Assembly (NCBI RefSeq): GCF_000332235.1
Contig: NZ_CM001775.1
Coordinates: 2,510,230 to 2,574,229 of the forward strand
From: Geminocystis herdmanii PCC 6308
GTDB lineage: Bacteria > Cyanobacteriota > Cyanobacteriia > Cyanobacteriales > Cyanobacteriaceae
Direction of reading: 5' to 3'
DNA: 64,000 bases
Made by a program: the position numbers and the translations under genes. How positions within the stretch are numbered: position 1 is the first letter of the stretch; every line of letters starts with the position of its first letter. Of this stretch, positions 1-64,000 are shown piece after piece. The notes under the pieces were generated by a model that made no database searches, was not told the origin of the DNA, and was given only the letters and a program-made list of their open reading frames with translations.

Positions 1-1
1 G

Positions 2-769
2 GAAGAAGAATTAAGACAAAGAAATTTATCTCTCCAAGCCGAATTAAATTTAGCCTCCGATTATGTCTTTTCCTTATTACCTTCTCCCGATGAACAAAAA
101 GGCTTAAATATCGAGCAAAAATTTATTCCTTGTGCCAAATTAGGGGGAGATATTTTTGATTATTATTGGTTAGATGAAGAGCATATTGTTTTTTATTTAT
201 TAGATGTAGCAGGTCATGGTATTCATTCGGCTTTATTATCCGTTTCTATCTTAAATTTAGTTAGAAATAACTCTCTTTATAACACCGATCCTTATCAGCC
301 TTGGACTATTTTAACAGAATTAAATCGTCTTTTTCAAATGGAGGATGGAAATAATTATTTTACTATTTGGTATGGTGTTTATAACAAAAACACTAACGAA
401 TTAGTCTATTCTTCTGCCGGACATCCTCCAGCAATTTTAGTTTCTGTATCTGAATCAGGGAATAAATATCAAAAGTTATCCACTCCGAATATTCCTATCG
501 GTATGATGTTAGATTTTGAATTTGATCAACAATTATGTCATGTGGAAAATGGAGATTCTTTATATTTATTTAGTGATGGTATTTACGAAATTCAATTAGA
601 TAATGGGGATATTTGGGGCTTAAACAATTTTACTGATGTTTTATTAGAAACAACTGAAGAATCTCATAAAAATTTAGAACAGGTGATCGATCGAGTTCAT
701 GTTATCAATAAATCTAACAATTTTGACGATGATTTATCTATTTTAAAAGTAGTTTTTCATCAACAATAA
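2..769 (+). CDS. PP2C/SpoIIE-type serine phosphatase, 5'-truncated by window edge
   Basis: The reading frame is open from base 2 and ends at 769, so the start lies outside the window. The visible part is a SpoIIE/RsbU-like PP2C domain. A short coiled stretch leads into LGGDIFDYYWLDEE, then DVAGHGIHSALLS, the usual metal-binding aspartates (GGD and DVAGHG). Further on come SAGHPPAILV and LFSDGIYE, and the domain closes with NNFDDDLSILKV near the C-terminus. All these blocks are typical of bacterial protein-serine phosphatases that act as outputs of signalling proteins. The coiled segment at the beginning suggests a sensor or receiver domain upstream, which I cannot see. An internal ATG at 338 is not a credible start because it would remove the first metal-binding motifs. 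Family call is firm; target protein unknown. Confidence 0.85.
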   Translation, partial: EEELRQRNLSLQAELNLASDYVFSLLPSPDEQKGLNIEQKFIPCAKLGGDIFDYYWLDEEHIVFYLLDVAGHGIHSALLSVSILNLVRNNSLYNTDPYQPWTILTELNRLFQMEDGNNYFTIWYGVYNKNTNELVYSSAGHPPAILVSVSESGNKYQKLSTPNIPIGMMLDFEFDQQLCHVENGDSLYLFSDGIYEIQLDNGDIWGLNNFTDVLLETTEESHKNLEQVIDRVHVINKSNNFDDDLSILKVVFHQQ

Positions 770-1024
770 TAGGATATTAAGAAATTTCTCATCCCAAAGC
801 CTTTTTAATAACTAGCATAAGTGTTGCCTATTAACTATCTTCTCCCGTCAACGGCTTTGTTTTAAATATTTTTTACACAAATGATTTGGAACTGCTATAG
901 TACAATTTATTGAAAGGTAATTATCAAAATTTTTTTTGATAGCTTTTAATCACTAATCACTATTTTATTTACAATAATCTTAAATTATTATATTAACAAC
1001 AGTTCAGGAGATTTTCGATCGATT

Positions 1025-1723
1025 ATGACTAATAATTATACAAATCAGTTACAAGTAAACACTTTACCGTTACCTAACGATAAACCGCCTCAAATTGAAG
1101 AAATGGCGGTAGATATGGTGGAAGAAATAGAAAGATTAGAAGATTTTATTCTTAATAGCACCCGTATTCCATTTATGGGTAAAACTCTCATTGATGAAGA
1201 TACATTAATCAAACAACTAGATTTAATTAGGATAAATGTTCCAGACTCCTTAGAACAAGCTACCCAAATTTTACAACAACGTCAACAAATATTAGCAGAA
1301 GCCCAAAACTATGCCCAAAAAGTTGTAGAAAATGCCCAAAGAAAAGCCGCACAACTATTAGATGATTCTCGTATTGTTCAAGAAGCTGAAAATCAAGCGA
1401 ATCAGATTAGACGACAAGTACAACAAGACTGCGAGAATTTACAACGAAAAACCATCACTGAAGTTGAACAAATTAGACAACGGATTCAACAGGAAGTCAT
1501 CAAAAGCAGACAAGAGGCGATTCTGGAAGCTGAAGCAATTCAAAATGAAGCTGATATGTATGCCGATTCGGTTCTATCTAAACTGGAAAAAGACCTGAGT
1601 GATATGTTGAGGGTTGTAACTAATGGTCGTCAACAAGTTCAGGCAAATAGACAACAAGTTGTGCCACAAGTTACTCCGCCTCCCCGTCAACAAGATATGA
1701 CTATCGCTAAAAAAGCATCTTAA
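1025..1723 (+). CDS. Coiled-coil protein, DivIVA / F0-b-like
   Basis: A 232-residue soluble protein with no signal peptide or membrane segment. Residues about 70-200 form an almost continuous coiled coil rich in Q, A, E and R (for example AEAQNYAQKVVENAQRKAAQ). The tail is Gln/Pro-rich. The N-terminal 50 residues (EEIERLEDFILNSTRIPFMG) are a conserved-looking cyanobacterial head with the feel of DivIVA-type division proteins. Automated pipelines often label such proteins ATP synthase subunit b because of the repeated Ala/Gln heptads, but there is no membrane anchor here, so I do not support that. An AGGAG lies about 15 bases before the ATG. Role in cell division or envelope organisation is inference only. 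Confidence 0.6.
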   Translation: MTNNYTNQLQVNTLPLPNDKPPQIEEMAVDMVEEIERLEDFILNSTRIPFMGKTLIDEDTLIKQLDLIRINVPDSLEQATQILQQRQQILAEAQNYAQKVVENAQRKAAQLLDDSRIVQEAENQANQIRRQVQQDCENLQRKTITEVEQIRQRIQQEVIKSRQEAILEAEAIQNEADMYADSVLSKLEKDLSDMLRVVTNGRQQVQANRQQVVPQVTPPPRQQDMTIAKKAS

Positions 1724-1725
1724 AA

Positions 1726-1817
1726 GAATTAAGAATTAAGAATTAAGAATTAACAATTAACAATTAACAATTAAGAATTAACAATTAAGAATGAAGAATT
1801 AACAATTAACAATTAAA
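1726..1817. repeat. Tandem heptamer array (GAATTAA / CAATTAA)
   Basis: About thirteen head-to-tail 7-bp units of the form GAATTAA or CAATTAA fill the space between two convergent genes. The same heptamer recurs at about 6033-6087, 31566-31605 and (complement) 33150-33192. This resembles the short tandemly repeated repetitive (STRR) sequences known from cyanobacteria. It contains no coding potential. Confidence 0.85.
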
Positions 1818-1825
1818 AGTCTTCA

Positions 1826-2191
1826 CTATTCATTATTCATTAGATAATTTTCGGTTAATTTTATAGCATCTTTTAACCTTTGTTGAATTAAGGAAATTCG
1901 ATCGAGCTTAGTGCTAGATTGTTTAGCAGATTGATAGAATAAAAAATCTGTTTGTAAAAGCCGAATATAACGATGAGTTTCTGTTTGCCATGACTGAAAT
2001 AACGCTCTAATATTACTATCTAAATTAGTCGGTTCGATCGACATAATTTGAGAGTCTAAATAAGTTTGAATTCCTCTGAATTTGTCTTTAAGTAAAGCAA
2101 GATTATTCACATCATCACAGAATAATGTATCAAAATTTTTGAGTAATTCTATCCAACTTAACAATTCTTCTTGATGTGATTTTGATAACAT
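1826..2191 (-). CDS. PatD-like small protein
   Basis: A 121-residue, mainly helical cytoplasmic protein. Its layout resembles the family named after heterocyst frequency control protein PatD: an N-terminal helix, a central LKDKFRGIQTYLDSQIMSI block, then a conserved WQTETHRYIRLLQTDFLFYQSA stretch and a final helix. The assignment is from memory of that family and not from a strong catalytic motif. The family also occurs in unicellular cyanobacteria that make no heterocysts, so the name need not describe its job here. It is convergent with the coiled-coil gene at 1025 and divergent from relA/spoT. Confidence 0.45.
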   Translation of the reverse strand: MLSKSHQEELLSWIELLKNFDTLFCDDVNNLALLKDKFRGIQTYLDSQIMSIEPTNLDSNIRALFQSWQTETHRYIRLLQTDFLFYQSAKQSSTKLDRISLIQQRLKDAIKLTENYLMNNE

Positions 2192-2441
2192 TTTCTCTAA
2201 ATTAAGTTAAAATTAAAAGCATTAACTATAACTAAGATCAATAAGCTCTTAAGGATAACTGTAGATGAAAGAAAACAGTTGAGTAAGAGTAAATTTTCCT
2301 ATCCACTAAAATAAAATTATAACCCTCTTGGAAGGAACGATTTTAGTTTCTTAAATTATAACTTGATCATAACCGTTCAAGATCATAACTTATCTCAGTC
2401 ATTTTAGCTATATTTTTTATTCCCAATCATCCCAAATCATT

Positions 2442-4697
2442 ATGAATACAACACTACTTATTCCCGAAAAAAAAGCCGTTGCCAAATTACATATTCCCAA
2501 TTGGTTAAATAACTGTTTAATAGGAGATCAAAACGATCCCCATAATAGCCTAATATGTAAATCATTTCAATTCGCTTATTCCTTACACGAAGGGCAATAT
2601 CGCAAATCAGGTGAGCCTTATATCGCCCATCCCGTAGCCGTTGCAGAGTTATTGAGGGATTTAGGCGGAGATAGTGAAATGATTGCCGCAGGATTTTTAC
2701 ATGATGTAGTAGAGGATACCGAAGTCACTCCCGATGAAATAGAAGCACTTTTTGGAGCAAATGTGCGTCAATTAGTAGAAGCCGTGACAAAGTTATCAAA
2801 ATTTAACTTTTCGAGCAAAACCGAAAGACAAGCAGAGAATTTTCGGCGAATGTTTGTGGCAATGGCTCAAGATATTCGAGTGATCGTGGTAAAATTGGCA
2901 GACAGGTTACATAATATGCGTACCCTTGACTTTTTATCCCCAGAAAAACAACGACTAATTGCCGAAGAAACCAAAGAAATTTTTGCCCCCTTAGCCAATC
3001 GTCTCGGTATTTGGCACTTCAAATGGGAGTTAGAAGATTTATCCTTTAAATATCTTAATCCCGTAGCTTATAAAAATATTAAAGAATTAGTCTCCGAAAG
3101 AAGAAAAGATAGGGAAGCACGAATCCAAAAAATAACGAACATTATCAATCAACGTTTAGCTAAGTTAGGCATTCATCCTTTAGAACTCAAAGGCAGACCA
3201 AAACATTTATATGGAATATACCATAAAATGGAGCAACAAAATAAAGAGTTTGAACAAATTTATGACATGGCAGGTATCAGAATTATTCTTAATAATAAAG
3301 ATGAATGTTATCGTGCTTTAGCTGTCGTTCATGATGCTTTTCGCCCCATCCCCGGTAGATTTAAAGACTATATCGGTTTACCCAAGCCCAATTTATATCA
3401 ATCTCTCCATACTACTGTCGTTAATTCTAATGGCAGACCGTTAGAAATACAAATCCGTACCCTAGAAATGCACCATATCGCTGAATATGGTATCGCTGCG
3501 CACTGGAAATATAAGGAAGCTGGAAATTCTAATAATACCAATTTATCCAGTGATGAAGAAAAATTTACATGGTTGCGTCAACTGCTAGATTGGCAAAAAG
3601 ATTTACAAGATGCCCAAGAATATGTGGATAATCTCAAGGAAAATTTATTTGATGATGATGTTTATGCTTTTACTCCTAAAGGAGAAGTTATTCCCTTAAC
3701 ACGAGGCGCCACAGTGGTAGATTTTGCCTATCGTATTCATACGGAAGTGGGAAATCACATGAAAGGGGCGAGAATTAATGGAAAATGGAGTCCTCTTGAT
3801 CAATCTATACATAATGGGGATATAGTAGAAATTGTTACTAGCAATAATAGTCATCCTAGTCTCGATTGGTTAAATTTTGTGGTGACACCGAGTGCTAAAA
3901 ATCGCATTCGTCAATGGTACAAACGATCACACCGAGAAGAAAATATTGCCAGAGGGAGAGAGTTATTAGAGAAAGAGTTAGGTAAAAATGGCTTAGAATC
4001 TCTCTTAAAATCCGATACCATGCAAAAAGTTGCTCAAAAATGTAACTTTATTAAGGTAGATGACTTATTAGCTTCTTTGGGTTATGGAGAAGTAACTTGT
4101 ATGCAGATTATCAATCGTCTGCGAGAAGAAAATAAGCTACAACATCCCGAAAAAACAGAAGAAAAACCCCTAGGAGAAACCCCTTTATTAGCTACTCCCA
4201 CTAAAACTAATAAAGAAATTAACGGTAATAAATATCCTATTTGCGGTATCGAAGGATTAATGTATCATATTGCTGGATGTTGTCGCCCTTTACCCGGGGA
4301 AAATATTATCGGAGTTGTTACTAATGTGCGAGGTATTTCCATTCATCATCACGACTGCCCGAATTTGACAACCATCCCCGGAGAGCGTTTAATTCCTGTA
4401 AAATGGAATGGTTGTGATCAAAAGAGTCGTAATGCTACTTATCCTGTGGATATAGTCATCGAAACGATCGATCGAGTGGGTATTTTACGAGACATTTTAG
4501 GAAGATTAACAGATCAAAATATTAATGTTAGTAACGCAGGAGTCAAAACAGATTTTGGCAAACCAGCGTTAATTTCTTTAACTATTGATGTACAAGATTC
4601 ACAGCAATATCAATATGTTATCAATCAAATTAAAAATATGAGCGATGTTTTAAATATTCGCCGTATTAGCGAAGTTTCTAGCATTAGCCACAGTTAG
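2442..4697 (+). CDS. relA/spoT: Bifunctional (p)ppGpp synthetase/hydrolase
   Basis: 751 residues with the full long-RSH layout. The HD hydrolase domain shows H63 in AHPVAVAELL, HD at 87-88 (GFLHDVVEDTE) and a distal ADRLHNMRTL. The synthetase domain has YDMAGIRIIL and the substrate-binding block RFKDYIGLPKPNLYQSLHTT around residues 305-325. A TGS domain follows at about 415-475 (DDDVYAFTPKGEVI). A short Cys-containing zinc-finger-like region (IAGCCRPLPGE, with HHHDCPNL) and a C-terminal ACT domain (about 675-745) finish the protein. Both catalytic halves keep their signature residues, so it should both make and degrade (p)ppGpp, controlling the stringent response. The ATG at 2442 gives the usual length. 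It lies alone on this strand and is convergent with the cation transporter at 4778. Confidence 0.93.
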   Translation: MNTTLLIPEKKAVAKLHIPNWLNNCLIGDQNDPHNSLICKSFQFAYSLHEGQYRKSGEPYIAHPVAVAELLRDLGGDSEMIAAGFLHDVVEDTEVTPDEIEALFGANVRQLVEAVTKLSKFNFSSKTERQAENFRRMFVAMAQDIRVIVVKLADRLHNMRTLDFLSPEKQRLIAEETKEIFAPLANRLGIWHFKWELEDLSFKYLNPVAYKNIKELVSERRKDREARIQKITNIINQRLAKLGIHPLELKGRPKHLYGIYHKMEQQNKEFEQIYDMAGIRIILNNKDECYRALAVVHDAFRPIPGRFKDYIGLPKPNLYQSLHTTVVNSNGRPLEIQIRTLEMHHIAEYGIAAHWKYKEAGNSNNTNLSSDEEKFTWLRQLLDWQKDLQDAQEYVDNLKENLFDDDVYAFTPKGEVIPLTRGATVVDFAYRIHTEVGNHMKGARINGKWSPLDQSIHNGDIVEIVTSNNSHPSLDWLNFVVTPSAKNRIRQWYKRSHREENIARGRELLEKELGKNGLESLLKSDTMQKVAQKCNFIKVDDLLASLGYGEVTCMQIINRLREENKLQHPEKTEEKPLGETPLLATPTKTNKEINGNKYPICGIEGLMYHIAGCCRPLPGENIIGVVTNVRGISIHHHDCPNLTTIPGERLIPVKWNGCDQKSRNATYPVDIVIETIDRVGILRDILGRLTDQNINVSNAGVKTDFGKPALISLTIDVQDSQQYQYVINQIKNMSDVLNIRRISEVSSISHS

Positions 4698-4708
4698 AAA
4701 AATTATTA

Positions 4709-4763
4709 GTTTGTAGTGATGGCTTTAGCCATTTATGAAAGGGTTAAAACCCTTACTACAAAC
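4709..4763. repeat. Palindromic repeat between convergent genes
   Basis: GTTTGTAGT at the left edge is mirrored by ACTACAAAC at the right edge. Two smaller hairpins lie inside, GGCTTTAGCC and AGGGTTAAAACCCT. A half copy (GGGCTAAAGCCC followed by TTACTACAAAC) occurs at 25901-25923, showing that this is a dispersed family. The right side runs into a T-rich stretch, so it may also act as the terminator of relA/spoT. Confidence 0.75.
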
Positions 4764-4777
4764 TTTTTTATCAATTC

Positions 4778-5695
4778 TCAATTATTTTCATAGGTAATTT
4801 CTGATGATTCATACTCCAAAGGTTCAACATGAATTAATACTCTCACGGGAGCAAATTTTGCCTCTAATTTTGCCTCTATTTCTTCCGTTATATCATGGGC
4901 AGTTTTTACGCTTTCAGTATTAACAATTAAGTGCATTTCAATAAATATTTGTCTTCCTAATAATCCCCTTGAAGCGATATTATGACAGTTAATTACTCCC
5001 GGTACTTCCATTACTATTTCATGGATTAATTCAGGTGCGATCGCCATTTGATCTACTAACCAAGGTAAGTTGCCTTTTAACACTTCCCAAGCACTTTTTA
5101 TGACTAAAATTGCCACAGGAAAAGCTAATAAATAATCGAGGGATTGTAACCAAGGCAAATTCCATGCTTCTGATTGCCAAACGCCGATTAAACCAAGTAA
5201 AACACTGATAGTTATCCATACATCACTCATGGTATGAGTTGCATCGGCAATTAAAATATTACTACCTAATTTTTTTCCTACTTTACGCTCATAAAAAGCC
5301 ACAAAAATATTGATACCTAAGATAATAATTAAAACCCATAATTCTCCACCTCCAATTTTAACAGGTTCTCCGCCAAAAATTATCCTGTTAAGCGCACTGG
5401 TTAAAATTTCAAAACAGGCAATACCTAAAAATGCGGCGATACCTAATGCACCAATTGCCTCAAATTTATGATGTCCGTACGGATGATCTCGATCGGGTAT
5501 TGGAGATGAAAGTTGATTAGTTACTAAACCTAAAATATTATTGGCACTGTCTGTTACGCTATGTAAAGCATCTGCTTGTAAACTCAATGAACCTGTGATA
5601 GTACCAACTACAGCTTTTAATATTAAAACAATGATATTTAAAATTAAGGTAATAATTAGTACTTCACGAACTTTTTTTTGTTTATTTTGAGCCAT
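4778..5695 (-). CDS. Cation diffusion facilitator transporter
   Basis: A 305-residue inner-membrane protein of the CDF family (CzcD/FieF type), expected to export Zn, Fe or similar divalent cations in exchange for protons. Four or more membrane spans are visible (VLIITLILNIIVLILKAVVG, ALGIAAFLGIACFEIL, LWVLIIILGINIFVAFY, DYLLAFPVAILVIKSAW). The two metal-site signatures are present: HSVTDSANN in helix 2 (HxxxD) and DATHTMSDVW in helix 5. HPYGHHKFE links helices 2 and 3. The C-terminal cytoplasmic ferredoxin-like domain includes HLIVN and HDITEEIE. Metal specificity cannot be read from the sequence. Confidence 0.92.
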   Translation of the reverse strand: MAQNKQKKVREVLIITLILNIIVLILKAVVGTITGSLSLQADALHSVTDSANNILGLVTNQLSSPIPDRDHPYGHHKFEAIGALGIAAFLGIACFEILTSALNRIIFGGEPVKIGGGELWVLIIILGINIFVAFYERKVGKKLGSNILIADATHTMSDVWITISVLLGLIGVWQSEAWNLPWLQSLDYLLAFPVAILVIKSAWEVLKGNLPWLVDQMAIAPELIHEIVMEVPGVINCHNIASRGLLGRQIFIEMHLIVNTESVKTAHDITEEIEAKLEAKFAPVRVLIHVEPLEYESSEITYENN

Positions 5696-5851
5696 AATAA
5701 ATCATTTAGGAGGAAAAATTAATCTTTTTTCTATTCTAAATCTTTTATTTTTTTAGTGGTATTAATTTTTGTAAATTTAGTCGATATTAAGATTAAGTTT
5801 TAAGAAAAATAATTTATAATAAAACTAACTTAATTGTTGAGAATTAATATC

Positions 5852-6031
5852 ATGATTAATCATAATTATTATAATTTGGATAAAATTACCGAACCTATTA
5901 CCCAAGCAAAACCAGAAATTCGCTCGATCGTCGAAGAAGTGTTACAATTAGAAAAAGATCGATTATCTCAAAAAAATATTCGTTATATTAATGATGATGT
6001 GTTAAACATTATTAAACAAAATATACTATAG
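5852..6031 (+). CDS. Small protein paired with the DndD-like ATPase
   Basis: A 59-residue protein if started at the ATG at 5852. The frame is open from a TTG at 5834, but the ATG gives the cleaner start. It is mostly helical, with VEEVLQLEKDRLSQKN in the middle. It looks like the short proteins that databases label 'DNA modification system-associated small protein', which accompany dndD genes, and a dndD-like gene follows on the same strand after 198 bp. The two are separated by a heptamer array, so cotranscription is uncertain. Function unknown. Confidence 0.5.
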   Translation: MINHNYYNLDKITEPITQAKPEIRSIVEEVLQLEKDRLSQKNIRYINDDVLNIIKQNIL

Positions 6032-6032
6032 A

Positions 6033-6120
6033 GAATTAAGAATTAAGAATTAAGAATTAAGAATTAAGAATTAAGAATTAATAACTGATTACTGATTACT
6101 GATTACTGATTACTGATTCA
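6033..6120. repeat. Two tandem arrays: GAATTAA and ACTGATT
   Basis: The first half is seven or so GAATTAA heptamers. The second half is four ACTGATT heptamers. Both have a 7-bp period but unrelated sequence. They lie directly after the stop codon of the small gene at 5852. Confidence 0.85.
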
Positions 6121-6229
6121 AAATTTATTTACTTACTTCTTACTTAAAAATAATTGTTTCATGCTTCGACATAAGTTATATAATTGTAATTATGATTCAA
6201 AATTAAAATAATTAATCACCTATTTTGAC

Positions 6230-8290
6230 ATGAAAATTATTAGTTTACAGTTTTTAAATTTTAGACAATTTTATGGTAAAACCCCCGTAATTTATTTTGC
6301 TAATGGAGAAAAAAATACGACTATTATTCATGGTAATAATGGTGCAGGAAAAACTACTATATTAAATGCCTTTACTTGGGTATTTTATGAAAGATTTACT
6401 TCCGCTTTTGCCTCCCCAGAATTATTAGTTAATAAAAAAGCTATTTATGAGGTAGAATTTGGCAGTTCGATCGAATGTTTTGTTGAGATAATATTTGATC
6501 ATGAATATAAAACTTATCAGTTAAAAAGAAAATGTTTTGCCTATCGAAATAAAGACAATAAAATAGTTATTAATCAATCTCAATTATATATGATGGTAGC
6601 AGGAGATGATGGAAAATGGCAACATCCCCTTGAACAACCTATGGATATAATTGAAAGAATTTTACCACGAAGTTTACATCAATATTTTTTCTTTGATGGT
6701 GAGCATATTGATCATCTTTTTCGAGTAGAAGAAAGACATAAAATTGCTGAAGATACCAAAGAATTAATCGGCGTAAAACTTTTAGAAAGGGCAATTTCTC
6801 ACCTCAAAAATGCTCAAAAAACTCTCAGGGAAGAGTTAAATATTTTAGGAGATATAACTATTAAAACCCTAGTAAAAAAACAAAAAGAGCAAGAAAATTT
6901 ACAGCTAAAATTAAAAGAAGATCATAATTTATTAACCACAAGATTAAGTCAATTAGAGATAGAAAAACAAAGTCTTTCTCAACAAATGTTAGCGATGTCT
7001 GGTATAGAAAATTTGCAATTATTAAAACAGAAATTACTATCAGAAGAAAAGGAAGTTAGAAAAAATTTAGTCAATACTCAACAGGTTATAAAAAAGGAAA
7101 TATCTACTCGAAGTTATATCACATTTTTAGGAAGTTCGATCGAACAATTTCAAATTATTATTGAAGATTTAAGAGAAAAAGGAGAGTTACCTAGTGGTAT
7201 AAAAAAGCAATTTGTAGCTCAATTATTAAAACAAAATAAATGTATTTGCGGTACAGAATTACATCCAGAAAATGAACCTTATCAACAGGTAAAAAACTGG
7301 ATGAATATTGCAGGAAATAGTGAAATAGAAGAAGCCTCCATTCGTTTAGAAACTCAAGTTAATAACCTTGAATCTCAAGAAAATCAATTTTGGTTAGAAA
7401 TAAATAAACATCAGCAAAATGTTAATAATTGGCGTAATCAATTAGGACAAATTGAAGATGAATTAGATAAAATAAATCAACAATTAAGACAATATCCCGA
7501 TCGAAATATTCAAGATACACAAAAGCAATTAGATAATATTGAGCAACATATTCGACAACTAACCCTAAATCAAGGGGAAATCAATTTACAATTAGAAACC
7601 ATTGAAGAAGAATTAATTAACTTAGAAAAACAGATAAAAAAACAGGAAGCTAAAGTTGAAAAACAGACTTTAATTATGCGAAGAATAGAAGCAACAGAAG
7701 AAGCCATAAAATGTATTAATCAGGTACAAAAAAGACTAGAAAATCAATTTAGATTAGCCTTAGAAAAGAAAGTGCAAGAAATTTTTAATTCTATTTCCTT
7801 TACTCCTTATCAACCGCGCTTAAACGAAAATTATGAGTTAAATTTAATCGAAAATACATCAGGAATGGCTTTACCAGTAGCCGCATCAACAGGAGAAAAT
7901 CAAATTTTGAGTTTATCTTTTATTGGTGCTATTATTGACATGGTAAGAGAATGGTCAAAACAAAGTAATTTAGTCGGTTTAGACTCAAGTAAATTCCCGA
8001 TAATTATGGATTCACCCTTTGGCAGTTTAGACGAAATTTATCGCCGTCAAGTAGCTAAATCCATTCCAAAATTAGCTAATCAATTAGTAGTTTTAGTAAC
8101 AAAAACTCAATGGCGAAATGAGGTAGAAACAGAAATGAATCCTTATATCAATAAACAATATATTTTAGTATATCGATCGCCCAAAGAAGATTGTCAAGAA
8201 GATTTTATCAACATTAATAACATAGAATATCCCCTTGTTAAAAAAAGCGATAATCAATTTGAATATACAGAAATTATTGAAATTAATTAA
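6230..8290 (+). CDS. DndD-like SMC/Rad50-type ATPase
   Basis: 686 residues. The N-terminal ATPase half carries a Walker A (IIHGNNGAGKTTILNAF, about residue 33) and the YFFFDGEHIDHLF block characteristic of DndD-like proteins (about 149-161). The middle (about 200-530) is long coiled coil interrupted near 335-345 by CICGTELHPE, a short zinc-hook-like turn. The C-terminal half has the Walker B and signature region, PIIMDSPFGSLDE, followed by LVTKTQW. DndD works with DndB, DndC and DndE in phosphorothioate DNA modification, but none of these is in the neighbourhood. It could be an orphan Dnd subunit or a stand-alone RloC/Rad50-like defence ATPase. ATPase family firm, pathway uncertain. Confidence 0.75.
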   Translation: MKIISLQFLNFRQFYGKTPVIYFANGEKNTTIIHGNNGAGKTTILNAFTWVFYERFTSAFASPELLVNKKAIYEVEFGSSIECFVEIIFDHEYKTYQLKRKCFAYRNKDNKIVINQSQLYMMVAGDDGKWQHPLEQPMDIIERILPRSLHQYFFFDGEHIDHLFRVEERHKIAEDTKELIGVKLLERAISHLKNAQKTLREELNILGDITIKTLVKKQKEQENLQLKLKEDHNLLTTRLSQLEIEKQSLSQQMLAMSGIENLQLLKQKLLSEEKEVRKNLVNTQQVIKKEISTRSYITFLGSSIEQFQIIIEDLREKGELPSGIKKQFVAQLLKQNKCICGTELHPENEPYQQVKNWMNIAGNSEIEEASIRLETQVNNLESQENQFWLEINKHQQNVNNWRNQLGQIEDELDKINQQLRQYPDRNIQDTQKQLDNIEQHIRQLTLNQGEINLQLETIEEELINLEKQIKKQEAKVEKQTLIMRRIEATEEAIKCINQVQKRLENQFRLALEKKVQEIFNSISFTPYQPRLNENYELNLIENTSGMALPVAASTGENQILSLSFIGAIIDMVREWSKQSNLVGLDSSKFPIIMDSPFGSLDEIYRRQVAKSIPKLANQLVVLVTKTQWRNEVETEMNPYINKQYILVYRSPKEDCQEDFININNIEYPLVKKSDNQFEYTEIIEIN

Positions 8291-8352
8291 GGAATATTTC
8301 ATCATTATTTTCAATAGTTAATTTTCCATTCTCAATTCTCAATTCTCCATTA

Positions 8353-9054
8353 TTATTGTACCCCGATCGAGCGCCCACCAGAGCCGAATACTAATATTCT
8401 ATCCTGAGTAATGGGTTCCCAACCGACTTCATAACCCAAACTCCAAGCCTTTTCTCTAGCAACTCTAAAAGTCTCAAAACTGTCAGGGCGTACTAAAAAA
8501 GCAATATAATTTACATCAGGATTTAACTTGTTTAAAGTATTCATAAAATCTGAGTTTTTATCTTTCAATTCCTTGTTATTTTCTCCCATAGATGATACCT
8601 TGGGATCGTATTTTAAAGAACCATTATTAACAAAACTAACAGTATAATTTTGATTTTGATAATAAAATTTTTCTAACCTATTATTTCTGCTTATAATACA
8701 TTGTTCATATTTTTCTATTTCTTCCATATAAAAGTTATATAAATAAGAGGGCATATTATTGGGAATTTGAGGAGTTTTGCAGTTAGGTAAAGTTACTAAT
8801 AATTTGTCTATTTCTTCTTCTAATTTAGGATCACTAACTAAAAAAACTTGGTTATTTCTTACTTCAAAAAAATTGCCTACTTTCTTAGTTTCTGAACGTA
8901 AAGGAGTCTTAATAATTGTACCAGCTTCCACCGCTAATAAACTCACAAATAAACCAATAAACATTAAAACTCCCACGGTATTAGTTAAAATATCTAAGAA
9001 TGAATCTAAGTTTTGACTAGGTTGATTTTTTGTTCTAATTCTTCTTTTTCTCAT
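8353..9054 (-). CDS. ExbD/TolR-like membrane-anchored protein
   Basis: 233 residues. A basic N-terminus (MRKRRIRTK) precedes LDSFLDILTNTVGVLMFIGLF, a single membrane span whose N-terminal aspartate (LDILTN) resembles the proton-pathway Asp of ExbD/TolR. The rest is periplasmic, with paired cysteines at NCKT and QCII, and a terminal domain (FLVRPDSFETFRVAREKAW) of the ExbD or OmpA-like fold. In ExbBD and TolQR systems this subunit works with a MotA/ExbB-like partner, but none is encoded nearby. It converges on the DndD-like gene with a 62-bp gap. Functional partner unknown. Confidence 0.6.
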   Translation of the reverse strand: MRKRRIRTKNQPSQNLDSFLDILTNTVGVLMFIGLFVSLLAVEAGTIIKTPLRSETKKVGNFFEVRNNQVFLVSDPKLEEEIDKLLVTLPNCKTPQIPNNMPSYLYNFYMEEIEKYEQCIISRNNRLEKFYYQNQNYTVSFVNNGSLKYDPKVSSMGENNKELKDKNSDFMNTLNKLNPDVNYIAFLVRPDSFETFRVAREKAWSLGYEVGWEPITQDRILVFGSGGRSIGVQ

Positions 9055-9115
9055 AATTACTAATACTAGCTTGTGATTTCTATCATCTTCAATATCTTAG
9101 CAATTAAATTCGATC

Positions 9116-9662
9116 AAATTATCATTACAACCGATTAGAGTGGATTCTCTCATTTTATTACAATCAGAAAACCTCGTTTTACATCTGGAATTTCAAACAG
9201 ACACAGATGAAACAATGGCATTTCCCATGATTGACTATACCTCAGTTCGATGCAAGAATGTTTGATAAGGGCAGGTTTCAGGTTGCAGGTTTCAGGTGTA
9301 ATTTTCAGAAGATTATATAATTCGCTCAAAGAATTGAAGATAAAAAAATCAATTAGGATATATTTTTTGTCAATTCTTTAACCCTTTCCGATACCTGACA
9401 CCTTTACAGCACCAAAAATTTTATGTCAAACTCAGGTGATTATAGATTGAGGGTATATCGCCGTTATCCTCAAAAATAAATGAAACAAGTGGTAATTTAT
9501 CAAGAAATACTTCGAGAAGGAAAAATTAAAGGCAAACTTGAAGGTAAAATCGAAGGTAAATTAGAAGGTAAACTTGAAGCAAAATAGGAAATCGCTTTAA
9601 ATTTGCTCAGAAATCAAATCATATTAGCAATCGCACAAGTATTAAAAAATGAAAATAATTAA
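9116..9662 (+). pseudogene. Rpn-family (DUF4351-type) nuclease/transposase relic
   Basis: Reading one frame from about 9116 gives LSLQPIRVDSLILLQSEN and then LVLHLEFQTDTDETM, both strong matches to cyanobacterial Rpn recombination-promoting nucleases. The frame is interrupted at DY by the 199-bp element at 9239-9437 and resumes with DYRLRVYRRYPQK. After that come a TAA stop (9477), MKQVVIY, an abrupt jump to the family's C-terminal Lys/Glu/Gly repeat (QEILREGKIKGKLEGK), a TAG stop (9585) and EIALNLLRNQ. The gene is thus 5'-truncated, insertion-interrupted, internally deleted and stop-bearing. Its end overlaps the start of the gene at 9649. Confidence 0.8.
9239..9437. mobile_element. MITE copy 1 (199 bp), inside the Rpn relic
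   Basis: The ends are inverted copies: ACCTCAGTTCGATGCAAGAA at the left, and at the right the complement reads ACCTGAGTTTGACATAAAA. It is flanked by GACTAT and GATTAT, a 6-bp target duplication with one mismatch. The same termini and 6-bp duplications occur at 36923-37118 and 48726-48929. No open frame inside. A minisatellite-like run (CAGGTTTCAGGT repeated) lies near the left end. Confidence 0.8.
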
Positions 9663-10521
9663 ACATGATTCTCGTCAGTTAATTGTAGAAACGAAAATAG
9701 GATTTAATTTTTTTCTCTTAATTTGGGGGGTGTTTTTTGGGGGAATACCCTTATTCATCTTGACGGCATTTTTTGCAGGATTGGGAGTCATAAATATTGA
9801 CTGTGAAAAAGTGGAAATAAATAACATTAATTGTCAAGTTGAACGAACTAAATTTGCAGGGTTAAAAATAGAAAATTTACAGAGTTTTAACAATCTTATT
9901 AAGGTACAATTTGAACAAATTAAAGGAGTTGATAGTGATGGACAAAGAACGATCAATAATACAATAATTCTTGAGAATAAATACGGTGAACAATTATTAA
10001 TTGAAGATGCGATGTTTATTAATGGAGTCAAAGGTAAAGAAAAGAAAATGAGATTAATAACATCAAAACTACAGAATTTTTTAAATAGTCAAGATATTTA
10101 TTTAATAGTCAATTATGATAATCGTTGGCGTTGGGCAAATTTAGTTATTTTTTTATTTTTGAGTGTGTTTATTTTCATTGGATGTACTGTGTTAATTATG
10201 GATATTATTTCTATAGGATATGAAAAATTTATTTTTGATAAGTCAACTTCTAAGTTTAGTTTTGAGAAGGTTAATTTGTTAGAAAAAAAACATGAAAATT
10301 ATCGTCTTCAACATATTAATTCTATTATTATAGAAGTGGACAAAGATAGCGATGGAGATAAAGTTTATTCTTTAATTGTATCTATTAATAATAAAACAGA
10401 ATATAAGCTCGATCGAGCAGTGCCACTTTGTGATCGAAATTCTCAACTGGCGATGATTCAAGCTAATGCGGATGAAATTGCTAATTTTTTAAATGTTCAA
10501 GTGGTAACTAAAGTTAAATAA
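9649..10521 (+). CDS. Membrane protein of unknown function
   Basis: 290 residues. Two hydrophobic spans are visible, FNFFLLIWGVFFGGIPLFIL near residue 19 and WANLVIFLFLSVFIFIGCT near 162. Each is followed by a soluble beta-rich domain; the first contains FEQIKGVDSDGQRTINNTII and the second INSIIIEVDKDSDGDKVYS. The two halves look like a tandem duplication of a span-plus-beta-domain unit. The pattern occurs in uncharacterised cyanobacterial proteins, and I recognise no catalytic motif. The ATG at 9649 lies in the tail of the Rpn relic. Confidence 0.6.
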   Translation: MKIIKHDSRQLIVETKIGFNFFLLIWGVFFGGIPLFILTAFFAGLGVINIDCEKVEINNINCQVERTKFAGLKIENLQSFNNLIKVQFEQIKGVDSDGQRTINNTIILENKYGEQLLIEDAMFINGVKGKEKKMRLITSKLQNFLNSQDIYLIVNYDNRWRWANLVIFLFLSVFIFIGCTVLIMDIISIGYEKFIFDKSTSKFSFEKVNLLEKKHENYRLQHINSIIIEVDKDSDGDKVYSLIVSINNKTEYKLDRAVPLCDRNSQLAMIQANADEIANFLNVQVVTKVK

Positions 10522-10530
10522 AAAACCAGA

Positions 10531-11328
10531 TTATCTATTTTTATCACAGACTAAAAGAGTACCAGCAGAAACGCATAAAGGAATAATAATTAAATTCAAT
10601 AAGGGAATACTAATTAAGGTTAAACAAATTAAACCAAATCCTGCGGTAGTGGGAAATTTTCCCCAAACAAATTTAAGTTTTTGTCGAAAATGTAAACGTT
10701 TTCTTTCTAAGGTTGCGTCAAAAAAATCTAAACAAATAATTGTTGTAGTTAAAGCTATTCCTCCTCCTAAAGAAATAAAATTACCCATAGCTGGAATAAA
10801 GTTTAGTAAAAATAAGGGAATACTAACAACTATGATTAATAATAATTTTTTCAATTCAAATAATATCGCTCTAAATATATCTTGAATAATATTAAGTTCA
10901 ATAATTTCTAGTTTTCCTGTGTATAAAATCTCTAATTTTTCTGATAATTTACCATACCAAGGCGCACCTAATATTGAGCCAAATTGCACAATAATGAAGC
11001 CAATTATAGTTAATAAAATCAGAAATAAAATTATTTTGAATATTTGACTAATAAATAGTAAAATAGTTATTAAGATATTTGACCATTCAGGAAGTCGATC
11101 GATCGCATTGTCCACCCAAATAATCAGATTATTAGTGAGGGTATCGAATAAATTTAGACTAGGATTTAGTAATAAAATATAGGTAGTGATTCCCACACCA
11201 ATATTGATAATGATAGGGATAATAAGATATTGCCATAATTGCTTATGATTCGCTATAAATTTTATGGCTAATAAAGGGTAGCCAATACCAGTAAAAAAGG
11301 TAAATTTTTTGATAATTTGATTACTCAT
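10531..11328 (-). CDS. EI24 / CysZ-like membrane protein
   Basis: A 265-residue integral membrane protein. It starts with a short soluble FFTGIGYPLLAIKFI segment typical of the EI24 domain. Multiple hydrophobic helices follow: YLIIPIIINIGVGITTYILL, NILITILLFISQIFKIILFL, LLLIIVVSIPLFLLNF and LISIPLLNLIIIPLCVSAG. Family members include CysZ, a sulfate uptake protein, and uncharacterised homologues. No sulfate-assimilation genes are near, so the substrate is not assignable. The gene is convergent with the one at 9649, with 9 bp between the two stops. Confidence 0.7.
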   Translation of the reverse strand: MSNQIIKKFTFFTGIGYPLLAIKFIANHKQLWQYLIIPIIINIGVGITTYILLLNPSLNLFDTLTNNLIIWVDNAIDRLPEWSNILITILLFISQIFKIILFLILLTIIGFIIVQFGSILGAPWYGKLSEKLEILYTGKLEIIELNIIQDIFRAILFELKKLLLIIVVSIPLFLLNFIPAMGNFISLGGGIALTTTIICLDFFDATLERKRLHFRQKLKFVWGKFPTTAGFGLICLTLISIPLLNLIIIPLCVSAGTLLVCDKNR

Positions 11329-11478
11329 TAATGCTAAATTAAACTGAGAAATTAGGTCTTAGAATGTGAATTAATAACTAGCCGTGAAATGAATTATACA
11401 GCTAACAAAATAATATTAAATAAATTGAACTCCAATTATAATTAACAAGTTGATGATATTAACTACTTATTATTAATT

Positions 11479-11997
11479 CTAAGGGCATTCTAAATAATTA
11501 GCATTTACCCATCCTGTTCTGCCATTTACTCTTCGATTAGGACCCTCAATTACTTTAATATAGTACCAAGGAAAATCTCCTCTAATATACTGAACTAAGT
11601 TATTATTATTTAATCCTACGATCGACTCTCCTCCGGGGCTTTTTCGTACGGCTAATTGTCCTGCTCTAATATTAGTAACAAAACAGGATGAACTGTTAAC
11701 AGATTCGGAAGTACTTTGAAAACGAATTTGACTATGATGGATATAACCATTTCTACCGCAAACATCCGTTATATACCAACCATTAGTTGAGCCATAGGTA
11801 TTAATAGAAGTAACAGATTTAACGCTACAAAGAACTTGTCCATTAGGAGAAACTCGCACATTGGAAGGAGGAGCAAAAACTACCGCTCTGGCACTTTGAG
11901 CGATAACTTTCGGCGGTGAAAAGTTTTGAGAAATAGTTAAAGTAGCAAAAGTAATGCCAATTTTTAAGAAAGTCTTAACAGAAAAATAATTAGTCAT
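11479..11997 (-). CDS. Secreted SH3b-domain protein
   Basis: 172 residues. A hydrophobic N-terminus ends near VIAQSARA, a plausible signal peptide. Two bacterial SH3 repeats follow: residues about 38-90 (VFAPPSNVRVSPNGQVLCSV, then GWYITDVCGRNGYIHHSQI) and about 105-172 (NIRAGQLAVRKSPGGESIVG, ending GRTGWVNANYLECP). Four or so cysteines could form disulfides in the periplasm. Such domains usually bind cell-wall peptides. The gene stands alone on the minus strand next to another secreted protein. Confidence 0.75.
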   Translation of the reverse strand: MTNYFSVKTFLKIGITFATLTISQNFSPPKVIAQSARAVVFAPPSNVRVSPNGQVLCSVKSVTSINTYGSTNGWYITDVCGRNGYIHHSQIRFQSTSESVNSSSCFVTNIRAGQLAVRKSPGGESIVGLNNNNLVQYIRGDFPWYYIKVIEGPNRRVNGRTGWVNANYLECP

Positions 11998-12094
11998 ATT
12001 TTTTAAGATTAATTAATGATTATATATTTATTTTTTTTGCAAGAATTTTTAAGCTGAAATTGTTAATTTTTAGATTATTTTTGTCGAGAACATT

Positions 12095-12601
12095 TTAACG
12101 AGAAATTGGTTTAAAATTCTTGGTAAAGTTTATCCATTTTTGTTCTTTTCCACCGGTTAAATTAAGAGTCGGTACAGATACCATTCTAGTAATAGGAGGA
12201 CCTGATTCTTCTTGCCCGTAGATAATGGGAGTATTTTTAGAAGCACCTAAACCATAGGCGGTCACAATATCATAAACTAATTTACAAGAAAGAAAAAAAG
12301 TACCCATGTTAATATTGCCATTACCAGCAAAATAAGTCCACTCTCGATTTCCCCCATCTCCAAATTTTTCACATTCTGTATAAGTAACCTCGAACATTTT
12401 AGCAATATGTACGTCATAAAGACGCAGTTTTCCTCCAAAGGCTGATTTGGTGGTTTGAGTATCAGGTACGGTTAAATCATAATAACCCTCTGAAGTAGAA
12501 ATAGTCATGGGGAGAGACTTTCGGACTGTTTGTGCCTCTACCGCTATAGAGGTAAAAATTAAGATTAATGATGTTAGTAGCGAAGAAAATTTAAGGTTCA
12601 T
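12095..12601 (-). CDS. Secreted hypothetical protein
   Basis: 168 residues with an N-terminal signal peptide (LLTSLILIFTSIAVEAQ, cut likely after AEAQ or nearby). The mature part is probably beta-rich, with two cysteines (TECEKFG and LSCKLVYD), and contains EWTYFAGNGNINMG. I recognise no family. Same strand as the SH3b gene at 11479, separated by 97 bp, so the two might be expressed together. Confidence 0.55.
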   Translation of the reverse strand: MNLKFSSLLTSLILIFTSIAVEAQTVRKSLPMTISTSEGYYDLTVPDTQTTKSAFGGKLRLYDVHIAKMFEVTYTECEKFGDGGNREWTYFAGNGNINMGTFFLSCKLVYDIVTAYGLGASKNTPIIYGQEESGPPITRMVSVPTLNLTGGKEQKWINFTKNFKPISR

Positions 12602-12709
12602 TATCGGTTGTATTTCTCAATGATTGTGTTCTATAAAATAATCTTAATATATCTTTATCTAATCTGAATGATAAAATTTATTCATCAGGAAATTAAATTA
12701 TATGCCCTG

Positions 12710-13939
12710 CTAATTCTCCATTATTGCTTTAATTGCTTCAGAAAGTGCGATCGAAATATGTGTCCAATGAGTACCCCCTTGACAAAATACAATATAAGGT
12801 TCTCGTAAAGGACCATCAGCAGAAAATTCGGAAGTACTACCATCAATAAAAGTACCTCCTGCCATAACTAAATTACTTTCGTAACCTGCCATGGGTGCAG
12901 GAACGGGATCAAGATATGAACCTACAGGCGAGTTACGTTGAATCGATCGACAGAAAGCCACCAATTTATCAGGATTTCCCAATTTTACCCCTTGAATAAT
13001 ATCCCGACGAGGTACAAAAGGTAAAGGATTGACTTCGTAACCCAACTCAGAAAAGACTAAAGCGATGAGATGACTGCTTTTCATGGCTTCGGCTACCATC
13101 TGAGGTGCTAAAAATAGCCCTTGAAACAGGAGGCGATTTTGATCAAATGTCGCGCCGCCACTGCTACCAATACCGGGGGAGGTGAGACGACAACAGGCTT
13201 TTTCCACTAAGTCTTCTTTTCCTGCTACATAACCTCCTGCTGTAACAATTGTACCCCCCGGATTTTTAATTAATGAACCCGCCATCAAATCCACCCCAAC
13301 CGCCGTTGGCTCAAGGTTTTCGATAAATTCTCCATAGCAGTTATCCACAAAACACACGGTATCAGGATTTTGTTGTTTAACTATCTTGACAATTTTCTCA
13401 ATTTGTGCTATGCTAAGGCTCGATCGCCATGAGTAACCGCACGATCGTTGAATTAAGACTAATTTTGTTTTAGGTTTAATAGCTGTATTTAAGACTTCCC
13501 AGTCAATATTTCCCTCTGGGGTTAAGTCTAACTCTCGGTAACTGATACCAAAATCTCGTAGTGAACCTTGTCCTTCTCCTCGTAATCCGATTACTTCTTC
13601 TAAGGTGTCGTAGGGATGTCCAGCTATGGCTAACATTTCATCGTTAGGTCGTAATATTCCATATAGACAGGATGCGATCGCATGAGTACCTGAGACAAAT
13701 TGAACTCTCACGGCAGCACTTTCAGCATGGAAAATTTGAGCAAAAATCTTGTCTAAAACTTCTCTGCCTAAGTCATCATGACCATAACCGCTTACACTGG
13801 AAAAATGATGAACTCCCACTCTATTATCTCGAAAAGCGATGAGTATTTTTTGTAAATGTTGTTTGACTTGTCGATCGATCTGTGCAAAAGTTGGTAATAA
13901 TTTTTTTTCGGCTTCTTCTATTAATAAATCAACGTTCAT
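12710..13939 (-). CDS. Methionine gamma-lyase-like PLP enzyme ('aluminium resistance' family)
   Basis: A 409-residue fold-type I PLP enzyme of the Met_gamma_lyase family (Pfam PF06838), once called aluminium resistance protein. Visible signatures are VSGYGHDDLGREVLD near residue 48, FVSGTHAIASCLYG (about 80-93), a DNCYGEF block (about 199-205) where the cofactor-binding Asp should sit, and GSLIKNPGGTIVTAGGY (about 222-238) with the Schiff-base lysine. The C-terminal half ends in FCQGGTHWTHISIALSEAI. Length is normal for the family. The physiological substrate is poorly defined; C-S lyase activity is inferred. Monocistronic in appearance. Confidence 0.85.
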   Translation of the reverse strand: MNVDLLIEEAEKKLLPTFAQIDRQVKQHLQKILIAFRDNRVGVHHFSSVSGYGHDDLGREVLDKIFAQIFHAESAAVRVQFVSGTHAIASCLYGILRPNDEMLAIAGHPYDTLEEVIGLRGEGQGSLRDFGISYRELDLTPEGNIDWEVLNTAIKPKTKLVLIQRSCGYSWRSSLSIAQIEKIVKIVKQQNPDTVCFVDNCYGEFIENLEPTAVGVDLMAGSLIKNPGGTIVTAGGYVAGKEDLVEKACCRLTSPGIGSSGGATFDQNRLLFQGLFLAPQMVAEAMKSSHLIALVFSELGYEVNPLPFVPRRDIIQGVKLGNPDKLVAFCRSIQRNSPVGSYLDPVPAPMAGYESNLVMAGGTFIDGSTSEFSADGPLREPYIVFCQGGTHWTHISIALSEAIKAIMEN

Positions 13940-14105
13940 ATTTTTTAATTAAAGGTTCATGAAAAAGTATTAAAAAACTTTAATGAAAACATAGACAAAT
14001 AATGTCAAATATCAGCATAAAATCAGAGAAAAAGCAGAACTATTCTCGATTTTATAGTAACACAGAATTGTGATTACTTCCTTTGACTATATTTTTTTTT
14101 GAACT

Positions 14106-14248
14106 ATTAGACTGGGAGATTAATCATTTAATGGTTGCTCATATTGATTATATGTTTGTGATGAATATGGGTTGAAAATTGATCGTACTCTAAATGCTTT
14201 AACAAAAAATACACTTAATAATATTTTATTTTTTGCAAGAAGTCTAAT
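14106..14248. repeat. MITE-like segment in the 13940-14300 gap
   Basis: The 361-bp gap before cdsA holds no gene. Within it a 143-bp segment begins ATTAGACT and ends AGTCTAAT, an 8-bp inverted match. Its right side, TTTGCAAGAAGTCTAATG, recurs at 57993-58012 as CTGCAAGAAGTCTAATG. No target duplication is obvious. It may be an IS terminus relic. Confidence 0.4.
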
Positions 14249-14300
14249 GATTTTAGGTTAAAATAGAAGATTAGTTACAAATATTTGTCTATTTTTAAAT

Positions 14301-15194
14301 ATGCCTTATGCACGAACCATTAGCACGATCGTGGCGATCGCCCTAGCTTTAGTTATGATTATACTGGGGGGATTCTATTTTACTATCTGCTTTGGTATCC
14401 TCGTCTATCTTGCCCAAATTGAGTATTTTCGTCTTGTTAAAGCTAAAGGCATTGAACCTGCGGTAAAAACTACGATGGTAGTATCACAATTTTTATTAAT
14501 TACTGCGACATTTGTGCCTAGTTTAACCGATGCAACTTTTGCCTTAGCAGGGGCGTTAATTTGTTTTTACCTCTTATTTTTACCAAAATTAGCGACTATT
14601 GCCGATATTTCTAGCTCGATTTTAGGATTATTTTATGCTGGATATTTGCCTAGTTATTGGATACGATTAAGAGTAAGTTTAGGGCAAGATCAAGCATACG
14701 CGCATAATATTCCAAATATTCACAACTTGCCGTTAGATGGTTATTTCCCTACTAATATTTTTGATGTCCATAGTTTTCCTGACGCATTAACTATTACATT
14801 CTTAGCAATGGCTTGTATTTGGGCGGCGGATATTGGTGCTTATTTGATAGGTAAAAATTTTGGTAAGACAAAACTATCTAATATTAGCCCGAAAAAAACT
14901 GTTGAAGGCTCATTCTTTGGTATCGCAGGAAGTATGCTAGTAGGCTTGGGTGGAGCGTGGTTTTTAGATTGGGCATATTGGCAAGTGACGGGGTTATTGT
15001 TAGGTTTACTCATCGGTATTGTGAGTTTATTTGGTGATTTACTCGAATCTATGATGAAACGAGATGCAGGAGTTAAGGATTCTGGAGAATTGATTCCGGG
15101 CCATGGGGGCATACTCGATCGAACAGACAGTTATATATTTACTGCCCCTTTGGTATATTATTTCGTAACTCTTTTATTGCCTGTGTTTAATTAA
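14301..15194 (+). CDS. cdsA: Phosphatidate cytidylyltransferase
   Basis: A 297-residue integral membrane enzyme that makes CDP-diacylglycerol from phosphatidic acid and CTP at the root of phosphatidylglycerol synthesis. Seven to eight hydrophobic segments are visible. The CdsA signature stands near the C-terminus: [20 protein letters not shown] followed by [11 protein letters not shown]. The upstream [20 protein letters not shown] and VEGSFFGI blocks are also typical. The loop with [19 protein letters not shown] between helices is a little longer than in short CdsA proteins. A hicA fragment follows 25 bp downstream on the same strand. Confidence 0.93.
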
Positions 15195-15219
15195 GGGGGG
15201 TGAGGAGAAATTATCAATT

Positions 15220-15713
15220 ATGGATAGTCGAGATATTATCAAAAAACTAAAAGATGATGGATGGTATCAAGTTGGCACAACAGGAAGTCATCATCATTTT
15301 AAACATCCCTATAAAAAAGGTAAAGTGACTCTACCTGTTATATAAAACTTACTCATAGTTACCTATGACGTTTACTTCTTGCTTCTACCAGTCAAGTCGG
15401 CTTGATACTGTCCACAAGCGTTGATTCGGGTGTAACCCACCCTACTTTTATTATTCTAATTAATTGATTAATCTTGAATAATAACTAATTTTTTATTTAA
15501 TTTAATCTTTAAATTAAATAGTTTTAACAGTCTTGGTTATCGACTTCATTAAAAGCTAACATATTTAAAAAAAATGTCAACCTTTATCCCGTGAGTAGGT
15601 ATAAACAACTATAATAAACTATTAGTTAACAGTTAAAAGCTCACCCTAAAAAAGATATTCCCATTAAAACTTTAGCTAGTATTGAAAAACAAGCGGGTGT
15701 TAACTTACGATAA
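15220..15713 (+). pseudogene. hicA: hicA toxin gene split by an insertion
   Basis: Bases 15220-15345 encode the HicA N-terminal part (MDSRDIIKKLKDDGWYQV, then TTGSHHHFKHP with the catalytic-type His and KGKVTLPV). The frame then runs into a stop. The missing C-terminus, HPKKDIPIKTLASIEKQAG followed by VNLR and a stop, lies in one frame at 15642-15713. The two parts abut cleanly when the roughly 300 bp between them are removed, giving a standard HicA of about 65 residues. hicB follows at 15730. The toxin should be inactive because its C-terminal strand and helix are detached. Confidence 0.82.
15340..15641. mobile_element. Insertion of about 300 bp inside hicA
   Basis: It is bounded by CTGTTATATAAAACTTACTC on the left and ATTAGTTAACAG on the right. 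The edges are imperfect inverted repeats (CTGTTA against TAACAG). No frame inside encodes a protein I recognise. The stretch at about 15378-15445 (GTCAAGTCGGCTTGATACTG and the following GGGTGTAACCCACCCTAC) has small hairpins and resembles termini of cyanobacterial IS200/IS605-type elements, which is inference. Exact borders are uncertain by a few bases. Confidence 0.55.
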
Positions 15714-15729
15714 AGAAAGGAGAAACTCA

Positions 15730-16026
15730 ATGATTACTTATTTAGTTACTGTACATAAAGATAATCATAGCGATTATGGAGTGCAATTTTATGACTTTCC
15801 CGGTTGTATTAGTGCAGGGGAAACTATCGAAGAAGCAAAAACTATGGCTACGGAAGCGTTAAAAAGTCATATTGCGCTTATGTTAGCAGACGGAGATGAA
15901 ATTCCTCACCCTAGCACTCTCGAAACCATTTTAATCGATCGAGATCATCAAGATGCAGTGGCTTTTATGCCCATAGAAATATCAGGCACTATTTTTAGTC
16001 ATCAAGAATTATGTGTGAAAGTTTAA
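15730..16026 (+). CDS. hicB: HicB-family antitoxin
   Basis: A 98-residue protein started at the ATG at 15730, preceded by AAAGGAGAAACTC as ribosome binding site. An upstream extension is possible in frame but overlaps the hicA tail. The N-terminal half is the partially degraded RNase H fold of HicB (MITYLVTVHKD, YDFPGCISAGETIEEAK, LADGDEIPHPS). The C-terminal part has no clear helix-turn-helix or RHH, as in short HicB proteins. Normally it would neutralise HicA, whose gene here is broken, so hicB appears orphaned, perhaps kept for regulation or cross-protection. Confidence 0.8.
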   Translation: MITYLVTVHKDNHSDYGVQFYDFPGCISAGETIEEAKTMATEALKSHIALMLADGDEIPHPSTLETILIDRDHQDAVAFMPIEISGTIFSHQELCVKV

Positions 16027-16087
16027 AACTTATATCAGTTCAAGAAGTAATAAGTCAATGAAGGTATTAGGTTAAATTTAGACAATA

Positions 16088-16504
16088 TTATTCAGGCATA
16101 ATCACAGGAATAACTTGATTTTTATATTGGCGATAAATTCTAAAATCACTGTCTAAAGTAAAAACACTACTTCCTCGAATTAATTCACTCATTCTTACTA
16201 AACAAGCATCAGCTAAAGACATAGGGATAGATTTATACTGTTTTATTAATTGATTAATTGCTGTGACTTCTTCACTTAAATTAAAAGATATTTGTAACTT
16301 ATTACTACTTATTAAATTAAGCACAGCATCTTCTCCACCATGAATATCTTGAAGCAAAAAGCAAGATTCTGTTATTACAGATTCACAGGTGAAAAATGGT
16401 AATGATAAACTTTTAAGATTATTTTTTACCCATTCATGAGTTTGTTCATTACGATTAACTAAAGCAACAATTATTCCCGTATCAATTATAATATTGCGTT
16501 TCAT
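16088..16504 (-). CDS. PIN-domain toxin, VapC-like
   Basis: 138 residues of a PIN-fold ribonuclease. The acidic residues expected for Mg-dependent cleavage are visible: IIDTGIIVAL (Asp 7), a Glu in SVITESCF (about 44), Asp in SLADACLVRM (about 98) and Asp in FTLDSDFRIY (about 116-118). Its start codon overlaps the stop of the upstream gene (TAATG), so the two are translationally coupled like a toxin-antitoxin pair. RNA target unknown. Confidence 0.78.
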   Translation of the reverse strand: MKRNIIIDTGIIVALVNRNEQTHEWVKNNLKSLSLPFFTCESVITESCFLLQDIHGGEDAVLNLISSNKLQISFNLSEEVTAINQLIKQYKSIPMSLADACLVRMSELIRGSSVFTLDSDFRIYRQYKNQVIPVIMPE

Positions 16505-16746
16505 TATTTACCAAATCCTTCAAGATATTTTTTATTTGTTGCTAAATCACCATTACCACCATCAACACAACCAATAAATTCTTGTAATTGATCATACGCC
16601 GAAAATTCGTGATTTTCTGTTGACTGAGGTTTAGATTTTTTACTATCCATAAATTCAACAAATTCTATAATAGTTTGTTGCTGTTCAATGGTGAGATTTC
16701 TAAATTTATCTAACAAGATATTTTCTTGAATTATAGCTTGAGTCAT
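16504..16746 (-). CDS. Probable antitoxin of the PIN-domain toxin
   Basis: 80 residues, directly upstream of and overlapping the PIN gene by one base. The N-terminal half has LLDKFRNLTIEQQQTIIEFV, a pattern common in DUF2281/VapB-like antitoxins. The C-terminal half (SAYDQLQEFIGCVDGGNGDL) resembles the toxin-binding tail of small antitoxins that accompany PIN proteins. The role is inferred from position. Confidence 0.65.
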   Translation of the reverse strand: MTQAIIQENILLDKFRNLTIEQQQTIIEFVEFMDSKKSKPQSTENHEFSAYDQLQEFIGCVDGGNGDLATNKKYLEGFGK

Positions 16747-16888
16747 AATTTTACAGTAAAATTAAACTAATATTATTAACATTATATTAAGTTTTTAGAA
16801 CTTTGATCAACTAATGTATGAACTTCCTAAACTTTTATTAATCATTAGACTTCTGGGAAAAATTCAATTTTGAACTGTTCAAACTATT

Positions 16889-16916
16889 GTAGAGACGTAA
16901 AATTTTACGTCTCTAC
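16889..16916. repeat. 28-bp perfect palindrome
   Basis: GTAGAGACGTAAAA joined to its exact reverse complement TTTTACGTCTCTAC. It sits in the 225-bp gap between the PD-(D/E)XK nuclease gene and the antitoxin gene. The GTAGAGACGT arms are a common dispersed motif in cyanobacteria. As RNA it would form a strong hairpin and could terminate the nuclease transcript. Confidence 0.85.
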
Positions 16917-16971
16917 CGAAAATATCGTTGATGTCTATTACTTATTTAAGGATTGCTGATAGTGCCTTCTC

Positions 16972-17727
16972 TCAAATTTCATCAAGGGATGTCGGGATAT
17001 TTTTATCCGTATTTAACTTAGCAAATTCCTCACTAAAAAGATGTCGATTTTCGCAAGTATCACATTGATTATGATGAGGAAAATCTACATTATTTTCTAT
17101 ATATTCATCAGTAAAATTTTTCAGTTTATTTAACAAATAATTTAATTCTTGTTTAGTTCGATCGTGCTTAGGTTTATTATATTTAATCGTAAAACTTTGA
17201 GGCTCATGGGGTAACTTAACAAACCAATAAGTAAATTCAATTTGATGAGGTTTATAATTAAGTTTTTCTGCTAAGATATAAAGATATAATTTAGTTTGCC
17301 AATCATTAATTAATTTCTGATCTTCAGGTTTTTCATAAGTTTTCCAATCAAAAATTATCGCTTTTTTAGGATATAAAACAATTAAATCATAAACGGCTGT
17401 AAAAATAAATTGCTCGATCGAATAATTAAGTTTATATTCCGCTTGTTTCGTAATAATATCAGAGGAAGTCCATATATCTTGAGTAGCAGAAATTAAAGCC
17501 TTTAAAGATTGATTAAACTCTTCATTATCCGTGAGAATTTTATCTAAAGATAATCCGGCATTATATTGTTGCATTTTCAAATGAAATAAATTTCCCCATT
17601 GCTTCCCTTCTTCAGATTTTAAATTCGGTAAAGATTTTAACTGTTGTAAATAACGTTTTTGAAATAAAGGAGGGCAAGTTTCTAAAGTCTTTAAATGAGT
17701 TTGAGATAAATGCCAATATGATGTCAT
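16972..17727 (-). CDS. PD-(D/E)XK nuclease-family protein (RecB/Cas4-like)
   Basis: 251 residues. The N-terminus (SYWHLSQTHLKTLETCPPLF) is the start of RecB-type nuclease domains. The core shows GNLFHLKMQQY, then KKAIIFDWKTYEKPE (about 122-136) with the D-x-K motif, and QTKLYLYILAEKL as motif IV. The C-terminal CDTCENRHLF, with a Cys also in LETCPP, resembles an incomplete iron-sulfur cluster site. It is not beside cas genes or recombination genes, so the role (repair, defence) is open. It is divergent from the response regulator at 17796 across a 68-bp gap. Confidence 0.75.
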   Translation of the reverse strand: MTSYWHLSQTHLKTLETCPPLFQKRYLQQLKSLPNLKSEEGKQWGNLFHLKMQQYNAGLSLDKILTDNEEFNQSLKALISATQDIWTSSDIITKQAEYKLNYSIEQFIFTAVYDLIVLYPKKAIIFDWKTYEKPEDQKLINDWQTKLYLYILAEKLNYKPHQIEFTYWFVKLPHEPQSFTIKYNKPKHDRTKQELNYLLNKLKNFTDEYIENNVDFPHHNQCDTCENRHLFSEEFAKLNTDKNIPTSLDEI

Positions 17728-17795
17728 AATGTTTATAGTTTTATTAAAAATTAATCTTTTGAGATTTTTTCGTTAAATTTATTGTAATAATTCCT

Positions 17796-18491
17796 ATGGC
17801 TGAAGTTGATAAAATATTGTTAGTAGATGATGAACCGGGTATTAGAGAATCAGTACAAGCATATTTAGATGATAACGAAAATTGGCAGGTAGAAGTTGCT
17901 AGTAATGCGAAAGAGGCATGGAAAAAGTTACAGCAAGATATTCCTGATTTAATTATCTCAGATATTATGATGCCAGAGGTTAACGGTTTAGAATTTCTGG
18001 CACAATTAAAAGATGATATTCGTTTTCGAGATGTACCAGTAATCTTTTTAACGGCAAAAGGTATGACGGGCGATCGCATTGAAGGATATACGGCAGGTTG
18101 TGATGCGTATTTACCGAAACCCTTTGATGTGGACGAATTGGAAGCCATTGTCAGCAATTTGTTGGCAAAGAAAAAGCAACAGAAAGAGAATACTGGGGGA
18201 AATTTGCAATTAGATGAATTAGTTAGGGAAGTGAAAGACATCAAGGATAAACTAGAAAATACCTCTAAATTAACTATAACCGATCTTCCTATGGCGATCG
18301 ATCTTACTCCCAGAGAGCAAAGTGTATTAGACTTAGTAGCATTGGGTTTAATGAATAAAGAAATCGCCAAAAACCTAGAAACTAGCGTGCGCAATGTAGA
18401 AAAATATGTGAGTCGTCTTTTTAGTAAAACAGGCACCAACAGCCGTACAGAATTGGTAAGATTTGCTCTAAAACACGGTTTAACAGAATAA
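17796..18491 (+). CDS. ycf29: LuxR-type response regulator, Ycf29-like
   Basis: 231 residues. Receiver domain at 1-125, with DDEPG acidic pocket, phosphoacceptor Asp in LIISDIMMPEVNG, and the lysine in YLPKPFD. The segment FLTAKGMTGDRIEGYTAGCD is highly typical of the Ycf29 family found in cyanobacteria and red-algal plastids. A Lys/Glu-rich linker leads to a LuxR helix-turn-helix (LTPREQSVLDLVALGLMNKE, then IAKNLETSVRNVEKYVSRLF) at about 165-228. It therefore looks like a DNA-binding regulator under phosphorylation control. No histidine kinase gene is adjacent; the neighbouring gene is a c-di-GMP enzyme on the opposite strand. Confidence 0.82.
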   Translation: MAEVDKILLVDDEPGIRESVQAYLDDNENWQVEVASNAKEAWKKLQQDIPDLIISDIMMPEVNGLEFLAQLKDDIRFRDVPVIFLTAKGMTGDRIEGYTAGCDAYLPKPFDVDELEAIVSNLLAKKKQQKENTGGNLQLDELVREVKDIKDKLENTSKLTITDLPMAIDLTPREQSVLDLVALGLMNKEIAKNLETSVRNVEKYVSRLFSKTGTNSRTELVRFALKHGLTE

Positions 18492-18542
18492 GTGGGGTGA
18501 TTTTTCATTCTTTAACCTAACACCTCCTCTCCATCAAAATAC

Positions 18543-21176
18543 TTATTCAGCAGATTCTACATATATTTGTTTTTGTAAAAATACTGTCGCTTCTATGGCA
18601 GTGACGGGGGGAGAAAACAAGTATCCTTGCCCTAGACGGCATCCTTTATTTTGTAACCATTGTTTCTGTTTTTCATTTTCAATACCCTCCGCAACAGTTT
18701 TAATGCCAATGGATTGGGATAAGGAAATAATTGATTCCGCAATGACTCGATGACGATTATCTAAGTCTAAAACATTAACAAAACTTCGATCGATCTTCAA
18801 AGCATCAACGGGTAGTTGATGTAAATAACTGAAAGAAGAATAACCAGTACCAAAATCATCAATACTGATAGAAATACCCTTCATTTTAATTTGATTCAAT
18901 AAATTAATTGTTATATCAATATTTTGAATTAACATACTTTCAGTAATTTCTAATCCTAAAGTATTAGGTTGTAGTGGATAAGATACCAATAGTCGATCGA
19001 GTAAAGATAACAGAGATTCTTGTAATTGCCTGACGGAAAGATTAACATTCACTTTCAAGGAATGATTAAATTGTTTTTGCCATGTTAATAATTGTTGACA
19101 AGCGTTTTCTAACATCCATGTACCAATGGGGATAATTAATCCTGTTTCTTCCGCAATATCAATAAATTTGATGGGAGATAAAAGTCCTTTTTCGGGATGT
19201 TGCCAACGAATCAAAGCCTCAAATTCTTCGATGGAATTTGTCTCAAGATTGACAATCGGCTGGTAATATATGATAAACTGATTTTTGTCAATGGCAATGC
19301 GCAAATCATTCTCAATCTGTAATCTCTCCATTGCCTGAGAATCCATGACAGGATCAAAAATGGCATATTTACCCTTACCATTTTTTTTAGCTCGATACAT
19401 GGCTATATCTCCATCCCGTAATAAATCTAAGGCTGAATGATGTCTTTCTCCACCGCAAATAATACCAATACTGGTACTAACAAAAACTTCCTGATTGGAT
19501 AAAATCAAGGGCGATTGTAAACCTTCTAAAATTCTTTGAGCTATCTTAACTCCTTCAGCTATTCCTTCAATGTCTTCTAATAAAATAACAAATTCATCCC
19601 CTCCCAGCCTTGAAGCTACATCTGTATCACGAATAAAAAATTTAAGTATTTTCGCCACTTCTATCAATAGTTCATCTCCCACCAAATGCCCTAAACTATC
19701 ATTAACGATTTTGAAATTATCCAAATCTAAAAATAGTAAGCTAAAGTTATAGTCTAAATAGCGTTTCTGTTTTTTTAAAGCTAACTCCAGCCTTTCTATT
19801 AATAAATGACGATTTGGTAAACCTGTTAATTTATCATGGAGTGCGTTATGTTTTAATTGTTGTTCTATCTTAATTCGATCGCTGATATTTGTAATTGTAC
19901 CGACATATCCTTTGAGTTTACCCTGAGCATCATATTCAGCAATACATTGCCCATAAACCCAAATAATTTCACCATCTGGACGTTGAAAACGATATTCTAA
20001 TTTAAACTGTTGATTTTCCTCAATACAATTAAGCCAATATTGTAAGACCATGTCTCTATCTTCAGAATATATCCCATTTAGCCACCCTTCTCCGATCACT
20101 TTTTCCGGTGACAATCCCATCAATTCACAACAATAATCATTGATATAAATACATTTATGACCAATATTTGTGCGAAAAATCCCTACGGGAACGACAGAAG
20201 TAAGACTGGCATAACGCTGTTTACTTTCTTCTAAATTAAACTCAATTTTTTTTCGATAATTTATTTCTTTTTTTAATAAATAATTCCAAAGAGAAAGAAA
20301 AATTAAAACAAAAAAAGGAAGATAAATAAAAGAATTAATGATAATATCTTTAATCTGTTTCCAACCAAATTTTACATTAGGTTCAAGCCATTTTTTTTGT
20401 GCTTGATAATAAATAGAATTAGAATCTTTGATTAATAATTGTAATTGTCGATCGATCCTTGGTAGTAAAGAAAGAGGGTCTCCAGTTTTTACAATAAAAT
20501 GTAAACGGGCGGGATTAATTAAAATATTTGTTCTAACTATATTATAACCATTATCAAATTTTTTCCCAAAGAAATTATTAACAATACCAGCGTCTATTTC
20601 CCCTGTTTCTATCAAAACAAAAATATCATTAAAATCATCAACTTCAATCAATTCTGGAGTGATACCAAAAGCCTTAATTTGTTCCTGTAAAACCTCTTTT
20701 TGAATGCTTGATTTAAGAATACCTACTTTTTTCCCATCTAAATCAAGAATGGAATTTAAATTTAAGTCACGACGAGCATATACTTGTGACCAACTCGCTA
20801 ACACAACTTCATTATTAAAGTCAAAAAGTTGATTTCGCTTGTCGGAATAAGCCACATCTACCATCAAATCTATATCACCTCGTTCAACTTTCCTCAGACA
20901 TTCTTTCCACTGGCAAGGGATGTAAGTAATAGACCAATTTTCTGCTTGAGCAATGCCGTCTATTATCTCTACCCAAAAACCTGCGGGTTTTTCGTTGTCA
21001 TCTATAAAAATTTTTGGATTATTTTGATAAATTCCCACCGTCACAAGTGTAGGAGATTTTGTTTTTCCTATCATCTCTTGTGTTTGTCCATGGGTAAAAA
21101 TTAATAGTACGATCGTGCTTAATAATCCTAAATATTTGATGAAATTAACAACCCGACTACGATTCATTATTTCCAT
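18543..21176 (-). CDS. SBP-PAS-GGDEF-EAL c-di-GMP signalling protein
   Basis: 877 residues. A signal/anchor helix is followed by a periplasmic solute-binding domain of the amino-acid type (about 45-270, VTVGIYQNNPKIF ... DLMVDVAYSDKR ... GIVNNFFGK). A transmembrane helix follows (IINSFIYLPFFVLIFLSLW, about 284-302). Then a PAS domain (about 325-440), a GGDEF domain with intact SRLGGDEFVILLED, and an EAL domain with EEFEALIRW and DDFGTGYSS. Both catalytic signatures look intact, so it could synthesise and degrade c-di-GMP. The binding domain suggests a small-molecule signal in the periplasm. The ligand cannot be predicted. Confidence 0.92.
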   Translation of the reverse strand: MEIMNRSRVVNFIKYLGLLSTIVLLIFTHGQTQEMIGKTKSPTLVTVGIYQNNPKIFIDDNEKPAGFWVEIIDGIAQAENWSITYIPCQWKECLRKVERGDIDLMVDVAYSDKRNQLFDFNNEVVLASWSQVYARRDLNLNSILDLDGKKVGILKSSIQKEVLQEQIKAFGITPELIEVDDFNDIFVLIETGEIDAGIVNNFFGKKFDNGYNIVRTNILINPARLHFIVKTGDPLSLLPRIDRQLQLLIKDSNSIYYQAQKKWLEPNVKFGWKQIKDIIINSFIYLPFFVLIFLSLWNYLLKKEINYRKKIEFNLEESKQRYASLTSVVPVGIFRTNIGHKCIYINDYCCELMGLSPEKVIGEGWLNGIYSEDRDMVLQYWLNCIEENQQFKLEYRFQRPDGEIIWVYGQCIAEYDAQGKLKGYVGTITNISDRIKIEQQLKHNALHDKLTGLPNRHLLIERLELALKKQKRYLDYNFSLLFLDLDNFKIVNDSLGHLVGDELLIEVAKILKFFIRDTDVASRLGGDEFVILLEDIEGIAEGVKIAQRILEGLQSPLILSNQEVFVSTSIGIICGGERHHSALDLLRDGDIAMYRAKKNGKGKYAIFDPVMDSQAMERLQIENDLRIAIDKNQFIIYYQPIVNLETNSIEEFEALIRWQHPEKGLLSPIKFIDIAEETGLIIPIGTWMLENACQQLLTWQKQFNHSLKVNVNLSVRQLQESLLSLLDRLLVSYPLQPNTLGLEITESMLIQNIDITINLLNQIKMKGISISIDDFGTGYSSFSYLHQLPVDALKIDRSFVNVLDLDNRHRVIAESIISLSQSIGIKTVAEGIENEKQKQWLQNKGCRLGQGYLFSPPVTAIEATVFLQKQIYVESAE

Positions 21177-21294
21177 AGCTTTGAGCTTAGTTGATAAAAA
21201 AGGTTGTTAGACTTTTGATCTTAATTCTAATTCTAAAATGCTTAAAAAATGATTAATTATACTTACCACAGGAATAATTTAATTTTAGTGTTTC

Positions 21295-22488
21295 CTATTC
21301 TTCTGTTGATCGATCGGGAATACCCTGACATCCTCCCGGTATGGTCGATCGAGTGTATTCTCCACCCCAACAACAACAGTAATAACGATTCTCCTCACTG
21401 AGATTTTTTACCCCCGTTAAATTAGCTTTTTCGATGACAACTCCCGTATATTCTCCCGTTTTATAGTTCGGCTCTTCCGTACGACTACGAGGACTAGCCG
21501 TTTTGTAATCTCCATAAAATAATCTTACCGCTTTTAAATCTGCTCCTTTTAAACTGGCTTCATAAAGTATAGTACGAGATAAATTAGTTTTGATTAGATC
21601 ACATAAAGATAAATCTGCCCTTACCATATTCGCTTCACTTAAATCTATCCACCGTAAATCTTCCTTATGAAAATTACATCCTGCTAACACTACTCCTAAA
21701 TTAATAACTCTCATGCCAAATTGACGATCTTCTTCATAACCGCCACTGCCGTCTAAAATCGGTCTTCCTAAATGGGCATCTCTGCGTAAAGGAGTAATTA
21801 AACGAGATCGAGATAAAAACCGTAATATTTTTGCTTTACCTGATGAGTCCACACTTCCTAAAATAGCTGCCGTTCTTCCTTCTGCGATCGCTCTTTCTTG
21901 GGGCCAGTCTTCCAACAATCCATCAGGACCTAAAACTAAATCTGAGATACCCTGAAAATAAGCATCAATGGTTTGTTGTTGAGTAATGCGATTTTGTTGA
22001 ATAGTTAAATCCTTAGAAATAACGTATTGTTGCCACGCCACATATACCGCTAACACGGCAATCAAAATTTGTCCGAGTGCGCCTACCCATTCCGCCCAAG
22101 AACCAAATTCATCATATTTGAACTGATTTAACCATAAACCGATACGGTGATAAACTCCTAAATACTTGAATAAAATAGCCGTACTTAAAATTAAACCCAC
22201 AAAACCCACTAAGGTTTTTCTTTCTTGGGGAGTCAGAAAAAAACGAATCCACTCAAGAGCATGAGGTATAACTTGAATAACGGCAAAGGTAAAAGCTAGT
22301 AAAGCACCCGTTAATCCTAACCAAGTATTGTTGGAAAAAATTCCTACGATCGAACTGATCAGAGCAATAAGAATATAGGTAGAATAAGATGTTTTCTCTC
22401 GTTTAACGTAGGTAAGTTGCTTAGGGGGAATGGTATTTAATTCTACAACTTCTAAGTTATTTAGAGTTCGATCGTTATTTTCAGTCAT
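21295..22488 (-). CDS. Pentapeptide-repeat membrane protein
   Basis: 397 residues. Three or four N-terminal membrane spans (TYILIALISSIVGIFS, LGLTGALLAFTFAVIQVIP, TLVGFVGLILSTAILFKYLG, ALGQILIAVLAVYVAWQQYV). A soluble helical part (about 180-250) follows. Then come pentapeptide repeats of the A(D/N)LxX type (LRWIDLSEANMVRADLSLCD, TILYEASLKGADLKAVRLFY, IEKANLTGVKNL). The cysteine-rich YYCCCWGGEY near the end is unusual. Function unknown; the family is expanded in cyanobacteria. Confidence 0.82.
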   Translation of the reverse strand: MTENNDRTLNNLEVVELNTIPPKQLTYVKREKTSYSTYILIALISSIVGIFSNNTWLGLTGALLAFTFAVIQVIPHALEWIRFFLTPQERKTLVGFVGLILSTAILFKYLGVYHRIGLWLNQFKYDEFGSWAEWVGALGQILIAVLAVYVAWQQYVISKDLTIQQNRITQQQTIDAYFQGISDLVLGPDGLLEDWPQERAIAEGRTAAILGSVDSSGKAKILRFLSRSRLITPLRRDAHLGRPILDGSGGYEEDRQFGMRVINLGVVLAGCNFHKEDLRWIDLSEANMVRADLSLCDLIKTNLSRTILYEASLKGADLKAVRLFYGDYKTASPRSRTEEPNYKTGEYTGVVIEKANLTGVKNLSEENRYYCCCWGGEYTRSTIPGGCQGIPDRSTEE

Positions 22489-22655
22489 GCAAAATTAGTG
22501 AATAGTGGATAACAAATAAATAGCTTTCAAAAAAAATTTTATTTGTTGCTAGTAAAGATTTTAACCTTATTATTTCACGATCGAACTCCAATACTTTTCC
22601 GTTAGTCCCTCAAGTTATTTTATCCGCCCCTAAATCCCCAACTTTATATTTTGAA

Positions 22656-22693
22656 GAAAAAAAGGGCTAACCGAATTCGATCGATTAACCCTT
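22656..22693 (-). terminator. Rho-independent terminator of the ycf35 gene
   Basis: Read on the minus strand, AAGGGTTAATC and GGTTAGCCCTT form a stem around CGATCGAATT, followed by a run of seven T. It lies 42 bp past the stop of the DUF1257 gene. Confidence 0.75.
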
Positions 22694-22734
22694 GAATAAT
22701 TAATGGAAAATACACTTTTAGTAAAAAAACTCCA

Positions 22735-23085
22735 TTATTTGAGAACTAACTTAACATTAGCGTTTTGTAATCCTCTTTGTTTTACTTCAGTTAAAGTTTT
22801 GTTTACTGCGTATTTTTGGTTGATGGAATTGATTAACTCAGTTTGATTGTGTTTTTTAGCAACACCCCAGAGATCAGCGATTAAATCAAAGCTACCATCA
22901 GCATTGCGAGACCAACCGAGATCATATTCACCTTCTAAAACGGCTACAATATCAGCACGAAGACGTTGACCGTTATAACCGCGCACATCAGCATCGGTGG
23001 TTACGTTGATACCTAAATCCCGTAAGGAACTGGTTAAAATTTCGGCAGAAGTAATCTTGGTGCGTAAAGTGCTAAAGTGAGACAT
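22735..23085 (-). CDS. ycf35: DUF1257 protein, Ycf35-like
   Basis: 116 residues, the normal length for the family. MSHFSTLRTKIT at the N-terminus and AEILTSSLRDLGI are the family signature. Conserved in cyanobacteria and many algal plastids; the biochemical role is not known. It follows the Ycf46-type AAA gene on the same strand after 106 bp and has a clear terminator behind it, so it is probably the last gene of an operon. A GGAGGAAATTCC lies just before the ATG. Confidence 0.88.
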   Translation of the reverse strand: MSHFSTLRTKITSAEILTSSLRDLGINVTTDADVRGYNGQRLRADIVAVLEGEYDLGWSRNADGSFDLIADLWGVAKKHNQTELINSINQKYAVNKTLTEVKQRGLQNANVKLVLK

Positions 23086-23191
23086 TGGAATTTCCTCCTA
23101 AGAGATTAAAGACAATAGTATGATAGATGCACATAAAGTGCTTGAAATTAATTAGCCCTAAAGCTAATCTTTCCCTGATAGAGAAAGCCTG

Positions 23192-24712
23192 TTAAAACTC
23201 CATGCGTTGATATTCCGCAATGGAGGCTGAAGCAGTTCTGGCTCTTTGTCTAGCCCAGTCTCGTAGCGCTGTTACCTGCTCAGTCATAGTACGGGACAGA
23301 GGTAGTGTGGACTTGATAGCGGCAATTATATCTAATTGGTGAAACTCTCGATCTTGAGCGAAAGCCTCATACATAGCTGCAATAATTGCTTGTTCAATCT
23401 CTGCCCCAGAAAAACCTTCGGATGTCTTAGCTAACTCCTCCGTATCAAAACGGGCGATGTCCGATCGACGTTTAGTAAGATGTATCCTAAAAATTGCTTC
23501 CCGTTCCGCAACACTGGGTAAATCCACAAAAAAGATTTCATCGAAACGACCTTTGCGCAAAAACTCACTTGGTAACTTTTCGATACGGTTTGCCGTTGCC
23601 ATTACAAACACGGGGGAGGTTTTTTCCTGCATCCATGTTAAAAATGAGCCGAAAATGCGACTAGATGTACCACCATCGGAATCGGCTGATCCTGAGCTTC
23701 CTGCAAAAGCCTTGTCTAACTCGTCAATAAATAAGATTGCGGGTGAAATAGACTCAGCAGTTTTCAAGGCACTGCGCAGATTTGCTTCCGATTTTCCTAC
23801 TGTTGAACCGTCATAAACCCTGCCCATGTCTAACCTTAATAGGGGTAAACCCCATAGTTTCGAGGTAGTTTTGGCAATGAGAGACTTTCCACAGCCGGGG
23901 ACTCCTAAGATTAACATTCCTTTCGGTTGCGGTAATCCGTAGGTTCTAGCTTTTTCGCTGAAGGCTTCCGATCGTTGTTTTAACCAGTGTTTGAGTTCTT
24001 CTAAACCCCCGACACCATTAATGGTTTCGTCTTCTTCCATATAGTCAAGAATGCCATTACGCCGAATCAGTTGTTTTTTCTCAGACAGGACGATTTCCAC
24101 TTCATTTTCTGTCAATTGTCCTGCTTTAATCTGAGCTTTTCTATAGACTTTTTCTGCTTCATCGATGGTTAAACCGAGAGCTGCTCTGCGTAATTTTTCT
24201 TTGACTTCGGGAGTGAGACGTTTGCCTCTGCTTTGCTTTAAGGCTCTTTCCAATACTTCGTCTAGCTCGTGAGCTTGAGGTAAGGGAAAATCTAACACCA
24301 CTAAATCTTTTTCTAGTTCTAGGGGTGTTTGCTGATAGGGTGACATTAAGATAATGATTTTATCTGTTCCCTTGAAGGTGGCGATGGCATCCCTTAACCA
24401 ACGGGTTACAGGGGGCGATTCCAAATAAGGATGTAAGTCTTTGAAGATGTAAATTCCTGCTTCTTTTTGACGGATTACCCACTCGATCGCTGCTTCGGGC
24501 GATACAGTATTATGTTGTACTGACTGATTACCTTGTTGACTATATTCAACAATTCCTCTAGTGACAGTCCACAAATACACTCGACGATGTTCTTGAGAGG
24601 ACGACTCATTTACTATAGTTGCTATGGATTCTTCCGCTCTATCTTCTTCTGATGTTACTAGGTAAATCAGAGGATATTGAGCTTTGATGAGAATGTTTAA
24701 CTCTTCTTTCAT
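23192..24712 (-). CDS. ycf46: AAA+ ATPase, Ycf46-like
   Basis: 506 residues. The N-terminal half (about 1-220) starts with MKEELNILIKAQYPLIYLVT, a domain specific to Ycf46 proteins. The AAA+ module has Walker A (GVPGCGKSLIAKT, about residue 269), Walker B (ILFIDELDKAF), a sensor-1 region (VFVMATANRIEKLP) and arginine-finger-like RKGRFDEIF. The Synechocystis homologue, slr0374, belongs to a stress-responsive gene cluster. It sits between an RHH-type gene and ycf35 on the same strand. Substrate unknown. Confidence 0.9.
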   Translation of the reverse strand: MKEELNILIKAQYPLIYLVTSEEDRAEESIATIVNESSSQEHRRVYLWTVTRGIVEYSQQGNQSVQHNTVSPEAAIEWVIRQKEAGIYIFKDLHPYLESPPVTRWLRDAIATFKGTDKIIILMSPYQQTPLELEKDLVVLDFPLPQAHELDEVLERALKQSRGKRLTPEVKEKLRRAALGLTIDEAEKVYRKAQIKAGQLTENEVEIVLSEKKQLIRRNGILDYMEEDETINGVGGLEELKHWLKQRSEAFSEKARTYGLPQPKGMLILGVPGCGKSLIAKTTSKLWGLPLLRLDMGRVYDGSTVGKSEANLRSALKTAESISPAILFIDELDKAFAGSSGSADSDGGTSSRIFGSFLTWMQEKTSPVFVMATANRIEKLPSEFLRKGRFDEIFFVDLPSVAEREAIFRIHLTKRRSDIARFDTEELAKTSEGFSGAEIEQAIIAAMYEAFAQDREFHQLDIIAAIKSTLPLSRTMTEQVTALRDWARQRARTASASIAEYQRMEF

Positions 24713-24779
24713 GGTGTCTGCCTCTCTTGAGTTTTGCGGTTGGCGGTAATCACTGATTTTTATTTACTGTTGCCAGTTA

Positions 24780-25124
24780 TCAGCAGGGGATTAACTCCTC
24801 TTGTGCTTCCTTATCTGCATTGATTTCGCTTCCTTCACCGATTAAGGGGAATTGTTCATCCACTATATTCGGTTGATTTTTCAGGGAAATCATTTCTCCG
24901 TCACGCATTACCATTGCGGCATCGCATTCAGGGCAAACATGGACTTGATGGGTTTTTCCGTAACTCGCTTCTACTTCCTCCACTGTGTCTGGATGTCTCA
25001 GATAAAAACTAATGGCTTTCTCGACTAATGCTGACATAGAATCAGTATCGATCGCCGCTTTTACTTTGAGTTGACGATGCAGTGTTGGTGGAAGATAAAG
25101 AGTAACTTTTTGCTTTTCTTGCAT
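24780..25124 (-). CDS. Ribbon-helix-helix-like protein upstream of ycf46
   Basis: 114 residues. Residues about 5-45 (KVTLYLPPTLHRQLKVKAAI and SMSALVEKAISFYL) look like a ribbon-helix-helix DNA-binding fold. The middle has HVCPECDAAMVMRDGE, a CPxC half zinc-ribbon. The C-terminus is acidic and ends in Cys. It precedes ycf46 by 67 bp on the same strand. It may autoregulate this cluster, by analogy with RHH proteins; that is inference. Confidence 0.65.
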   Translation of the reverse strand: MQEKQKVTLYLPPTLHRQLKVKAAIDTDSMSALVEKAISFYLRHPDTVEEVEASYGKTHQVHVCPECDAAMVMRDGEMISLKNQPNIVDEQFPLIGEGSEINADKEAQEELIPC

Positions 25125-25306
25125 ATTCGCTTTTATTTAATATGCCCTAGTGCGATATTCATTACTTTAACTTCTTTTTTTTCTACTGTCAAGACGTTAC
25201 CCCATTTTAATGGCAATATTGTTACATTTCTTAACAATTGTTTTGAAAAAAAATCACTCAAACCTTTTGAGTGACGTTGATTGTGTTGATTTTTCGGTTC
25301 GATCGA

Positions 25307-25666
25307 TCATTGTCGATAATTAGTAATTTTAGAGATCATTTCGGGAGCTTTTTTTTGCCATGAGGTGTTGAGAGGCTGTTTGATGAGAATACGATAACGG
25401 TAAAAATTTAAGGATTCAAATAAAAATCCGACAATAGCACAGGTAAGCGCGATGGTTAAGATACCGATTGTACCAGAACCTTCCCCAAAAACTGCTAAGA
25501 AATTCCACACTTGTTCATAAAGATTTGTTCCCCAGATACCGATTAATGGTAAATGAGATAGAACAACTAAACCCGCTAATATTGCAGTGCAAAAAACTAC
25601 GGGTACAGCGAAACTAACAAGGGTAGTTAAGAAAAGGGAGAAAAATAGAGATAGCCATATATTCAT
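25307..25666 (-). CDS. Small membrane protein, unknown
   Basis: 119 residues from the ATG at 25666, which has AAGGAAG 9-10 bases upstream; an in-frame GTG at 25687 is less likely. Two long hydrophobic stretches are seen, LSLFFSLFLTTLVSFAVPVV with the adjoining AILAGLVVLSHLPLI, and GTIGILTIALTCAIVGFLFE. The polar tail is Lys-rich. I recognise no family. It lies upstream of, and on the same strand as, the RHH-ycf46-ycf35 cluster, 182 bp away. Confidence 0.6.
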   Translation of the reverse strand: MNIWLSLFFSLFLTTLVSFAVPVVFCTAILAGLVVLSHLPLIGIWGTNLYEQVWNFLAVFGEGSGTIGILTIALTCAIVGFLFESLNFYRYRILIKQPLNTSWQKKAPEMISKITNYRQ

Positions 25667-25868
25667 TGCTTTTACTTCCTTGAACACGGAAGTTCTAAAA
25701 TTTAAAAGGTCATAGCATTTTTTTATACTAACTATTATTTAGATTAAAGCTAAAATCCTGATTTGTCATCACTTTGTCAAGAATCTTAAAAAAACATTAA
25801 AAAACTTGGTATTTTTACCAACATAGTGTAAGAAAATGTTAATTTTCTTAACAAAACAACATAAAAGA

Positions 25869-25978
25869 ATGGAGAATGAAGAATGAAGAATGAAGAATGA
25901 GGGCTAAAGCCCTTACTACAAACAAAATAAAAATTTTTGAGGGTGGTTTAATTCTCAATTTTCAATTTTCAATTCTCA
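25869..25978. repeat. Heptamer array plus half palindromic repeat
   Basis: GAATGAA units are followed by GGGCTAAAGCCC with TTACTACAAAC (25901-25923), a partial copy of the repeat at 4709-4763. Then a second array, (T)TCTCAATTTTCAATTT, abuts the stop codon of the M61 peptidase gene. The 292-bp gap has no gene. Confidence 0.75.
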
Positions 25979-25979
25979 A

Positions 25980-27719
25980 TTATTTAAGCCATTTATGCAA
26001 CATTTCCTGTTGTTTTTTCGAGGGGTTATCAATGATTTTGACTTGATAGCCTAGGGGTTGAGGTGTTTCTAATGTCACTTCTACGGTTTTTAATTCTTCT
26101 TGGTGAAAATAGGTTAATTTGATGATGTCTCCTGTTTGATAGTCTTGTAATCTGTCCATTAAATTATCGCTATTGACTCTAAAGTTATCGATGGCTAATA
26201 ATTCGTCGTCGGCATCAATTCCTGCTTTTCCTGCGGGAGAATTGGCATCGACAAAGGTTATTTTTTCTATACCTCCATCTTTTTGAGTTTTTAAACCTAA
26301 ATAGGGGGGCATATTATTGTCTATTCTTGCTTCTAATTTTAAGCCAAAGGGTTCAAAATATTCGTTAAATGGTAGCTCGATCGTACTCTCTAAATATAAG
26401 TTAAAAAATTCGGTTAAATCTGTATTGGCAATTACTTCTATTTCTTGTTTTAAATCTTCGGGAGTAAAGCCGATTTCTTGTTTACCAAATTTTTGCCACA
26501 TGGTTAACATGACATTATCAAAAGATTTCTCATTATCACTATTTTTTCTAATTAATAAGTCTAATAATAAGGTGACTAATTGCCCTTTTAAATAATAGGA
26601 AATTTGACAATTATTACTATAAGCATCTCGGCGATATAATTTAATCCAAGCGTCAAAACTTGATTCGCTTAAAGGTTGAATTTGTCTGCCGGGAGTGCTT
26701 AAATATTGGCTTATATCTTTACTTAATAATTCAAAAAAAGTTTGTCGGTTATAAATACCTGCTCTTAGGGGTATAATCATGTCATAATAGCTAGTTGAGC
26801 CTTCTGAAAACCACAGAGAAGAAGTATAATTTTCTTGGTCATAATCGAAGGTTTCTAAGGCTTTAGGGCGGATTCTTTTGACATTCCAAAGGTGGAAAAA
26901 TTCATGGGCTACTAACTGAATAAATCGATCGTACTTTTCTTTTTTTTGAAAGCCAAAACGGGGATAATTTAAGACACAACAGTTTTTATGTTCTAGTCCA
27001 CCAAAACCACTAGCGGATAAGTGTAACAAGAAAAAATAATCTTCATAGGGTAATTCTCCAAATATTTTTGCTTCAGTTTCAATAATTTTGATGGTGTCTT
27101 GAATTAGTTTGCCTAGTTTAAGATTTCCTTCTCCCCAAATTACCCATTGATGAGGTTTATTTTCTACGGTGAAATGAGCTATTTTTTGTGTACCAATTTC
27201 AAAAGGGCTATCGACTAAGGTATCAAAATCTTCCGCTAAAAATGTATTTTTTGTGTCGGAAATTCTTGGTAATGAGGTGCTAATATGCCAGTGCGGAAAG
27301 GGTGGTTCGATCGAGATTTTGAATGGTAATTTTTCATAATCAGGAAGATAAAAAAATAATGCTGCCCCATTAAAATAACCATGGGTTGCATCTAAATGAT
27401 TAGTTCTAACGGTTAAATCATTAGCATAAATTTGATATTTTATGGTGATATTTTCTTGATTTTTTGTGTTAATTTGCCAGTGATTTTTAGCTTTTTTTTG
27501 CCAACTTAATTTATTGTGATTTTCTGTAGAGTTTGCTCTAAAATTTTGTAGATGTCGTGAGTATTCTCTGACTAAATAAGAACCGGGAGTCCACACAGGC
27601 ATTTTTAAATCTAAGATATTTTCTTGCCAATTTTCAATATTTAATGTGATGGTAAATAAATGAGATTCTGGACAAGCCATGGAAACAAAATAATGGATAT
27701 TTGGACTAAATTTATTCAT
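25980..27719 (-). CDS. M61-family metallopeptidase with PDZ domain
   Basis: 579 residues. The first 170 form the beta-rich N-terminal domain of M61 glycyl aminopeptidases (MPVWTPGSYLVREYSRH is a signature). The catalytic region has the zinc motif HEFFH within LVAHEFFHLWNVKRIRP (about residue 268), with GLEHKNCCVLNYP before it and SLWFSEGSTSYYDMI carrying the third ligand Glu. A C-terminal PDZ domain (about 470-560) contains ITFVDANSPAGKAGIDADDE. No signal peptide is seen, so it is probably cytoplasmic. Peptide substrate unknown. Confidence 0.9.
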   Translation of the reverse strand: MNKFSPNIHYFVSMACPESHLFTITLNIENWQENILDLKMPVWTPGSYLVREYSRHLQNFRANSTENHNKLSWQKKAKNHWQINTKNQENITIKYQIYANDLTVRTNHLDATHGYFNGAALFFYLPDYEKLPFKISIEPPFPHWHISTSLPRISDTKNTFLAEDFDTLVDSPFEIGTQKIAHFTVENKPHQWVIWGEGNLKLGKLIQDTIKIIETEAKIFGELPYEDYFFLLHLSASGFGGLEHKNCCVLNYPRFGFQKKEKYDRFIQLVAHEFFHLWNVKRIRPKALETFDYDQENYTSSLWFSEGSTSYYDMIIPLRAGIYNRQTFFELLSKDISQYLSTPGRQIQPLSESSFDAWIKLYRRDAYSNNCQISYYLKGQLVTLLLDLLIRKNSDNEKSFDNVMLTMWQKFGKQEIGFTPEDLKQEIEVIANTDLTEFFNLYLESTIELPFNEYFEPFGLKLEARIDNNMPPYLGLKTQKDGGIEKITFVDANSPAGKAGIDADDELLAIDNFRVNSDNLMDRLQDYQTGDIIKLTYFHQEELKTVEVTLETPQPLGYQVKIIDNPSKKQQEMLHKWLK

Positions 27720-27800
27720 CGTTTATTTAATAATAATTGTGGTTGTTATAACAGTTCTAAATGATTTCTGGACAATCCCCCTTTTAATTCCGCCAACTTT

Positions 27801-27936
27801 ACCTCAGTTCGATATAAGAAAAGTGGTGAAAACGAGACAGGTGGACAAGTGGACAAGTGGACAGGTAGAAAAATTCCTAATATTTCGATGTCCTTTAAAA
27901 TAATTTTATTGATTCAAGCAAAATATAATCTTCCTG
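27801..27936. mobile_element. MITE copy 2, one end only
   Basis: It begins ACCTCAGTTCGATATAAGAA and runs through GACAGGTGGACAAGTGGACA. It stays alignable with the complement of the copy at 36923-37118 through AATATTTCGATGTCC and TAATCTTCCTGT. The opposite inverted repeat is missing; the similarity stops at the 3' end of the response regulator gene. Confidence 0.7.
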
Positions 27937-27939
27937 TTC

Positions 27940-29124
27940 CTATTTAGAAGACAAATATTTAGTTACTATATTTAATAATTCATCAGGATTAATGGGTTTT
28001 GCAATAAAATCGGAAGCGCCTGCCATTTTTGTTTTCACTCGTTCGATCATGCCATCATTAGATGTTACAATGATAATTGGAGTTTGACGAAAGAAAGACA
28101 GTTTTCTTAAACTAGCACAAATTTCATAACCGTTGGTATGGGGCATTACTAAATCTAAAAAAATTAAATCTGGTTTCGTTGCCAATACTTTGGCGATCGC
28201 TTTCATGGGTTCGGTAATACCGATGAACTGGTATCCTGCTTTTTTGAGGATATTATTCATAGTGTCACAAATGAGAGGGCTATCATCAATACAGGCAATG
28301 ATAGGCGCGTTTTCGTCAACTTGTATGACTGTGGGAGGGGAAATAGGGGCGGGTAAGTCAGCTACGGAGACTAAATCGATATAGCCTTGCTGAATGTAAG
28401 GTAATAAGGAACTGCTAAACTGGTTTAAATCCCGTTTCAATTGTAGGGATAAATCTCTGAGGGTATTTCTACCGTTAAATAATTTTGTGAAAGCGGCGTA
28501 GGTTTTGGGGGATGTATGTTCTTGTAATTGTTCGCCCGATCGAATTACGGGGGCTTTATTGGGCGATCGATCTCCTAACCTAATACTAATCCAAGTTTGC
28601 CATTGTTGCCAAGCTGGTACAATGAATTGATTGGCATCCACCAGAAAAATTTGTTCTGATAGGGGAATTTGAATTTTATTATCGAGATGAAAAGTAATTT
28701 CTGTGGTTTGATTGAGATCGAAAAAAATTTCTGTGAGAATACCATTAATCATCTTCATAACTCCTTCTCTGTCGGCTTTACCATTGACTAACCAACGGCG
28801 CACTAATTCATATTCCCAACAAAATTTAATGGTATCGGCAGAAATCGATCGAATTTCTGTTTCTAAATAACTGGCATCGGTAGCGATATTAGGAAGATAA
28901 GCGGCTAAATTGCGCCGCCACCGTCTGACAGAATGCTCTCCCCCTGTACCATAAATTAAGCGCCCCATAGACAGATAAAAATGCCATTGGGTTTTCCCCG
29001 GATACACTAATTTTACGAGTCCACTAAATTGATGTTTTTTGAGGGTGTTGAAAAGATAGGTTTGTTTTGAAGCCACAAACCCCTTGATTGGAATACTATA
29101 GTTTTCTTTATTTGGCGTATCCAT
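27940..29124 (-). CDS. PatA/PixG-type response regulator (DUF4388 + receiver)
   Basis: 394 residues from the ATG at 29124 (a TTG precedes it). The N-terminal domain (about 10-120) is the PatA/DUF4388 type: FVASKQTYLFNTLKKHQFSG and FYLSMGRLIYGTGGEHSVRR. The C-terminal receiver (about 270-394) has IDDSPLIC, phosphoacceptor Asp in LIFLDLVMPHTNG and the lysine in FIAKPINPDE. Homologues act at the head of pil/pix/tax chemotaxis-like operons for motility or phototaxis. Here no CheW, CheA or second regulator follows; the gene ends in a MITE, so it appears solitary. Confidence 0.85.
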   Translation of the reverse strand: MDTPNKENYSIPIKGFVASKQTYLFNTLKKHQFSGLVKLVYPGKTQWHFYLSMGRLIYGTGGEHSVRRWRRNLAAYLPNIATDASYLETEIRSISADTIKFCWEYELVRRWLVNGKADREGVMKMINGILTEIFFDLNQTTEITFHLDNKIQIPLSEQIFLVDANQFIVPAWQQWQTWISIRLGDRSPNKAPVIRSGEQLQEHTSPKTYAAFTKLFNGRNTLRDLSLQLKRDLNQFSSSLLPYIQQGYIDLVSVADLPAPISPPTVIQVDENAPIIACIDDSPLICDTMNNILKKAGYQFIGITEPMKAIAKVLATKPDLIFLDLVMPHTNGYEICASLRKLSFFRQTPIIIVTSNDGMIERVKTKMAGASDFIAKPINPDELLNIVTKYLSSK

Positions 29125-29286
29125 CAATGATAAATTAGAAGTAAGCTGATAATCATTTTTTTGATCTTAGTATAAAATTCAGAGTTTGTCTGATTTCTAA
29201 GTCATAACTCTTGAGCATTTATTCTTATTCTAAAAGATGATTGTTATATATTCTATATATATTTTAAAATATCTTAACTATAGTTC

Positions 29287-30189
29287 ATGAGTATTAATTT
29301 TCAATCGATCGTCACTACCTTAAATCAATTTTGGAGTGACAGAAACTGCCTCATTGCTCAACCCTATGATACCGAAAAAGGGGCAGGTACTATGAGTCAT
29401 AATACCTTCTTACGCGCGATCGGTCCTGAACCTTGGTCTGTGGCATATATAGAACCTTGTAGAAGACCCACCGATGGGCGTTACGGCGAAAACCCTAACC
29501 GAGTCCAGCATTATTATCAATATCAAGTGTTAATTAAGCCCTCTCCTGACAATATTCAAGAGATATATTTAGATTCTTTGAAGGCATTGGGAATACACAC
29601 GGAAGATCATGATATTCGCTTTGTGGAAGACAACTGGGAATCTCCTACCCTTGGCGCTTGGGGTGTCGGTTGGGAAGTGTGGTTAGACGGTATGGAAATT
29701 ACGCAGTTTACCTATTTTCAACAATGTGGCGGTATTGACTGTCATCCTGTTTCGATCGAAATTACCTACGGTTTAGAAAGATTGGCGATGTATTTACAAG
29801 ATGTGGATAGCATTTATGATATTCAATGGAATGATGACATAAAATACGGCGATATATTTTTACAAGGGGAAGTTGAACAATGTATCTACAACTTTGAAGC
29901 ATCCAATCCAGATTTATTATTAAAACTGTTTAATTTATACGAACAAGAAGCGAAACAACTAATCGAAAAAAATCTTGTTTTGCCTAGTTTAGACTATGTT
30001 TTAAAATGTTCCCATTGCTTTAACTTATTAGATGCTAGGGGAGTTATTGCGGTAGCAGAAAGAACTAGATATATTGGCAGAATCCGTAATTTAGCTCGTG
30101 AAGTTGCTCAACAATATTTAAGTCAAAGAGAGTCGTTAAATTTTCCTTTAATGAGAGATAATTCAGCAAAAATTTTAGTCAATACTTAA
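29287..30189 (+). CDS. glyQ: Glycyl-tRNA synthetase alpha subunit
   Basis: 300 residues, the standard length for the alpha chain of the bacterial alpha2-beta2 GlyRS. Signatures are [60 protein letters not shown] and [20 protein letters not shown]. It charges tRNA-Gly in the cytoplasm with GlyS, which is encoded elsewhere as usual in cyanobacteria. No obvious operon partner; the next gene is a small HTH protein. Confidence 0.95.
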
Positions 30190-30264
30190 CATTTTATTAT
30201 CTTAGGTTGGGTTACAAAGTGTGTTAATTCAACTTACATTTTTATTAACGTTAAAATTGTTATT

Positions 30265-30684
30265 ATGACAAAAACTATTGGAAAAATGATCCCTACTATT
30301 GATACTAAAATATATAGTCATCTTTTAAGTAAAACTTTACCAAAAATTATCGAAACAGAAACAGAATATCAACAAACCTTAGAAAAAGTCGAACAGTTAA
30401 CGTTTAAGAAAAATAAAACTTTAGAAGAGTTAAATTTATTAAAATTGTTGGTATTATTAATTGAACAATATGAACAAGAAAATTACTCGATCGAAAAAGC
30501 AAAACCCCAGGAAATTTTACTTCATTTAATGGATTCTAATAATCTTCGTCAAGCTGATTTAGTAGGAATTATTGGTTCGAGTGGAGTAATTTCTGAAGTT
30601 ATTAATGGAAAAAGAAATATTAGCATAAATCAGGCTAAAGCCTTAGGCAATTTTTTAAATGTACCAGCAGAATTATTTATTTAA
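30265..30684 (+). CDS. HigA-like helix-turn-helix antitoxin, solitary
   Basis: 139 residues. The N-terminal half resembles long HigA-type antitoxins (IETETEYQQTLEKVEQLTFK, LLKLLVLLIEQYE). The C-terminal half is an XRE-type helix-turn-helix: LRQADLVGIIGSSGVISEVI, NGKRNISINQAKALGNFLNV, then PAELFI. HigA normally neutralises an mRNA-cleaving HigB encoded just upstream, but the gene before it is glyQ, with no toxin in the 75-bp gap. It may act as a regulator on its own or serve a distant toxin. Confidence 0.72.
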   Translation: MTKTIGKMIPTIDTKIYSHLLSKTLPKIIETETEYQQTLEKVEQLTFKKNKTLEELNLLKLLVLLIEQYEQENYSIEKAKPQEILLHLMDSNNLRQADLVGIIGSSGVISEVINGKRNISINQAKALGNFLNVPAELFI

Positions 30685-30781
30685 AATTTTTTGATAACTT
30701 CTTTTAATAGTTTTTAGGTTTTGTTGTACAATAAAATTGCTTTTTTGTAAAAATATCAGAGCTTAAATTCTCTATCAGCAA

Positions 30782-31564
30782 ATGACTATGCACTTAACTA
30801 TCGGTTGGCTTTATCCTAAACTAATGAGTACCTATGGCGATCGAGGTAATGTTATCTGTTTAGAACGCAGATGTCAATGGCGCAATTTAGATGTCTCTAT
30901 ATTACCGCTAGATCAAGACACCGATATTCAAACCTTTCAAGAATTTGACATTATCGTAGGAGGAGGTGCGCAGGATAGACAACAAGAAATTGTCATGCGA
31001 GATTTGCAAGGCGAAAAAGCAGAAATAATGAAAACCAAAATTAGTGAGGGGATTCCGGGGGTTTTTACCTGTGGTTCTCCTCAACTACTAGGGAAATACT
31101 ACGAACCAGCCCTTGGTCAAAGAATTGATGGATTAGGTATCTTAGATTTAGTTACTAAACATCCGGGGCAAAATGTGCCTCGCTGTATTGGGAATGTTGC
31201 TTTTGATATTGTAGCCGAACCTTTAGCCCAAGATTTAAAGGAAATGTTAGGGGAGTCTCCCACTGTCATCGGTTTTGAGAATCACGGCGGAAGAACATAT
31301 TTAGGGGAAGTGTCACCCTTAGGTAAAGTAGTTAGTGGTTATGGCAATAATGGAGAGGATGGTTTTGAAGGCGCTTTTTATCAGAATGCGATCGCAACCT
31401 ATGCCCATGGGCCACTTTTACCGAAAAATCCCTTTCTTGCTGACTGGTTAATTATCAAGTCGATCGAACATAAGTACCAAGAAAAAATTACTTTAACTCC
31501 CTTAGATGACAGTTTAGCCCATCAGGGCAGGAAAACTATGTTAAAACGCATTTTAAGCAATTAA
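30782..31564 (+). CDS. gatD: GatD-like type 1 glutamine amidotransferase
   Basis: 260 residues of the CobB/CobQ-like class I amidotransferase fold. The nucleophile is the Cys in GVFTCGSPQLLG (about residue 96), and the catalytic His is in IATYAHGPLLPKNP (about 210). VGGGAQDRQQE and ENHGGRTYLG are typical of GatD proteins. GatD works with MurT, a Mur-ligase-like protein, to amidate peptidoglycan lipid II in Gram-positives. In cyanobacteria the pair also exists, but murT is not adjacent here. The exact acceptor is uncertain. Confidence 0.82.
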   Translation: MTMHLTIGWLYPKLMSTYGDRGNVICLERRCQWRNLDVSILPLDQDTDIQTFQEFDIIVGGGAQDRQQEIVMRDLQGEKAEIMKTKISEGIPGVFTCGSPQLLGKYYEPALGQRIDGLGILDLVTKHPGQNVPRCIGNVAFDIVAEPLAQDLKEMLGESPTVIGFENHGGRTYLGEVSPLGKVVSGYGNNGEDGFEGAFYQNAIATYAHGPLLPKNPFLADWLIIKSIEHKYQEKITLTPLDDSLAHQGRKTMLKRILSN

Positions 31565-31565
31565 G

Positions 31566-31605
31566 AATTAAGAATTAAGAATTAAGAATTAAGAATTAAG
31601 AATTA
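31566..31605. repeat. GAATTAA heptamer array
   Basis: About six tandem GAATTAA units start right after the stop codon of the gatD-like gene. Same unit as at 1726 and 6033. Confidence 0.85.
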
Positions 31606-31678
31606 ATAACTTCCCCAACTCTGTAATTCTCTCACTTCCAGACACTCTTGCCAAAACATCATAAAACATCATCTAATT

Positions 31679-33040
31679 ATGAATCAAGGAATTTTAAAAG
31701 AAGAAAAATCACCCCTATTAAATTGGCGCAAAACCAGTTTATTAGGCAAAATAATCGGCATTGTTTCCCCTTGGGAATCAGGTAGTTATCTACTTAGTTA
31801 CTCCGATGTCATTGCAACGGTGTTAATTTGTCTTGTCATCATTGCCGCCCCTTTTACGAATAATACTTTAGTCGGTATTATCTTAATGGCAAGTAGCGGA
31901 TTTTGGGCATTGTTAACCCTTGCGGAAGTGAAACAAAATCAAATTACTCCAATTCATCTATGGATTTTTGCCTATTGGTTAATTTCGGTGGTGGCAACGG
32001 CTTTTTCTCCCCTCAAAATGGAAGCATTATCAGGGTTATTCAAATTTACTTTATACTTACTTTTCTTTGCCTTAGCTAGTCGTATTTTTCGACATCCGAA
32101 ACTGTTATCTTGGGTGACGGGAGTTTATTTATTAGTCTCTATAATCGTTAGTGCCTATGGAGTGAGGCAACAATTTATAGGTGTAAAACCTCTTGCTACA
32201 TGGACTGATCCCACTTCTCCCCTTGCGGATACGACTAGGGTTTATAGTTATTTAGGTAATCCCAATTTATTGGGTAGTTATTTAATTCCTGCGGTGGCTT
32301 TTTCCGTGGTGGGTTTAATCATCTGGCAAACTATCCCGTTAAAAGTGTTTGCTGGTTTTAGCTTAATTATGCACAGTGCCTGTATTTATTTTACAGGAAG
32401 TCGTGGTGCATGGTTAGCATTGATAGCAACGGGAGTTGTCTTTCTTTTGGCGTTTAAGTTTTGGTGGGGTGAATATCTAACTCCTTTTTGGCGTAAGTGG
32501 TTGATTCCCATCGTAATCGGTAGTTTTATTCTACTTGTATTAATGGGTGCTTTAATTAGTGAACCTTTAAGATTGAGAATCACAAGTCTTTTTTCGTGGC
32601 GTGGTGACAGTAGTAATAATTTTAGGATTAATGTTTGGACTTCTGGGCTAAAAATGTTAGCTGATTATCCTTTAACGGGCATTGGGTTGGGTAATCAGGT
32701 TTTTAATAAAATTTATCCTACTTATATGCAAACAAAATTCACGGCTTTAAGTACCTATTGCGTTTTACTTGAAATTGCGATCGAATCTGGTTTAATCGGT
32801 CTTATTGCCTTTCTAGGTATCGTTACAAGCACTTTTCAACGGGGCATACAAGTCATTAAAAATCTTAAACCTGAGAACAATTTACTAGCTATGTGGGTAA
32901 TTGGTGCATTAGGTGCGATCGCCGGTTTAGCTACTCAAGGATTATTTGATACTGTGTGGTATCGCCCACAAGTTAACACTTTATGGTGGTTATGTATAGC
33001 CGTAGTGGCTTCTTTTCCCTTACAGTTAAGCAAAGAGTAA
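31679..33040 (+). CDS. ictB: IctB-family membrane protein (putative bicarbonate transporter, O-antigen-ligase fold)
   Basis: A 453-residue integral membrane protein with about ten spans. The N-terminal soluble part (SLLGKIIGIVSPWESGSYLL) and the periplasmic loop KPLATWTDPTSPLADTTRVY with YLGNPNLLGSYLIPA are strongly IctB-like. The family belongs to the Wzy/RfaL (O-antigen ligase) fold. IctB was first linked to inorganic carbon accumulation in Synechococcus, but direct bicarbonate transport has not been shown, so a glycan-ligase role is possible. It follows the gatD-like gene on the same strand after a heptamer array. Confidence 0.85.
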   Translation: MNQGILKEEKSPLLNWRKTSLLGKIIGIVSPWESGSYLLSYSDVIATVLICLVIIAAPFTNNTLVGIILMASSGFWALLTLAEVKQNQITPIHLWIFAYWLISVVATAFSPLKMEALSGLFKFTLYLLFFALASRIFRHPKLLSWVTGVYLLVSIIVSAYGVRQQFIGVKPLATWTDPTSPLADTTRVYSYLGNPNLLGSYLIPAVAFSVVGLIIWQTIPLKVFAGFSLIMHSACIYFTGSRGAWLALIATGVVFLLAFKFWWGEYLTPFWRKWLIPIVIGSFILLVLMGALISEPLRLRITSLFSWRGDSSNNFRINVWTSGLKMLADYPLTGIGLGNQVFNKIYPTYMQTKFTALSTYCVLLEIAIESGLIGLIAFLGIVTSTFQRGIQVIKNLKPENNLLAMWVIGALGAIAGLATQGLFDTVWYRPQVNTLWWLCIAVVASFPLQLSKE

Positions 33041-33046
33041 TCGATG

Positions 33047-33192
33047 GATAGGTAGGTGGACAGGGAGACAGGTGGACAGGTGGACAGGTGGACAGGTGGA
33101 CAAGTGGACAGGTGGACAAGTGGACAGGAAGAAGGGGAAACTAGAGAAAAAATTCTTAATTCTTAATTCTTAATTCTTAATTCTTAATTCTT
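33047..33192. repeat. 8-bp GTGGACAG array followed by heptamer array
   Basis: Bases about 33052-33130 consist of AGGTGGAC/AAGTGGAC units with an 8-bp period. After GAAGAAGGGGAAACTAGAG the sequence changes to TTCTTAA heptamers (33150-33192), the complement of the GAATTAA arrays. The 8-bp unit also occurs inside the MITE copies at 27801 and 36923. No gene in this gap. Confidence 0.85.
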
Positions 33193-33194
33193 AA

Positions 33195-34664
33195 TTAAAG
33201 TCTAAGGATTTCTTCCCCGTTGGAAATAACTACTAAGTTGACTTGTAAAGGGCCTGATGTGTTAGTATCATTAGCGGCGATAGCAATAATTTCAGTAATG
33301 CTTTGATCTGATAACTCTAACTTTTGAATAAAGTTGATTAAGGAGACAATCTTACCATCACCGATGATAATTTTACCTAATATCCCTTCTCTCCTTGCCC
33401 GAAATTGAGTCACAGAAATTAAAAAATCTAGTTTCTGTTGTAATTCGGTACTTTGAAAATCTTTAGGTTCGATCGAAATAGACGCAATAGTCTCATTTTT
33501 AGCGTAAACTTGCTGATTAGGAGTAACATCTGCAAAAATCCTCACACTTTCTTCTCCTTGCACATAATTACTAGCAGACAAAATTCTGATTAAATACTCT
33601 CCATTCTGAGATAATTGTTGCTTCATTTGTTCGACTTGCCCCTTCGTAATTTGTACAAATCTTTGATGAGGAGATTGATTACCATAGCCTAAAATTAACA
33701 TGACACCACGATTCGCCTCATTTAAAATACCATCGATTAATTCTTCTAAATCAGTATTTTTATCGGTTTTCACTAGAGTTACCGTCAAAACTTGCCCTTT
33801 GACTACAGCGATCGGTCTTTCCCTCAAATCCTGATAAGTTTGGTAATATTGTTCTAAAATCTCTACTTCTCGGCGATAAAATGCTAATTCTTTTTCTAAA
33901 GATAATAATTCTGTCTCTTTATTTTTTAAAATTTGATCTTTTGCCAAAATATTTTTATCTAAATTAGCAATTTGTTCATCCCTAGATTTTATCTCTAATT
34001 GTAATTGATTTTGTCGCTTTTTTAGTTCTTCTAAACTTAATTTTTGCTGTGTTAAAGTTTGCTTTTGTTGTTCTAAAATATCCCTTTGTTCTTCTATTTG
34101 CAGTTGATTATCTTTTAACTCTTGATCCCTTTGAGCGATGGAAATTTCTAACTTTTCTCTTTGTTTTTCAATATTTTCTTTTTCCTCTAACAGTAATGAT
34201 TTTTCGGCAATAATTTTTAATACTTCTTTTTTTAATTGTTCACTCTGACTAGAAATATTTTTTAATTGAGCTTGAGTTTTAGTTAATTCTTTGCCCGTTT
34301 TAGTTAATAATTCCCTTGCAGAATTTTGTCTAGTTTGAGCCTCAATTAATTCTTTTTCAACTTTTTCTTTTTCTTTTTCGACAGTTTCTAATTGCTGAGT
34401 AATTTCTCGCCTTTTTTGTAAGATTTCATCTAACTCAAAAATCCCTTGTCGTAACGAACTACTTAAACTAAATAAGATCAACAAAGTAGATGCAGAAATT
34501 AGTATTCCTGTACCGATCGTAATCACTATTGCAGTTTGTTTGGGGCGTAATTGAAATAATCTTAATCTTGCTTTGCCAACTTTCGTTCCAATGCGATCGC
34601 CCAATGCCGCAATTAAACCTCCTAAGATCAAAACTGCTATTACCAGAATATAGGCACTTGTCAT
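33195..34664 (-). CDS. DUF3084 coiled-coil membrane protein
   Basis: 489 residues. Two N-terminal membrane spans (AYILVIAVLILGGLIAALGD and TAIVITIGTGILISASTLLI) flank KVGKARLRLFQLRPKQ, the DUF3084 signature. A long coiled coil follows (about 75-275). The globular C-terminal domain (about 280-489) includes RPIAVVKGQVLTVTL and ILGYGNQSPHQRFVQI. The family is nearly restricted to cyanobacteria and its function is unknown. The gene has no evident operon partner. A repeat array abuts its stop. Confidence 0.85.
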   Translation of the reverse strand: MTSAYILVIAVLILGGLIAALGDRIGTKVGKARLRLFQLRPKQTAIVITIGTGILISASTLLILFSLSSSLRQGIFELDEILQKRREITQQLETVEKEKEKVEKELIEAQTRQNSARELLTKTGKELTKTQAQLKNISSQSEQLKKEVLKIIAEKSLLLEEKENIEKQREKLEISIAQRDQELKDNQLQIEEQRDILEQQKQTLTQQKLSLEELKKRQNQLQLEIKSRDEQIANLDKNILAKDQILKNKETELLSLEKELAFYRREVEILEQYYQTYQDLRERPIAVVKGQVLTVTLVKTDKNTDLEELIDGILNEANRGVMLILGYGNQSPHQRFVQITKGQVEQMKQQLSQNGEYLIRILSASNYVQGEESVRIFADVTPNQQVYAKNETIASISIEPKDFQSTELQQKLDFLISVTQFRARREGILGKIIIGDGKIVSLINFIQKLELSDQSITEIIAIAANDTNTSGPLQVNLVVISNGEEILRL

Positions 34665-34804
34665 TAATTTATCGAGTTAAACACTCCTCACAGATTTTTT
34701 CACACCTATTCTTAGTCTAACGAACAATGAGAAAACTCGAATTGAGAATTGAAAATTGAGAATTGAAAACTAAAAACTCTTTATCCCCTTGCCAAGTATA
34801 AATT

Positions 34805-35902
34805 TTAAGTAGTTGTTAGTAATTCAAGAATCGATAAGGCGGTGGCTGGTGCTAATAAAATGCCGTTGCGATAATGACCCGTAGCAAGGATAATATTATC
34901 GTAGTTGTCTAGTTTTTCGATGATGGGTGCAGATTTGCCTTCGGGTCTTGGTCTTTTGCCTGTCCATGATAACATTATAGGAGCATCGGCTAAACTGGGA
35001 CAAAATTCGATGGCTTTTTGTTGTAAATTCTTTAATAATTCTTCGTTGGGTATAGTTTCCCCTACATTATCAGGAAATTCAACAGTAGCACCTAACCATA
35101 ATTCATCATTTGCCATCGGTACAATATGAATATCATTCCCAGTAATGACAGGGGAAAAGTTATCTTTGATTTGCCATGAGGAATGTTTAAGCAATAATGC
35201 TTGTCCTAATACTGGTGCAACCATTATATTAGAACCTAAAGATTCGATGAGAGGTGAAGTGCCTAATCCTGTAGCTAAGATAACCCAATCTGCGTCGATC
35301 GATCGAGTTTCTAACTTAACTTCACGACAATATCGATTATTTCCTTCATCCACTGTTGTTAAGCTGATCACTTTTTCCCCAAAAATACAGTGTACCCCCT
35401 TTAAGGACGCTCCTTTGACTAAAGCCTTTGTCAGAAAAGTGGGATTTATTTGTCGATCGCACGGTGAATATACAGCACCTAACAAACCATCTACATTAAC
35501 TTCAGGACAACGATTTTTTAACTCATCACAACTCCAGACAAAAAGATCATACCCTTGATTCGATCGAACTTGAGCTAATTTTTCCCACTTGCTTAAATCA
35601 TCATCAGCAAAAAGTAACTTAACAATTCCTTGTTTATTATAGGGAATCTGTAACCCCGTCAAAGTTTCTAACTCAGGGATAAGGGTATCATATCTTTTAA
35701 TACTCGCTTCTCTGAGTCGCCATGCTTTCCCCTTAGTTTTGTGACTAATAATACCCATTAAAATACCTAATGCCGCTCCCGTTGCCCCAGTACCCGGATT
35801 TTTTTCATCAATTAAGGTAATATCTAAATGGGGATTATGACTTAATTCATAGGCGATCGTACTTCCAACAATACCACTACCAATAACAATAATTTTACTC
35901 AT
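34805..35902 (-). CDS. FAD-dependent oxidoreductase (DAO / ThiO-like)
   Basis: 365 residues from the ATG at 35902, immediately before the Rossmann motif SKIIVIGSGIVGSTIAYEL; an upstream TTG start would add a short tail. The DAO-fold signatures are GTGATGAALGILMG (FAD contact) and, near the C-terminus, WTGKRPRPEGKSAPIIEKL and ILATGHYRNGILLAPATALS. This pattern is close to glycine oxidase ThiO, which supplies dehydroglycine for thiazole synthesis, but no thiamine gene is nearby. Other amino-acid oxidases cannot be excluded. Confidence 0.78.
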   Translation of the reverse strand: MSKIIVIGSGIVGSTIAYELSHNPHLDITLIDEKNPGTGATGAALGILMGIISHKTKGKAWRLREASIKRYDTLIPELETLTGLQIPYNKQGIVKLLFADDDLSKWEKLAQVRSNQGYDLFVWSCDELKNRCPEVNVDGLLGAVYSPCDRQINPTFLTKALVKGASLKGVHCIFGEKVISLTTVDEGNNRYCREVKLETRSIDADWVILATGLGTSPLIESLGSNIMVAPVLGQALLLKHSSWQIKDNFSPVITGNDIHIVPMANDELWLGATVEFPDNVGETIPNEELLKNLQQKAIEFCPSLADAPIMLSWTGKRPRPEGKSAPIIEKLDNYDNIILATGHYRNGILLAPATALSILELLTTT

Positions 35903-36041
35903 AGATTGTAACAAAGGATTTTTGCTTCATGCCCCTTGGATTTAATGATTACTCCATTTTTCTTTTGTCCAACTGAGGTCATATTATACCTAAGACTTGG
36001 TATAATATGGCGTTGAAAGTATCAGAGAAATTGTAATATAA

Positions 36042-36923
36042 ATGACTAAAACAGCGTGGGTATTTCCCGGACAAGGTTCACAGGCACAAGGTATGGGAGT
36101 TGAATTACAAAATAGTTCGATCGCCCTAGAAAAATTTAAACAAGCAGAGGAAATATTAGGTTGGTCTGTGTTAGAAATATGTCAGGGTGATGAAGAAATA
36201 TTGTCTCGAACTCTTTACACTCAGCCTTGTCTTTATACCATTGAAACTATTTTAGTCGATTTATTGCGAGAACAGGGAAAAAGCCCCGATGTGGTTGCTG
36301 GGCATAGCTTAGGGGAATATGTAGCTGTTTACACTGCAGGAGTTTATGATTTTGCCACAGGTTTAAAGTTAGTGCAAAAACGAGGAGAGTTGATGGATAA
36401 AGCCGAAGGCGGTAAAATGGTGGCTCTCATGAAGTTTGATCGTGATATTTTAAATTCGATCGTCTCTCAAACAGAAAATGTCGTCATTGCCAATGATAAT
36501 AACGAAGGACAAGTTGTAATTTCTGGAGAGCCTAATGCCGTTGATGCGGTAGTTAGTCAAGTAAAAGCTAAATTAACAGTACCACTAAAAGTATCGGGAG
36601 CGTTTCATTCTCCCTTAATGGCAACCGCCGCCGCCGAATTTTCCCAAGTGTTAGACACCGTTAATTTTAGTGATGCGACTATACCCATTTTAAGCAACAT
36701 TGACCCCATTCCTAGCACCGATGCAGAAATCATTAAACAAAGATTAGTGCAACAAATGACAGGAGGAGTGCGTTGGCGCGAGATTATGTTGCAATTACCC
36801 CTAGAAAATGTAACTCAAGTGGTAGAAGTAGGACCTGGTAAAGTGCTTACAGGATTAATCAAACGCACTCTTAAAGGGGTTAATTTACTTAACGTTGAAA
36901 CTATAAGTACTGATGCAAAATAA
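36042..36923 (+). CDS. fabD: Malonyl-CoA:ACP transacylase
   Basis: 293 residues. It moves the malonyl group from CoA to acyl carrier protein in fatty-acid synthesis. The catalytic Ser is in VAGHSLGEYVAVYTAG (about residue 90) and the His in VSGAFHSPLM (about 196). The N-terminal VFPGQGSQAQGMG loop is intact. No other fab genes are adjacent. A MITE is inserted exactly at the end: the last base of the TAA stop is the first base of the element. Without it the frame would read AAA TAG, so the protein sequence is unchanged. Confidence 0.95.
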   Translation: MTKTAWVFPGQGSQAQGMGVELQNSSIALEKFKQAEEILGWSVLEICQGDEEILSRTLYTQPCLYTIETILVDLLREQGKSPDVVAGHSLGEYVAVYTAGVYDFATGLKLVQKRGELMDKAEGGKMVALMKFDRDILNSIVSQTENVVIANDNNEGQVVISGEPNAVDAVVSQVKAKLTVPLKVSGAFHSPLMATAAAEFSQVLDTVNFSDATIPILSNIDPIPSTDAEIIKQRLVQQMTGGVRWREIMLQLPLENVTQVVEVGPGKVLTGLIKRTLKGVNLLNVETISTDAK

Positions 36924-37118
36924 CCTGAGTTCGATATAAAAATAGGTGAGGGCTGACTTGGAAGACTCCGAAGACAGGAAGACAGGAAGATTGTATTTCT
37001 GATGAATGAATAAAATTCTCTCAAAAGTACATCAAATATTGAGAATTTTTCTCCCTGTCCACTTGTCCACTTGTCCACCTGTCTAGTTTTCATCATTTTC
37101 TTTATGTCGAACTGAGGT
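36923..37118. mobile_element. MITE copy 3 (196 bp), at the fabD stop codon
   Basis: Left end ACCTGAGTTCGATATAAAAA; right end, read in complement, ACCTCAGTTCGACATAAAGA. It is flanked by the exact 6-bp direct repeat AAAATA (36917-36922 and 37119-37124). Inside, on the right, lies an 8-bp-period minisatellite (GTCCACTT repeated). The interior aligns with the half copy at 27801 in reverse orientation. No open frame. Confidence 0.88.
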
Positions 37119-37188
37119 AAAATAGATTGTGGACTTTGGAATTAATAAAATTTTCTCAATACCATATTGCCTCGTTTCAATAATCGTG

Positions 37189-38115
37189 TTAAAATTCGTT
37201 GGTGATGATATGTTGTAAAGCTGATTTTAGTTGGGGAAAACGAAAACTATAATTCATAACATCCATCGTTTTTTGAGGTAATACTTTTTGACCTTCTAAA
37301 ACTACTTTTGCTCCATCACCTAAGAGTAACTCTAAAGCAAAACTAGGTACAGGAAGCCATGAGGGGCGCTTTAGCACATCTCCTAACGTTTGACATAACT
37401 CATTCATAGTGACAGGATAAGGAGCAGTGGCGTTGAAAGTACCATTCAGGTTACTATCATTGAGGGCTTGGATGATCATTTCTACCACATCTTCTCGATG
37501 TATCCATGAAAACCATTGTTTCCCTTCCCCGATGGGTCCTCCCGCAAAAATCTTAAAAGGTGGTATCATTTTAGCTAAAGCGCCACCATTGCCTAATACT
37601 ATGCCTAAGCGAAAAATTACTAATCTCACGCCACTATTTTTGACTTTTTCGGCTTCTGCTTCCCATGCCTGACAAACTTCAGCGAGAAAATCCTTACCTG
37701 ATGGACTAATTTCTGTATAAGTTTGTTCTTCACTTGTACCATAAAAACCGATGGCGGAGGCGTTAATTAATACTTTTGGTTTTTGACTTGATTGCTCGAT
37801 CGAGCTTACAATAGTTTTAGTGCCTAACTGGCGACTATCAAGAATTTCTTGTTTATAACTATCATTCCACCTTTCAGCAATGGGCGCACCAGCTAAGTTG
37901 ACAACAGCGTCACAACCATCAATTTTCTGTTGCCAATCTCCCAACTCTTTGGGATTATAGTTAACAAATTCCAAGTTAGGTAATATTTTCGGAGAGAATG
38001 TAGCTCGAGCTTTCTCTATATTACGAGTTAAAATAATTATTTGGTTATCAGAAGCCAATTTTTCCACTAATTTTGTGCCAACAAAACCTGTCGCACCTGC
38101 GATCGCAATTTTCAT
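37189..38115 (-). CDS. TIGR01777-family NAD(P)-dependent epimerase-like protein
   Basis: 308 residues when started at the ATG at 38115, which puts the Rossmann motif IAIAGATGFVGTKLVEKL at the very N-terminus. An upstream extension to 38160 is in frame but unlikely. Other family features are NLAGAPIAERWNDSYKQEI, the YGTSEE substitute for the usual Tyr motif, FRLGIVLGNGGAL, and a C-terminal DUF1731-like region (LLLGDGAKVVLEGQKVLP). The family includes proteins linked to division or cell morphology, but the reaction is unknown. Confidence 0.85.
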   Translation of the reverse strand: MKIAIAGATGFVGTKLVEKLASDNQIIILTRNIEKARATFSPKILPNLEFVNYNPKELGDWQQKIDGCDAVVNLAGAPIAERWNDSYKQEILDSRQLGTKTIVSSIEQSSQKPKVLINASAIGFYGTSEEQTYTEISPSGKDFLAEVCQAWEAEAEKVKNSGVRLVIFRLGIVLGNGGALAKMIPPFKIFAGGPIGEGKQWFSWIHREDVVEMIIQALNDSNLNGTFNATAPYPVTMNELCQTLGDVLKRPSWLPVPSFALELLLGDGAKVVLEGQKVLPQKTMDVMNYSFRFPQLKSALQHIITNEF

Positions 38116-38238
38116 AAATTTTATACTTAATAAGGTGTTAATCAATAACTCACCCTGCAATGAATTACACGGCTAATATTTATCGTTCAATTTATTGAAC
38201 TTTTTTTTATTAATGATTCATTCTCTATTCTCTATTAA

Positions 38239-38553
38239 TTAAAGAGTTTTTTCTTTTTCCATTACTGCTTGACGAAATCCTAACACCACAAAAATATTTG
38301 ATAAAGTAAGGAAAAATTCCGCACCACCATGTAACCAATCTACGTTGGCTAAGGAAGTATGAAAATGAGTTTCTGCATAAATTCCTGCAGGAATGGTAAT
38401 CGCCACAAATAGCAATAACAGATAAAAACCCATTAACGCAAGTTTTGGAGTTTTCTTTGACTTGGTGAGAAACCATAAAAACCCTAGATAGGGAAATAGG
38501 GAAACCGCAAATAAAGTTTCTTTGCTGAAAAAACTGAGGGTAAAAGATTCCAT
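38239..38553 (-). CDS. DUF3593 membrane protein
   Basis: 104 residues with three hydrophobic segments (LFAVSLFPYLGFLWFLT, LALMGFYLLLLFVAITI and FFLTLSNIFVVLGF). It contains the TSLANVDWLHGGAE loop typical of DUF3593, a family found in cyanobacteria and plastid-bearing eukaryotes. It starts 3 bp after the stop of prxQ and so is probably cotranscribed with it. Function unknown. Confidence 0.8.
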   Translation of the reverse strand: MESFTLSFFSKETLFAVSLFPYLGFLWFLTKSKKTPKLALMGFYLLLLFVAITIPAGIYAETHFHTSLANVDWLHGGAEFFLTLSNIFVVLGFRQAVMEKEKTL

Positions 38554-38556
38554 GAT

Positions 38557-39093
38557 TTAACTCTGTAATTCTTGTAACTTAGACAATACCTCCTGAGAAT
38601 GAATAGCAGGGCGCACTCCCAAAAATTGAGCAACTAAAATGCCCTCAGGATTGATAATATAAGTATGACGGATCGATCGACCACTTAACCATGAACCATA
38701 AGCCTTACTAACCTTACCATCAGTATCCGCTAACAGAGGAAATTTTAAACCCTCCTCATCGCAAAATTCTTGATGAGAGTTAACATCATCCACACTTACC
38801 CCAATAATTTCCGTATTGATGTCGTGATATTGCATCAAATCTTTTTGAAATCTTTGAGCTTCAAGGGTACATCCGGGGGTAAAATCTTGGGGATAAAAAT
38901 ATAAAACTACCCATTTACCTTGATAATCGGTTAAAGAAATTTCTCCATCTCCCGTATTGCTGGATAAAGTGAATTGTGGTGCAGGTTGATTTAAAGGAGG
39001 TTGCACTCCCCCTAAAGCCAAAACAGGATTAACGAAACCGATGAATAAACAAATAATGACAGTTAATAGAATAGATAATTTAGAATTAATCAT
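38557..39093 (-). CDS. prxQ: Exported peroxiredoxin Q / BCP-type
   Basis: 178 residues. An N-terminal signal sequence (SILLTVIICLFIGFVNPVLA) suggests export to the periplasm or thylakoid lumen. The thioredoxin fold has the peroxidatic Cys in QDFTPGCTLEAQRF (about residue 75). A second Cys lies in HQEFCDEEGLKF (about 110), not at the +5 position used by many BCP proteins, so the resolving Cys is uncertain. It reduces peroxides with thiol donors. Neighbours are ndk upstream and DUF3593 downstream on the same strand. Confidence 0.87.
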   Translation of the reverse strand: MINSKLSILLTVIICLFIGFVNPVLALGGVQPPLNQPAPQFTLSSNTGDGEISLTDYQGKWVVLYFYPQDFTPGCTLEAQRFQKDLMQYHDINTEIIGVSVDDVNSHQEFCDEEGLKFPLLADTDGKVSKAYGSWLSGRSIRHTYIINPEGILVAQFLGVRPAIHSQEVLSKLQELQS

Positions 39094-39165
39094 AATTAAC
39101 AGGGAAGAATGAGAGGCTAGGAGATTAGGGAAAAAATTTTTTTATTACTTATTACTTATTAATCA

Positions 39166-39615
39166 TTACTCAAATAACCAAGGGTGCATGGCGTTTTCCC
39201 AAGAAACCAGCTCATCTTCCTTAAACCATAATGCTATCTCTCTTTGGGCAGTTTCGATCGCATCTGAACCATGAATAAGATTACGTCCAATATTAACACC
39301 ATAATCACCCCTAATCGTACCCGGTTCTGCAGCTAAAGGATCAGTAGCACCAATGATTTTACGAGCAGAAGCCACCACACCTTCACCCTGCCATACCATA
39401 GCCACCACAGGAGAAGAAACAATAAAATCCACTAAACCACTGAAAAAAGGTCTTTCTTTATGTACGTCATAGTGTTTTTCAGCCAATTCACGAGAAACAC
39501 TCATTAATTTTAAACCTACTAGGGTAAAACCTTTATTTTCTAAGCGTTTGATGACTTCTCCCACGAGATTACGCTGTACACCATCGGGTTTTACCATTAA
39601 AAAAGTGCGTTCCAT
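39166..39615 (-). CDS. ndk: Nucleoside diphosphate kinase
   Basis: 149 residues, the usual length. It transfers the gamma phosphate from ATP to other (d)NDPs via a phosphohistidine. The active-site His is in [14 protein letters not shown] (about residue 115). The N-terminus [20 protein letters not shown] is the standard signature. It lies just upstream of prxQ on the same strand (72-bp gap). An IS200/IS605 element lies upstream, with its left border roughly 120 bp before the start codon. Confidence 0.96.
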
Positions 39616-39767
39616 AATGTTTCTATATCTTCAGAATTATAATTTTTCGATAATTTTATTGTCAATTGTCCCTGAGCAATTGTCAATTATCCCGTAAATT
39701 CTGGTATATTGATTTTTCTGTAAATTACGTGAACTACCCACACTGCACTTCGTGACAGTGTAGGCTT

Positions 39768-41141
39768 CTAGTATCTTTTAAGGACTGCTAGAACTTGCTT
39801 TGTGGTACTACCAGTCTTGGACTTGGTTATTTTCCCACTACGCCGATTTATAGTCAGGAACAGATCCAGCCCGACTCTTTTTATATTTATACTTGAATTA
39901 ATGTCACGATCAACCCTTATATCTTCAATAAGATCGTAATATTCTCGTATAGAACAATCAGTAAATACTATTTCATCACGATAAGAAAGGACTTGTGATG
40001 TATAAGCAGGATTGACTTTTATTACCACTGCACCAGCTTTTTCGGCTATGTACGACAGTATTTCATAAAAATTCCCAAAAGCCGCATCTAGCCAAGATTT
40101 ATTTAACCCTGACTTAGCAGATTGCCCATTGGGTAAGTATTTACCTTCAATATCTTTTTTGACTTTATTTCGTTTTGATAATCCTTTAAGATTCAAGTTT
40201 TCGACAAAGAAGACTTTTTTATCCGTACGAATTAAATTATGGGCTGTTTTGTAACCATGATCCTTTCTCGCTCTGGCTATTTGTTGATGTTTTTTACCTT
40301 CTTTTAAGGCAAGTTTTTTTCTCCCTTTACTACCTTTTTTCTGATGGTTTTTCAGGCGAGAAATCTTTGCTAATTCTTTTTGATGTTTACGAAAAGACTT
40401 GAGAGAAGGTAGTTTTTGTCCTTCAGAAGTAGCAAGATAATCATCGCCTGATAATACTGCATCTATTCCCATTGAATTATCCCAAGTTGGCACAATTTTA
40501 TCAGGTGTAAAAATAGGTACAGTAGGAGCATCTAAACACAAAGTACAATACCAACCATCAGCCTTTTTAGAAATAAGGATATTTTTAAGAGAAAAACCTT
40601 GAGGTAAACCACGATGTAGCCTAATTTTTAGCCATCCGTTAAGTTTTGAGCAAGACAAATAAAGCCAATCTTTCTCAACCCTTTTAATCTGAATGGCTTG
40701 AGCTTCTACCTTTAAAGTTCGATAACGACTTTTAAAACGTGGTTTACCGCTTCTTTTCCCATTACAATCACCTTTAATATACCTTTCAAAAGTTTGATCC
40801 ACCCTTTTTGATACGTCTTGTAAAGTCTGAGAAGGTACAGTAGATAAATCAAGTAATTCCCCTGAATGTTTTACTATAATTAAGTCTTTTTTCTTCTCAG
40901 GTAATAACTTTTTCTGTGAGTAAAAACTTGGTTTTTCTTTTAACTCCAATGGTGGGAGACTACATGAGATATAACAGCAGTCGCCACTTGGAATGACATA
41001 GTTACTACGATTTTCCTGCCACCAACGAAAACGATCTCCTAATTGCCAATTATACCAATACTGTGACACCCGTAACCAGTTATTTAACTGGCTTTTTTGA
41101 GGCACTTCAGGATAGCATCGGTACTGATAATTAAGGATCAT
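39768..41141 (-). CDS. tnpB: TnpB RNA-guided nuclease (IS200/IS605 OrfB)
   Basis: 457 residues. The N-terminal helical domain (YQYRCYPEVPQKSQLNNWLR) and the RuvC-like domain are both present. Candidate catalytic acids are Asp in SMGIDAVLSGDD (about 225), Glu in FFVENLNLKGLS (about 314) and Asp in RVDRDINSSINI (about 417). The CxxC...CxxC zinc finger of many TnpB proteins is replaced by YTSQVLSYRDEIVFTDCS, with a single Cys. A group of cyanobacterial TnpB proteins looks like this. Role: RNA-guided DNA cleavage that helps retain the element. Confidence 0.87.
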   Translation of the reverse strand: MILNYQYRCYPEVPQKSQLNNWLRVSQYWYNWQLGDRFRWWQENRSNYVIPSGDCCYISCSLPPLELKEKPSFYSQKKLLPEKKKDLIIVKHSGELLDLSTVPSQTLQDVSKRVDQTFERYIKGDCNGKRSGKPRFKSRYRTLKVEAQAIQIKRVEKDWLYLSCSKLNGWLKIRLHRGLPQGFSLKNILISKKADGWYCTLCLDAPTVPIFTPDKIVPTWDNSMGIDAVLSGDDYLATSEGQKLPSLKSFRKHQKELAKISRLKNHQKKGSKGRKKLALKEGKKHQQIARARKDHGYKTAHNLIRTDKKVFFVENLNLKGLSKRNKVKKDIEGKYLPNGQSAKSGLNKSWLDAAFGNFYEILSYIAEKAGAVVIKVNPAYTSQVLSYRDEIVFTDCSIREYYDLIEDIRVDRDINSSINIKRVGLDLFLTINRRSGKITKSKTGSTTKQVLAVLKRY

Positions 41142-41216
41142 TTATTTGATTACTGTATATTAGTGTTAATATAATTACTATCACTGATAATAACATAAAG
41201 AAAAAGAAAGTGTCAA

Positions 41217-41666
41217 ATGAAAAATGATTTTTATAGTCGAGGTAGATCCGTGAGTGACTTAAAAGCTCACCTAGTCTTAACTACCAAATATAGAAGAAAC
41301 GTATTTACAGCAGAAATGCTCACTCGTCTCCATGAAATCACTGAAGGCTTATTAGAACAGTGGGAATGTAGGTTGGTAGAGATAAACGGAGAAGAAGATC
41401 ATGTCCATATTCTTTTCCAATACCATCCTGCTATGGAATTAAGTAAATTTGTCAATAATTTTAAAAGTGTATCGAGTAGAAAATTAAGACAAGAATTTCC
41501 TGAACAAATCAAAAAGTTTTATGGTCAAGAAGTCTTTTGGAATAGTTCATATTTTATCGCCTCTTGTGGGGGAGTAACTATAACAACACTTCGTAAATAT
41601 ATCGAAAACCAGAGTCGTCCTGACTCATTAAACCCTGACGGTGACTCATCCCACGCCGAAACATAG
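41217..41666 (+). CDS. tnpA: TnpA Y1 (HUH) transposase of IS200/IS605
   Basis: 149 residues. The HUH motif is EEDHVHILFQ (about residues 61-70) and the catalytic Tyr is in TTLRKYIENQS (about 130). The N-terminus has SDLKAHLVLTTKYRRNVF, the family start. It performs single-strand transposition ('peel and paste'). The element border lies about 130 bp upstream of rpoC1, so the insertion may affect that promoter. Confidence 0.93.
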   Translation: MKNDFYSRGRSVSDLKAHLVLTTKYRRNVFTAEMLTRLHEITEGLLEQWECRLVEINGEEDHVHILFQYHPAMELSKFVNNFKSVSSRKLRQEFPEQIKKFYGQEVFWNSSYFIASCGGVTITTLRKYIENQSRPDSLNPDGDSSHAET

Positions 41667-41852
41667 TTGCTTTTTGATAGTGTTTACTGCGTGGGGCTTC
41701 TCACCGAAGAAGCTAAGTTGAGAAAATAAATAGCAAAATATCACAAAATAAAGTCGAAAAAATGATATTATGGATCTTCGTGACTAATAATTGCATATCA
41801 AATTATAAGCTAACGGAATATAATTAAAGGGTTGAGTAAGCTCGGAAATAGC

Positions 41853-43739
41853 ATGAATCATCAACAAGAGAGACAGTTCGACTACGTTAAAATTGGCATT
41901 GCTTCCCCCGATCGTATTCGAGAATGGGGACAAAGAACACTACCTAACGGTATTGTGGTAGGAGAAGTAACCACTCCAGAAACCATTAACTATCGTACCC
42001 AAAAACCAGAAATGGACGGGTTATTTTGTGAGAAAATTTTTGGTCCTTCCAAAGATTGGGAGTGTTGGTGTGGAAAATATAAAAGAGTGCGTCACAGAGG
42101 TATCGTCTGTGAGCGTTGTGGTGTCGAAGTAACCGAGTCGAGAGTTCGTCGTCATCGTATGGGTTATATTAAACTAGCCGCTCCTGTCACCCATGTATGG
42201 TATTTAAAAGGTATTCCCAGCTACCTGAGTATCTTGTTAGATATGCCTTTGCGGGATGTAGAGCAAGTGGTATATTTCAACTCTCATGTAGTTCTTGATC
42301 CGGGTAATGCGACAAACTTGAGCTATCGTCAATTACTATCGGAAGATCAGTGGATTGAAATTGAAGAACAAATTTATGCCGAAGATTCTCAGTTAGAAGG
42401 CATTGAAGTCGGTATTGGTGCAGAAGCGGTTGAACGTCTTTTACAAGAAATACAACTAGAAGAAGAAGCGGAAAAATTAAGAGAAGAAATTGTTAAGAGT
42501 AAAGGGCAAAAAAGAGCGAAATTAATTAAAAGATTACGCTTAATTGATAATTTTATCGCAACAGGTTCTAAACCAGAATGGATGGTTTTAAGTGTTATTC
42601 CAGTGATTCCTCCTGATTTGCGCCCGATGGTACAGTTAGATGGTGGACGTTTTGCTACTTCTGACTTGAATGATTTATATCGTCGTGTTATTAACAGAAA
42701 TAATCGTTTAAATCGTTTACAGGAAATTCTTGCTCCTGAAATTATTATCCGTAACGAAAAACGGATGTTACAAGAAGCCGTGGACGCTTTAATTGATAAC
42801 GGCAGACGAGGAAGAACGGTTGTTGGTGGTAATAGTCGCCCCCTCAAATCTCTTTCTGATATTATCGAAGGTAAACAAGGACGTTTCCGTCAAAACTTAC
42901 TCGGTAAACGGGTTGACTACTCTGGACGTTCGGTAATTGTAGTCGGTCCTAATTTGGAGATATACCAATGTGGTTTACCCCGTGAAATGGCGATCGAGCT
43001 TTTCCAACCCTTTGTGATTAACCGTTTAATCCGTTTAGGTATTGTGAATAATATCAAGGCGGCGAAAAAACTGATTCAAAAAGCTGATCCAAGTATTTGG
43101 AAAGTATTAGAAGAAGTTATCGCAGGACACCCCGTATTGTTAAACCGTGCGCCCACCTTACACCGTCTCGGTATTCAGGCTTTTGAACCTGTGTTAGTAG
43201 AAGGTAGAGCAATTCAGTTACATCCTTTAGTTTGTCCTCCTTTCAACGCTGACTTTGACGGAGATCAAATGGCGGTACACGTTCCTCTTTCGATCGAAGC
43301 ACAATCGGAAGCTAGATTATTAATGATGGCTTGTCATAATATTTTATCTCCTGCTACAGGAAAACCCATTATTGCACCATCTCAAGACATGGTTTTAGGT
43401 TGTTATTACCTAACCGCCGAAAATCCTGCCGCTGTCAAAGGTAAGGATACTTATTACGCCAATCTGGATGATGCTTTACGCGCCTATGAACAAGGTTTAG
43501 TGGATTTACACGCCTATATCTGGGTACGTTTTGAAGGAGAAGTAGATGGAGGAAAGGGTAGTAATGAACTCATTAAAGAAGAAACTTTAAGCGATGGTAG
43601 TGTTTGGAAATACTATCAAGGACATAAAGTAAGAGAAACTGCCGACGGTGAACAAATTGCCCAATATGTCCACACCACCCCCGGAAGAATCATCTATAAT
43701 AAAACCATTATTGATGCCTTAGATTTCGATTTAGTTTAA
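41853..43739 (+). CDS. rpoC1: RNA polymerase gamma subunit (N-terminal part of beta')
   Basis: 628 residues from the ATG at 41853 ([20 protein letters not shown]); a TTG 21 bases earlier is less likely. The zinc ribbon [20 protein letters not shown] (about 66-85) and the catalytic Mg-binding motif [13 protein letters not shown] (about 466) are intact. The cyanobacterial beta' is split into RpoC1 and RpoC2. Here rpoB is not upstream and rpoC2 is not downstream. Upstream is the IS200/IS605 element; downstream is an SH3b gene. Promoter must lie in the 130 bp after the IS. Confidence 0.95.
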
Positions 43740-43748
43740 TTCCTGAGA

Positions 43749-43794
43749 TTCCCACAGTTTGTTTTCTCCGAAAATATTAAACAAGTGTGGGGAA
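43749..43794 (+). terminator. Stem-loop after rpoC1
   Basis: TTCCCACAGTTTGTTT pairs with AAACAAGTGTGGGGAA around a 14-base loop, 9 bp past the stop. Only a weak T-rich tail follows (ATTCTTAGG), so termination is likely but not certain. Confidence 0.65.
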
Positions 43795-43842
43795 ATTCTT
43801 AGGGAGGTGTTATAATTTCTGCGTAATTTAGATTAGTGAATT

Positions 43843-44316
43843 ATGAGTCCATCTAGCTTTTTCCAATTTATTGTTGGTTTCTTTTTAGGTATTATCTTAT
43901 TTGGTGCTGGAATCGCCGGAGGGGCTTATTTTTTCTTAACCAGTGTAGCGACAAATCCCCCTAAACATTTGTTTACGGAAGAAAAATCTACCCCAGAAAA
44001 AAAAGTAACTCCTAAACCAGAGGAAGCTAAAAAAGAAGAATCCCCGAAACCAGAGGAAGCCAAAAAAGAAGATTCTCCTTCGGAGACAGAAAAATTACCT
44101 GCTGGAGCATATAAGGCAAAGGTTACATGGTCAACAGGCTTAAGTTTAAGGGCTGAACCTAATACCAGTGCGGAAAGAGTAGGAGGAGTAGGTTACAATG
44201 CTGAAATTATTATTTTAAGCACCAGTGACGATAAACAATGGCAAAAAGTCCGTCTTCCTAATAGTGGGGAAGAAGGTTGGGTTAAGTCGGGTAACGTAGA
44301 AAAAATCAATGAATAA
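43843..44316 (+). CDS. Membrane-anchored SH3b protein
   Basis: 157 residues. One N-terminal membrane span (FIVGFFLGIILFGAGIAGGA). Next comes a charged linker with an imperfect 13-residue repeat (KPEEAKKEESP and KPEEAKKEDSP). The C-terminal bacterial SH3 domain (about 93-152) has TGLSLRAEPNTSAERVGGVG and EEGWVKSGNV. Likely exposed to the periplasm and binding peptidoglycan. Position after rpoC1 is probably independent because a stem-loop separates them. Confidence 0.78.
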   Translation: MSPSSFFQFIVGFFLGIILFGAGIAGGAYFFLTSVATNPPKHLFTEEKSTPEKKVTPKPEEAKKEESPKPEEAKKEDSPSETEKLPAGAYKAKVTWSTGLSLRAEPNTSAERVGGVGYNAEIIILSTSDDKQWQKVRLPNSGEEGWVKSGNVEKINE

Positions 44317-44320
44317 AGGT

Positions 44321-44539
44321 TTATAAAGTAACGTTAGGGAAAAGATAACGAGCTAAATTATCCAGACGCTTACTAATACCACTTACCTTTTCATCAAGTC
44401 GCCCAATATCTGTTTTTATCTCTGTTTTAAAGTCTGACAATTCTTTTGAAACTTGATCTATTTTGCCTTCTAACTTGTCCATTTTTGCCTCAAGTCTTAA
44501 TAAGACATCAGCAATATTAACTTCGATAATCTGATTCAT
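44321..44539 (-). CDS. Small coiled-coil protein
   Basis: 72 residues, almost entirely a heptad coiled coil (LLRLEAKMDKLEGKIDQVSK, DIGRLDEKVSGISKRLDNLA). Many cyanobacterial genomes carry similar short proteins of unknown role. It converges on the SH3b gene with a 4-bp gap. Confidence 0.55.
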   Translation of the reverse strand: MNQIIEVNIADVLLRLEAKMDKLEGKIDQVSKELSDFKTEIKTDIGRLDEKVSGISKRLDNLARYLFPNVTL

Positions 44540-44621
44540 TTTTTCCGCCTGAATTTGCTTTAATTTTAACTTTTGATATAGATAGCATCAATAACGATCG
44601 AGCCATTAATAAAACTTACTA

Positions 44622-45113
44622 TTATAAACATAAATCTAAAAGTTGACTTACGGTTAATTTTGTGATGGGATCAATCCATTGGGGTGCTATTTCCGCTAAA
44701 GGTATTAACACAAAAAGCCTTTCTCTCATTCTGGGATGAGGTATTTCTAATTTATCAGTTTTCATCACTACATCATTATAAAAAATTATATCTAAATCTA
44801 AAGTTCTAGCCCCCCATCTTTCTTTTCTTTCTCGTCCAAATTCCTGTTCGATCGAGCCTAAGTACATTAATAATTCTTGGGGTGAATAACTGGTTTTGAT
44901 GACGATACAACCGTTTAAATAATCAGGCTGGGGGGGACCCATCGGCTTGGTTTTATGCCATGTAGAACGCAAAATAACCTCAATTCCTTCACTATTTACT
45001 AGTCTATTCACGCTGTCGTTGAGAATACTTAAACTGTCTCCTAAATTACTTCCCAAGGCAATGGCACAATAATTTTTCTCTTTGTTAGGTTCGATCGAAC
45101 TATTCATACTCAA
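44622..45113 (-). CDS. folK: HPPK, folate biosynthesis pyrophosphokinase
   Basis: 163 residues. It transfers pyrophosphate from ATP to 6-hydroxymethyl-7,8-dihydropterin in the folate pathway. Signatures are AIALGSNLGDSL near the N-terminus, RSTWHKTKPMGPPQPDYLNG, and WGARTLDLDIIFYND with the two metal-binding Asp, followed by IPHPRMRERLFVL. Start at 45113 is the first ATG in frame; slight variation is possible. No other fol gene is adjacent. Confidence 0.92.
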   Translation of the reverse strand: MSMNSSIEPNKEKNYCAIALGSNLGDSLSILNDSVNRLVNSEGIEVILRSTWHKTKPMGPPQPDYLNGCIVIKTSYSPQELLMYLGSIEQEFGRERKERWGARTLDLDIIFYNDVVMKTDKLEIPHPRMRERLFVLIPLAEIAPQWIDPITKLTVSQLLDLCL

Positions 45114-45258
45114 TATATAGTAAACAAGAAAATAATTTTATCTTGATGAGGGTAAAAAATTAAAAATGAGATTTATTATGAAGATTATAACTAAATGCTT
45201 TTATAACTAATTATCCAAATTTGATATAATCCATAATTATTAATTAAATTCGATCGAA

Positions 45259-45576
45259 ATGAGTAATCCATTTATCGTGTTAGCAGGTAGATATAAAATC
45301 AAGCCCGAAAAAAGAGAAAGATTTTTAGAATTAGCCATGGCAGGACTTGAACCAACTCGTCAAGAATCTGGTAATATCAGTTATGCTTTTTTTGAAGAAG
45401 TGGGTATTCCTAACTCCTTTCTTTATTTTGAAGAATGGGAAAATAAGGAAGCCTTAATGTCTCATTTAAAACAACCTTATATTATCCCTTTATTAGATGA
45501 ATTTGCTGATTTAATCGAAACTACTGCGGATATAAAAATTTATGATGTAGCCCATTATTCTACGGGTTTAAATTAA
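45259..45576 (+). CDS. Antibiotic biosynthesis monooxygenase (ABM) domain protein
   Basis: 105 residues of the dimeric alpha-beta-barrel ABM/YgiN fold: FIVLAGRYKIKPEKRERFLE, QESGNISYAFFEEVGIPNSF, LYFEEWENKEALMSHLKQPY. Members are quinone monooxygenases, haem-degrading proteins or of unknown role. Nothing here identifies the substrate. Confidence 0.8.
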   Translation: MSNPFIVLAGRYKIKPEKRERFLELAMAGLEPTRQESGNISYAFFEEVGIPNSFLYFEEWENKEALMSHLKQPYIIPLLDEFADLIETTADIKIYDVAHYSTGLN

Positions 45577-45618
45577 TTTTTATCCAGTAAAATTTAGCTT
45601 GAATTTAGTCTAATAATT

Positions 45619-46797
45619 TTAAGATTTATTGTAAATAGTCAATCGATCGAGCTTTTGAGAGAACAAATTTTGAAAAGAAGATTGTCTTTCTTGTACTGTT
45701 TCAGGTCCAAAATTCCACAAACTTTCATAAAAGAAAAAACTCACTCCAGAAAAATCTTTTTCCCTTGTAGAATTAACCTGTTCATTAATTAAATCAAAGC
45801 CGATCGATCGACCTTTTAAACCAGATAAAATACCGATAGCTGTGGGAATATGATCTTTAGCTAATTGTAAATCTTTTTGAGCTAATTCTCTATTAAAAGA
45901 ATCCATATTATTACGGTAAATTTGGACAATTAATTCCTCAATTAAACCCTTTCTTTCCCACTTTGCCCAATCCATTAAAAACTCATTTTTAGAAAATTCT
46001 TGAGGGTTAGGGGATACCGATACAATTACATTATTTTTTACCTTTTTAATTAAGTGAAATAAAGTCTCCATATAATTAGTAATTTTGTCTGCTCTCCACT
46101 GTACCCACTCAGGATTTTTTTTGTCTAAAGGCGGTAATTTTCCATTGTGTTCTTGACGATATAATCCGACAGTATAATCATCATAGCCAAACTCCGAAGG
46201 ATAACCAAAATGATCATCAACTTGGATACCATCAATATCATATTTAGTCACAATTTCTAAGATTAAATCGGAGATAAAACTTTGTACTTGAGGATTAAGA
46301 GGATTTAACCACACTCTTTCATGGACATTTCCTTCTAACCAAATAGTACTGCCATCAGGTCTTTTTGTTAACCATTCGGGATGAAGTTTCGCTAATTGTG
46401 AATCCGCAGGCGCCATAAATCCAAACTCAAACCAAGGAATCACCGCCATTTTTTTATCGTGGGCTTCGGTGATAATTTCTGCTAATAAATCTCGGTTTTG
46501 TAATCCTTCTGTGGGATCAATTTTGATTCCTGTGATATTTTTTGCCACTTGACTAGGATATAAGGTATAACCCCAATTCCATACCGCAGGATATACGGTA
46601 TTAAAATTTAATTGGTGTAAAGTTTCGATCGAACTTTTGGTTTTTTCCTGAGAAAATAAAACATCACTATCAATATTGGTTAACCAAACCCCTCGAATTT
46701 CCCTATTTTTTAGGGATTGACTGTGGGAAAATTGACTGAAGCTATAAATAAAAATACAAGTAACAAAAAACAGAAAAATTAATCGCAGGAATTTCAT
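45619..46797 (-). CDS. GHL10-type glycoside hydrolase-like exported protein
   Basis: 392 residues with a signal sequence (LIFLFFVTCIFIYSFSQF). The rest is the DUF187/GHL10 TIM barrel: REIRGVWLTNIDSDVLF at the start, LNFNTVYPAVWNWGYTLYPS, AVIPWFEFGFMAP and IDGIQVDDHFGYPSEFGYDD, with acidic residues in the expected active-site region. It probably acts on cell-wall or extracellular glycans. Substrate unknown. Confidence 0.82.
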   Translation of the reverse strand: MKFLRLIFLFFVTCIFIYSFSQFSHSQSLKNREIRGVWLTNIDSDVLFSQEKTKSSIETLHQLNFNTVYPAVWNWGYTLYPSQVAKNITGIKIDPTEGLQNRDLLAEIITEAHDKKMAVIPWFEFGFMAPADSQLAKLHPEWLTKRPDGSTIWLEGNVHERVWLNPLNPQVQSFISDLILEIVTKYDIDGIQVDDHFGYPSEFGYDDYTVGLYRQEHNGKLPPLDKKNPEWVQWRADKITNYMETLFHLIKKVKNNVIVSVSPNPQEFSKNEFLMDWAKWERKGLIEELIVQIYRNNMDSFNRELAQKDLQLAKDHIPTAIGILSGLKGRSIGFDLINEQVNSTREKDFSGVSFFFYESLWNFGPETVQERQSSFQNLFSQKLDRLTIYNKS

Positions 46798-46965
46798 AGT
46801 AATAATTGAGGATGCAGAATTAAAACATCATAACTATAGCAATTAATCAATAAAATGAAGGATTTACCCATAATGGGAACAATTGAAAATAAATTGAATC
46901 TATATAACAAACTCGATCGAATTGATCGAGATTATTCAAACCTTAAATATAATTAAATAAAAATT

Positions 46966-47724
46966 ATGAAAATTACAAAAAATACTGCTCTTACTCTCAT
47001 TACAGGCTCTATGTTAGGCGGATTTATGAGTTTTGCTCCTCCCAGTCAAGCGCAATCAGTTCAATTTCAATGTGGTGCAGATTATCAAGATATTCCTACA
47101 ACCTATGTGGAAACTCAAGGAGGAGTTGTCGAAATTTTTAAATGGAGAAGTACCTATTTTCAAGGACCCTATACTCCCGTACAAAGATGTTTAGAAGTTA
47201 CCCAAAGAATGAATCAATTTCAACCTGATTATTTAGTCACGGGACGAGTTAATAATTATAACGTTATTTGTGCTGGTATGAGTTGCGATCAAAATGGTCG
47301 TAATATTCTCTTAACTTTACGCCCTGATCAAAATCCAGCTCAAGTACTACAAGAAATTGATAACACCAGAGACGGTGCAGGAGGTCCCTCTATGCAGTTC
47401 AATGGTTCTTCTAACATACTCAATAACTTTAAAAGAAGTAATCTAAGCAGAACCTCAGATGGTTCTTTAGCCCTCAACTTAACCCGACATATTCAAACAG
47501 CTCCTAAACTTCAAAACAATTTCTCACAAAATCTTGGCACTGACAACAAAAACACAAATATACCTAGTGTTTCTCCCGCTCCAACTGTTTCTCCTGCCCC
47601 AACTGTTTCCCCAGCTCCTAGTGTTTCCCCTGTGCCTTCTGTGTCTCCCGTTCCTTCTGTGACAATTCCTCAGATTAATATTCCCACCGTAACACCTACT
47701 ACATTACCTCGTAGAGCATGGTAA
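46966..47724 (+). CDS. COP23-domain exported protein
   Basis: 252 residues with a signal peptide ending near PPSQAQS. The COP23 domain spans about 30-130 (FQCGADYQDIPTTYVETQGG, TPVQRCLEVTQRMNQFQPDY, CAGMSCDQNGRNILLTLRPD), with cysteines that could pair. A low-complexity tail repeats SPAPTV/SPVPSV eight or so times. COP23 was described as a circadian-oscillating membrane protein in Synechococcus. The next gene is a trypsin-like protease 66 bp downstream on the same strand, a recurrent partnership. Confidence 0.82.
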   Translation: MKITKNTALTLITGSMLGGFMSFAPPSQAQSVQFQCGADYQDIPTTYVETQGGVVEIFKWRSTYFQGPYTPVQRCLEVTQRMNQFQPDYLVTGRVNNYNVICAGMSCDQNGRNILLTLRPDQNPAQVLQEIDNTRDGAGGPSMQFNGSSNILNNFKRSNLSRTSDGSLALNLTRHIQTAPKLQNNFSQNLGTDNKNTNIPSVSPAPTVSPAPTVSPAPSVSPVPSVSPVPSVTIPQINIPTVTPTTLPRRAW

Positions 47725-47790
47725 GCATAGTACTAAGTAGAGGATTAGGGAGCTAATTGTTAATTGTTGTGACGATCGATCAAAAAAATA

Positions 47791-48651
47791 ATGAAAAAAA
47801 TAGTGAAAACGGGGTTATTTGGTTTAATTTGTTTTGGGAGTGGTATTTTTACTCAATATCTTCTCCCAGTTCAAAGTATTGACACACAAATTGAATGTCA
47901 AGAAATCCCTGTTTCCCAATACGATCAAACAAAGACTATAACTCTAAATTCCGATTCTAATATAGATACTTCTATGGAGTTTAAAGAAGAAGAAATTAAA
48001 GGCTATGCCCAACGAATTACCGTTAAAGTATTATCGGGAGAAAATTCAGGTTCGGGCATTATTATCGATCGAAAAAATAACACTTATCGAGTATTAACTA
48101 ACGATCATGTTTTACTATTTGGTAAGCAAAATAATGCGTATAAAATTAAAACTTCAGACGGTAAAATTCACTTAGCAAAAAAAGTTAATAATTATAATTT
48201 TCAAAACTATGATCTAGGAATTTTAGAGTTTACCACCCTAAATCATTATCAAGTTGCAGAACTTTCTAAAGTTCCATTTCCCTCGATCGATGAGGTCGTT
48301 TATGGAGCAGGTTTTATCTATACATCAAGTAATAATTTAGAGAATGAGACATTAACTTTTACCACTGGAAAAATTAATTTAATCAGTGATTTATCTTTTC
48401 GAGGCGGTTATCAAATTGGCTATAGTAATGATATAAAAAAAGGCATGAGTGGAGGTCCTTTATTAAACTCAAAAGGACAAATTATTGGTATTAATGGCAG
48501 ACATAAATATCCCGCTTGGGGTAATCCTTATATATTTGAAGATGGCTCGATGGCAAACCCACAAAAAAAAGCAGAAATGAGTCATTCCAGTTGGGCAATT
48601 CCCATTGCCAGTTTTCTCAAATTTGCCCCAGAATTAGCCGATAAATTCTGA
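47791..48651 (+). CDS. Trypsin-like serine protease, membrane-anchored
   Basis: 286 residues. An N-terminal signal anchor (TGLFGLICFGSGIFTQYLL). The catalytic triad is readable: His in VLTNDHVLLF (about 103), Asp in NFQNYDLGILEF (about 144) and Ser in KKGMSGGPLLNSKGQIIGIN (about 224). GSGIIIDRKNNTYRVLTND is the typical start of the domain. No PDZ domain. Likely works in the periplasm, possibly on or together with the COP23 protein encoded just upstream. Confidence 0.85.
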   Translation: MKKIVKTGLFGLICFGSGIFTQYLLPVQSIDTQIECQEIPVSQYDQTKTITLNSDSNIDTSMEFKEEEIKGYAQRITVKVLSGENSGSGIIIDRKNNTYRVLTNDHVLLFGKQNNAYKIKTSDGKIHLAKKVNNYNFQNYDLGILEFTTLNHYQVAELSKVPFPSIDEVVYGAGFIYTSSNNLENETLTFTTGKINLISDLSFRGGYQIGYSNDIKKGMSGGPLLNSKGQIIGINGRHKYPAWGNPYIFEDGSMANPQKKAEMSHSSWAIPIASFLKFAPELADKF

Positions 48652-48725
48652 AAATTAGTTTTTTCTAAGTCAACATAACAACAATACCCTAGATCAAATC
48701 AACTGCTTGATCAAAATATTTTTTC

Positions 48726-48929
48726 ACCTGAGTTCGAGATTAAAAACCTTTTAAAATAAGGGTTATTGAGTAATAACTGTTCAAATTTTAGTCAAAGAAA
48801 ATAATTAAACAAAAGTAAATAATTGCCAAAAATGAATTTTACATAAGTTTAAATCAATTTTTACTACTATCTCCTGTCTCCTATCTCCTATCTCCTACCC
48901 TTATCTAAAATTTTATGGTTCACTCAGGT
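48726..48929. mobile_element. MITE copy 4 (204 bp), upstream of crtR
   Basis: Left end ACCTGAGTTCGAGATTAAAA; right end, in complement, ACCTGAGTGAACCATAAAA. It is flanked by exact 6-bp repeats TTTTTC (48720-48725 and 48930-48935). A 7-bp-period minisatellite (TCTCCTA repeated) lies near the right end. It occupies most of the gap between the protease gene and crtR. Confidence 0.85.
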
Positions 48930-49039
48930 TTTTTCAGTAACTCCTATTTACAAATCTTTACCTTGAGAGCAAAATATTGTAAACTACCATAATAAAAAAA
49001 TTATTGATTCAGATTTTGCAAAAGGAGCTTATAACAACA

Positions 49040-49921
49040 ATGCAGTCGGTTTCACCTGTGTTGACATCAGTACCCAGAGAATATCTTAAAGCACCGGGAG
49101 GTTTTAATCCTAACGTGCTAATGTTTATTACTGCTATCTTATTAATTACATTTTCCACCATTGGTTATTTTTTATGGGGATGGGTGGATTGGGTATGTTT
49201 TTGTGCCAATGTCTTAGCTTTACATATGTCGGGAACAGTTATTCATGATGCTTCCCATAATAGCGCCCATAGCGATCGAATTATCAACTCTATTCTCGGT
49301 CATGGTAGCGCCTTAATGTTAGGTTTTGCCTTCCCCGTATTTACCAGGGTTCATTTACAACATCATGCAAACGTAAATGATCCAGAAAACGATCCTGATC
49401 ATTTTGTGTCCACAGGAGGCCCTTTATGGATGATTGCCGCTAGGTTTTTCTATCATGAGATTTTTTTCTTTAAGAGAAAATTATGGCGTAAATATGAGCT
49501 TTTAGAGTGGTTTTTAAGTCGAGCCTTTCTTTTTACGGTGGTTTTTTTAGGTATTCACTACGGTTTTATCGGTTATGTGATGAATTTTTGGTTTGTACCT
49601 GCTTTAGTAGTAGGTATTGCATTAGGTTTATTTTTTGACTATTTGCCCCATCGTCCTTTTAAAGAGCGCGATCGATGGAAAAATGCTAGAGTATATCCGG
49701 GTAAAGTCTTAAATCTCCTAATTTTCGGACAGAATTATCACTTAATTCATCATTTATGGCCTTCTATTCCTTGGTATAAATATGAACCTGCCTATTATGC
49801 TACCAAATCTTTATTAGATGAGAAAGGATGTGATCAATCTTTAGACTTACTTAAGGGTAAAAACTTTTGGAGTTTTATGTATGATCTCTTTTTAGGGATT
49901 AGATTACACGAAAAACATTAA
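49040..49921 (+). CDS. crtR: Beta-carotene hydroxylase
   Basis: 293 residues from the ATG at 49040, with AAAGGAG 13 bases upstream; longer frames begin at weak codons. A membrane di-iron enzyme with the three His boxes: HDASHNSAH (about 81), HLQHHANVNDPENDPDH (about 111) and NYHLIHHLWPSIPW (about 233). PREYLKAPGGFNPNV at the N-terminus is specific to CrtR. It hydroxylates beta-carotene toward zeaxanthin. The MITE ends 110 bp upstream and may lie in the promoter. Confidence 0.92.
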   Translation: MQSVSPVLTSVPREYLKAPGGFNPNVLMFITAILLITFSTIGYFLWGWVDWVCFCANVLALHMSGTVIHDASHNSAHSDRIINSILGHGSALMLGFAFPVFTRVHLQHHANVNDPENDPDHFVSTGGPLWMIAARFFYHEIFFFKRKLWRKYELLEWFLSRAFLFTVVFLGIHYGFIGYVMNFWFVPALVVGIALGLFFDYLPHRPFKERDRWKNARVYPGKVLNLLIFGQNYHLIHHLWPSIPWYKYEPAYYATKSLLDEKGCDQSLDLLKGKNFWSFMYDLFLGIRLHEKH

Positions 49922-50025
49922 TCAAAACAGAGAGGAGATAGGAGATATTAAGTCGAAATTTCCCTACCTCGTCAGTCACCTTAATTTTATATAATAAGAA
50001 TAGAATTGCACATCAAGAGGTAAAA

Positions 50026-50337
50026 ATGGGATTTTTTGATTCTGAGGTAGTACAACAAGAAGCAAAGCAATTATTTGAAGATTATCAGTCACTGACTCAA
50101 TTAGGTAGTGAATTTGGCAAGTTCGATCGAGAAGGCAAAAAAATTTTTATTGATAAAATGGAAGATATGATGGAAAGGTATCGTATCTTCATGAAAAGAT
50201 TTGAATTATCAGAGGATTTTATGGCTAAAATGACGATCGAACAATTAAAAACCCAATTAAGTCAATTTGGTACAACTCCTGAGCAAATGTTTCAGCAAAT
50301 GCACTTAACCTTAGAAAGAATGAAAAAAGAAATTTAA
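50026..50337 (+). CDS. DUF1825 protein
   Basis: 103 residues, helical, conserved in cyanobacteria. MGFFDSEVVQQEAKQLFEDY at the N-terminus and MEDMMERYRIFMKRFELSED are family signatures. Function unknown. The start is preceded by AAGAGGTAAAA, a good ribosome binding site. Confidence 0.85.
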   Translation: MGFFDSEVVQQEAKQLFEDYQSLTQLGSEFGKFDREGKKIFIDKMEDMMERYRIFMKRFELSEDFMAKMTIEQLKTQLSQFGTTPEQMFQQMHLTLERMKKEI

Positions 50338-50350
50338 ACCATAGCCTTAC

Positions 50351-50560
50351 TTAGCGACTTTTAAGATAAACAATGGCATGGTGGGGAATCAAAAATTTTT
50401 CTTTACTACTGTTAGATAAACAAATACAATTTTGATCTTGCCATAAAATAACACCATCTAAGGTTAGACTTGTACTTAAAGCTATCTCTACAGAAGTTTT
50501 GTTTTTGATAAAAGTTTGTATTTGTCGTACACTAGGAAAGCCTGTATTAAATACGGTCAT
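50351..50560 (-). CDS. hfq: Hfq-type RNA-binding protein
   Basis: 69 residues. The cyanobacterial Hfq is short and diverged: FPSVRQIQTFIKNKTSVEIA, LTLDGVILWQDQNCICLSNS and HHAIVYLKSR cover the Sm1 and Sm2 motifs. In Synechocystis Hfq is needed for type IV pilus motility and binds PilB instead of acting as a general sRNA chaperone. Divergent from dapF by 29 bp, an arrangement common in cyanobacteria. Confidence 0.82.
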   Translation of the reverse strand: MTVFNTGFPSVRQIQTFIKNKTSVEIALSTSLTLDGVILWQDQNCICLSNSSKEKFLIPHHAIVYLKSR

Positions 50561-50589
50561 ATTGATTATTTATTATTAATTCTGATTTT

Positions 50590-51432
50590 ATGATGAAGTT
50601 TACCAAATATCATGGCTTAGGCAATGATTTTATTTTAATTGATAATTTAGCTACGGCTGAACCTTTGATTTCTCCCCAAGAAGCCGTTAAATTGTGCCAT
50701 CGAAATTTTGGCATTGGTGCCGATGGAGTCATATTTGTTTTACCCGGTACAGACGATACTGATTATACCATGAGAATCTTTAACAGTGACGGCTCAGAGC
50801 CTGAAATGTGTGGTAATGGTATTCGTTGTTTTGCTCAGTTTATCACAGAATTAGAAGGACAAGAAGTCATCGGCAAAACCTACAAAATCAACACCTTAGC
50901 AGGTTTAATTTGCCCTACTATTCAAGGCAACGGGCAAGTTAGAGTGGATATGGGGCAACCTCAGTTAAAACCTTCACAAATCCCCACTACTTTAGCAGAG
51001 AAAGAAGATAAGGTGATTAATCAATCCTTGGTAGTGGATGGTAAAGAATATTTTGTTAGTTGTGTCAGTATGGGCAATCCTCATTGTTTAGTCTTTGTGG
51101 ATGATGTTGCCTCCATTGATTTAACCACCATAGGTACTTTATTTGAAAATAATAGCGTCTTTCCCCAAAAAACCAACACAGAATTTATTGAAGTAGTCAA
51201 TTCTAATTATGTAAAAATGCGAGTCTGGGAAAGAGGTGCAGGAATCACCCTCGCTTGTGGTACGGGAGCTTGTGCTACTGTGGTGGCTGGAGTCTTAAAT
51301 AATAAGTGCGATCGAACTACTACTGTGGAATTACCCGGCGGATGTTTAGAGATAGAATGGTCAGATAAAGACAATCATATATACATGACAGGTCCTGCTA
51401 CGAAAGTTTTTTCAGGTACTTTTAACCCTTAA
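50590..51432 (+). CDS. dapF: Diaminopimelate epimerase
   Basis: 280 residues. It interconverts LL- and meso-diaminopimelate for lysine and peptidoglycan. The two catalytic Cys are in [15 protein letters not shown] (about 76) and [16 protein letters not shown] (about 221). [17 protein letters not shown] is the standard N-terminus. Two ATGs (50590 and 50593) are possible starts. Divergent from hfq. Confidence 0.95.
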
Positions 51433-52085
51433 AAGCCAGAATAGGGGGAGTTGTTTTGAGTATGACATTTTTATTTTTTTATAGGTAATTATGTTAACCT
51501 AATACAATACAAACTACTTTATACCCCTTTCCATGACAGACAACCATCAAGATAACCTCGAAAAATTTATTACCTTTTGTCAACAACATATAACTGGACA
51601 AGAAAGGAAAGAAGCGCAGATATTCTTAGATAGATTTTTTCAGGCTTTCGGTTATGATGGTGCATTGGAAGCTGGGGCAAAATACGAAGAAGCTATTAAA
51701 AAGGGTAGCAAAAAGAAAAATACTGGTTTTGCTGATTTAGTCTGGAAACCTAAGCTACTGATTGAGATGAAAAAGCGAGGGGAGGACTTATCGAAACATT
51801 ATGCCCAAGCCTTCGAGTATTGGTCAAGCTTAGTGCCAAATCGTCCTCGTTATGTGATATTATGCAACTTTGATGAATTTTGGATTTTTGACTTTGACTT
51901 ACAATTAGATGAACCTGTAGATACAGTTTCGATCGAAGACTTAGGCAAACGCTACTCCGCCTTTAACTTCATGGCAAGGGTAGAAAGTAAACCCATCTTT
52001 AATAACAATCAAGTTGACGTTACCGAAAAAGCAGGGAGACGACTAGGGGAATTATTCCAAATCCTGCAACAAAGACTTAATTTTC

Positions 52086-52152
52086 GCCCCCCTACCCCCA
52101 ATTCTGGGGGAGTGACAACGGAAAAAGTCCCCACTCTTGGGGATTTAGGGGC
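52086..52152. repeat. In-frame palindromic repeat 1 in the MmeI-like gene
   Basis: GCCCCCCTACCCCCAA on the left mirrors TTGGGGATTTAGGGGC on the right. The centre contains ACGGAAAAAGTCCCC. It is translated as a Pro/Gly-rich insert (RPPTPNSGG to TLGDLGA) between helical segments, without breaking the frame. Confidence 0.75.
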
Positions 52153-53995
52153 AAATCAAACCCTCAAAATCCAACGCTTTATCCTCCAATGCGTCTTGGC
52201 AATGTTTGCCGAAGATAGGGGATTATTACCCGATAGTCTCTTTATCCGTTGCGTGGAAGAATGCTTAGAAGGCGCTAACAGTTACGATGTCTTAGGGGGT
52301 TTATTCCGTGAAATGAATAACAAAGGAGTCACTCCTACAGGTAAATATCAAGGAGTGGAATACTTTAACGGCGGTTTATTTGCCACAGTGGAAGCCATTG
52401 AGTTAACCAAGCCAGAGTTAGAAATCCTCGAAACCGTTGCCAAGCAAGACTGGAGTAAAATTCGCCCTGCCATCTTTGGAAATATTTTTGAAGGCACAGT
52501 CAACGCCAAAGAGAGACATAGCTACGGAATGCACTATACCTCCGAAGCGGATATTATGAAAATTGTGCGCCCTACCATTAGTAAATATTGGGAGGATTTA
52601 ATAGACAGTGCAAATACTGTTAAAGATTTAACTAATTTACAACTCCAATTACAAGAATATAAAATATTCGATCCTGCTTGTGGTAGTGGAAATTTTCTCT
52701 ACGTTGCCTATCAAGAATTAAAGAGAATTGAACAGTTATTATTAGACAAAATTAAGGATAAAACTAAGGGTAACAATCAACAAATTAATATGAGTTTTGT
52801 GACTCCAAATCAGTTTTATGGTATGGATATAAACCCCTTTGCAGTAGAGTTAGCAAAAGTTACTTTAATGATAGCCCGAAAAGTTGCGATCGACAAGTTT
52901 AATTTAACCGAACCTGCGTTACCTTTAGACAGTTTAGATAATAACATAATTTGTACAGATGCTTTATTTAGTGACTGGATAAAAGCCGATGCAATTATCG
53001 GAAATCCTCCCCTTTTTAGGAGGAAAACACATGAGATTAAATTTAAGCGATGAATATGTAGAGAAAATATTTAGTAAGTTTAATGATGTTAAAGATTCAG
53101 TGGATTTTTGTAGTTATTGGTTTAGAATTGCCCATGATAATTTAACAGAAAATGGCAGGGCGGGATTAGTAGCGACTAACTCTATTTCTCAGGGAAAAAG
53201 CCGTAAAGTCTCCCTCGATTATATTATGCAAAATAAGGGCTATATTCACGAGGCAATTTCTACTCAAGAATGGTCAGGGGAGGCAAATGTTCATGTTAGT
53301 ATTGTTAATTGGTGTAAAATTATTCCTAATAGTTATATCTTAGATAATTATTCAGTAAATAGTATTAATTCCTCTCTCACTTCGGAAATAGATGTTACTC
53401 AAGCTAAAAAATTAAAGATAAATCAAAATATCTGTTTTCAAGGAGTTTTACCCGTAGGAAAAGGCTTTATTATTACTGAAAAACAAGCTCAAGAATTTAT
53501 CGCCAAAGATAGTAAAAATAAAGAAGTAATTAAACTATTTTCTATGGGAAATAATTTAGCAAGTAATCCTCATGGAAAACCTGATAGATGGATTATTGAT
53601 TTTAATGATTTAAGTCTTGAATCTGCTAGTGATTATAAGTTACCTTTTCAGTATATTCAAGAAAATGTTAAGCCTGAAAGGTTGAATAATAGAGCAAAAA
53701 GAGCGAGAGAAATTTGGTGGCAATTATTCGCACCTCGCCCTAATTTAAGAAAGGCTATTAAAGATTTATCCATGTGTTTTGCTGTGCCTAGAGTGTCTAA
53801 ATGGGCGATATTTATTCCTTTTAAAACTGAATGGTTAGCAGGTGATTTAAACTGTATTGTTGCTTCCGATGATTTTTATATATTAGGTATTTTAACCTCA
53901 AAAATCCATCGTATTTGGGTTAAGGCTCAATCATCAACTTTAGAAGATAGAACAAGATATACTAATACTACTTGTTTTGAAACATTCCCATTTCC

Positions 53996-54139
53996 GATCC
54001 CCCCTAACCCCCCTTATCAAGGGGGGAATAAGATGGAAAAAGAGCATTTAAAAGGGGGGAATAAGACAGAAAAAGAGCCTTATCAAGAGGAGAATAATAC
54101 GGAAAAAGTCCCCTTTAGTAAGGGGGATTTAGGGGGATC
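53996..54139. repeat. In-frame palindromic repeat 2 in the MmeI-like gene
   Basis: It begins GATCCCCCCTAACCCCCCTT and ends AAGGGGGATTTAGGGGGATC. It is 144 bp long, exactly 48 codons, and shares ACGGAAAAAGTCCCC with repeat 1. It is translated as a Lys/Glu-rich insert with three NKxEKE-type units (GGNKMEKEH, GGNKTEKEP, NNTEKVP). It is inserted just before the protein's C-terminal helical region. Confidence 0.78.
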
Positions 54140-54426
54140 AAATTTTCTTAGTAAGGGCGAGGGGAGTAATAAAATTGTGCAACAAATAAGGGATAAAATG
54201 ATGGAATTACACGATTATAGAACAGAACAAATGAATAAAAAACAATGGGGAATTACTCAGTTATATAATGTCTTTTTTCATGAGTCTAATAGTAAATTAT
54301 ATCAGCTTCATCAACAGTTAGATAAGTTAGTAATGAAAGCCTATAATTTCGATGAAAATGAGGATATTTTAGAGCAATTATTAAACTTAAATTTAGCTAT
54401 TTCTGAAAGAGAAAATTAGAGAAAAA

Positions 54427-54493
54427 TGTCATACTGAGTAAAACGTAGTAAAGCGAAAGTATCTTGGAGATTGCTTCGTACCTCGCAATGACA
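54427..54493. repeat. Inverted repeat with TGTCAT / ATGACA ends
   Basis: TGTCATACTGAGTAAAACGT starts it and CTCGCAATGACA ends it; the stretch AAGCGAAAGTATCTTGGAGA with TTGCTTCGT lies between. Short dispersed repeats of this shape are common in bacteria. It fills the gap between two convergent genes. Confidence 0.6.
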
Positions 54494-54494
54494 G

Positions 54495-55145
54495 TTAATT
54501 ATTATCTTTATTAGTAACTTTTAAAATTGTACGATAAATCGGTTCTCCTTTGTTTATGGTAGCGATTTCTCTTTCTGTCATCACTTCTAAAGGGTTTTGA
54601 CTAATCCAAATTTCTGATTTTAAGGGAGAAAAATGAGGATTTTCGAGAAATCGATCGAGCATTTCTTGGGCTACTTCTTTGATGTCTGATTGTAAAAATA
54701 CTTGTCCTTTTGGAGATAGAAATTGAGCTAAAATTTCTACTATTTCAGATTGCACAACTCTCCTTTTTTGATGCTTTTTCTTAAACCAAGGATCAGGAAA
54801 TTGTATAGTAACTAATTCTAAACTATTAGGGGGTAAAGAAGCTAATAAATTTGTTAAAGAATGATTGATATTACCAAATACATAATAAAGATTTGTCAAA
54901 TTATATTCGTCTTTTATATCATTGGCTTCCGTGACTAAAGCCTCCCGAATTTCTACCCCTAAATAATTTCTCTGGGGATTTTCCTGCGCCATTTGTAATA
55001 AAAAACGCCCCCTAGCACAACCTAAATCGAGATGAAAGGGTAAAGATAGATTAGAATATACTTGACTCCAATCTGGGATAAAGATTGATTGTTGATACCT
55101 GTTACTTAATGGATTGACGTGTTGACGCACTCTCACTCTTGCCAA
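54495..55145 (-). CDS. trmB: tRNA (guanine-N7)-methyltransferase
   Basis: 216 residues. It methylates G46 of tRNAs using SAM. The SAM-binding motif is LDLGCARGRFLLQMAQ (about residue 40). The family signature VTIQFPDPWFKKKHQKRRVV (about 110-130) is intact. The start at 55145 gives the usual N-terminus (ARVRVRQHVNPLS). Convergent with the MmeI-like gene; divergent from a metallophosphoesterase 37 bp away. Confidence 0.93.
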   Translation of the reverse strand: MARVRVRQHVNPLSNRYQQSIFIPDWSQVYSNLSLPFHLDLGCARGRFLLQMAQENPQRNYLGVEIREALVTEANDIKDEYNLTNLYYVFGNINHSLTNLLASLPPNSLELVTIQFPDPWFKKKHQKRRVVQSEIVEILAQFLSPKGQVFLQSDIKEVAQEMLDRFLENPHFSPLKSEIWISQNPLEVMTEREIATINKGEPIYRTILKVTNKDNN

Positions 55146-55182
55146 TGGGTTATCCCTCCTTGTTTATTAGTTGATTTGAACT

Positions 55183-56265
55183 ATGAATATACGTTTTGCC
55201 ATCGCCAGTGATTTACATATAGCTTTACCTGAAACCATAGATAATAATGCTAACCGTTTTCACTTAACCCAATTCAGCATACCAGCCTTAGAAGTAGTTT
55301 TACAACATTTAAACACCCTTAATCTGGATTTTTTGTTATTGCCGGGAGATTTAACTCAAGATGGAGAAATAGTTAATCATCAATGGTTAAAAGCAAAACT
55401 AGAGACTTTATCCTATCCTGTTTATGTGATACCGGGTAATCATGATGTGCCTAGTTTAAAGGGTAACAAAAGTTCGATCGCCTTTCAAGATTTTCCTTAC
55501 TATTATCAAAAATTTGGCTATGAAAACCCTGAGAGTTTCGACTATACTTGTGCCTTAGGGGAAGGATTGCAGTTAGTGGCGTTAAACTCTAATCATTTTG
55601 AGGAGGAAGGGAGGCAGTTGGGTTGTTTAACGGAAAATCAATTTATCTGGTTAGAAGATACCTTGAGTCAACTTACGGATAAGTTAGTTTTTGTGATGAT
55701 TCATCATAACGTGATTGAGCATTTACCTGATCAATCTAACCATGTGTTGGGGTGTCGGTATATGTTAGATAATGCTTCTCGACTGTTGGAAATTTTGGAC
55801 AAATATCAAGTTAAGTTTATCTTTACTGGACATTTACACATTCAAGATATTTCTACCTATAAGGGCATTTATGAAATTACCACTGGTTCATTAATTACCT
55901 ATCCTCATCCTTACCGTATCTTAGAATTGAAGGATAATCAACTTTCGATCGAATCCCATCATATCACCCAACTGCCAGACATGGAAAATTTAGCCGATTT
56001 TTCTAAACAGTGGACAGCAGATCGATCGTTTCCCTTTATGATAAAAATGTTAACTTGCCCTCCCCTTAATTTACCCTTGACAGAAGCGCAAAAATACGCA
56101 CCTCTATTAAAAAATTTATGGGCAGACATAGCGCATGGAGACAAGACTTTTGATTTTCCCCAATTACCACCCCATGTAAATCAATATTTTAAGTTATTTG
56201 GTGCGATTGATGATGAAGGAAAACCCCAAGCCATTGACAATAAAAATCTGATCAGATTAGGATAA
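55183..56265 (+). CDS. Calcineurin-like metallophosphoesterase
   Basis: 360 residues. The metal-binding blocks are ASDLHIA (about 8), LLPGDLTQDGE (about 52), VIPGNHDVPS (about 83), MIHHNVIEH (about 169) and FTGHLHIQD (about 212), all in order. It resembles cAMP phosphodiesterase-type (CpdA-like) proteins, but the C-terminal 130 residues are extra and unassigned. The substrate is therefore unknown. Confidence 0.87.
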   Translation: MNIRFAIASDLHIALPETIDNNANRFHLTQFSIPALEVVLQHLNTLNLDFLLLPGDLTQDGEIVNHQWLKAKLETLSYPVYVIPGNHDVPSLKGNKSSIAFQDFPYYYQKFGYENPESFDYTCALGEGLQLVALNSNHFEEEGRQLGCLTENQFIWLEDTLSQLTDKLVFVMIHHNVIEHLPDQSNHVLGCRYMLDNASRLLEILDKYQVKFIFTGHLHIQDISTYKGIYEITTGSLITYPHPYRILELKDNQLSIESHHITQLPDMENLADFSKQWTADRSFPFMIKMLTCPPLNLPLTEAQKYAPLLKNLWADIAHGDKTFDFPQLPPHVNQYFKLFGAIDDEGKPQAIDNKNLIRLG

Positions 56266-56371
56266 TTTAACTATAGTAGTCGCCATGATGGGATTGACAT
56301 TTTGAGATTCTTCCTTTCAGTCAGAATGATAATTAATATCTTTAAAAGATGTACTAAATCCTGTCTCCTAA

Positions 56372-57067
56372 TTAAATGTTTTTCATTCTAGCACTACTTC
56401 TCGATCGAACTGGAGGAGTTTTCAAGGGTTGATTTTCCATAGGTTGATCTTGTTTTTGTTTCGCTTTAGCCGCACTACGGCGTAACGCTTGTAAACGCTC
56501 CTCATATTTTTTCCGTTGACTACGATTCGGAGTTTGTTCAATAAGAGTTTTAAATGCACTACCTAAACTTTGATAAGCATTTTTCATAGAATAACCAAAA
56601 CGAGTAGCAATAATAATCGCTTTTTCGTCAGCTTCGATGGCATCTCGCAGATTTTTCTCACCATTGTTTTTTTGCCAGAGACGATAACCAGAAATACTAC
56701 ACAAACCCAAAGCTAACAATAACAATAAACCATCTTGTACCCACAACTCGCCTACAGCACCACCCAAACCAATCGCCAACGCTGCCATTTCCCAACCTTC
56801 TCTGGGAATAGTATCATTCTGAACACGAGCTACTTCATGCCAAAACATCAAATTACGTTGATCAATAGCGAGATTTTCCCATTTTGTCAAATCAATTTGA
56901 ATCTCAATCTCATCTTTACCTAATTCTTCCGTACGGATTAAAGGAGGATTAACTTCTGTGGACGCTTCAATCATAACCCAACTTTGCAACTCTGGGGGAA
57001 GTAGAGTTTTGAGTCTTCTCAATTCATTCATTTCGGCTCTAGCGGAGGAAGTTGTATAAGATGTCAT
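56372..57067 (-). CDS. DUF3318 membrane protein
   Basis: 231 residues. N-terminal soluble part with EMNELRRLKTLLPPELQSWV, a motif resembling metal-dependent hydrolases in name only (RNLMFWHEVARVQND). Two hydrophobic segments follow (MAALAIGLGGAVGELWV, LLLLLALGLCSISGYRLW). The tail is basic and Gln-rich. The family is cyanobacterial; function unknown. Confidence 0.82.
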   Translation of the reverse strand: MTSYTTSSARAEMNELRRLKTLLPPELQSWVMIEASTEVNPPLIRTEELGKDEIEIQIDLTKWENLAIDQRNLMFWHEVARVQNDTIPREGWEMAALAIGLGGAVGELWVQDGLLLLLALGLCSISGYRLWQKNNGEKNLRDAIEADEKAIIIATRFGYSMKNAYQSLGSAFKTLIEQTPNRSQRKKYEERLQALRRSAAKAKQKQDQPMENQPLKTPPVRSRSSARMKNI

Positions 57068-57153
57068 ATAATTATTCTCAGTTGATCTCTATTTTTGATA
57101 TGCTTAATTTTATTCTATGGTAGTCTTATTTAATTTTAGTTGACAATTTTAAC

Positions 57154-57558
57154 ATGGAACGTGGTTTATTATGGTTGCCTTTGCTAATAGTTTTTATTTG
57201 GTTAGCATGGACTGGTAAAAAAGAGTATCAAAAAGTTGAGGCTTATCAACTTTGGGCGCAACAATTCGACAATGCCAAGTATGATATTTATGCGGTTTTA
57301 GGAAAAAAAGGAGATTTAATTACATGGGGAAAACCGAGTAATAAGGGCATAATTAATGAAAGCACTTTTTCTTTAAATAATATCACTAAAATGAATGTAA
57401 CTGTTAAAAATCAAGTGATTGATCTCGATCGAGTCCCTGATAATGGAGAGGGAAATTTACAATTTATTTTAACAGATAATGAGGTAATAAATATACCTTT
57501 TACAGATATTAATTTAGCGATTAAATGGCTTACTTATTTAAACAAATTTCTTGATTAA
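57154..57558 (+). CDS. Small membrane-anchored protein, unknown
   Basis: 134 residues. One N-terminal membrane span (GLLWLPLLIVFIWLAWTG). The remaining part is a small soluble domain (NAKYDIYAVLGKKGDLITWG ... NITKMNVTVKNQVIDLDRVP) that looks like a PH-like or beta-sandwich fold. Similar short proteins exist in other cyanobacteria. Divergent from the DUF3318 gene by 86 bp. Confidence 0.6.
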   Translation: MERGLLWLPLLIVFIWLAWTGKKEYQKVEAYQLWAQQFDNAKYDIYAVLGKKGDLITWGKPSNKGIINESTFSLNNITKMNVTVKNQVIDLDRVPDNGEGNLQFILTDNEVINIPFTDINLAIKWLTYLNKFLD

Positions 57559-58185
57559 AATAGAGAGTTCGATCGACTTTCACAGACAATAATTTTGTAT
57601 AACTTTATCTATACAAAAATTTAAAATCTTGATTTTTCGATCTTTAACCTAAAACCTAAAACCTAAAACCTATCGCCTCCCCTCATCAAAATACTATGAA
57701 GCAACGCCTAATTAATTTTTAAATGGTTCTAAAGGTGATAAACTAATTGTTGATAAGATAATGTGGCGATGCAAAAATCATTAAATCTAAGTTTTGATGC
57801 CACAAAATAGTGTAATCACAATAATTTAATTCATCATCATCAGTGATGTTAATTAGAGTTGAATCTGCTAGTTTTTATTTTATCTTATTCAAAATCATGA
57901 TTAATAGACACGAGTGCAAAATAAAAAGTAAAATCTATTTTAGGGTGGAAAACATAAATTTCTTAACTTATTAGTTATTACTCATTACTCGACTTCTGCA
58001 AGAAGTCTAATGTCTTTTTTACATTATCAAAAAATCTATAATAGCAATCCTAAATCATTACTTTTAGGGAATTGTTAGAACAAAATAACTAGGTAAAACT
58101 AAATTAAATACTTTTATAAATCTAAATTAATTTATTAATCCTTTTTTCAATATATTTTAAAATCATTAATTTTAGTAGATAAAAT
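57559..58185. other. 627-bp gene-free region with repeats
   Basis: I find no convincing gene. It holds a CCTAAAA heptamer array (57646-57671). An imperfect hairpin, GTGGCGATGCAAAA against TTTTGATGCCAC, lies near 57761-57801. The IS-terminus-like GACTTCTGCAAGAAGTCTAATG is at 57991-58012, and a hairpin AGCAATCCTAAA...TTTAGGGAATTGTT spans about 58043-58077. The last is a common cyanobacterial dispersed repeat. A promoter for the helicase gene must lie in the final 100 bp. Confidence 0.5.
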
Positions 58186-61100
58186 ATGTCAACTTTACAT
58201 GGTAGTTTTTTAGTAAAAAATGAAGAAAAGTATTTTTTTATTTGGAGTGAAGCATGGAAACAATTAGAAAAAGAAAAGTATGATTTAGAAGCAGAATATT
58301 TATATCTTTATCCTTTTTTAGTAGATAAACCTAATGATTTATATTTAATCTTAAAAGAGTATAATTATCATAATATTTGTAAAGAATATCTCGATCGATT
58401 GGATACAATTTGGCAATGGGAAATGGTGCTATTTCCCTCTCAGAAAAAGCCTAAATCTAAAACTGTTATTCCCTTACTTTACGAGCATTTTGTTACCATT
58501 ACTAATAAATTAAGTACTGTTATTTTATATCCTTGGGAAGTAGGAGGATTTAAACTTAATATTGAACAATTATTAAACTTTTTAGAGAAATTACCTTTAA
58601 GTAAAGTCGAATATATTGGTTGTGATTTAAGATTTTGGAGTCATATTTATCGTTGGAGTTTAGACTTAATTTGTCGCCGTAAATTTTTACCCGGTATTGA
58701 TGAAAAAAATAATAGTTTTTGGCAACCTTTATTAGATAGTAATATTGATCAAAGTCGTCTAGCTCATTTTATTCGATCGATGCCCTCTATGAATCGATGT
58801 TATGTAGAATCAGAAGACGATCCCATTATACCCCAACAAGAGTTAATTTTAGATTTTTTACAAACAATTTTAGATGCTCAAATTCGTAAATTATTAGGTA
58901 ATATTCCCCTTAATAATAATAACGATGTTTTTATTCAATCATGGTTAGAATCTTTAAATAGTAATGAAAAACATATCTCTAATTTAACTCCTTTAGACAG
59001 TAAAAGATTAAAAACAGCTTTTGATAACTGGACATTACCCATTCAAGATAACTTAATTACTTCAGACTTTCAATTAGTAAAAAAACAATACCGAATTTGT
59101 TTTAAATTGCAACCTCCAACAGGCACAAATCAAGTCGATAACTATGATAATTGGCGTTTAAATTATTACTTACAAGCCATAGATAATCCTGATGTTTTAA
59201 TTCCCACAGAAAAAATTTGGCAAAACTCCCATCCTGATTTACACATTGACGATCGAATCATTGAAAATCCTCAAGAAATTATCTTAAAAGGCTTAGGATT
59301 AGCTTGTAGATTTTATGAACCCATAGCAGAAAGTTTAGCAGAATCAATGCCCAATTTTTGTAAATTAAATGCCATTTCTGCCTATCAATTTATTCGTAGC
59401 GTGGCATGGCAATTACAAGATAATGGTTTAGGAGTTATTTTACCAGATGGTTTAAATAGTGGAGTCGATGAAAAACGTTTAGGAGTAAAAATTGAGGCAA
59501 AAGTTAACATTAAAAAAGGAGAAAGATTAAACTTAAATACCCTTTTAAATTACAACTTAAAAGTAGCCGTAGGAGACAAAACTTTAACCAAAAAAGAATT
59601 TCAAAATTTGTTGGCACAAAAATCTCCCCTTGTGGAAATTGATGGGCAGTGGTTAGCCTTACAACCTGCCGATGTTAAAGCAGCCGAAGACATTTTAAAT
59701 CAAGCAGAAAATAACATTAATTTAACCGTTGAAGATGCTTTAAGGTTAAGTAGTGGTAATGGAGAGACGATCGCAAAATTACCCGTTGTTGCCTTTGAAA
59801 GTAGTGGTGCATTAGCTGATTTAATTAACAGTATTAATGATAATCAAAAAATTAATATTTTACCCACTCCAAAAACCTTTGAAGGTACATTAAGGGAATA
59901 TCAAAAAGCAGGTTTTAGCTGGTTATATTTCCTCGAAAAATGGAATTTAGGGGCTTGTTTAGCCGATGATATGGGACTAGGTAAAACCATTCAATTAATT
60001 GCTTTTTTACTTACCTTAAAAGAAGAAAAATCTTTAACAAAACCTAGCATTATTACCTGCCCTACTTCAGTACTAAATAACTGGGAAAGAGAGATCAAAA
60101 AATTTGCACCATCTTTAAAAGTTATTATCCATCATGGAGAACAAAGAAGTAAAGAAAAAGAGTTTATTAAAGAAGCACAAAAAAACGATGTTATTATTAC
60201 CAGTTATGCCCTTATTTACAGAGATTTTGACACTTTCAATAAAGTAGAATGGCAAGGAGTTATTCTCGATGAAGCGCAAAATATTAAGAATCCTCAAGCT
60301 AAACAAAGTAAGGCTGTAAGAGAATTAAAATCAGAATTTAGAATTGCTTTAACGGGTACTCCTGTAGAAAATCGTCTCTCAGAATTATGGTCAATTTTAG
60401 AGTTTTTGAACCCCGGTTATTTGGGTACACAACAGTTTTTCCAACGGCGTTTTACCATCCCCATTGAGAAATATGGTGATCAACATTCTTTACAAATATT
60501 ACGATCGCTCGTGCAACCTTTTATATTGCGCCGTCTCAAAACAGACAAAACTATTATTCAAGATTTACCTGAAAAACAGGAAATGAATGTTTATTGTGGT
60601 TTATCAGGTGAACAAGCTCAATTATATCGAAATTTAGTGGATGAATCTTTAGAAAAAATCAATGAAAATACTGGCATTAAACGTCATGGATTAGTGTTAA
60701 CTTTATTGATGAAATTAAAACAAGTTTGTAATCATCCCGCCCATTTATTAAAGGAAGAAAAGTTGGATTTTTCCCCTCGATCGGGTAAATTGTTACGGTT
60801 AGAGGAGATGTTAGAAGAAGTAGTAGCAGAGGGCGATCGAAGTCTAATATTTACTCAATTTGCAGAGTGGGGAAATCTATTACAGCCCTATTTAAAGCAA
60901 AAGCTAGGGGTAGAAGTACTGTTTTTGTCGGGAAGTACCAAAACCGAAAAACGTCAAGAAATGGTCGATCGATTCCAAAATGATCCCCAAGGACCACCGA
61001 TTTTTATACTATCATTAAAAGCAGGAGGAACAGGCTTAAATTTAACTAAAGCAAATCATGTATTTCATTTCGATCGATGGTGGAATCCAGCCGTAGAAAA

Positions 61101-61320
61101 TCAAGCAACCGATCGAGCTTTTCGCATCGGACAAAAACAAAATGTACAAGTCCATAAATTTATTTGTAGCGGAACATTAGAAGAAAAAATTAACGATATT
61201 TTAGAGAATAAAAAACAACTCGCAGAACAAACCATTAACACAGGAGAAGACTGGTTAACCGATTTGGACACAGATCAACTAAGAAACTTGTTAGTATTAG
61301 AAAGGAATGCAATCTTATAA
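58186..61320 (+). CDS. SNF2-family DEAD/DEAH helicase (HepA-like)
   Basis: 1044 residues. The N-terminal 500 residues are the SNF2-associated region seen in HepA-type proteins. The ATPase core has Walker A ADDMGLGKTIQLIAFLLTL (about 593), LDEAQNIKNP (DEAQ box, about 694), LTGTPVENRLSELWSILEF and motif IV-VI elements (SLIFTQFAEWGNLLQPYL, LSLKAGGTGLNLTKANHVFH, DRWWNPAVENQATDRAFRIG). It probably remodels protein-DNA or RNA polymerase complexes like RapA. No defence genes are adjacent, so I do not assign it to a phage-defence system. Confidence 0.9.
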   Translation: MSTLHGSFLVKNEEKYFFIWSEAWKQLEKEKYDLEAEYLYLYPFLVDKPNDLYLILKEYNYHNICKEYLDRLDTIWQWEMVLFPSQKKPKSKTVIPLLYEHFVTITNKLSTVILYPWEVGGFKLNIEQLLNFLEKLPLSKVEYIGCDLRFWSHIYRWSLDLICRRKFLPGIDEKNNSFWQPLLDSNIDQSRLAHFIRSMPSMNRCYVESEDDPIIPQQELILDFLQTILDAQIRKLLGNIPLNNNNDVFIQSWLESLNSNEKHISNLTPLDSKRLKTAFDNWTLPIQDNLITSDFQLVKKQYRICFKLQPPTGTNQVDNYDNWRLNYYLQAIDNPDVLIPTEKIWQNSHPDLHIDDRIIENPQEIILKGLGLACRFYEPIAESLAESMPNFCKLNAISAYQFIRSVAWQLQDNGLGVILPDGLNSGVDEKRLGVKIEAKVNIKKGERLNLNTLLNYNLKVAVGDKTLTKKEFQNLLAQKSPLVEIDGQWLALQPADVKAAEDILNQAENNINLTVEDALRLSSGNGETIAKLPVVAFESSGALADLINSINDNQKINILPTPKTFEGTLREYQKAGFSWLYFLEKWNLGACLADDMGLGKTIQLIAFLLTLKEEKSLTKPSIITCPTSVLNNWEREIKKFAPSLKVIIHHGEQRSKEKEFIKEAQKNDVIITSYALIYRDFDTFNKVEWQGVILDEAQNIKNPQAKQSKAVRELKSEFRIALTGTPVENRLSELWSILEFLNPGYLGTQQFFQRRFTIPIEKYGDQHSLQILRSLVQPFILRRLKTDKTIIQDLPEKQEMNVYCGLSGEQAQLYRNLVDESLEKINENTGIKRHGLVLTLLMKLKQVCNHPAHLLKEEKLDFSPRSGKLLRLEEMLEEVVAEGDRSLIFTQFAEWGNLLQPYLKQKLGVEVLFLSGSTKTEKRQEMVDRFQNDPQGPPIFILSLKAGGTGLNLTKANHVFHFDRWWNPAVENQATDRAFRIGQKQNVQVHKFICSGTLEEKINDILENKKQLAEQTINTGEDWLTDLDTDQLRNLLVLERNAIL

Positions 61321-61409
61321 AATGGAGAATGGAGAATGGAGAATGGAGAATTGAGAATTGAGAATTGAGAATGGAGAATTGAGAATTGAGAATTGAGAAT
61401 TGAGAATTA
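61321..61409. repeat. Heptamer array (GAGAATG / GAGAATT)
   Basis: Twelve or so GAGAATG and GAGAATT units follow the helicase stop. They belong to the same 7-bp-period class as the arrays at 1726 and 31566. Confidence 0.85.
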
Positions 61410-61449
61410 ACACCTCATCACTTTTTATCTCAAAAAGTCGAAAATAGGT

Positions 61450-61455
61450 TATAAT
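61450..61455 (+). promoter_or_regulatory. -10 element of the tRNA-Pro gene
   Basis: TATAAT ends 13 bases before the first base of the tRNA. Transcription would start about 7 bases before it. No clear -35 box is seen. Confidence 0.55.
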
Positions 61456-61468
61456 GTTATGGCATTAA

Positions 61469-61542
61469 CGGGATGTAGCGCAGCTTGGTAGCGCACTTCG
61501 TTCGGGACGAAGAAGCCGCAGGTTCAAATCCTGTCATCCCGA
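61469..61542 (+). tRNA. tRNA-Pro(CGG)
   Basis: Acceptor arms CGGGATG and CATCCCG pair perfectly, with discriminator A. D-arm GCGC/GCGC around AGCTTGGTA. Anticodon stem CTTCG/CGAAG encloses TTCGGGA, giving anticodon CGG (61503-61505). T-arm GCAGG-TTCAAAT-CCTGT. CCA is not encoded. Bases 61491-61507 are the 17-nt target of the homing spacer at 61874-61890, with GTA just before it as PAM. The gene stays intact beside the insertion. Confidence 0.95.
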
Positions 61543-61551
61543 TTTTGTTGT

Positions 61552-61616
61552 TGTACATTCAATAATTAAGTGCCGTTGTTCACACATTATTGTCGCTGTT
61601 TCACAAAATAATGTCG
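61552..61616. repeat. Transposon end: TGTACA plus three TnsB-type repeats
   Basis: Units begin at 61558 (TTCAATAATTAAGTGCCG), 61579 (TTCACACATTATTGTCG) and 61600 (TTCACAAAATAATGTCG), spaced by exactly 21 bp. The conserved core is TTCA...(A)TTA/ATAA(T)TGTCG. Spacing, TGTACA tip and TGTCG cores match the TnsB-binding ends of ShCAST-like elements. Confidence 0.8.
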
Positions 61617-61873
61617 TAGTTTTTACAGTTGCTCTTGCAAAAATTAATTTGTTTTTAATCTTATTTTTGTTACAGCACTTTTCGATTGGGTAAACCACAG
61701 TCAGATATTGTGGGCGTTGAGCACCCTACATTTATAATTTAATTTGTGGTTCATTAATTTGAAAATTGGTACAATTAAAACACATTTGTGTGTTTGAACT
61801 GATTAGTTGACCTAAATTGTCACTAACTGAAACAATATATTGAATCAAAATAAATAAATGTTTGCACTTACTT

Positions 61874-61927
61874 TCCCGAACGAAGTGCGCCTTTCAATCT
61901 TACTCACACTTAAATCATATCATTTTC
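61874..61927 (-). ncRNA. Delocalised homing crRNA (divergent repeat + 17-nt spacer)
   Basis: On the minus strand, bases 61927-61891 form a 37-nt repeat-like unit ending AGTAAGATTGAAAG. Directly after it, GCGCACTTCGTTCGGGA (61890-61874) matches 61491-61507 of tRNA-Pro without a mismatch; the next bases do not match. The target is preceded by GTA. AGTAAGATT is complementary over 9 bases to AATCTTACT in the tracrRNA. This is the layout of homing guides described for type V-K CASTs. Confidence 0.85.
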
Positions 61928-62088
61928 TAAAGGTAGATATGAAATAAAGTTTTGATATTTTTCAAAAGAACAGTATTGAAACTAATTGGCATGGTAAAAA
62001 GAGTTTTCTGTGTCTGTTTAAATTGAATCAACAGAAACAAAAGTATTCAAAAGGCACTGAAAAGTAAAAGAGGAAGACCCTTAGTACA

Positions 62089-62125
62089 CTTTCAATCGAC
62101 TAAACATCAATGAGAGTATTTAAAC
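62089..62125 (-). CRISPR. Degenerate single CRISPR repeat
   Basis: A 37-nt unit on the minus strand starts GTTTAAATACTC and ends TTTAGTCGATTGAAAG. Length, GTTT start and GATTGAAAG end fit type V-K repeats, and the last nine bases equal those of the homing repeat. I find no second good repeat, so the array is decayed or reduced to this unit. Confidence 0.5.
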
Positions 62126-62168
62126 TCTATAATCCCAAATCAAAATAGCAATAACAGTCTAAGCTAAG

Positions 62169-62216
62169 TTTGAACAAACTTCCTAGACAATTAAACTGTG
62201 TGATAGGTTGTTCAAA
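62169..62216 (-). terminator. Inverted repeat downstream of tracrRNA
   Basis: TTTGAACAA and TTGTTCAAA are perfect 9-bp inverted copies, 30 bases apart, just past the anti-repeat of the tracrRNA. They could end or stabilise the RNA; no strong T-run is seen. Confidence 0.4.
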
Positions 62217-62220
62217 ATTA

Positions 62221-62514
62221 ATGTGAAGTAAGATTCCTTCGGTGAAGAAGGTGATTCAGTAACCATCACTGTAGTCATCCACATCCTTATTAGAGGACTA
62301 AGCTCAGAAATAACCTTGTTCTTTGCTTTACTTCTTATTGCTGGGAGCGTACCTAACCGATAGAATATAAATAGCATTATCATTTTCTATCAATATTTCC
62401 TTTCTCTGAGCAAGGTTCAGAGATCGCAGCCTCAGAAGCGGACAGTTACTAGGGTCAGAAAGAATAACTATTGCTTAATAGTCAAACTAACCCACTTTTT
62501 TCACAGTGCAGAGG
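62221..62514 (-). ncRNA. Cas12k-type tracrRNA
   Basis: Read on the minus strand it carries, in order, the blocks known from the ShCAST tracrRNA: CCTCTG, GGGTTAGTTTGACT (62493-62480), TTTCTGACCCTAGTAACTG (62461-62443), AGGTACGCTCCCAGCAATAA (from 62354), GGTTACTGAATCACC (62264-62250), a hairpin CCTTCTTCACCGAAGG and the anti-repeat AATCTTACT. In ShCAST the matching parts read GTGCGCTCCCAGCAATAAG and GGCTACTGAATCACC. The similarity stops at CCTCTG, where hsdS sequence begins, so the 5' end and promoter seem lost. A 66-codon frame on this strand is not a gene. Confidence 0.85.
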
Positions 62515-63378
62515 TTTTTGTCTAAACTATTAACTGATTTTGTTCTTAAAGAAGTTGAAAAAATCCAAAGAGGGGCAAGTTATCCCGCAATTAGAGATAG
62601 TGAGCTTAAGAATTTGGAAATTCCTCTTCCCCCACTAGAAGAACAGAAAAAAATAGCCCGTGTATTAACATTTATACAAGAGGCGATCGAAGAACAAGAA
62701 AGGGCGATCGCATTGACAACGGAACTCAAACAAAACTTAATGCAAAAACTCTTTACGGAAGGATTAAACAATGAACCGCAAAAAATGACTGAAATAGGTC
62801 TTATTCCCGAAAGTTGGGAGGTGATGAAATTTGAAGATTTTACCGTTTTACAAAGAGGAAAAGATTTAACCAAAGCAAATTTTAAAAACGGTAATATTCC
62901 CGTTGCTGCTTCTAGTGGTATTATCGGCTATCATAATATAGCAAATGTTAAAGATTCAGGTGTAACAGTTGGTAGAAGTGGCTCAGTTGGTAGTGTAAAG
63001 TATTATGATTCAGATTTTTGGGCTCACAATACAACTTTATTTGTAAAAGATTTCAAGGGGAATGATAAGAAATTTACAGCTTACTATTTAGAATTTTTAA
63101 ATCTTTCTCGCTTTAAAACAGGAGCATCTGTTCCGACTTTAGATCGTAATTCCTTTAAAAAATTACCTATTAGTTTACCAAAAAAAATGGAGCAAATAGA
63201 AATTGCCAAAGTATTAGATTTAACTCAAGAGAAAATTGATTTTATATTAATGAAAAAAGAACAATTACAAGAGTTATTTAAAATATTATTACATCAATTA
63301 ATGACTGCAAAAATAAGAGTTGATGAATTAGATTTAAGCGTTCTAACCCCCAAGTTTGAAGAAATAAAAGGGGGATGA
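62506..63378 (+). pseudogene. hsdS: Type I restriction specificity subunit, 5'-truncated
   Basis: 290 residues from a GTG that lies in the tracrRNA end; real hsdS sequence begins at about 62515 (FLSKLLTDFV). The first target-recognition domain is missing. What remains is the end of it with GASYPAIRDSELKNLEIPLP, the central helices (EEQKKIARVLTFIQEAIEEQ), a linker IGLIPESWEV, the second recognition domain (FTVLQRGKDLTKANF ... GVTVGRSGSVGSVKYY) and the final helices. Normal HsdS is about 400 residues. No hsdM precedes it. An AlbA_2-domain gene follows after 6 bp. Confidence 0.82.
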
Positions 63379-63384
63379 GAAAAA

Positions 63385-64000
63385 ATGCTAACCTTTGATG
63401 AACTTTGGGAAATTCTAATTAACCAAGATGAAAGCACAGAAATAGAAGCAAAAAAAGCCTCTGATATGGGTAAAAGTATTTTGGATACTATTAGTGCGTT
63501 TTCCAATGAATCGGGTTTAGGTGGAGGTTATTTATTATTAGGAATAAAATCAGCAGAAGATAGCCAAAATAACATTTATGAGATTGAAGGTTTAGCCGAT
63601 CCTGATAAAATTCAAAGAGATTTAGCTTGTCAATGTCGAGAAGTTTTTAACATTCCTATTCGCCCTCAAATAGAAACGGTTACTAGAGAAGGAAAAATCG
63701 TTATCGTTGCCTTTATTCCCGAAGTTCAGCCCTCAGAAAAACCTGTTTATATTATTAAAAGAGGATTACCTAAAGGTGCATTTAGAAGGATCGGATCAAC
63801 GGATCAAAAATGCACAGAACGAGATTTAGAATTATTCTATCAAGAAAGAAGTAATCAAACTTTTGACCAAACTCCTGTTAAAGATGCAAGTTTGGATGAT
63901 TTTGAGTCACAGGCTATTGATGCTTATCGCCGTATTAGAAAACAAGTAAACCCCAATGCTAGTGAACTTAACTATAGCGATCGTGATTTATTAGATTCTT
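63385..64000 (+). CDS. AlbA_2 (Schlafen-type) DNA-binding / ATP-binding protein, 3'-truncated by window edge
   Basis: The ATG at 63385 has GGGGGATGAG upstream. 205 residues are visible and the frame is open to the end. The AlbA_2 domain shows DESTEIEAKKASDMGKSILD, TISAFSNESGLGGGYLLLGI and YIIKRGLPKGAFRRIGSTDQ. Such genes often sit between hsdS and hsdR in type I restriction loci, and this one follows the hsdS remnant. Role in the restriction system is unproven. Confidence 0.8.
   Translation, partial: MLTFDELWEILINQDESTEIEAKKASDMGKSILDTISAFSNESGLGGGYLLLGIKSAEDSQNNIYEIEGLADPDKIQRDLACQCREVFNIPIRPQIETVTREGKIVIVAFIPEVQPSEKPVYIIKRGLPKGAFRRIGSTDQKCTERDLELFYQERSNQTFDQTPVKDASLDDFESQAIDAYRRIRKQVNPNASELNYSDRDLLDS

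Follow-up and report, generated by a model that had tools for sequence, protein, structure and literature searches.

A type V-K CAST homing guide beside the tRNA-Pro(CGG) gene of Geminocystis herdmanii PCC 6308, in an element without cas12k

The 17-nt minus-strand stretch GCGCACTTCGTTCGGGA beside the tRNA-Pro(CGG) gene of Geminocystis herdmanii PCC 6308 belongs to a type V-K CAST as its anchor spacer (delocalized crRNA). Such guides have been described before; what is new is the state of the element that carries this one, which has lost its effector. We consider it very likely that the element is a defective type V-K CAST, with its tRNA-side end inside the window, that arrived by RNA-guided homing and whose guide is now a relic. 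By the window we mean the whole stretch of 64,000 nucleotides that was analyzed, C1:2510230-2574229 of a one-contig genome of 4,263,418 bp; positions given without a contig or locus name are window positions.

The guide and its tRNA target

Type V-K anchor spacers, as they are described in PMC9938897, are 17 nt long, target tRNA sites next to a GTN PAM, and leave 46-82 nt between the PAM and the element end; the anchor spacer with its truncated repeat (R*) is also reviewed in PMC11406308 and PMC11656645. The window resembles the description in PMC9938897 in its 17-nt spacer, which follows a truncated repeat and sits between the array region and the transposon end, in a guide target that lies in a tRNA gene beside a GTN PAM, and in the 61 bp that separate the PAM from the TGTACA tip (starting at 61552), a distance inside the published range. 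The features concerned are:

61469-61542, plus strand: tRNA-Pro(CGG), the attachment-site gene (ARAGORN; Rfam RF00005, 67.2 bits)
61488-61490, plus strand: GTA, which fits the GTN PAM of Cas12k as given in PMC9938897
61491-61507, plus strand: anchor protospacer within the tRNA gene, identical to the spacer at 17 of 17 positions
61547-61551, plus strand: left flanking 5-mer GTTGT, unrepeated at the right end (TATTA)
61552-61595, plus strand: transposon end adjoining the tRNA (the left end in the naming of PMC9938897), TGTACATTCAATAATTAAGTG..., with an inverted recurrence at C1:2582309-2582353
61874-61890, minus strand: 17-nt anchor (homing) spacer GCGCACTTCGTTCGGGA, identified by its match to the tRNA
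61891-61904, minus strand: truncated repeat R*, AGTAAGATTGAAAG, directly before the spacer (read from the sequence; pairs with the tracrRNA 3' end)

The preliminary description of this DNA had proposed that a type V-K CAST carries a homing guide here whose target is the neighboring tRNA-Pro(CGG) gene; we confirm that the guide observation is real. The 17 nt on the minus strand (61890-61874) are identical to tRNA bases 61491-61507, and these are the only two occurrences of GCGCACTTCGTTCGGGA in the genome (4,263,418 bp searched); GTA stands before the target, the spacer follows directly on the divergent repeat at 61904-61891, and the tip lies where it had been placed. A chance match had been called very unlikely, and the control agrees. 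From 94 TTGAAAG sites in 364 kb of the genome came five guide/protospacer pairs within the limit of 3 mismatches (having 0, 0, 1, 1, and 2), compared with four pairs, every one at 3 mismatches, from 2,364 sites of 30 permuted 7-mers. The broader claim of a V-K homing guide thus holds for the identity of the guide, its target, and the position of the tip, but the element around it is without cas12k, its tracrRNA is without the start, and the GTTGT duplication is absent.

In the Rfam search, the tRNA was the sole match at gathering score; a snoRNA match (E = 0.088), far under the gathering score, was dismissed as chance. Short tandem GAGAATGGAGAATT-type repeats occupy 61320-61410, between a helicase gene and the tRNA, and related stretches occur at many sites in the genome.

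Ends, gene order, and the missing effector

Counted from the tip, 44 bases of the tRNA-side end recur inverted at C1:2582309-2582353 (87% identity), which by arithmetic gives an element of 10,573 bp that reaches beyond the end of the window to C1:2582353. Three open frames, of 561, 291, and 168 aa, precede the right end, all facing inward on the minus strand. The 561-aa frame has a Mu-transpos_C domain (TnsB) and the 291-aa frame TniB and AAA_22 domains (TnsC); the 168-aa frame has no Pfam or NCBIfam match, aligns with ORFs of other V-K loci at 50%-53% identity, and is read here as a putative TniQ. Apart from an hsdS cargo ORF, the remaining frames are an ATPase-like ORF, an hsdR split in two pieces, and a YgjP-like ORF. 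The V-K layout given in PMC9938897 runs from the tRNA through the end, R* with its 17-nt anchor spacer, the array, the tracrRNA, cas12k, and the cargo to tniQ-tnsC-tnsB, and the gene order of our element is the published one minus cas12k. No intact CRISPR array of 37-nt repeats was seen in the element; one degenerate repeat-like stretch is included among the features of this region:

62089-62105, minus strand: single degenerate stretch resembling an array repeat, GTTTAGTCGATTGAAAG (read from the sequence)
62222-62235, minus strand: tracrRNA anti-repeat AATCTTACTTCACA, complementary to R* (duplex energy)
62222-62515, minus strand: tracrRNA remnant without 5' stem and promoter region (homology and alignment)
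62506-63378, plus strand: hsdS ORF, cargo, 5'-truncated (Methylase_S; residues 4-59 match profile positions 120-176 of 461)

With profile NF038191, which also gives a below-cut-off signal in 2 of 14 control genomes, a search of the whole genome found no cas12k in the element; its three matches lie at two other places. The gene at C1:26089-27894 has an internal TGA and that at C1:2978304-2980144 a frame break, so both remaining cas12k genes of the genome are broken. A genome of the same genus (G001) has an uninterrupted cas12k, the last 200 aa of which are 97% identical to the copy at C1:26089-27894. Among 60 relatives searched (own genome included), 19 gave a cas12k match (E up to 1e-20) and 14 a TnsB match (E up to 1e-60; best non-self identity 53%-54%), and no cas12k-bearing copy of the window element was met.

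Part of the tracrRNA has gone too. Positions 62418-62515 match the tracrRNA beside cas12k at C1:27957-28053 (74%), and the homology stops at 62515. Our tracrRNA alignment holds 28 loci cut at the cas12k stop codon (24 distinct, with four pairs being the same DNA) and one second tracrRNA. A G-(C/T)-(G/A)-CC...TCA stretch in the 5' part of the tracrRNA is present in all 29 rows, and in 23 of the 28 cas12k-anchored loci it is preceded by a CCTTGA-type motif (CCTAGA in one), which we take to be the conserved promoter mentioned in PMC9938897. By alignment with the 28 cas12k-anchored loci, neither the stretch nor the motif is in the window, where hsdS sequence stands in their place, and hsdS itself starts at about profile position 120 of 461. 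The simplest account is that one deletion, with its junction near 62515, probably removed cas12k, the promoter region and 5' stem of the tracrRNA, and the start of hsdS.

What is left of the tracrRNA still pairs with the guide. The 28-nt R* region forms a duplex with the 3' end of its own tracrRNA at -17.1 kcal/mol, compared with a mean of -9.1 for 300 shuffles, and reaches -7.5 and -6.3 kcal/mol with the two other tracrRNAs tested. The R* of the C1:26089 element gives -17.0 with its own tracrRNA, -13.6 with the third, and -5.7 with that of the window, by a test that discriminates imperfectly (two array repeats reach -16.1 and -16.3 with another element's tracrRNA). Folded alone, R* plus spacer is nothing special (z -0.08), and a promoter scan returned 5 promoter-like sites where 3.8 were expected. 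Because the genome has no intact cas12k, the tracrRNA start is gone, and hsdR is split, we judge the element inactive and, going by its sequence, very probably unable to work as a homing system.

Related states have been reported. The Fig. 2 legend of PMC9938897 mentions 12 V-K CASTs with degenerated Cas12k that were omitted from the tree; ours is like these in having lost the effector within the same family, and unlike them, as they are described there, in that no trace of cas12k was found in it, yet tnsB, tnsC, tniQ, and the guide are kept. Arrayless CAST variants that keep a delocalized crRNA are mentioned as well (PMC11656645), and our element resembles them in keeping a homing guide with an array that appears lost or degenerate, but differs in being without cas12k too. 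Compared with the V-K CASTs presented in PMC9938897, it lacks cas12k and the start of the tracrRNA, and no intact array was seen in it.

Guides elsewhere in the genome and in other cyanobacteria

The guide scan, in which loci of at least 4 kb were examined, yielded 11 rows, 9 of them distinct, and the stretches of this genome that were read hold five V-K guides besides that of the window. A V-K element at tRNA-Leu(GAG) (L015:811-1053; C1:2980811-2981053), the guide of which matches at 16 of 17 positions, has two tracrRNA copies; the second joins R* and the anchor spacer via AATTCTC-TTT-GAGAATT, like a natural single-guide RNA, and 151 nt separate the tracrRNA core from the spacer there, versus 499-572 nt in the window and L013. 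In a relative (L076, G026), there is also a second tracrRNA core, 209 nt before the guide. The V-K locus L013:6089-8652 (C1:26089-28652) has CRISPR repeats as well as the TGA inside its cas12k, and its anchor spacer resembles tRNA-Ala; beside the end of this element, the 3' fragment of a tRNA-Ala alone remains (guide read by eye). Guides for tRNA-Phe (17/17; L051:17625-17738) and tRNA-Thr(GGT) (15/17; L052:16495-16610), each with a V-K end and with no cas12k or tns match in its 20-kb stretch, are solo guide relics. Finally, a 751-bp element (L050:7541-8291; C1:687541-688291) has two TGTACA ends, partly near-identical to those of the tRNA-Leu element, along with a tracrRNA 3' end, R*, and an anchor spacer (16/17) facing a tRNA-Arg-like fragment. 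It has no match to the CAST protein queries, and ARAGORN called no tRNA at the fragment, which was read by eye. Guides in relatives were found in G006, G037, G026, and G048, those of G026 and G048 beside cas12k.

The sequence TTGAAAG followed by GCGCACTTCGTTYGGGA occurs in 29 other records of an 84,980-species collection, all cyanobacteria by title and representing 28 organisms (one is present twice). In 27 of the 29, the fetched sequence includes the tRNA target and its GTA PAM (those of L104 and L107 do not), a count that says nothing on frequency because the records were selected by the guide. Sixteen records extend at least 3.5 kb upstream of the guide, and in these at least 500 aa of cas12k are covered in 9, 112-442 aa in 4, and none in 3, although the coverage may be underestimated because a single divergent cas12k query was used. 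In G006, which belongs to another genus of the family, the same spacer faces tRNA-Pro(CGG) (L070:17781-18051) with a different type of transposon end, and thus V-K elements of unlike kinds have this target in common; the 40 kb examined at that locus gave no match to cas12k or tns genes, and an intact cas12k is present elsewhere in G006. Many V-K elements of cyanobacteria use the tRNA-Pro(CGG) gene as their site, and it is not a rare one.

Competing accounts of the element

For ShCAST, a 5-bp target duplication is expected, and the preliminary description anticipated one of GTTGT. That expectation failed, in that the 5-mer beside the single matching right end found is TATTA. The lack of a downstream TGTACA end with GTTGT, named there as a point against the whole reading, is what we found genome-wide; the guide, the tip, and the transposase genes nevertheless stand. 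The sequence TGTACAGTTGT occurs twice in the genome, with transposon-end repeats beside neither occurrence. The difference between GTTGT and TATTA means that the two ends may not derive from one insertion. The flanking 5-mers are unequal in all three two-ended elements seen in the genome stretches read (window element included), so the missing duplication is not peculiar to this one. A clean empty site was not found in three genomes of the same genus (G003, G001, and G004), in which tRNA-Pro(CGG) follows the same helicase gene and the DNA beyond the tRNA is different in each. In G001 (L055, about 6465-6490), tRNA-Pro(CGG) is followed after 2 bp by a CAST-like tip, TGTACAGTGCCAAATTAAGTG, and the guide scan found no guide there.

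The unequal flanks would fit a history in which recombination brought together the ends of two separate insertions, so that the tRNA-Pro guide and the tns genes were never parts of one element. Consistent with this, the gene beside the right end, which we take to be psaK-like, has a presumed miaA-like gene as its neighbor in G003, whereas the present genome has its miaA-like match at C1:1106497-1107327, 1.5 Mb away. We nonetheless think such a recombination unlikely, given that no transposon end was found beside that miaA-like gene, that the two ends share 87% identity over 44 bases and differ from those seen at other V-K loci of the genome, and that everything between them is arranged as in a standard V-K element save for the missing cas12k. 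A match due to chance, or to a duplicated tRNA fragment unrelated to RNA-guided insertion, has a negligible probability in our view: duplicated tRNA fragments are common next to integrated elements, but this match starts right after the repeat, with a GTN PAM and the usual spacing, the 2,364 control sites gave nothing better than 3 mismatches, and the same guide faces the tRNA with a GTA PAM in 27 of 29 records (selected for the guide).

The element could also be a living, non-autonomous CAST that still has its own TnsB, TnsC, TniQ, and guide, with Cas12k and tracrRNA being supplied by another element, resident or transient. The open tnsB, tnsC, and tniQ-like frames speak for this and count against the relic reading, since a long-dead element need not keep them open. 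The perfect match of guide and target, the pairing that R* retains with its own anti-repeat, the 751-bp two-ended guide element without CAST query match elsewhere in the genome, and the cas12k-poor guide loci of other records point the same way. Against it, neither of the two other cas12k genes in the genome is intact, the duplexes of R* with the tracrRNAs of other elements are weak, the element's own tracrRNA has neither promoter region nor 5' stem, hsdR is split, and no second copy of the end region was found in the genome besides the element's own right end; altogether we rate this account as very unlikely.

With its effector gene gone, the defective V-K element looks like a stranded relic, in which two ends, the guide, the 3' part of the tracrRNA, and the open tnsB, tnsC, and tniQ-like frames are still to be found. 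If the published V-K mechanism applies, the Cas12k, tracrRNA, and truncated repeat-spacer RNA of an intact ancestor would have bound the GTA-flanked protospacer in tRNA-Pro(CGG), and TniQ, TnsC, and TnsB would then have inserted the element ~61 bp past the PAM. The single deletion near 62515 would later have taken cas12k together with the starts of the tracrRNA and hsdS, and at present the guide would do nothing, being kept as a record of the element's arrival.

An anchor guide can outlast its Cas12k, and guides can therefore mark past RNA-guided insertions where a search for Cas12k finds nothing. That V-K CASTs spawn non-autonomous derivatives (ends plus a private homing guide, with no Cas12k) that are moved in trans by the Cas12k of another element seems to us quite improbable. 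If it is true, guide-carrying transposons parasitize complete CASTs, with the window element and the 751-bp element at C1:687541-688291 as examples, and CASTs, by serving such cas12k-free elements in trans, would have parasites of their own.
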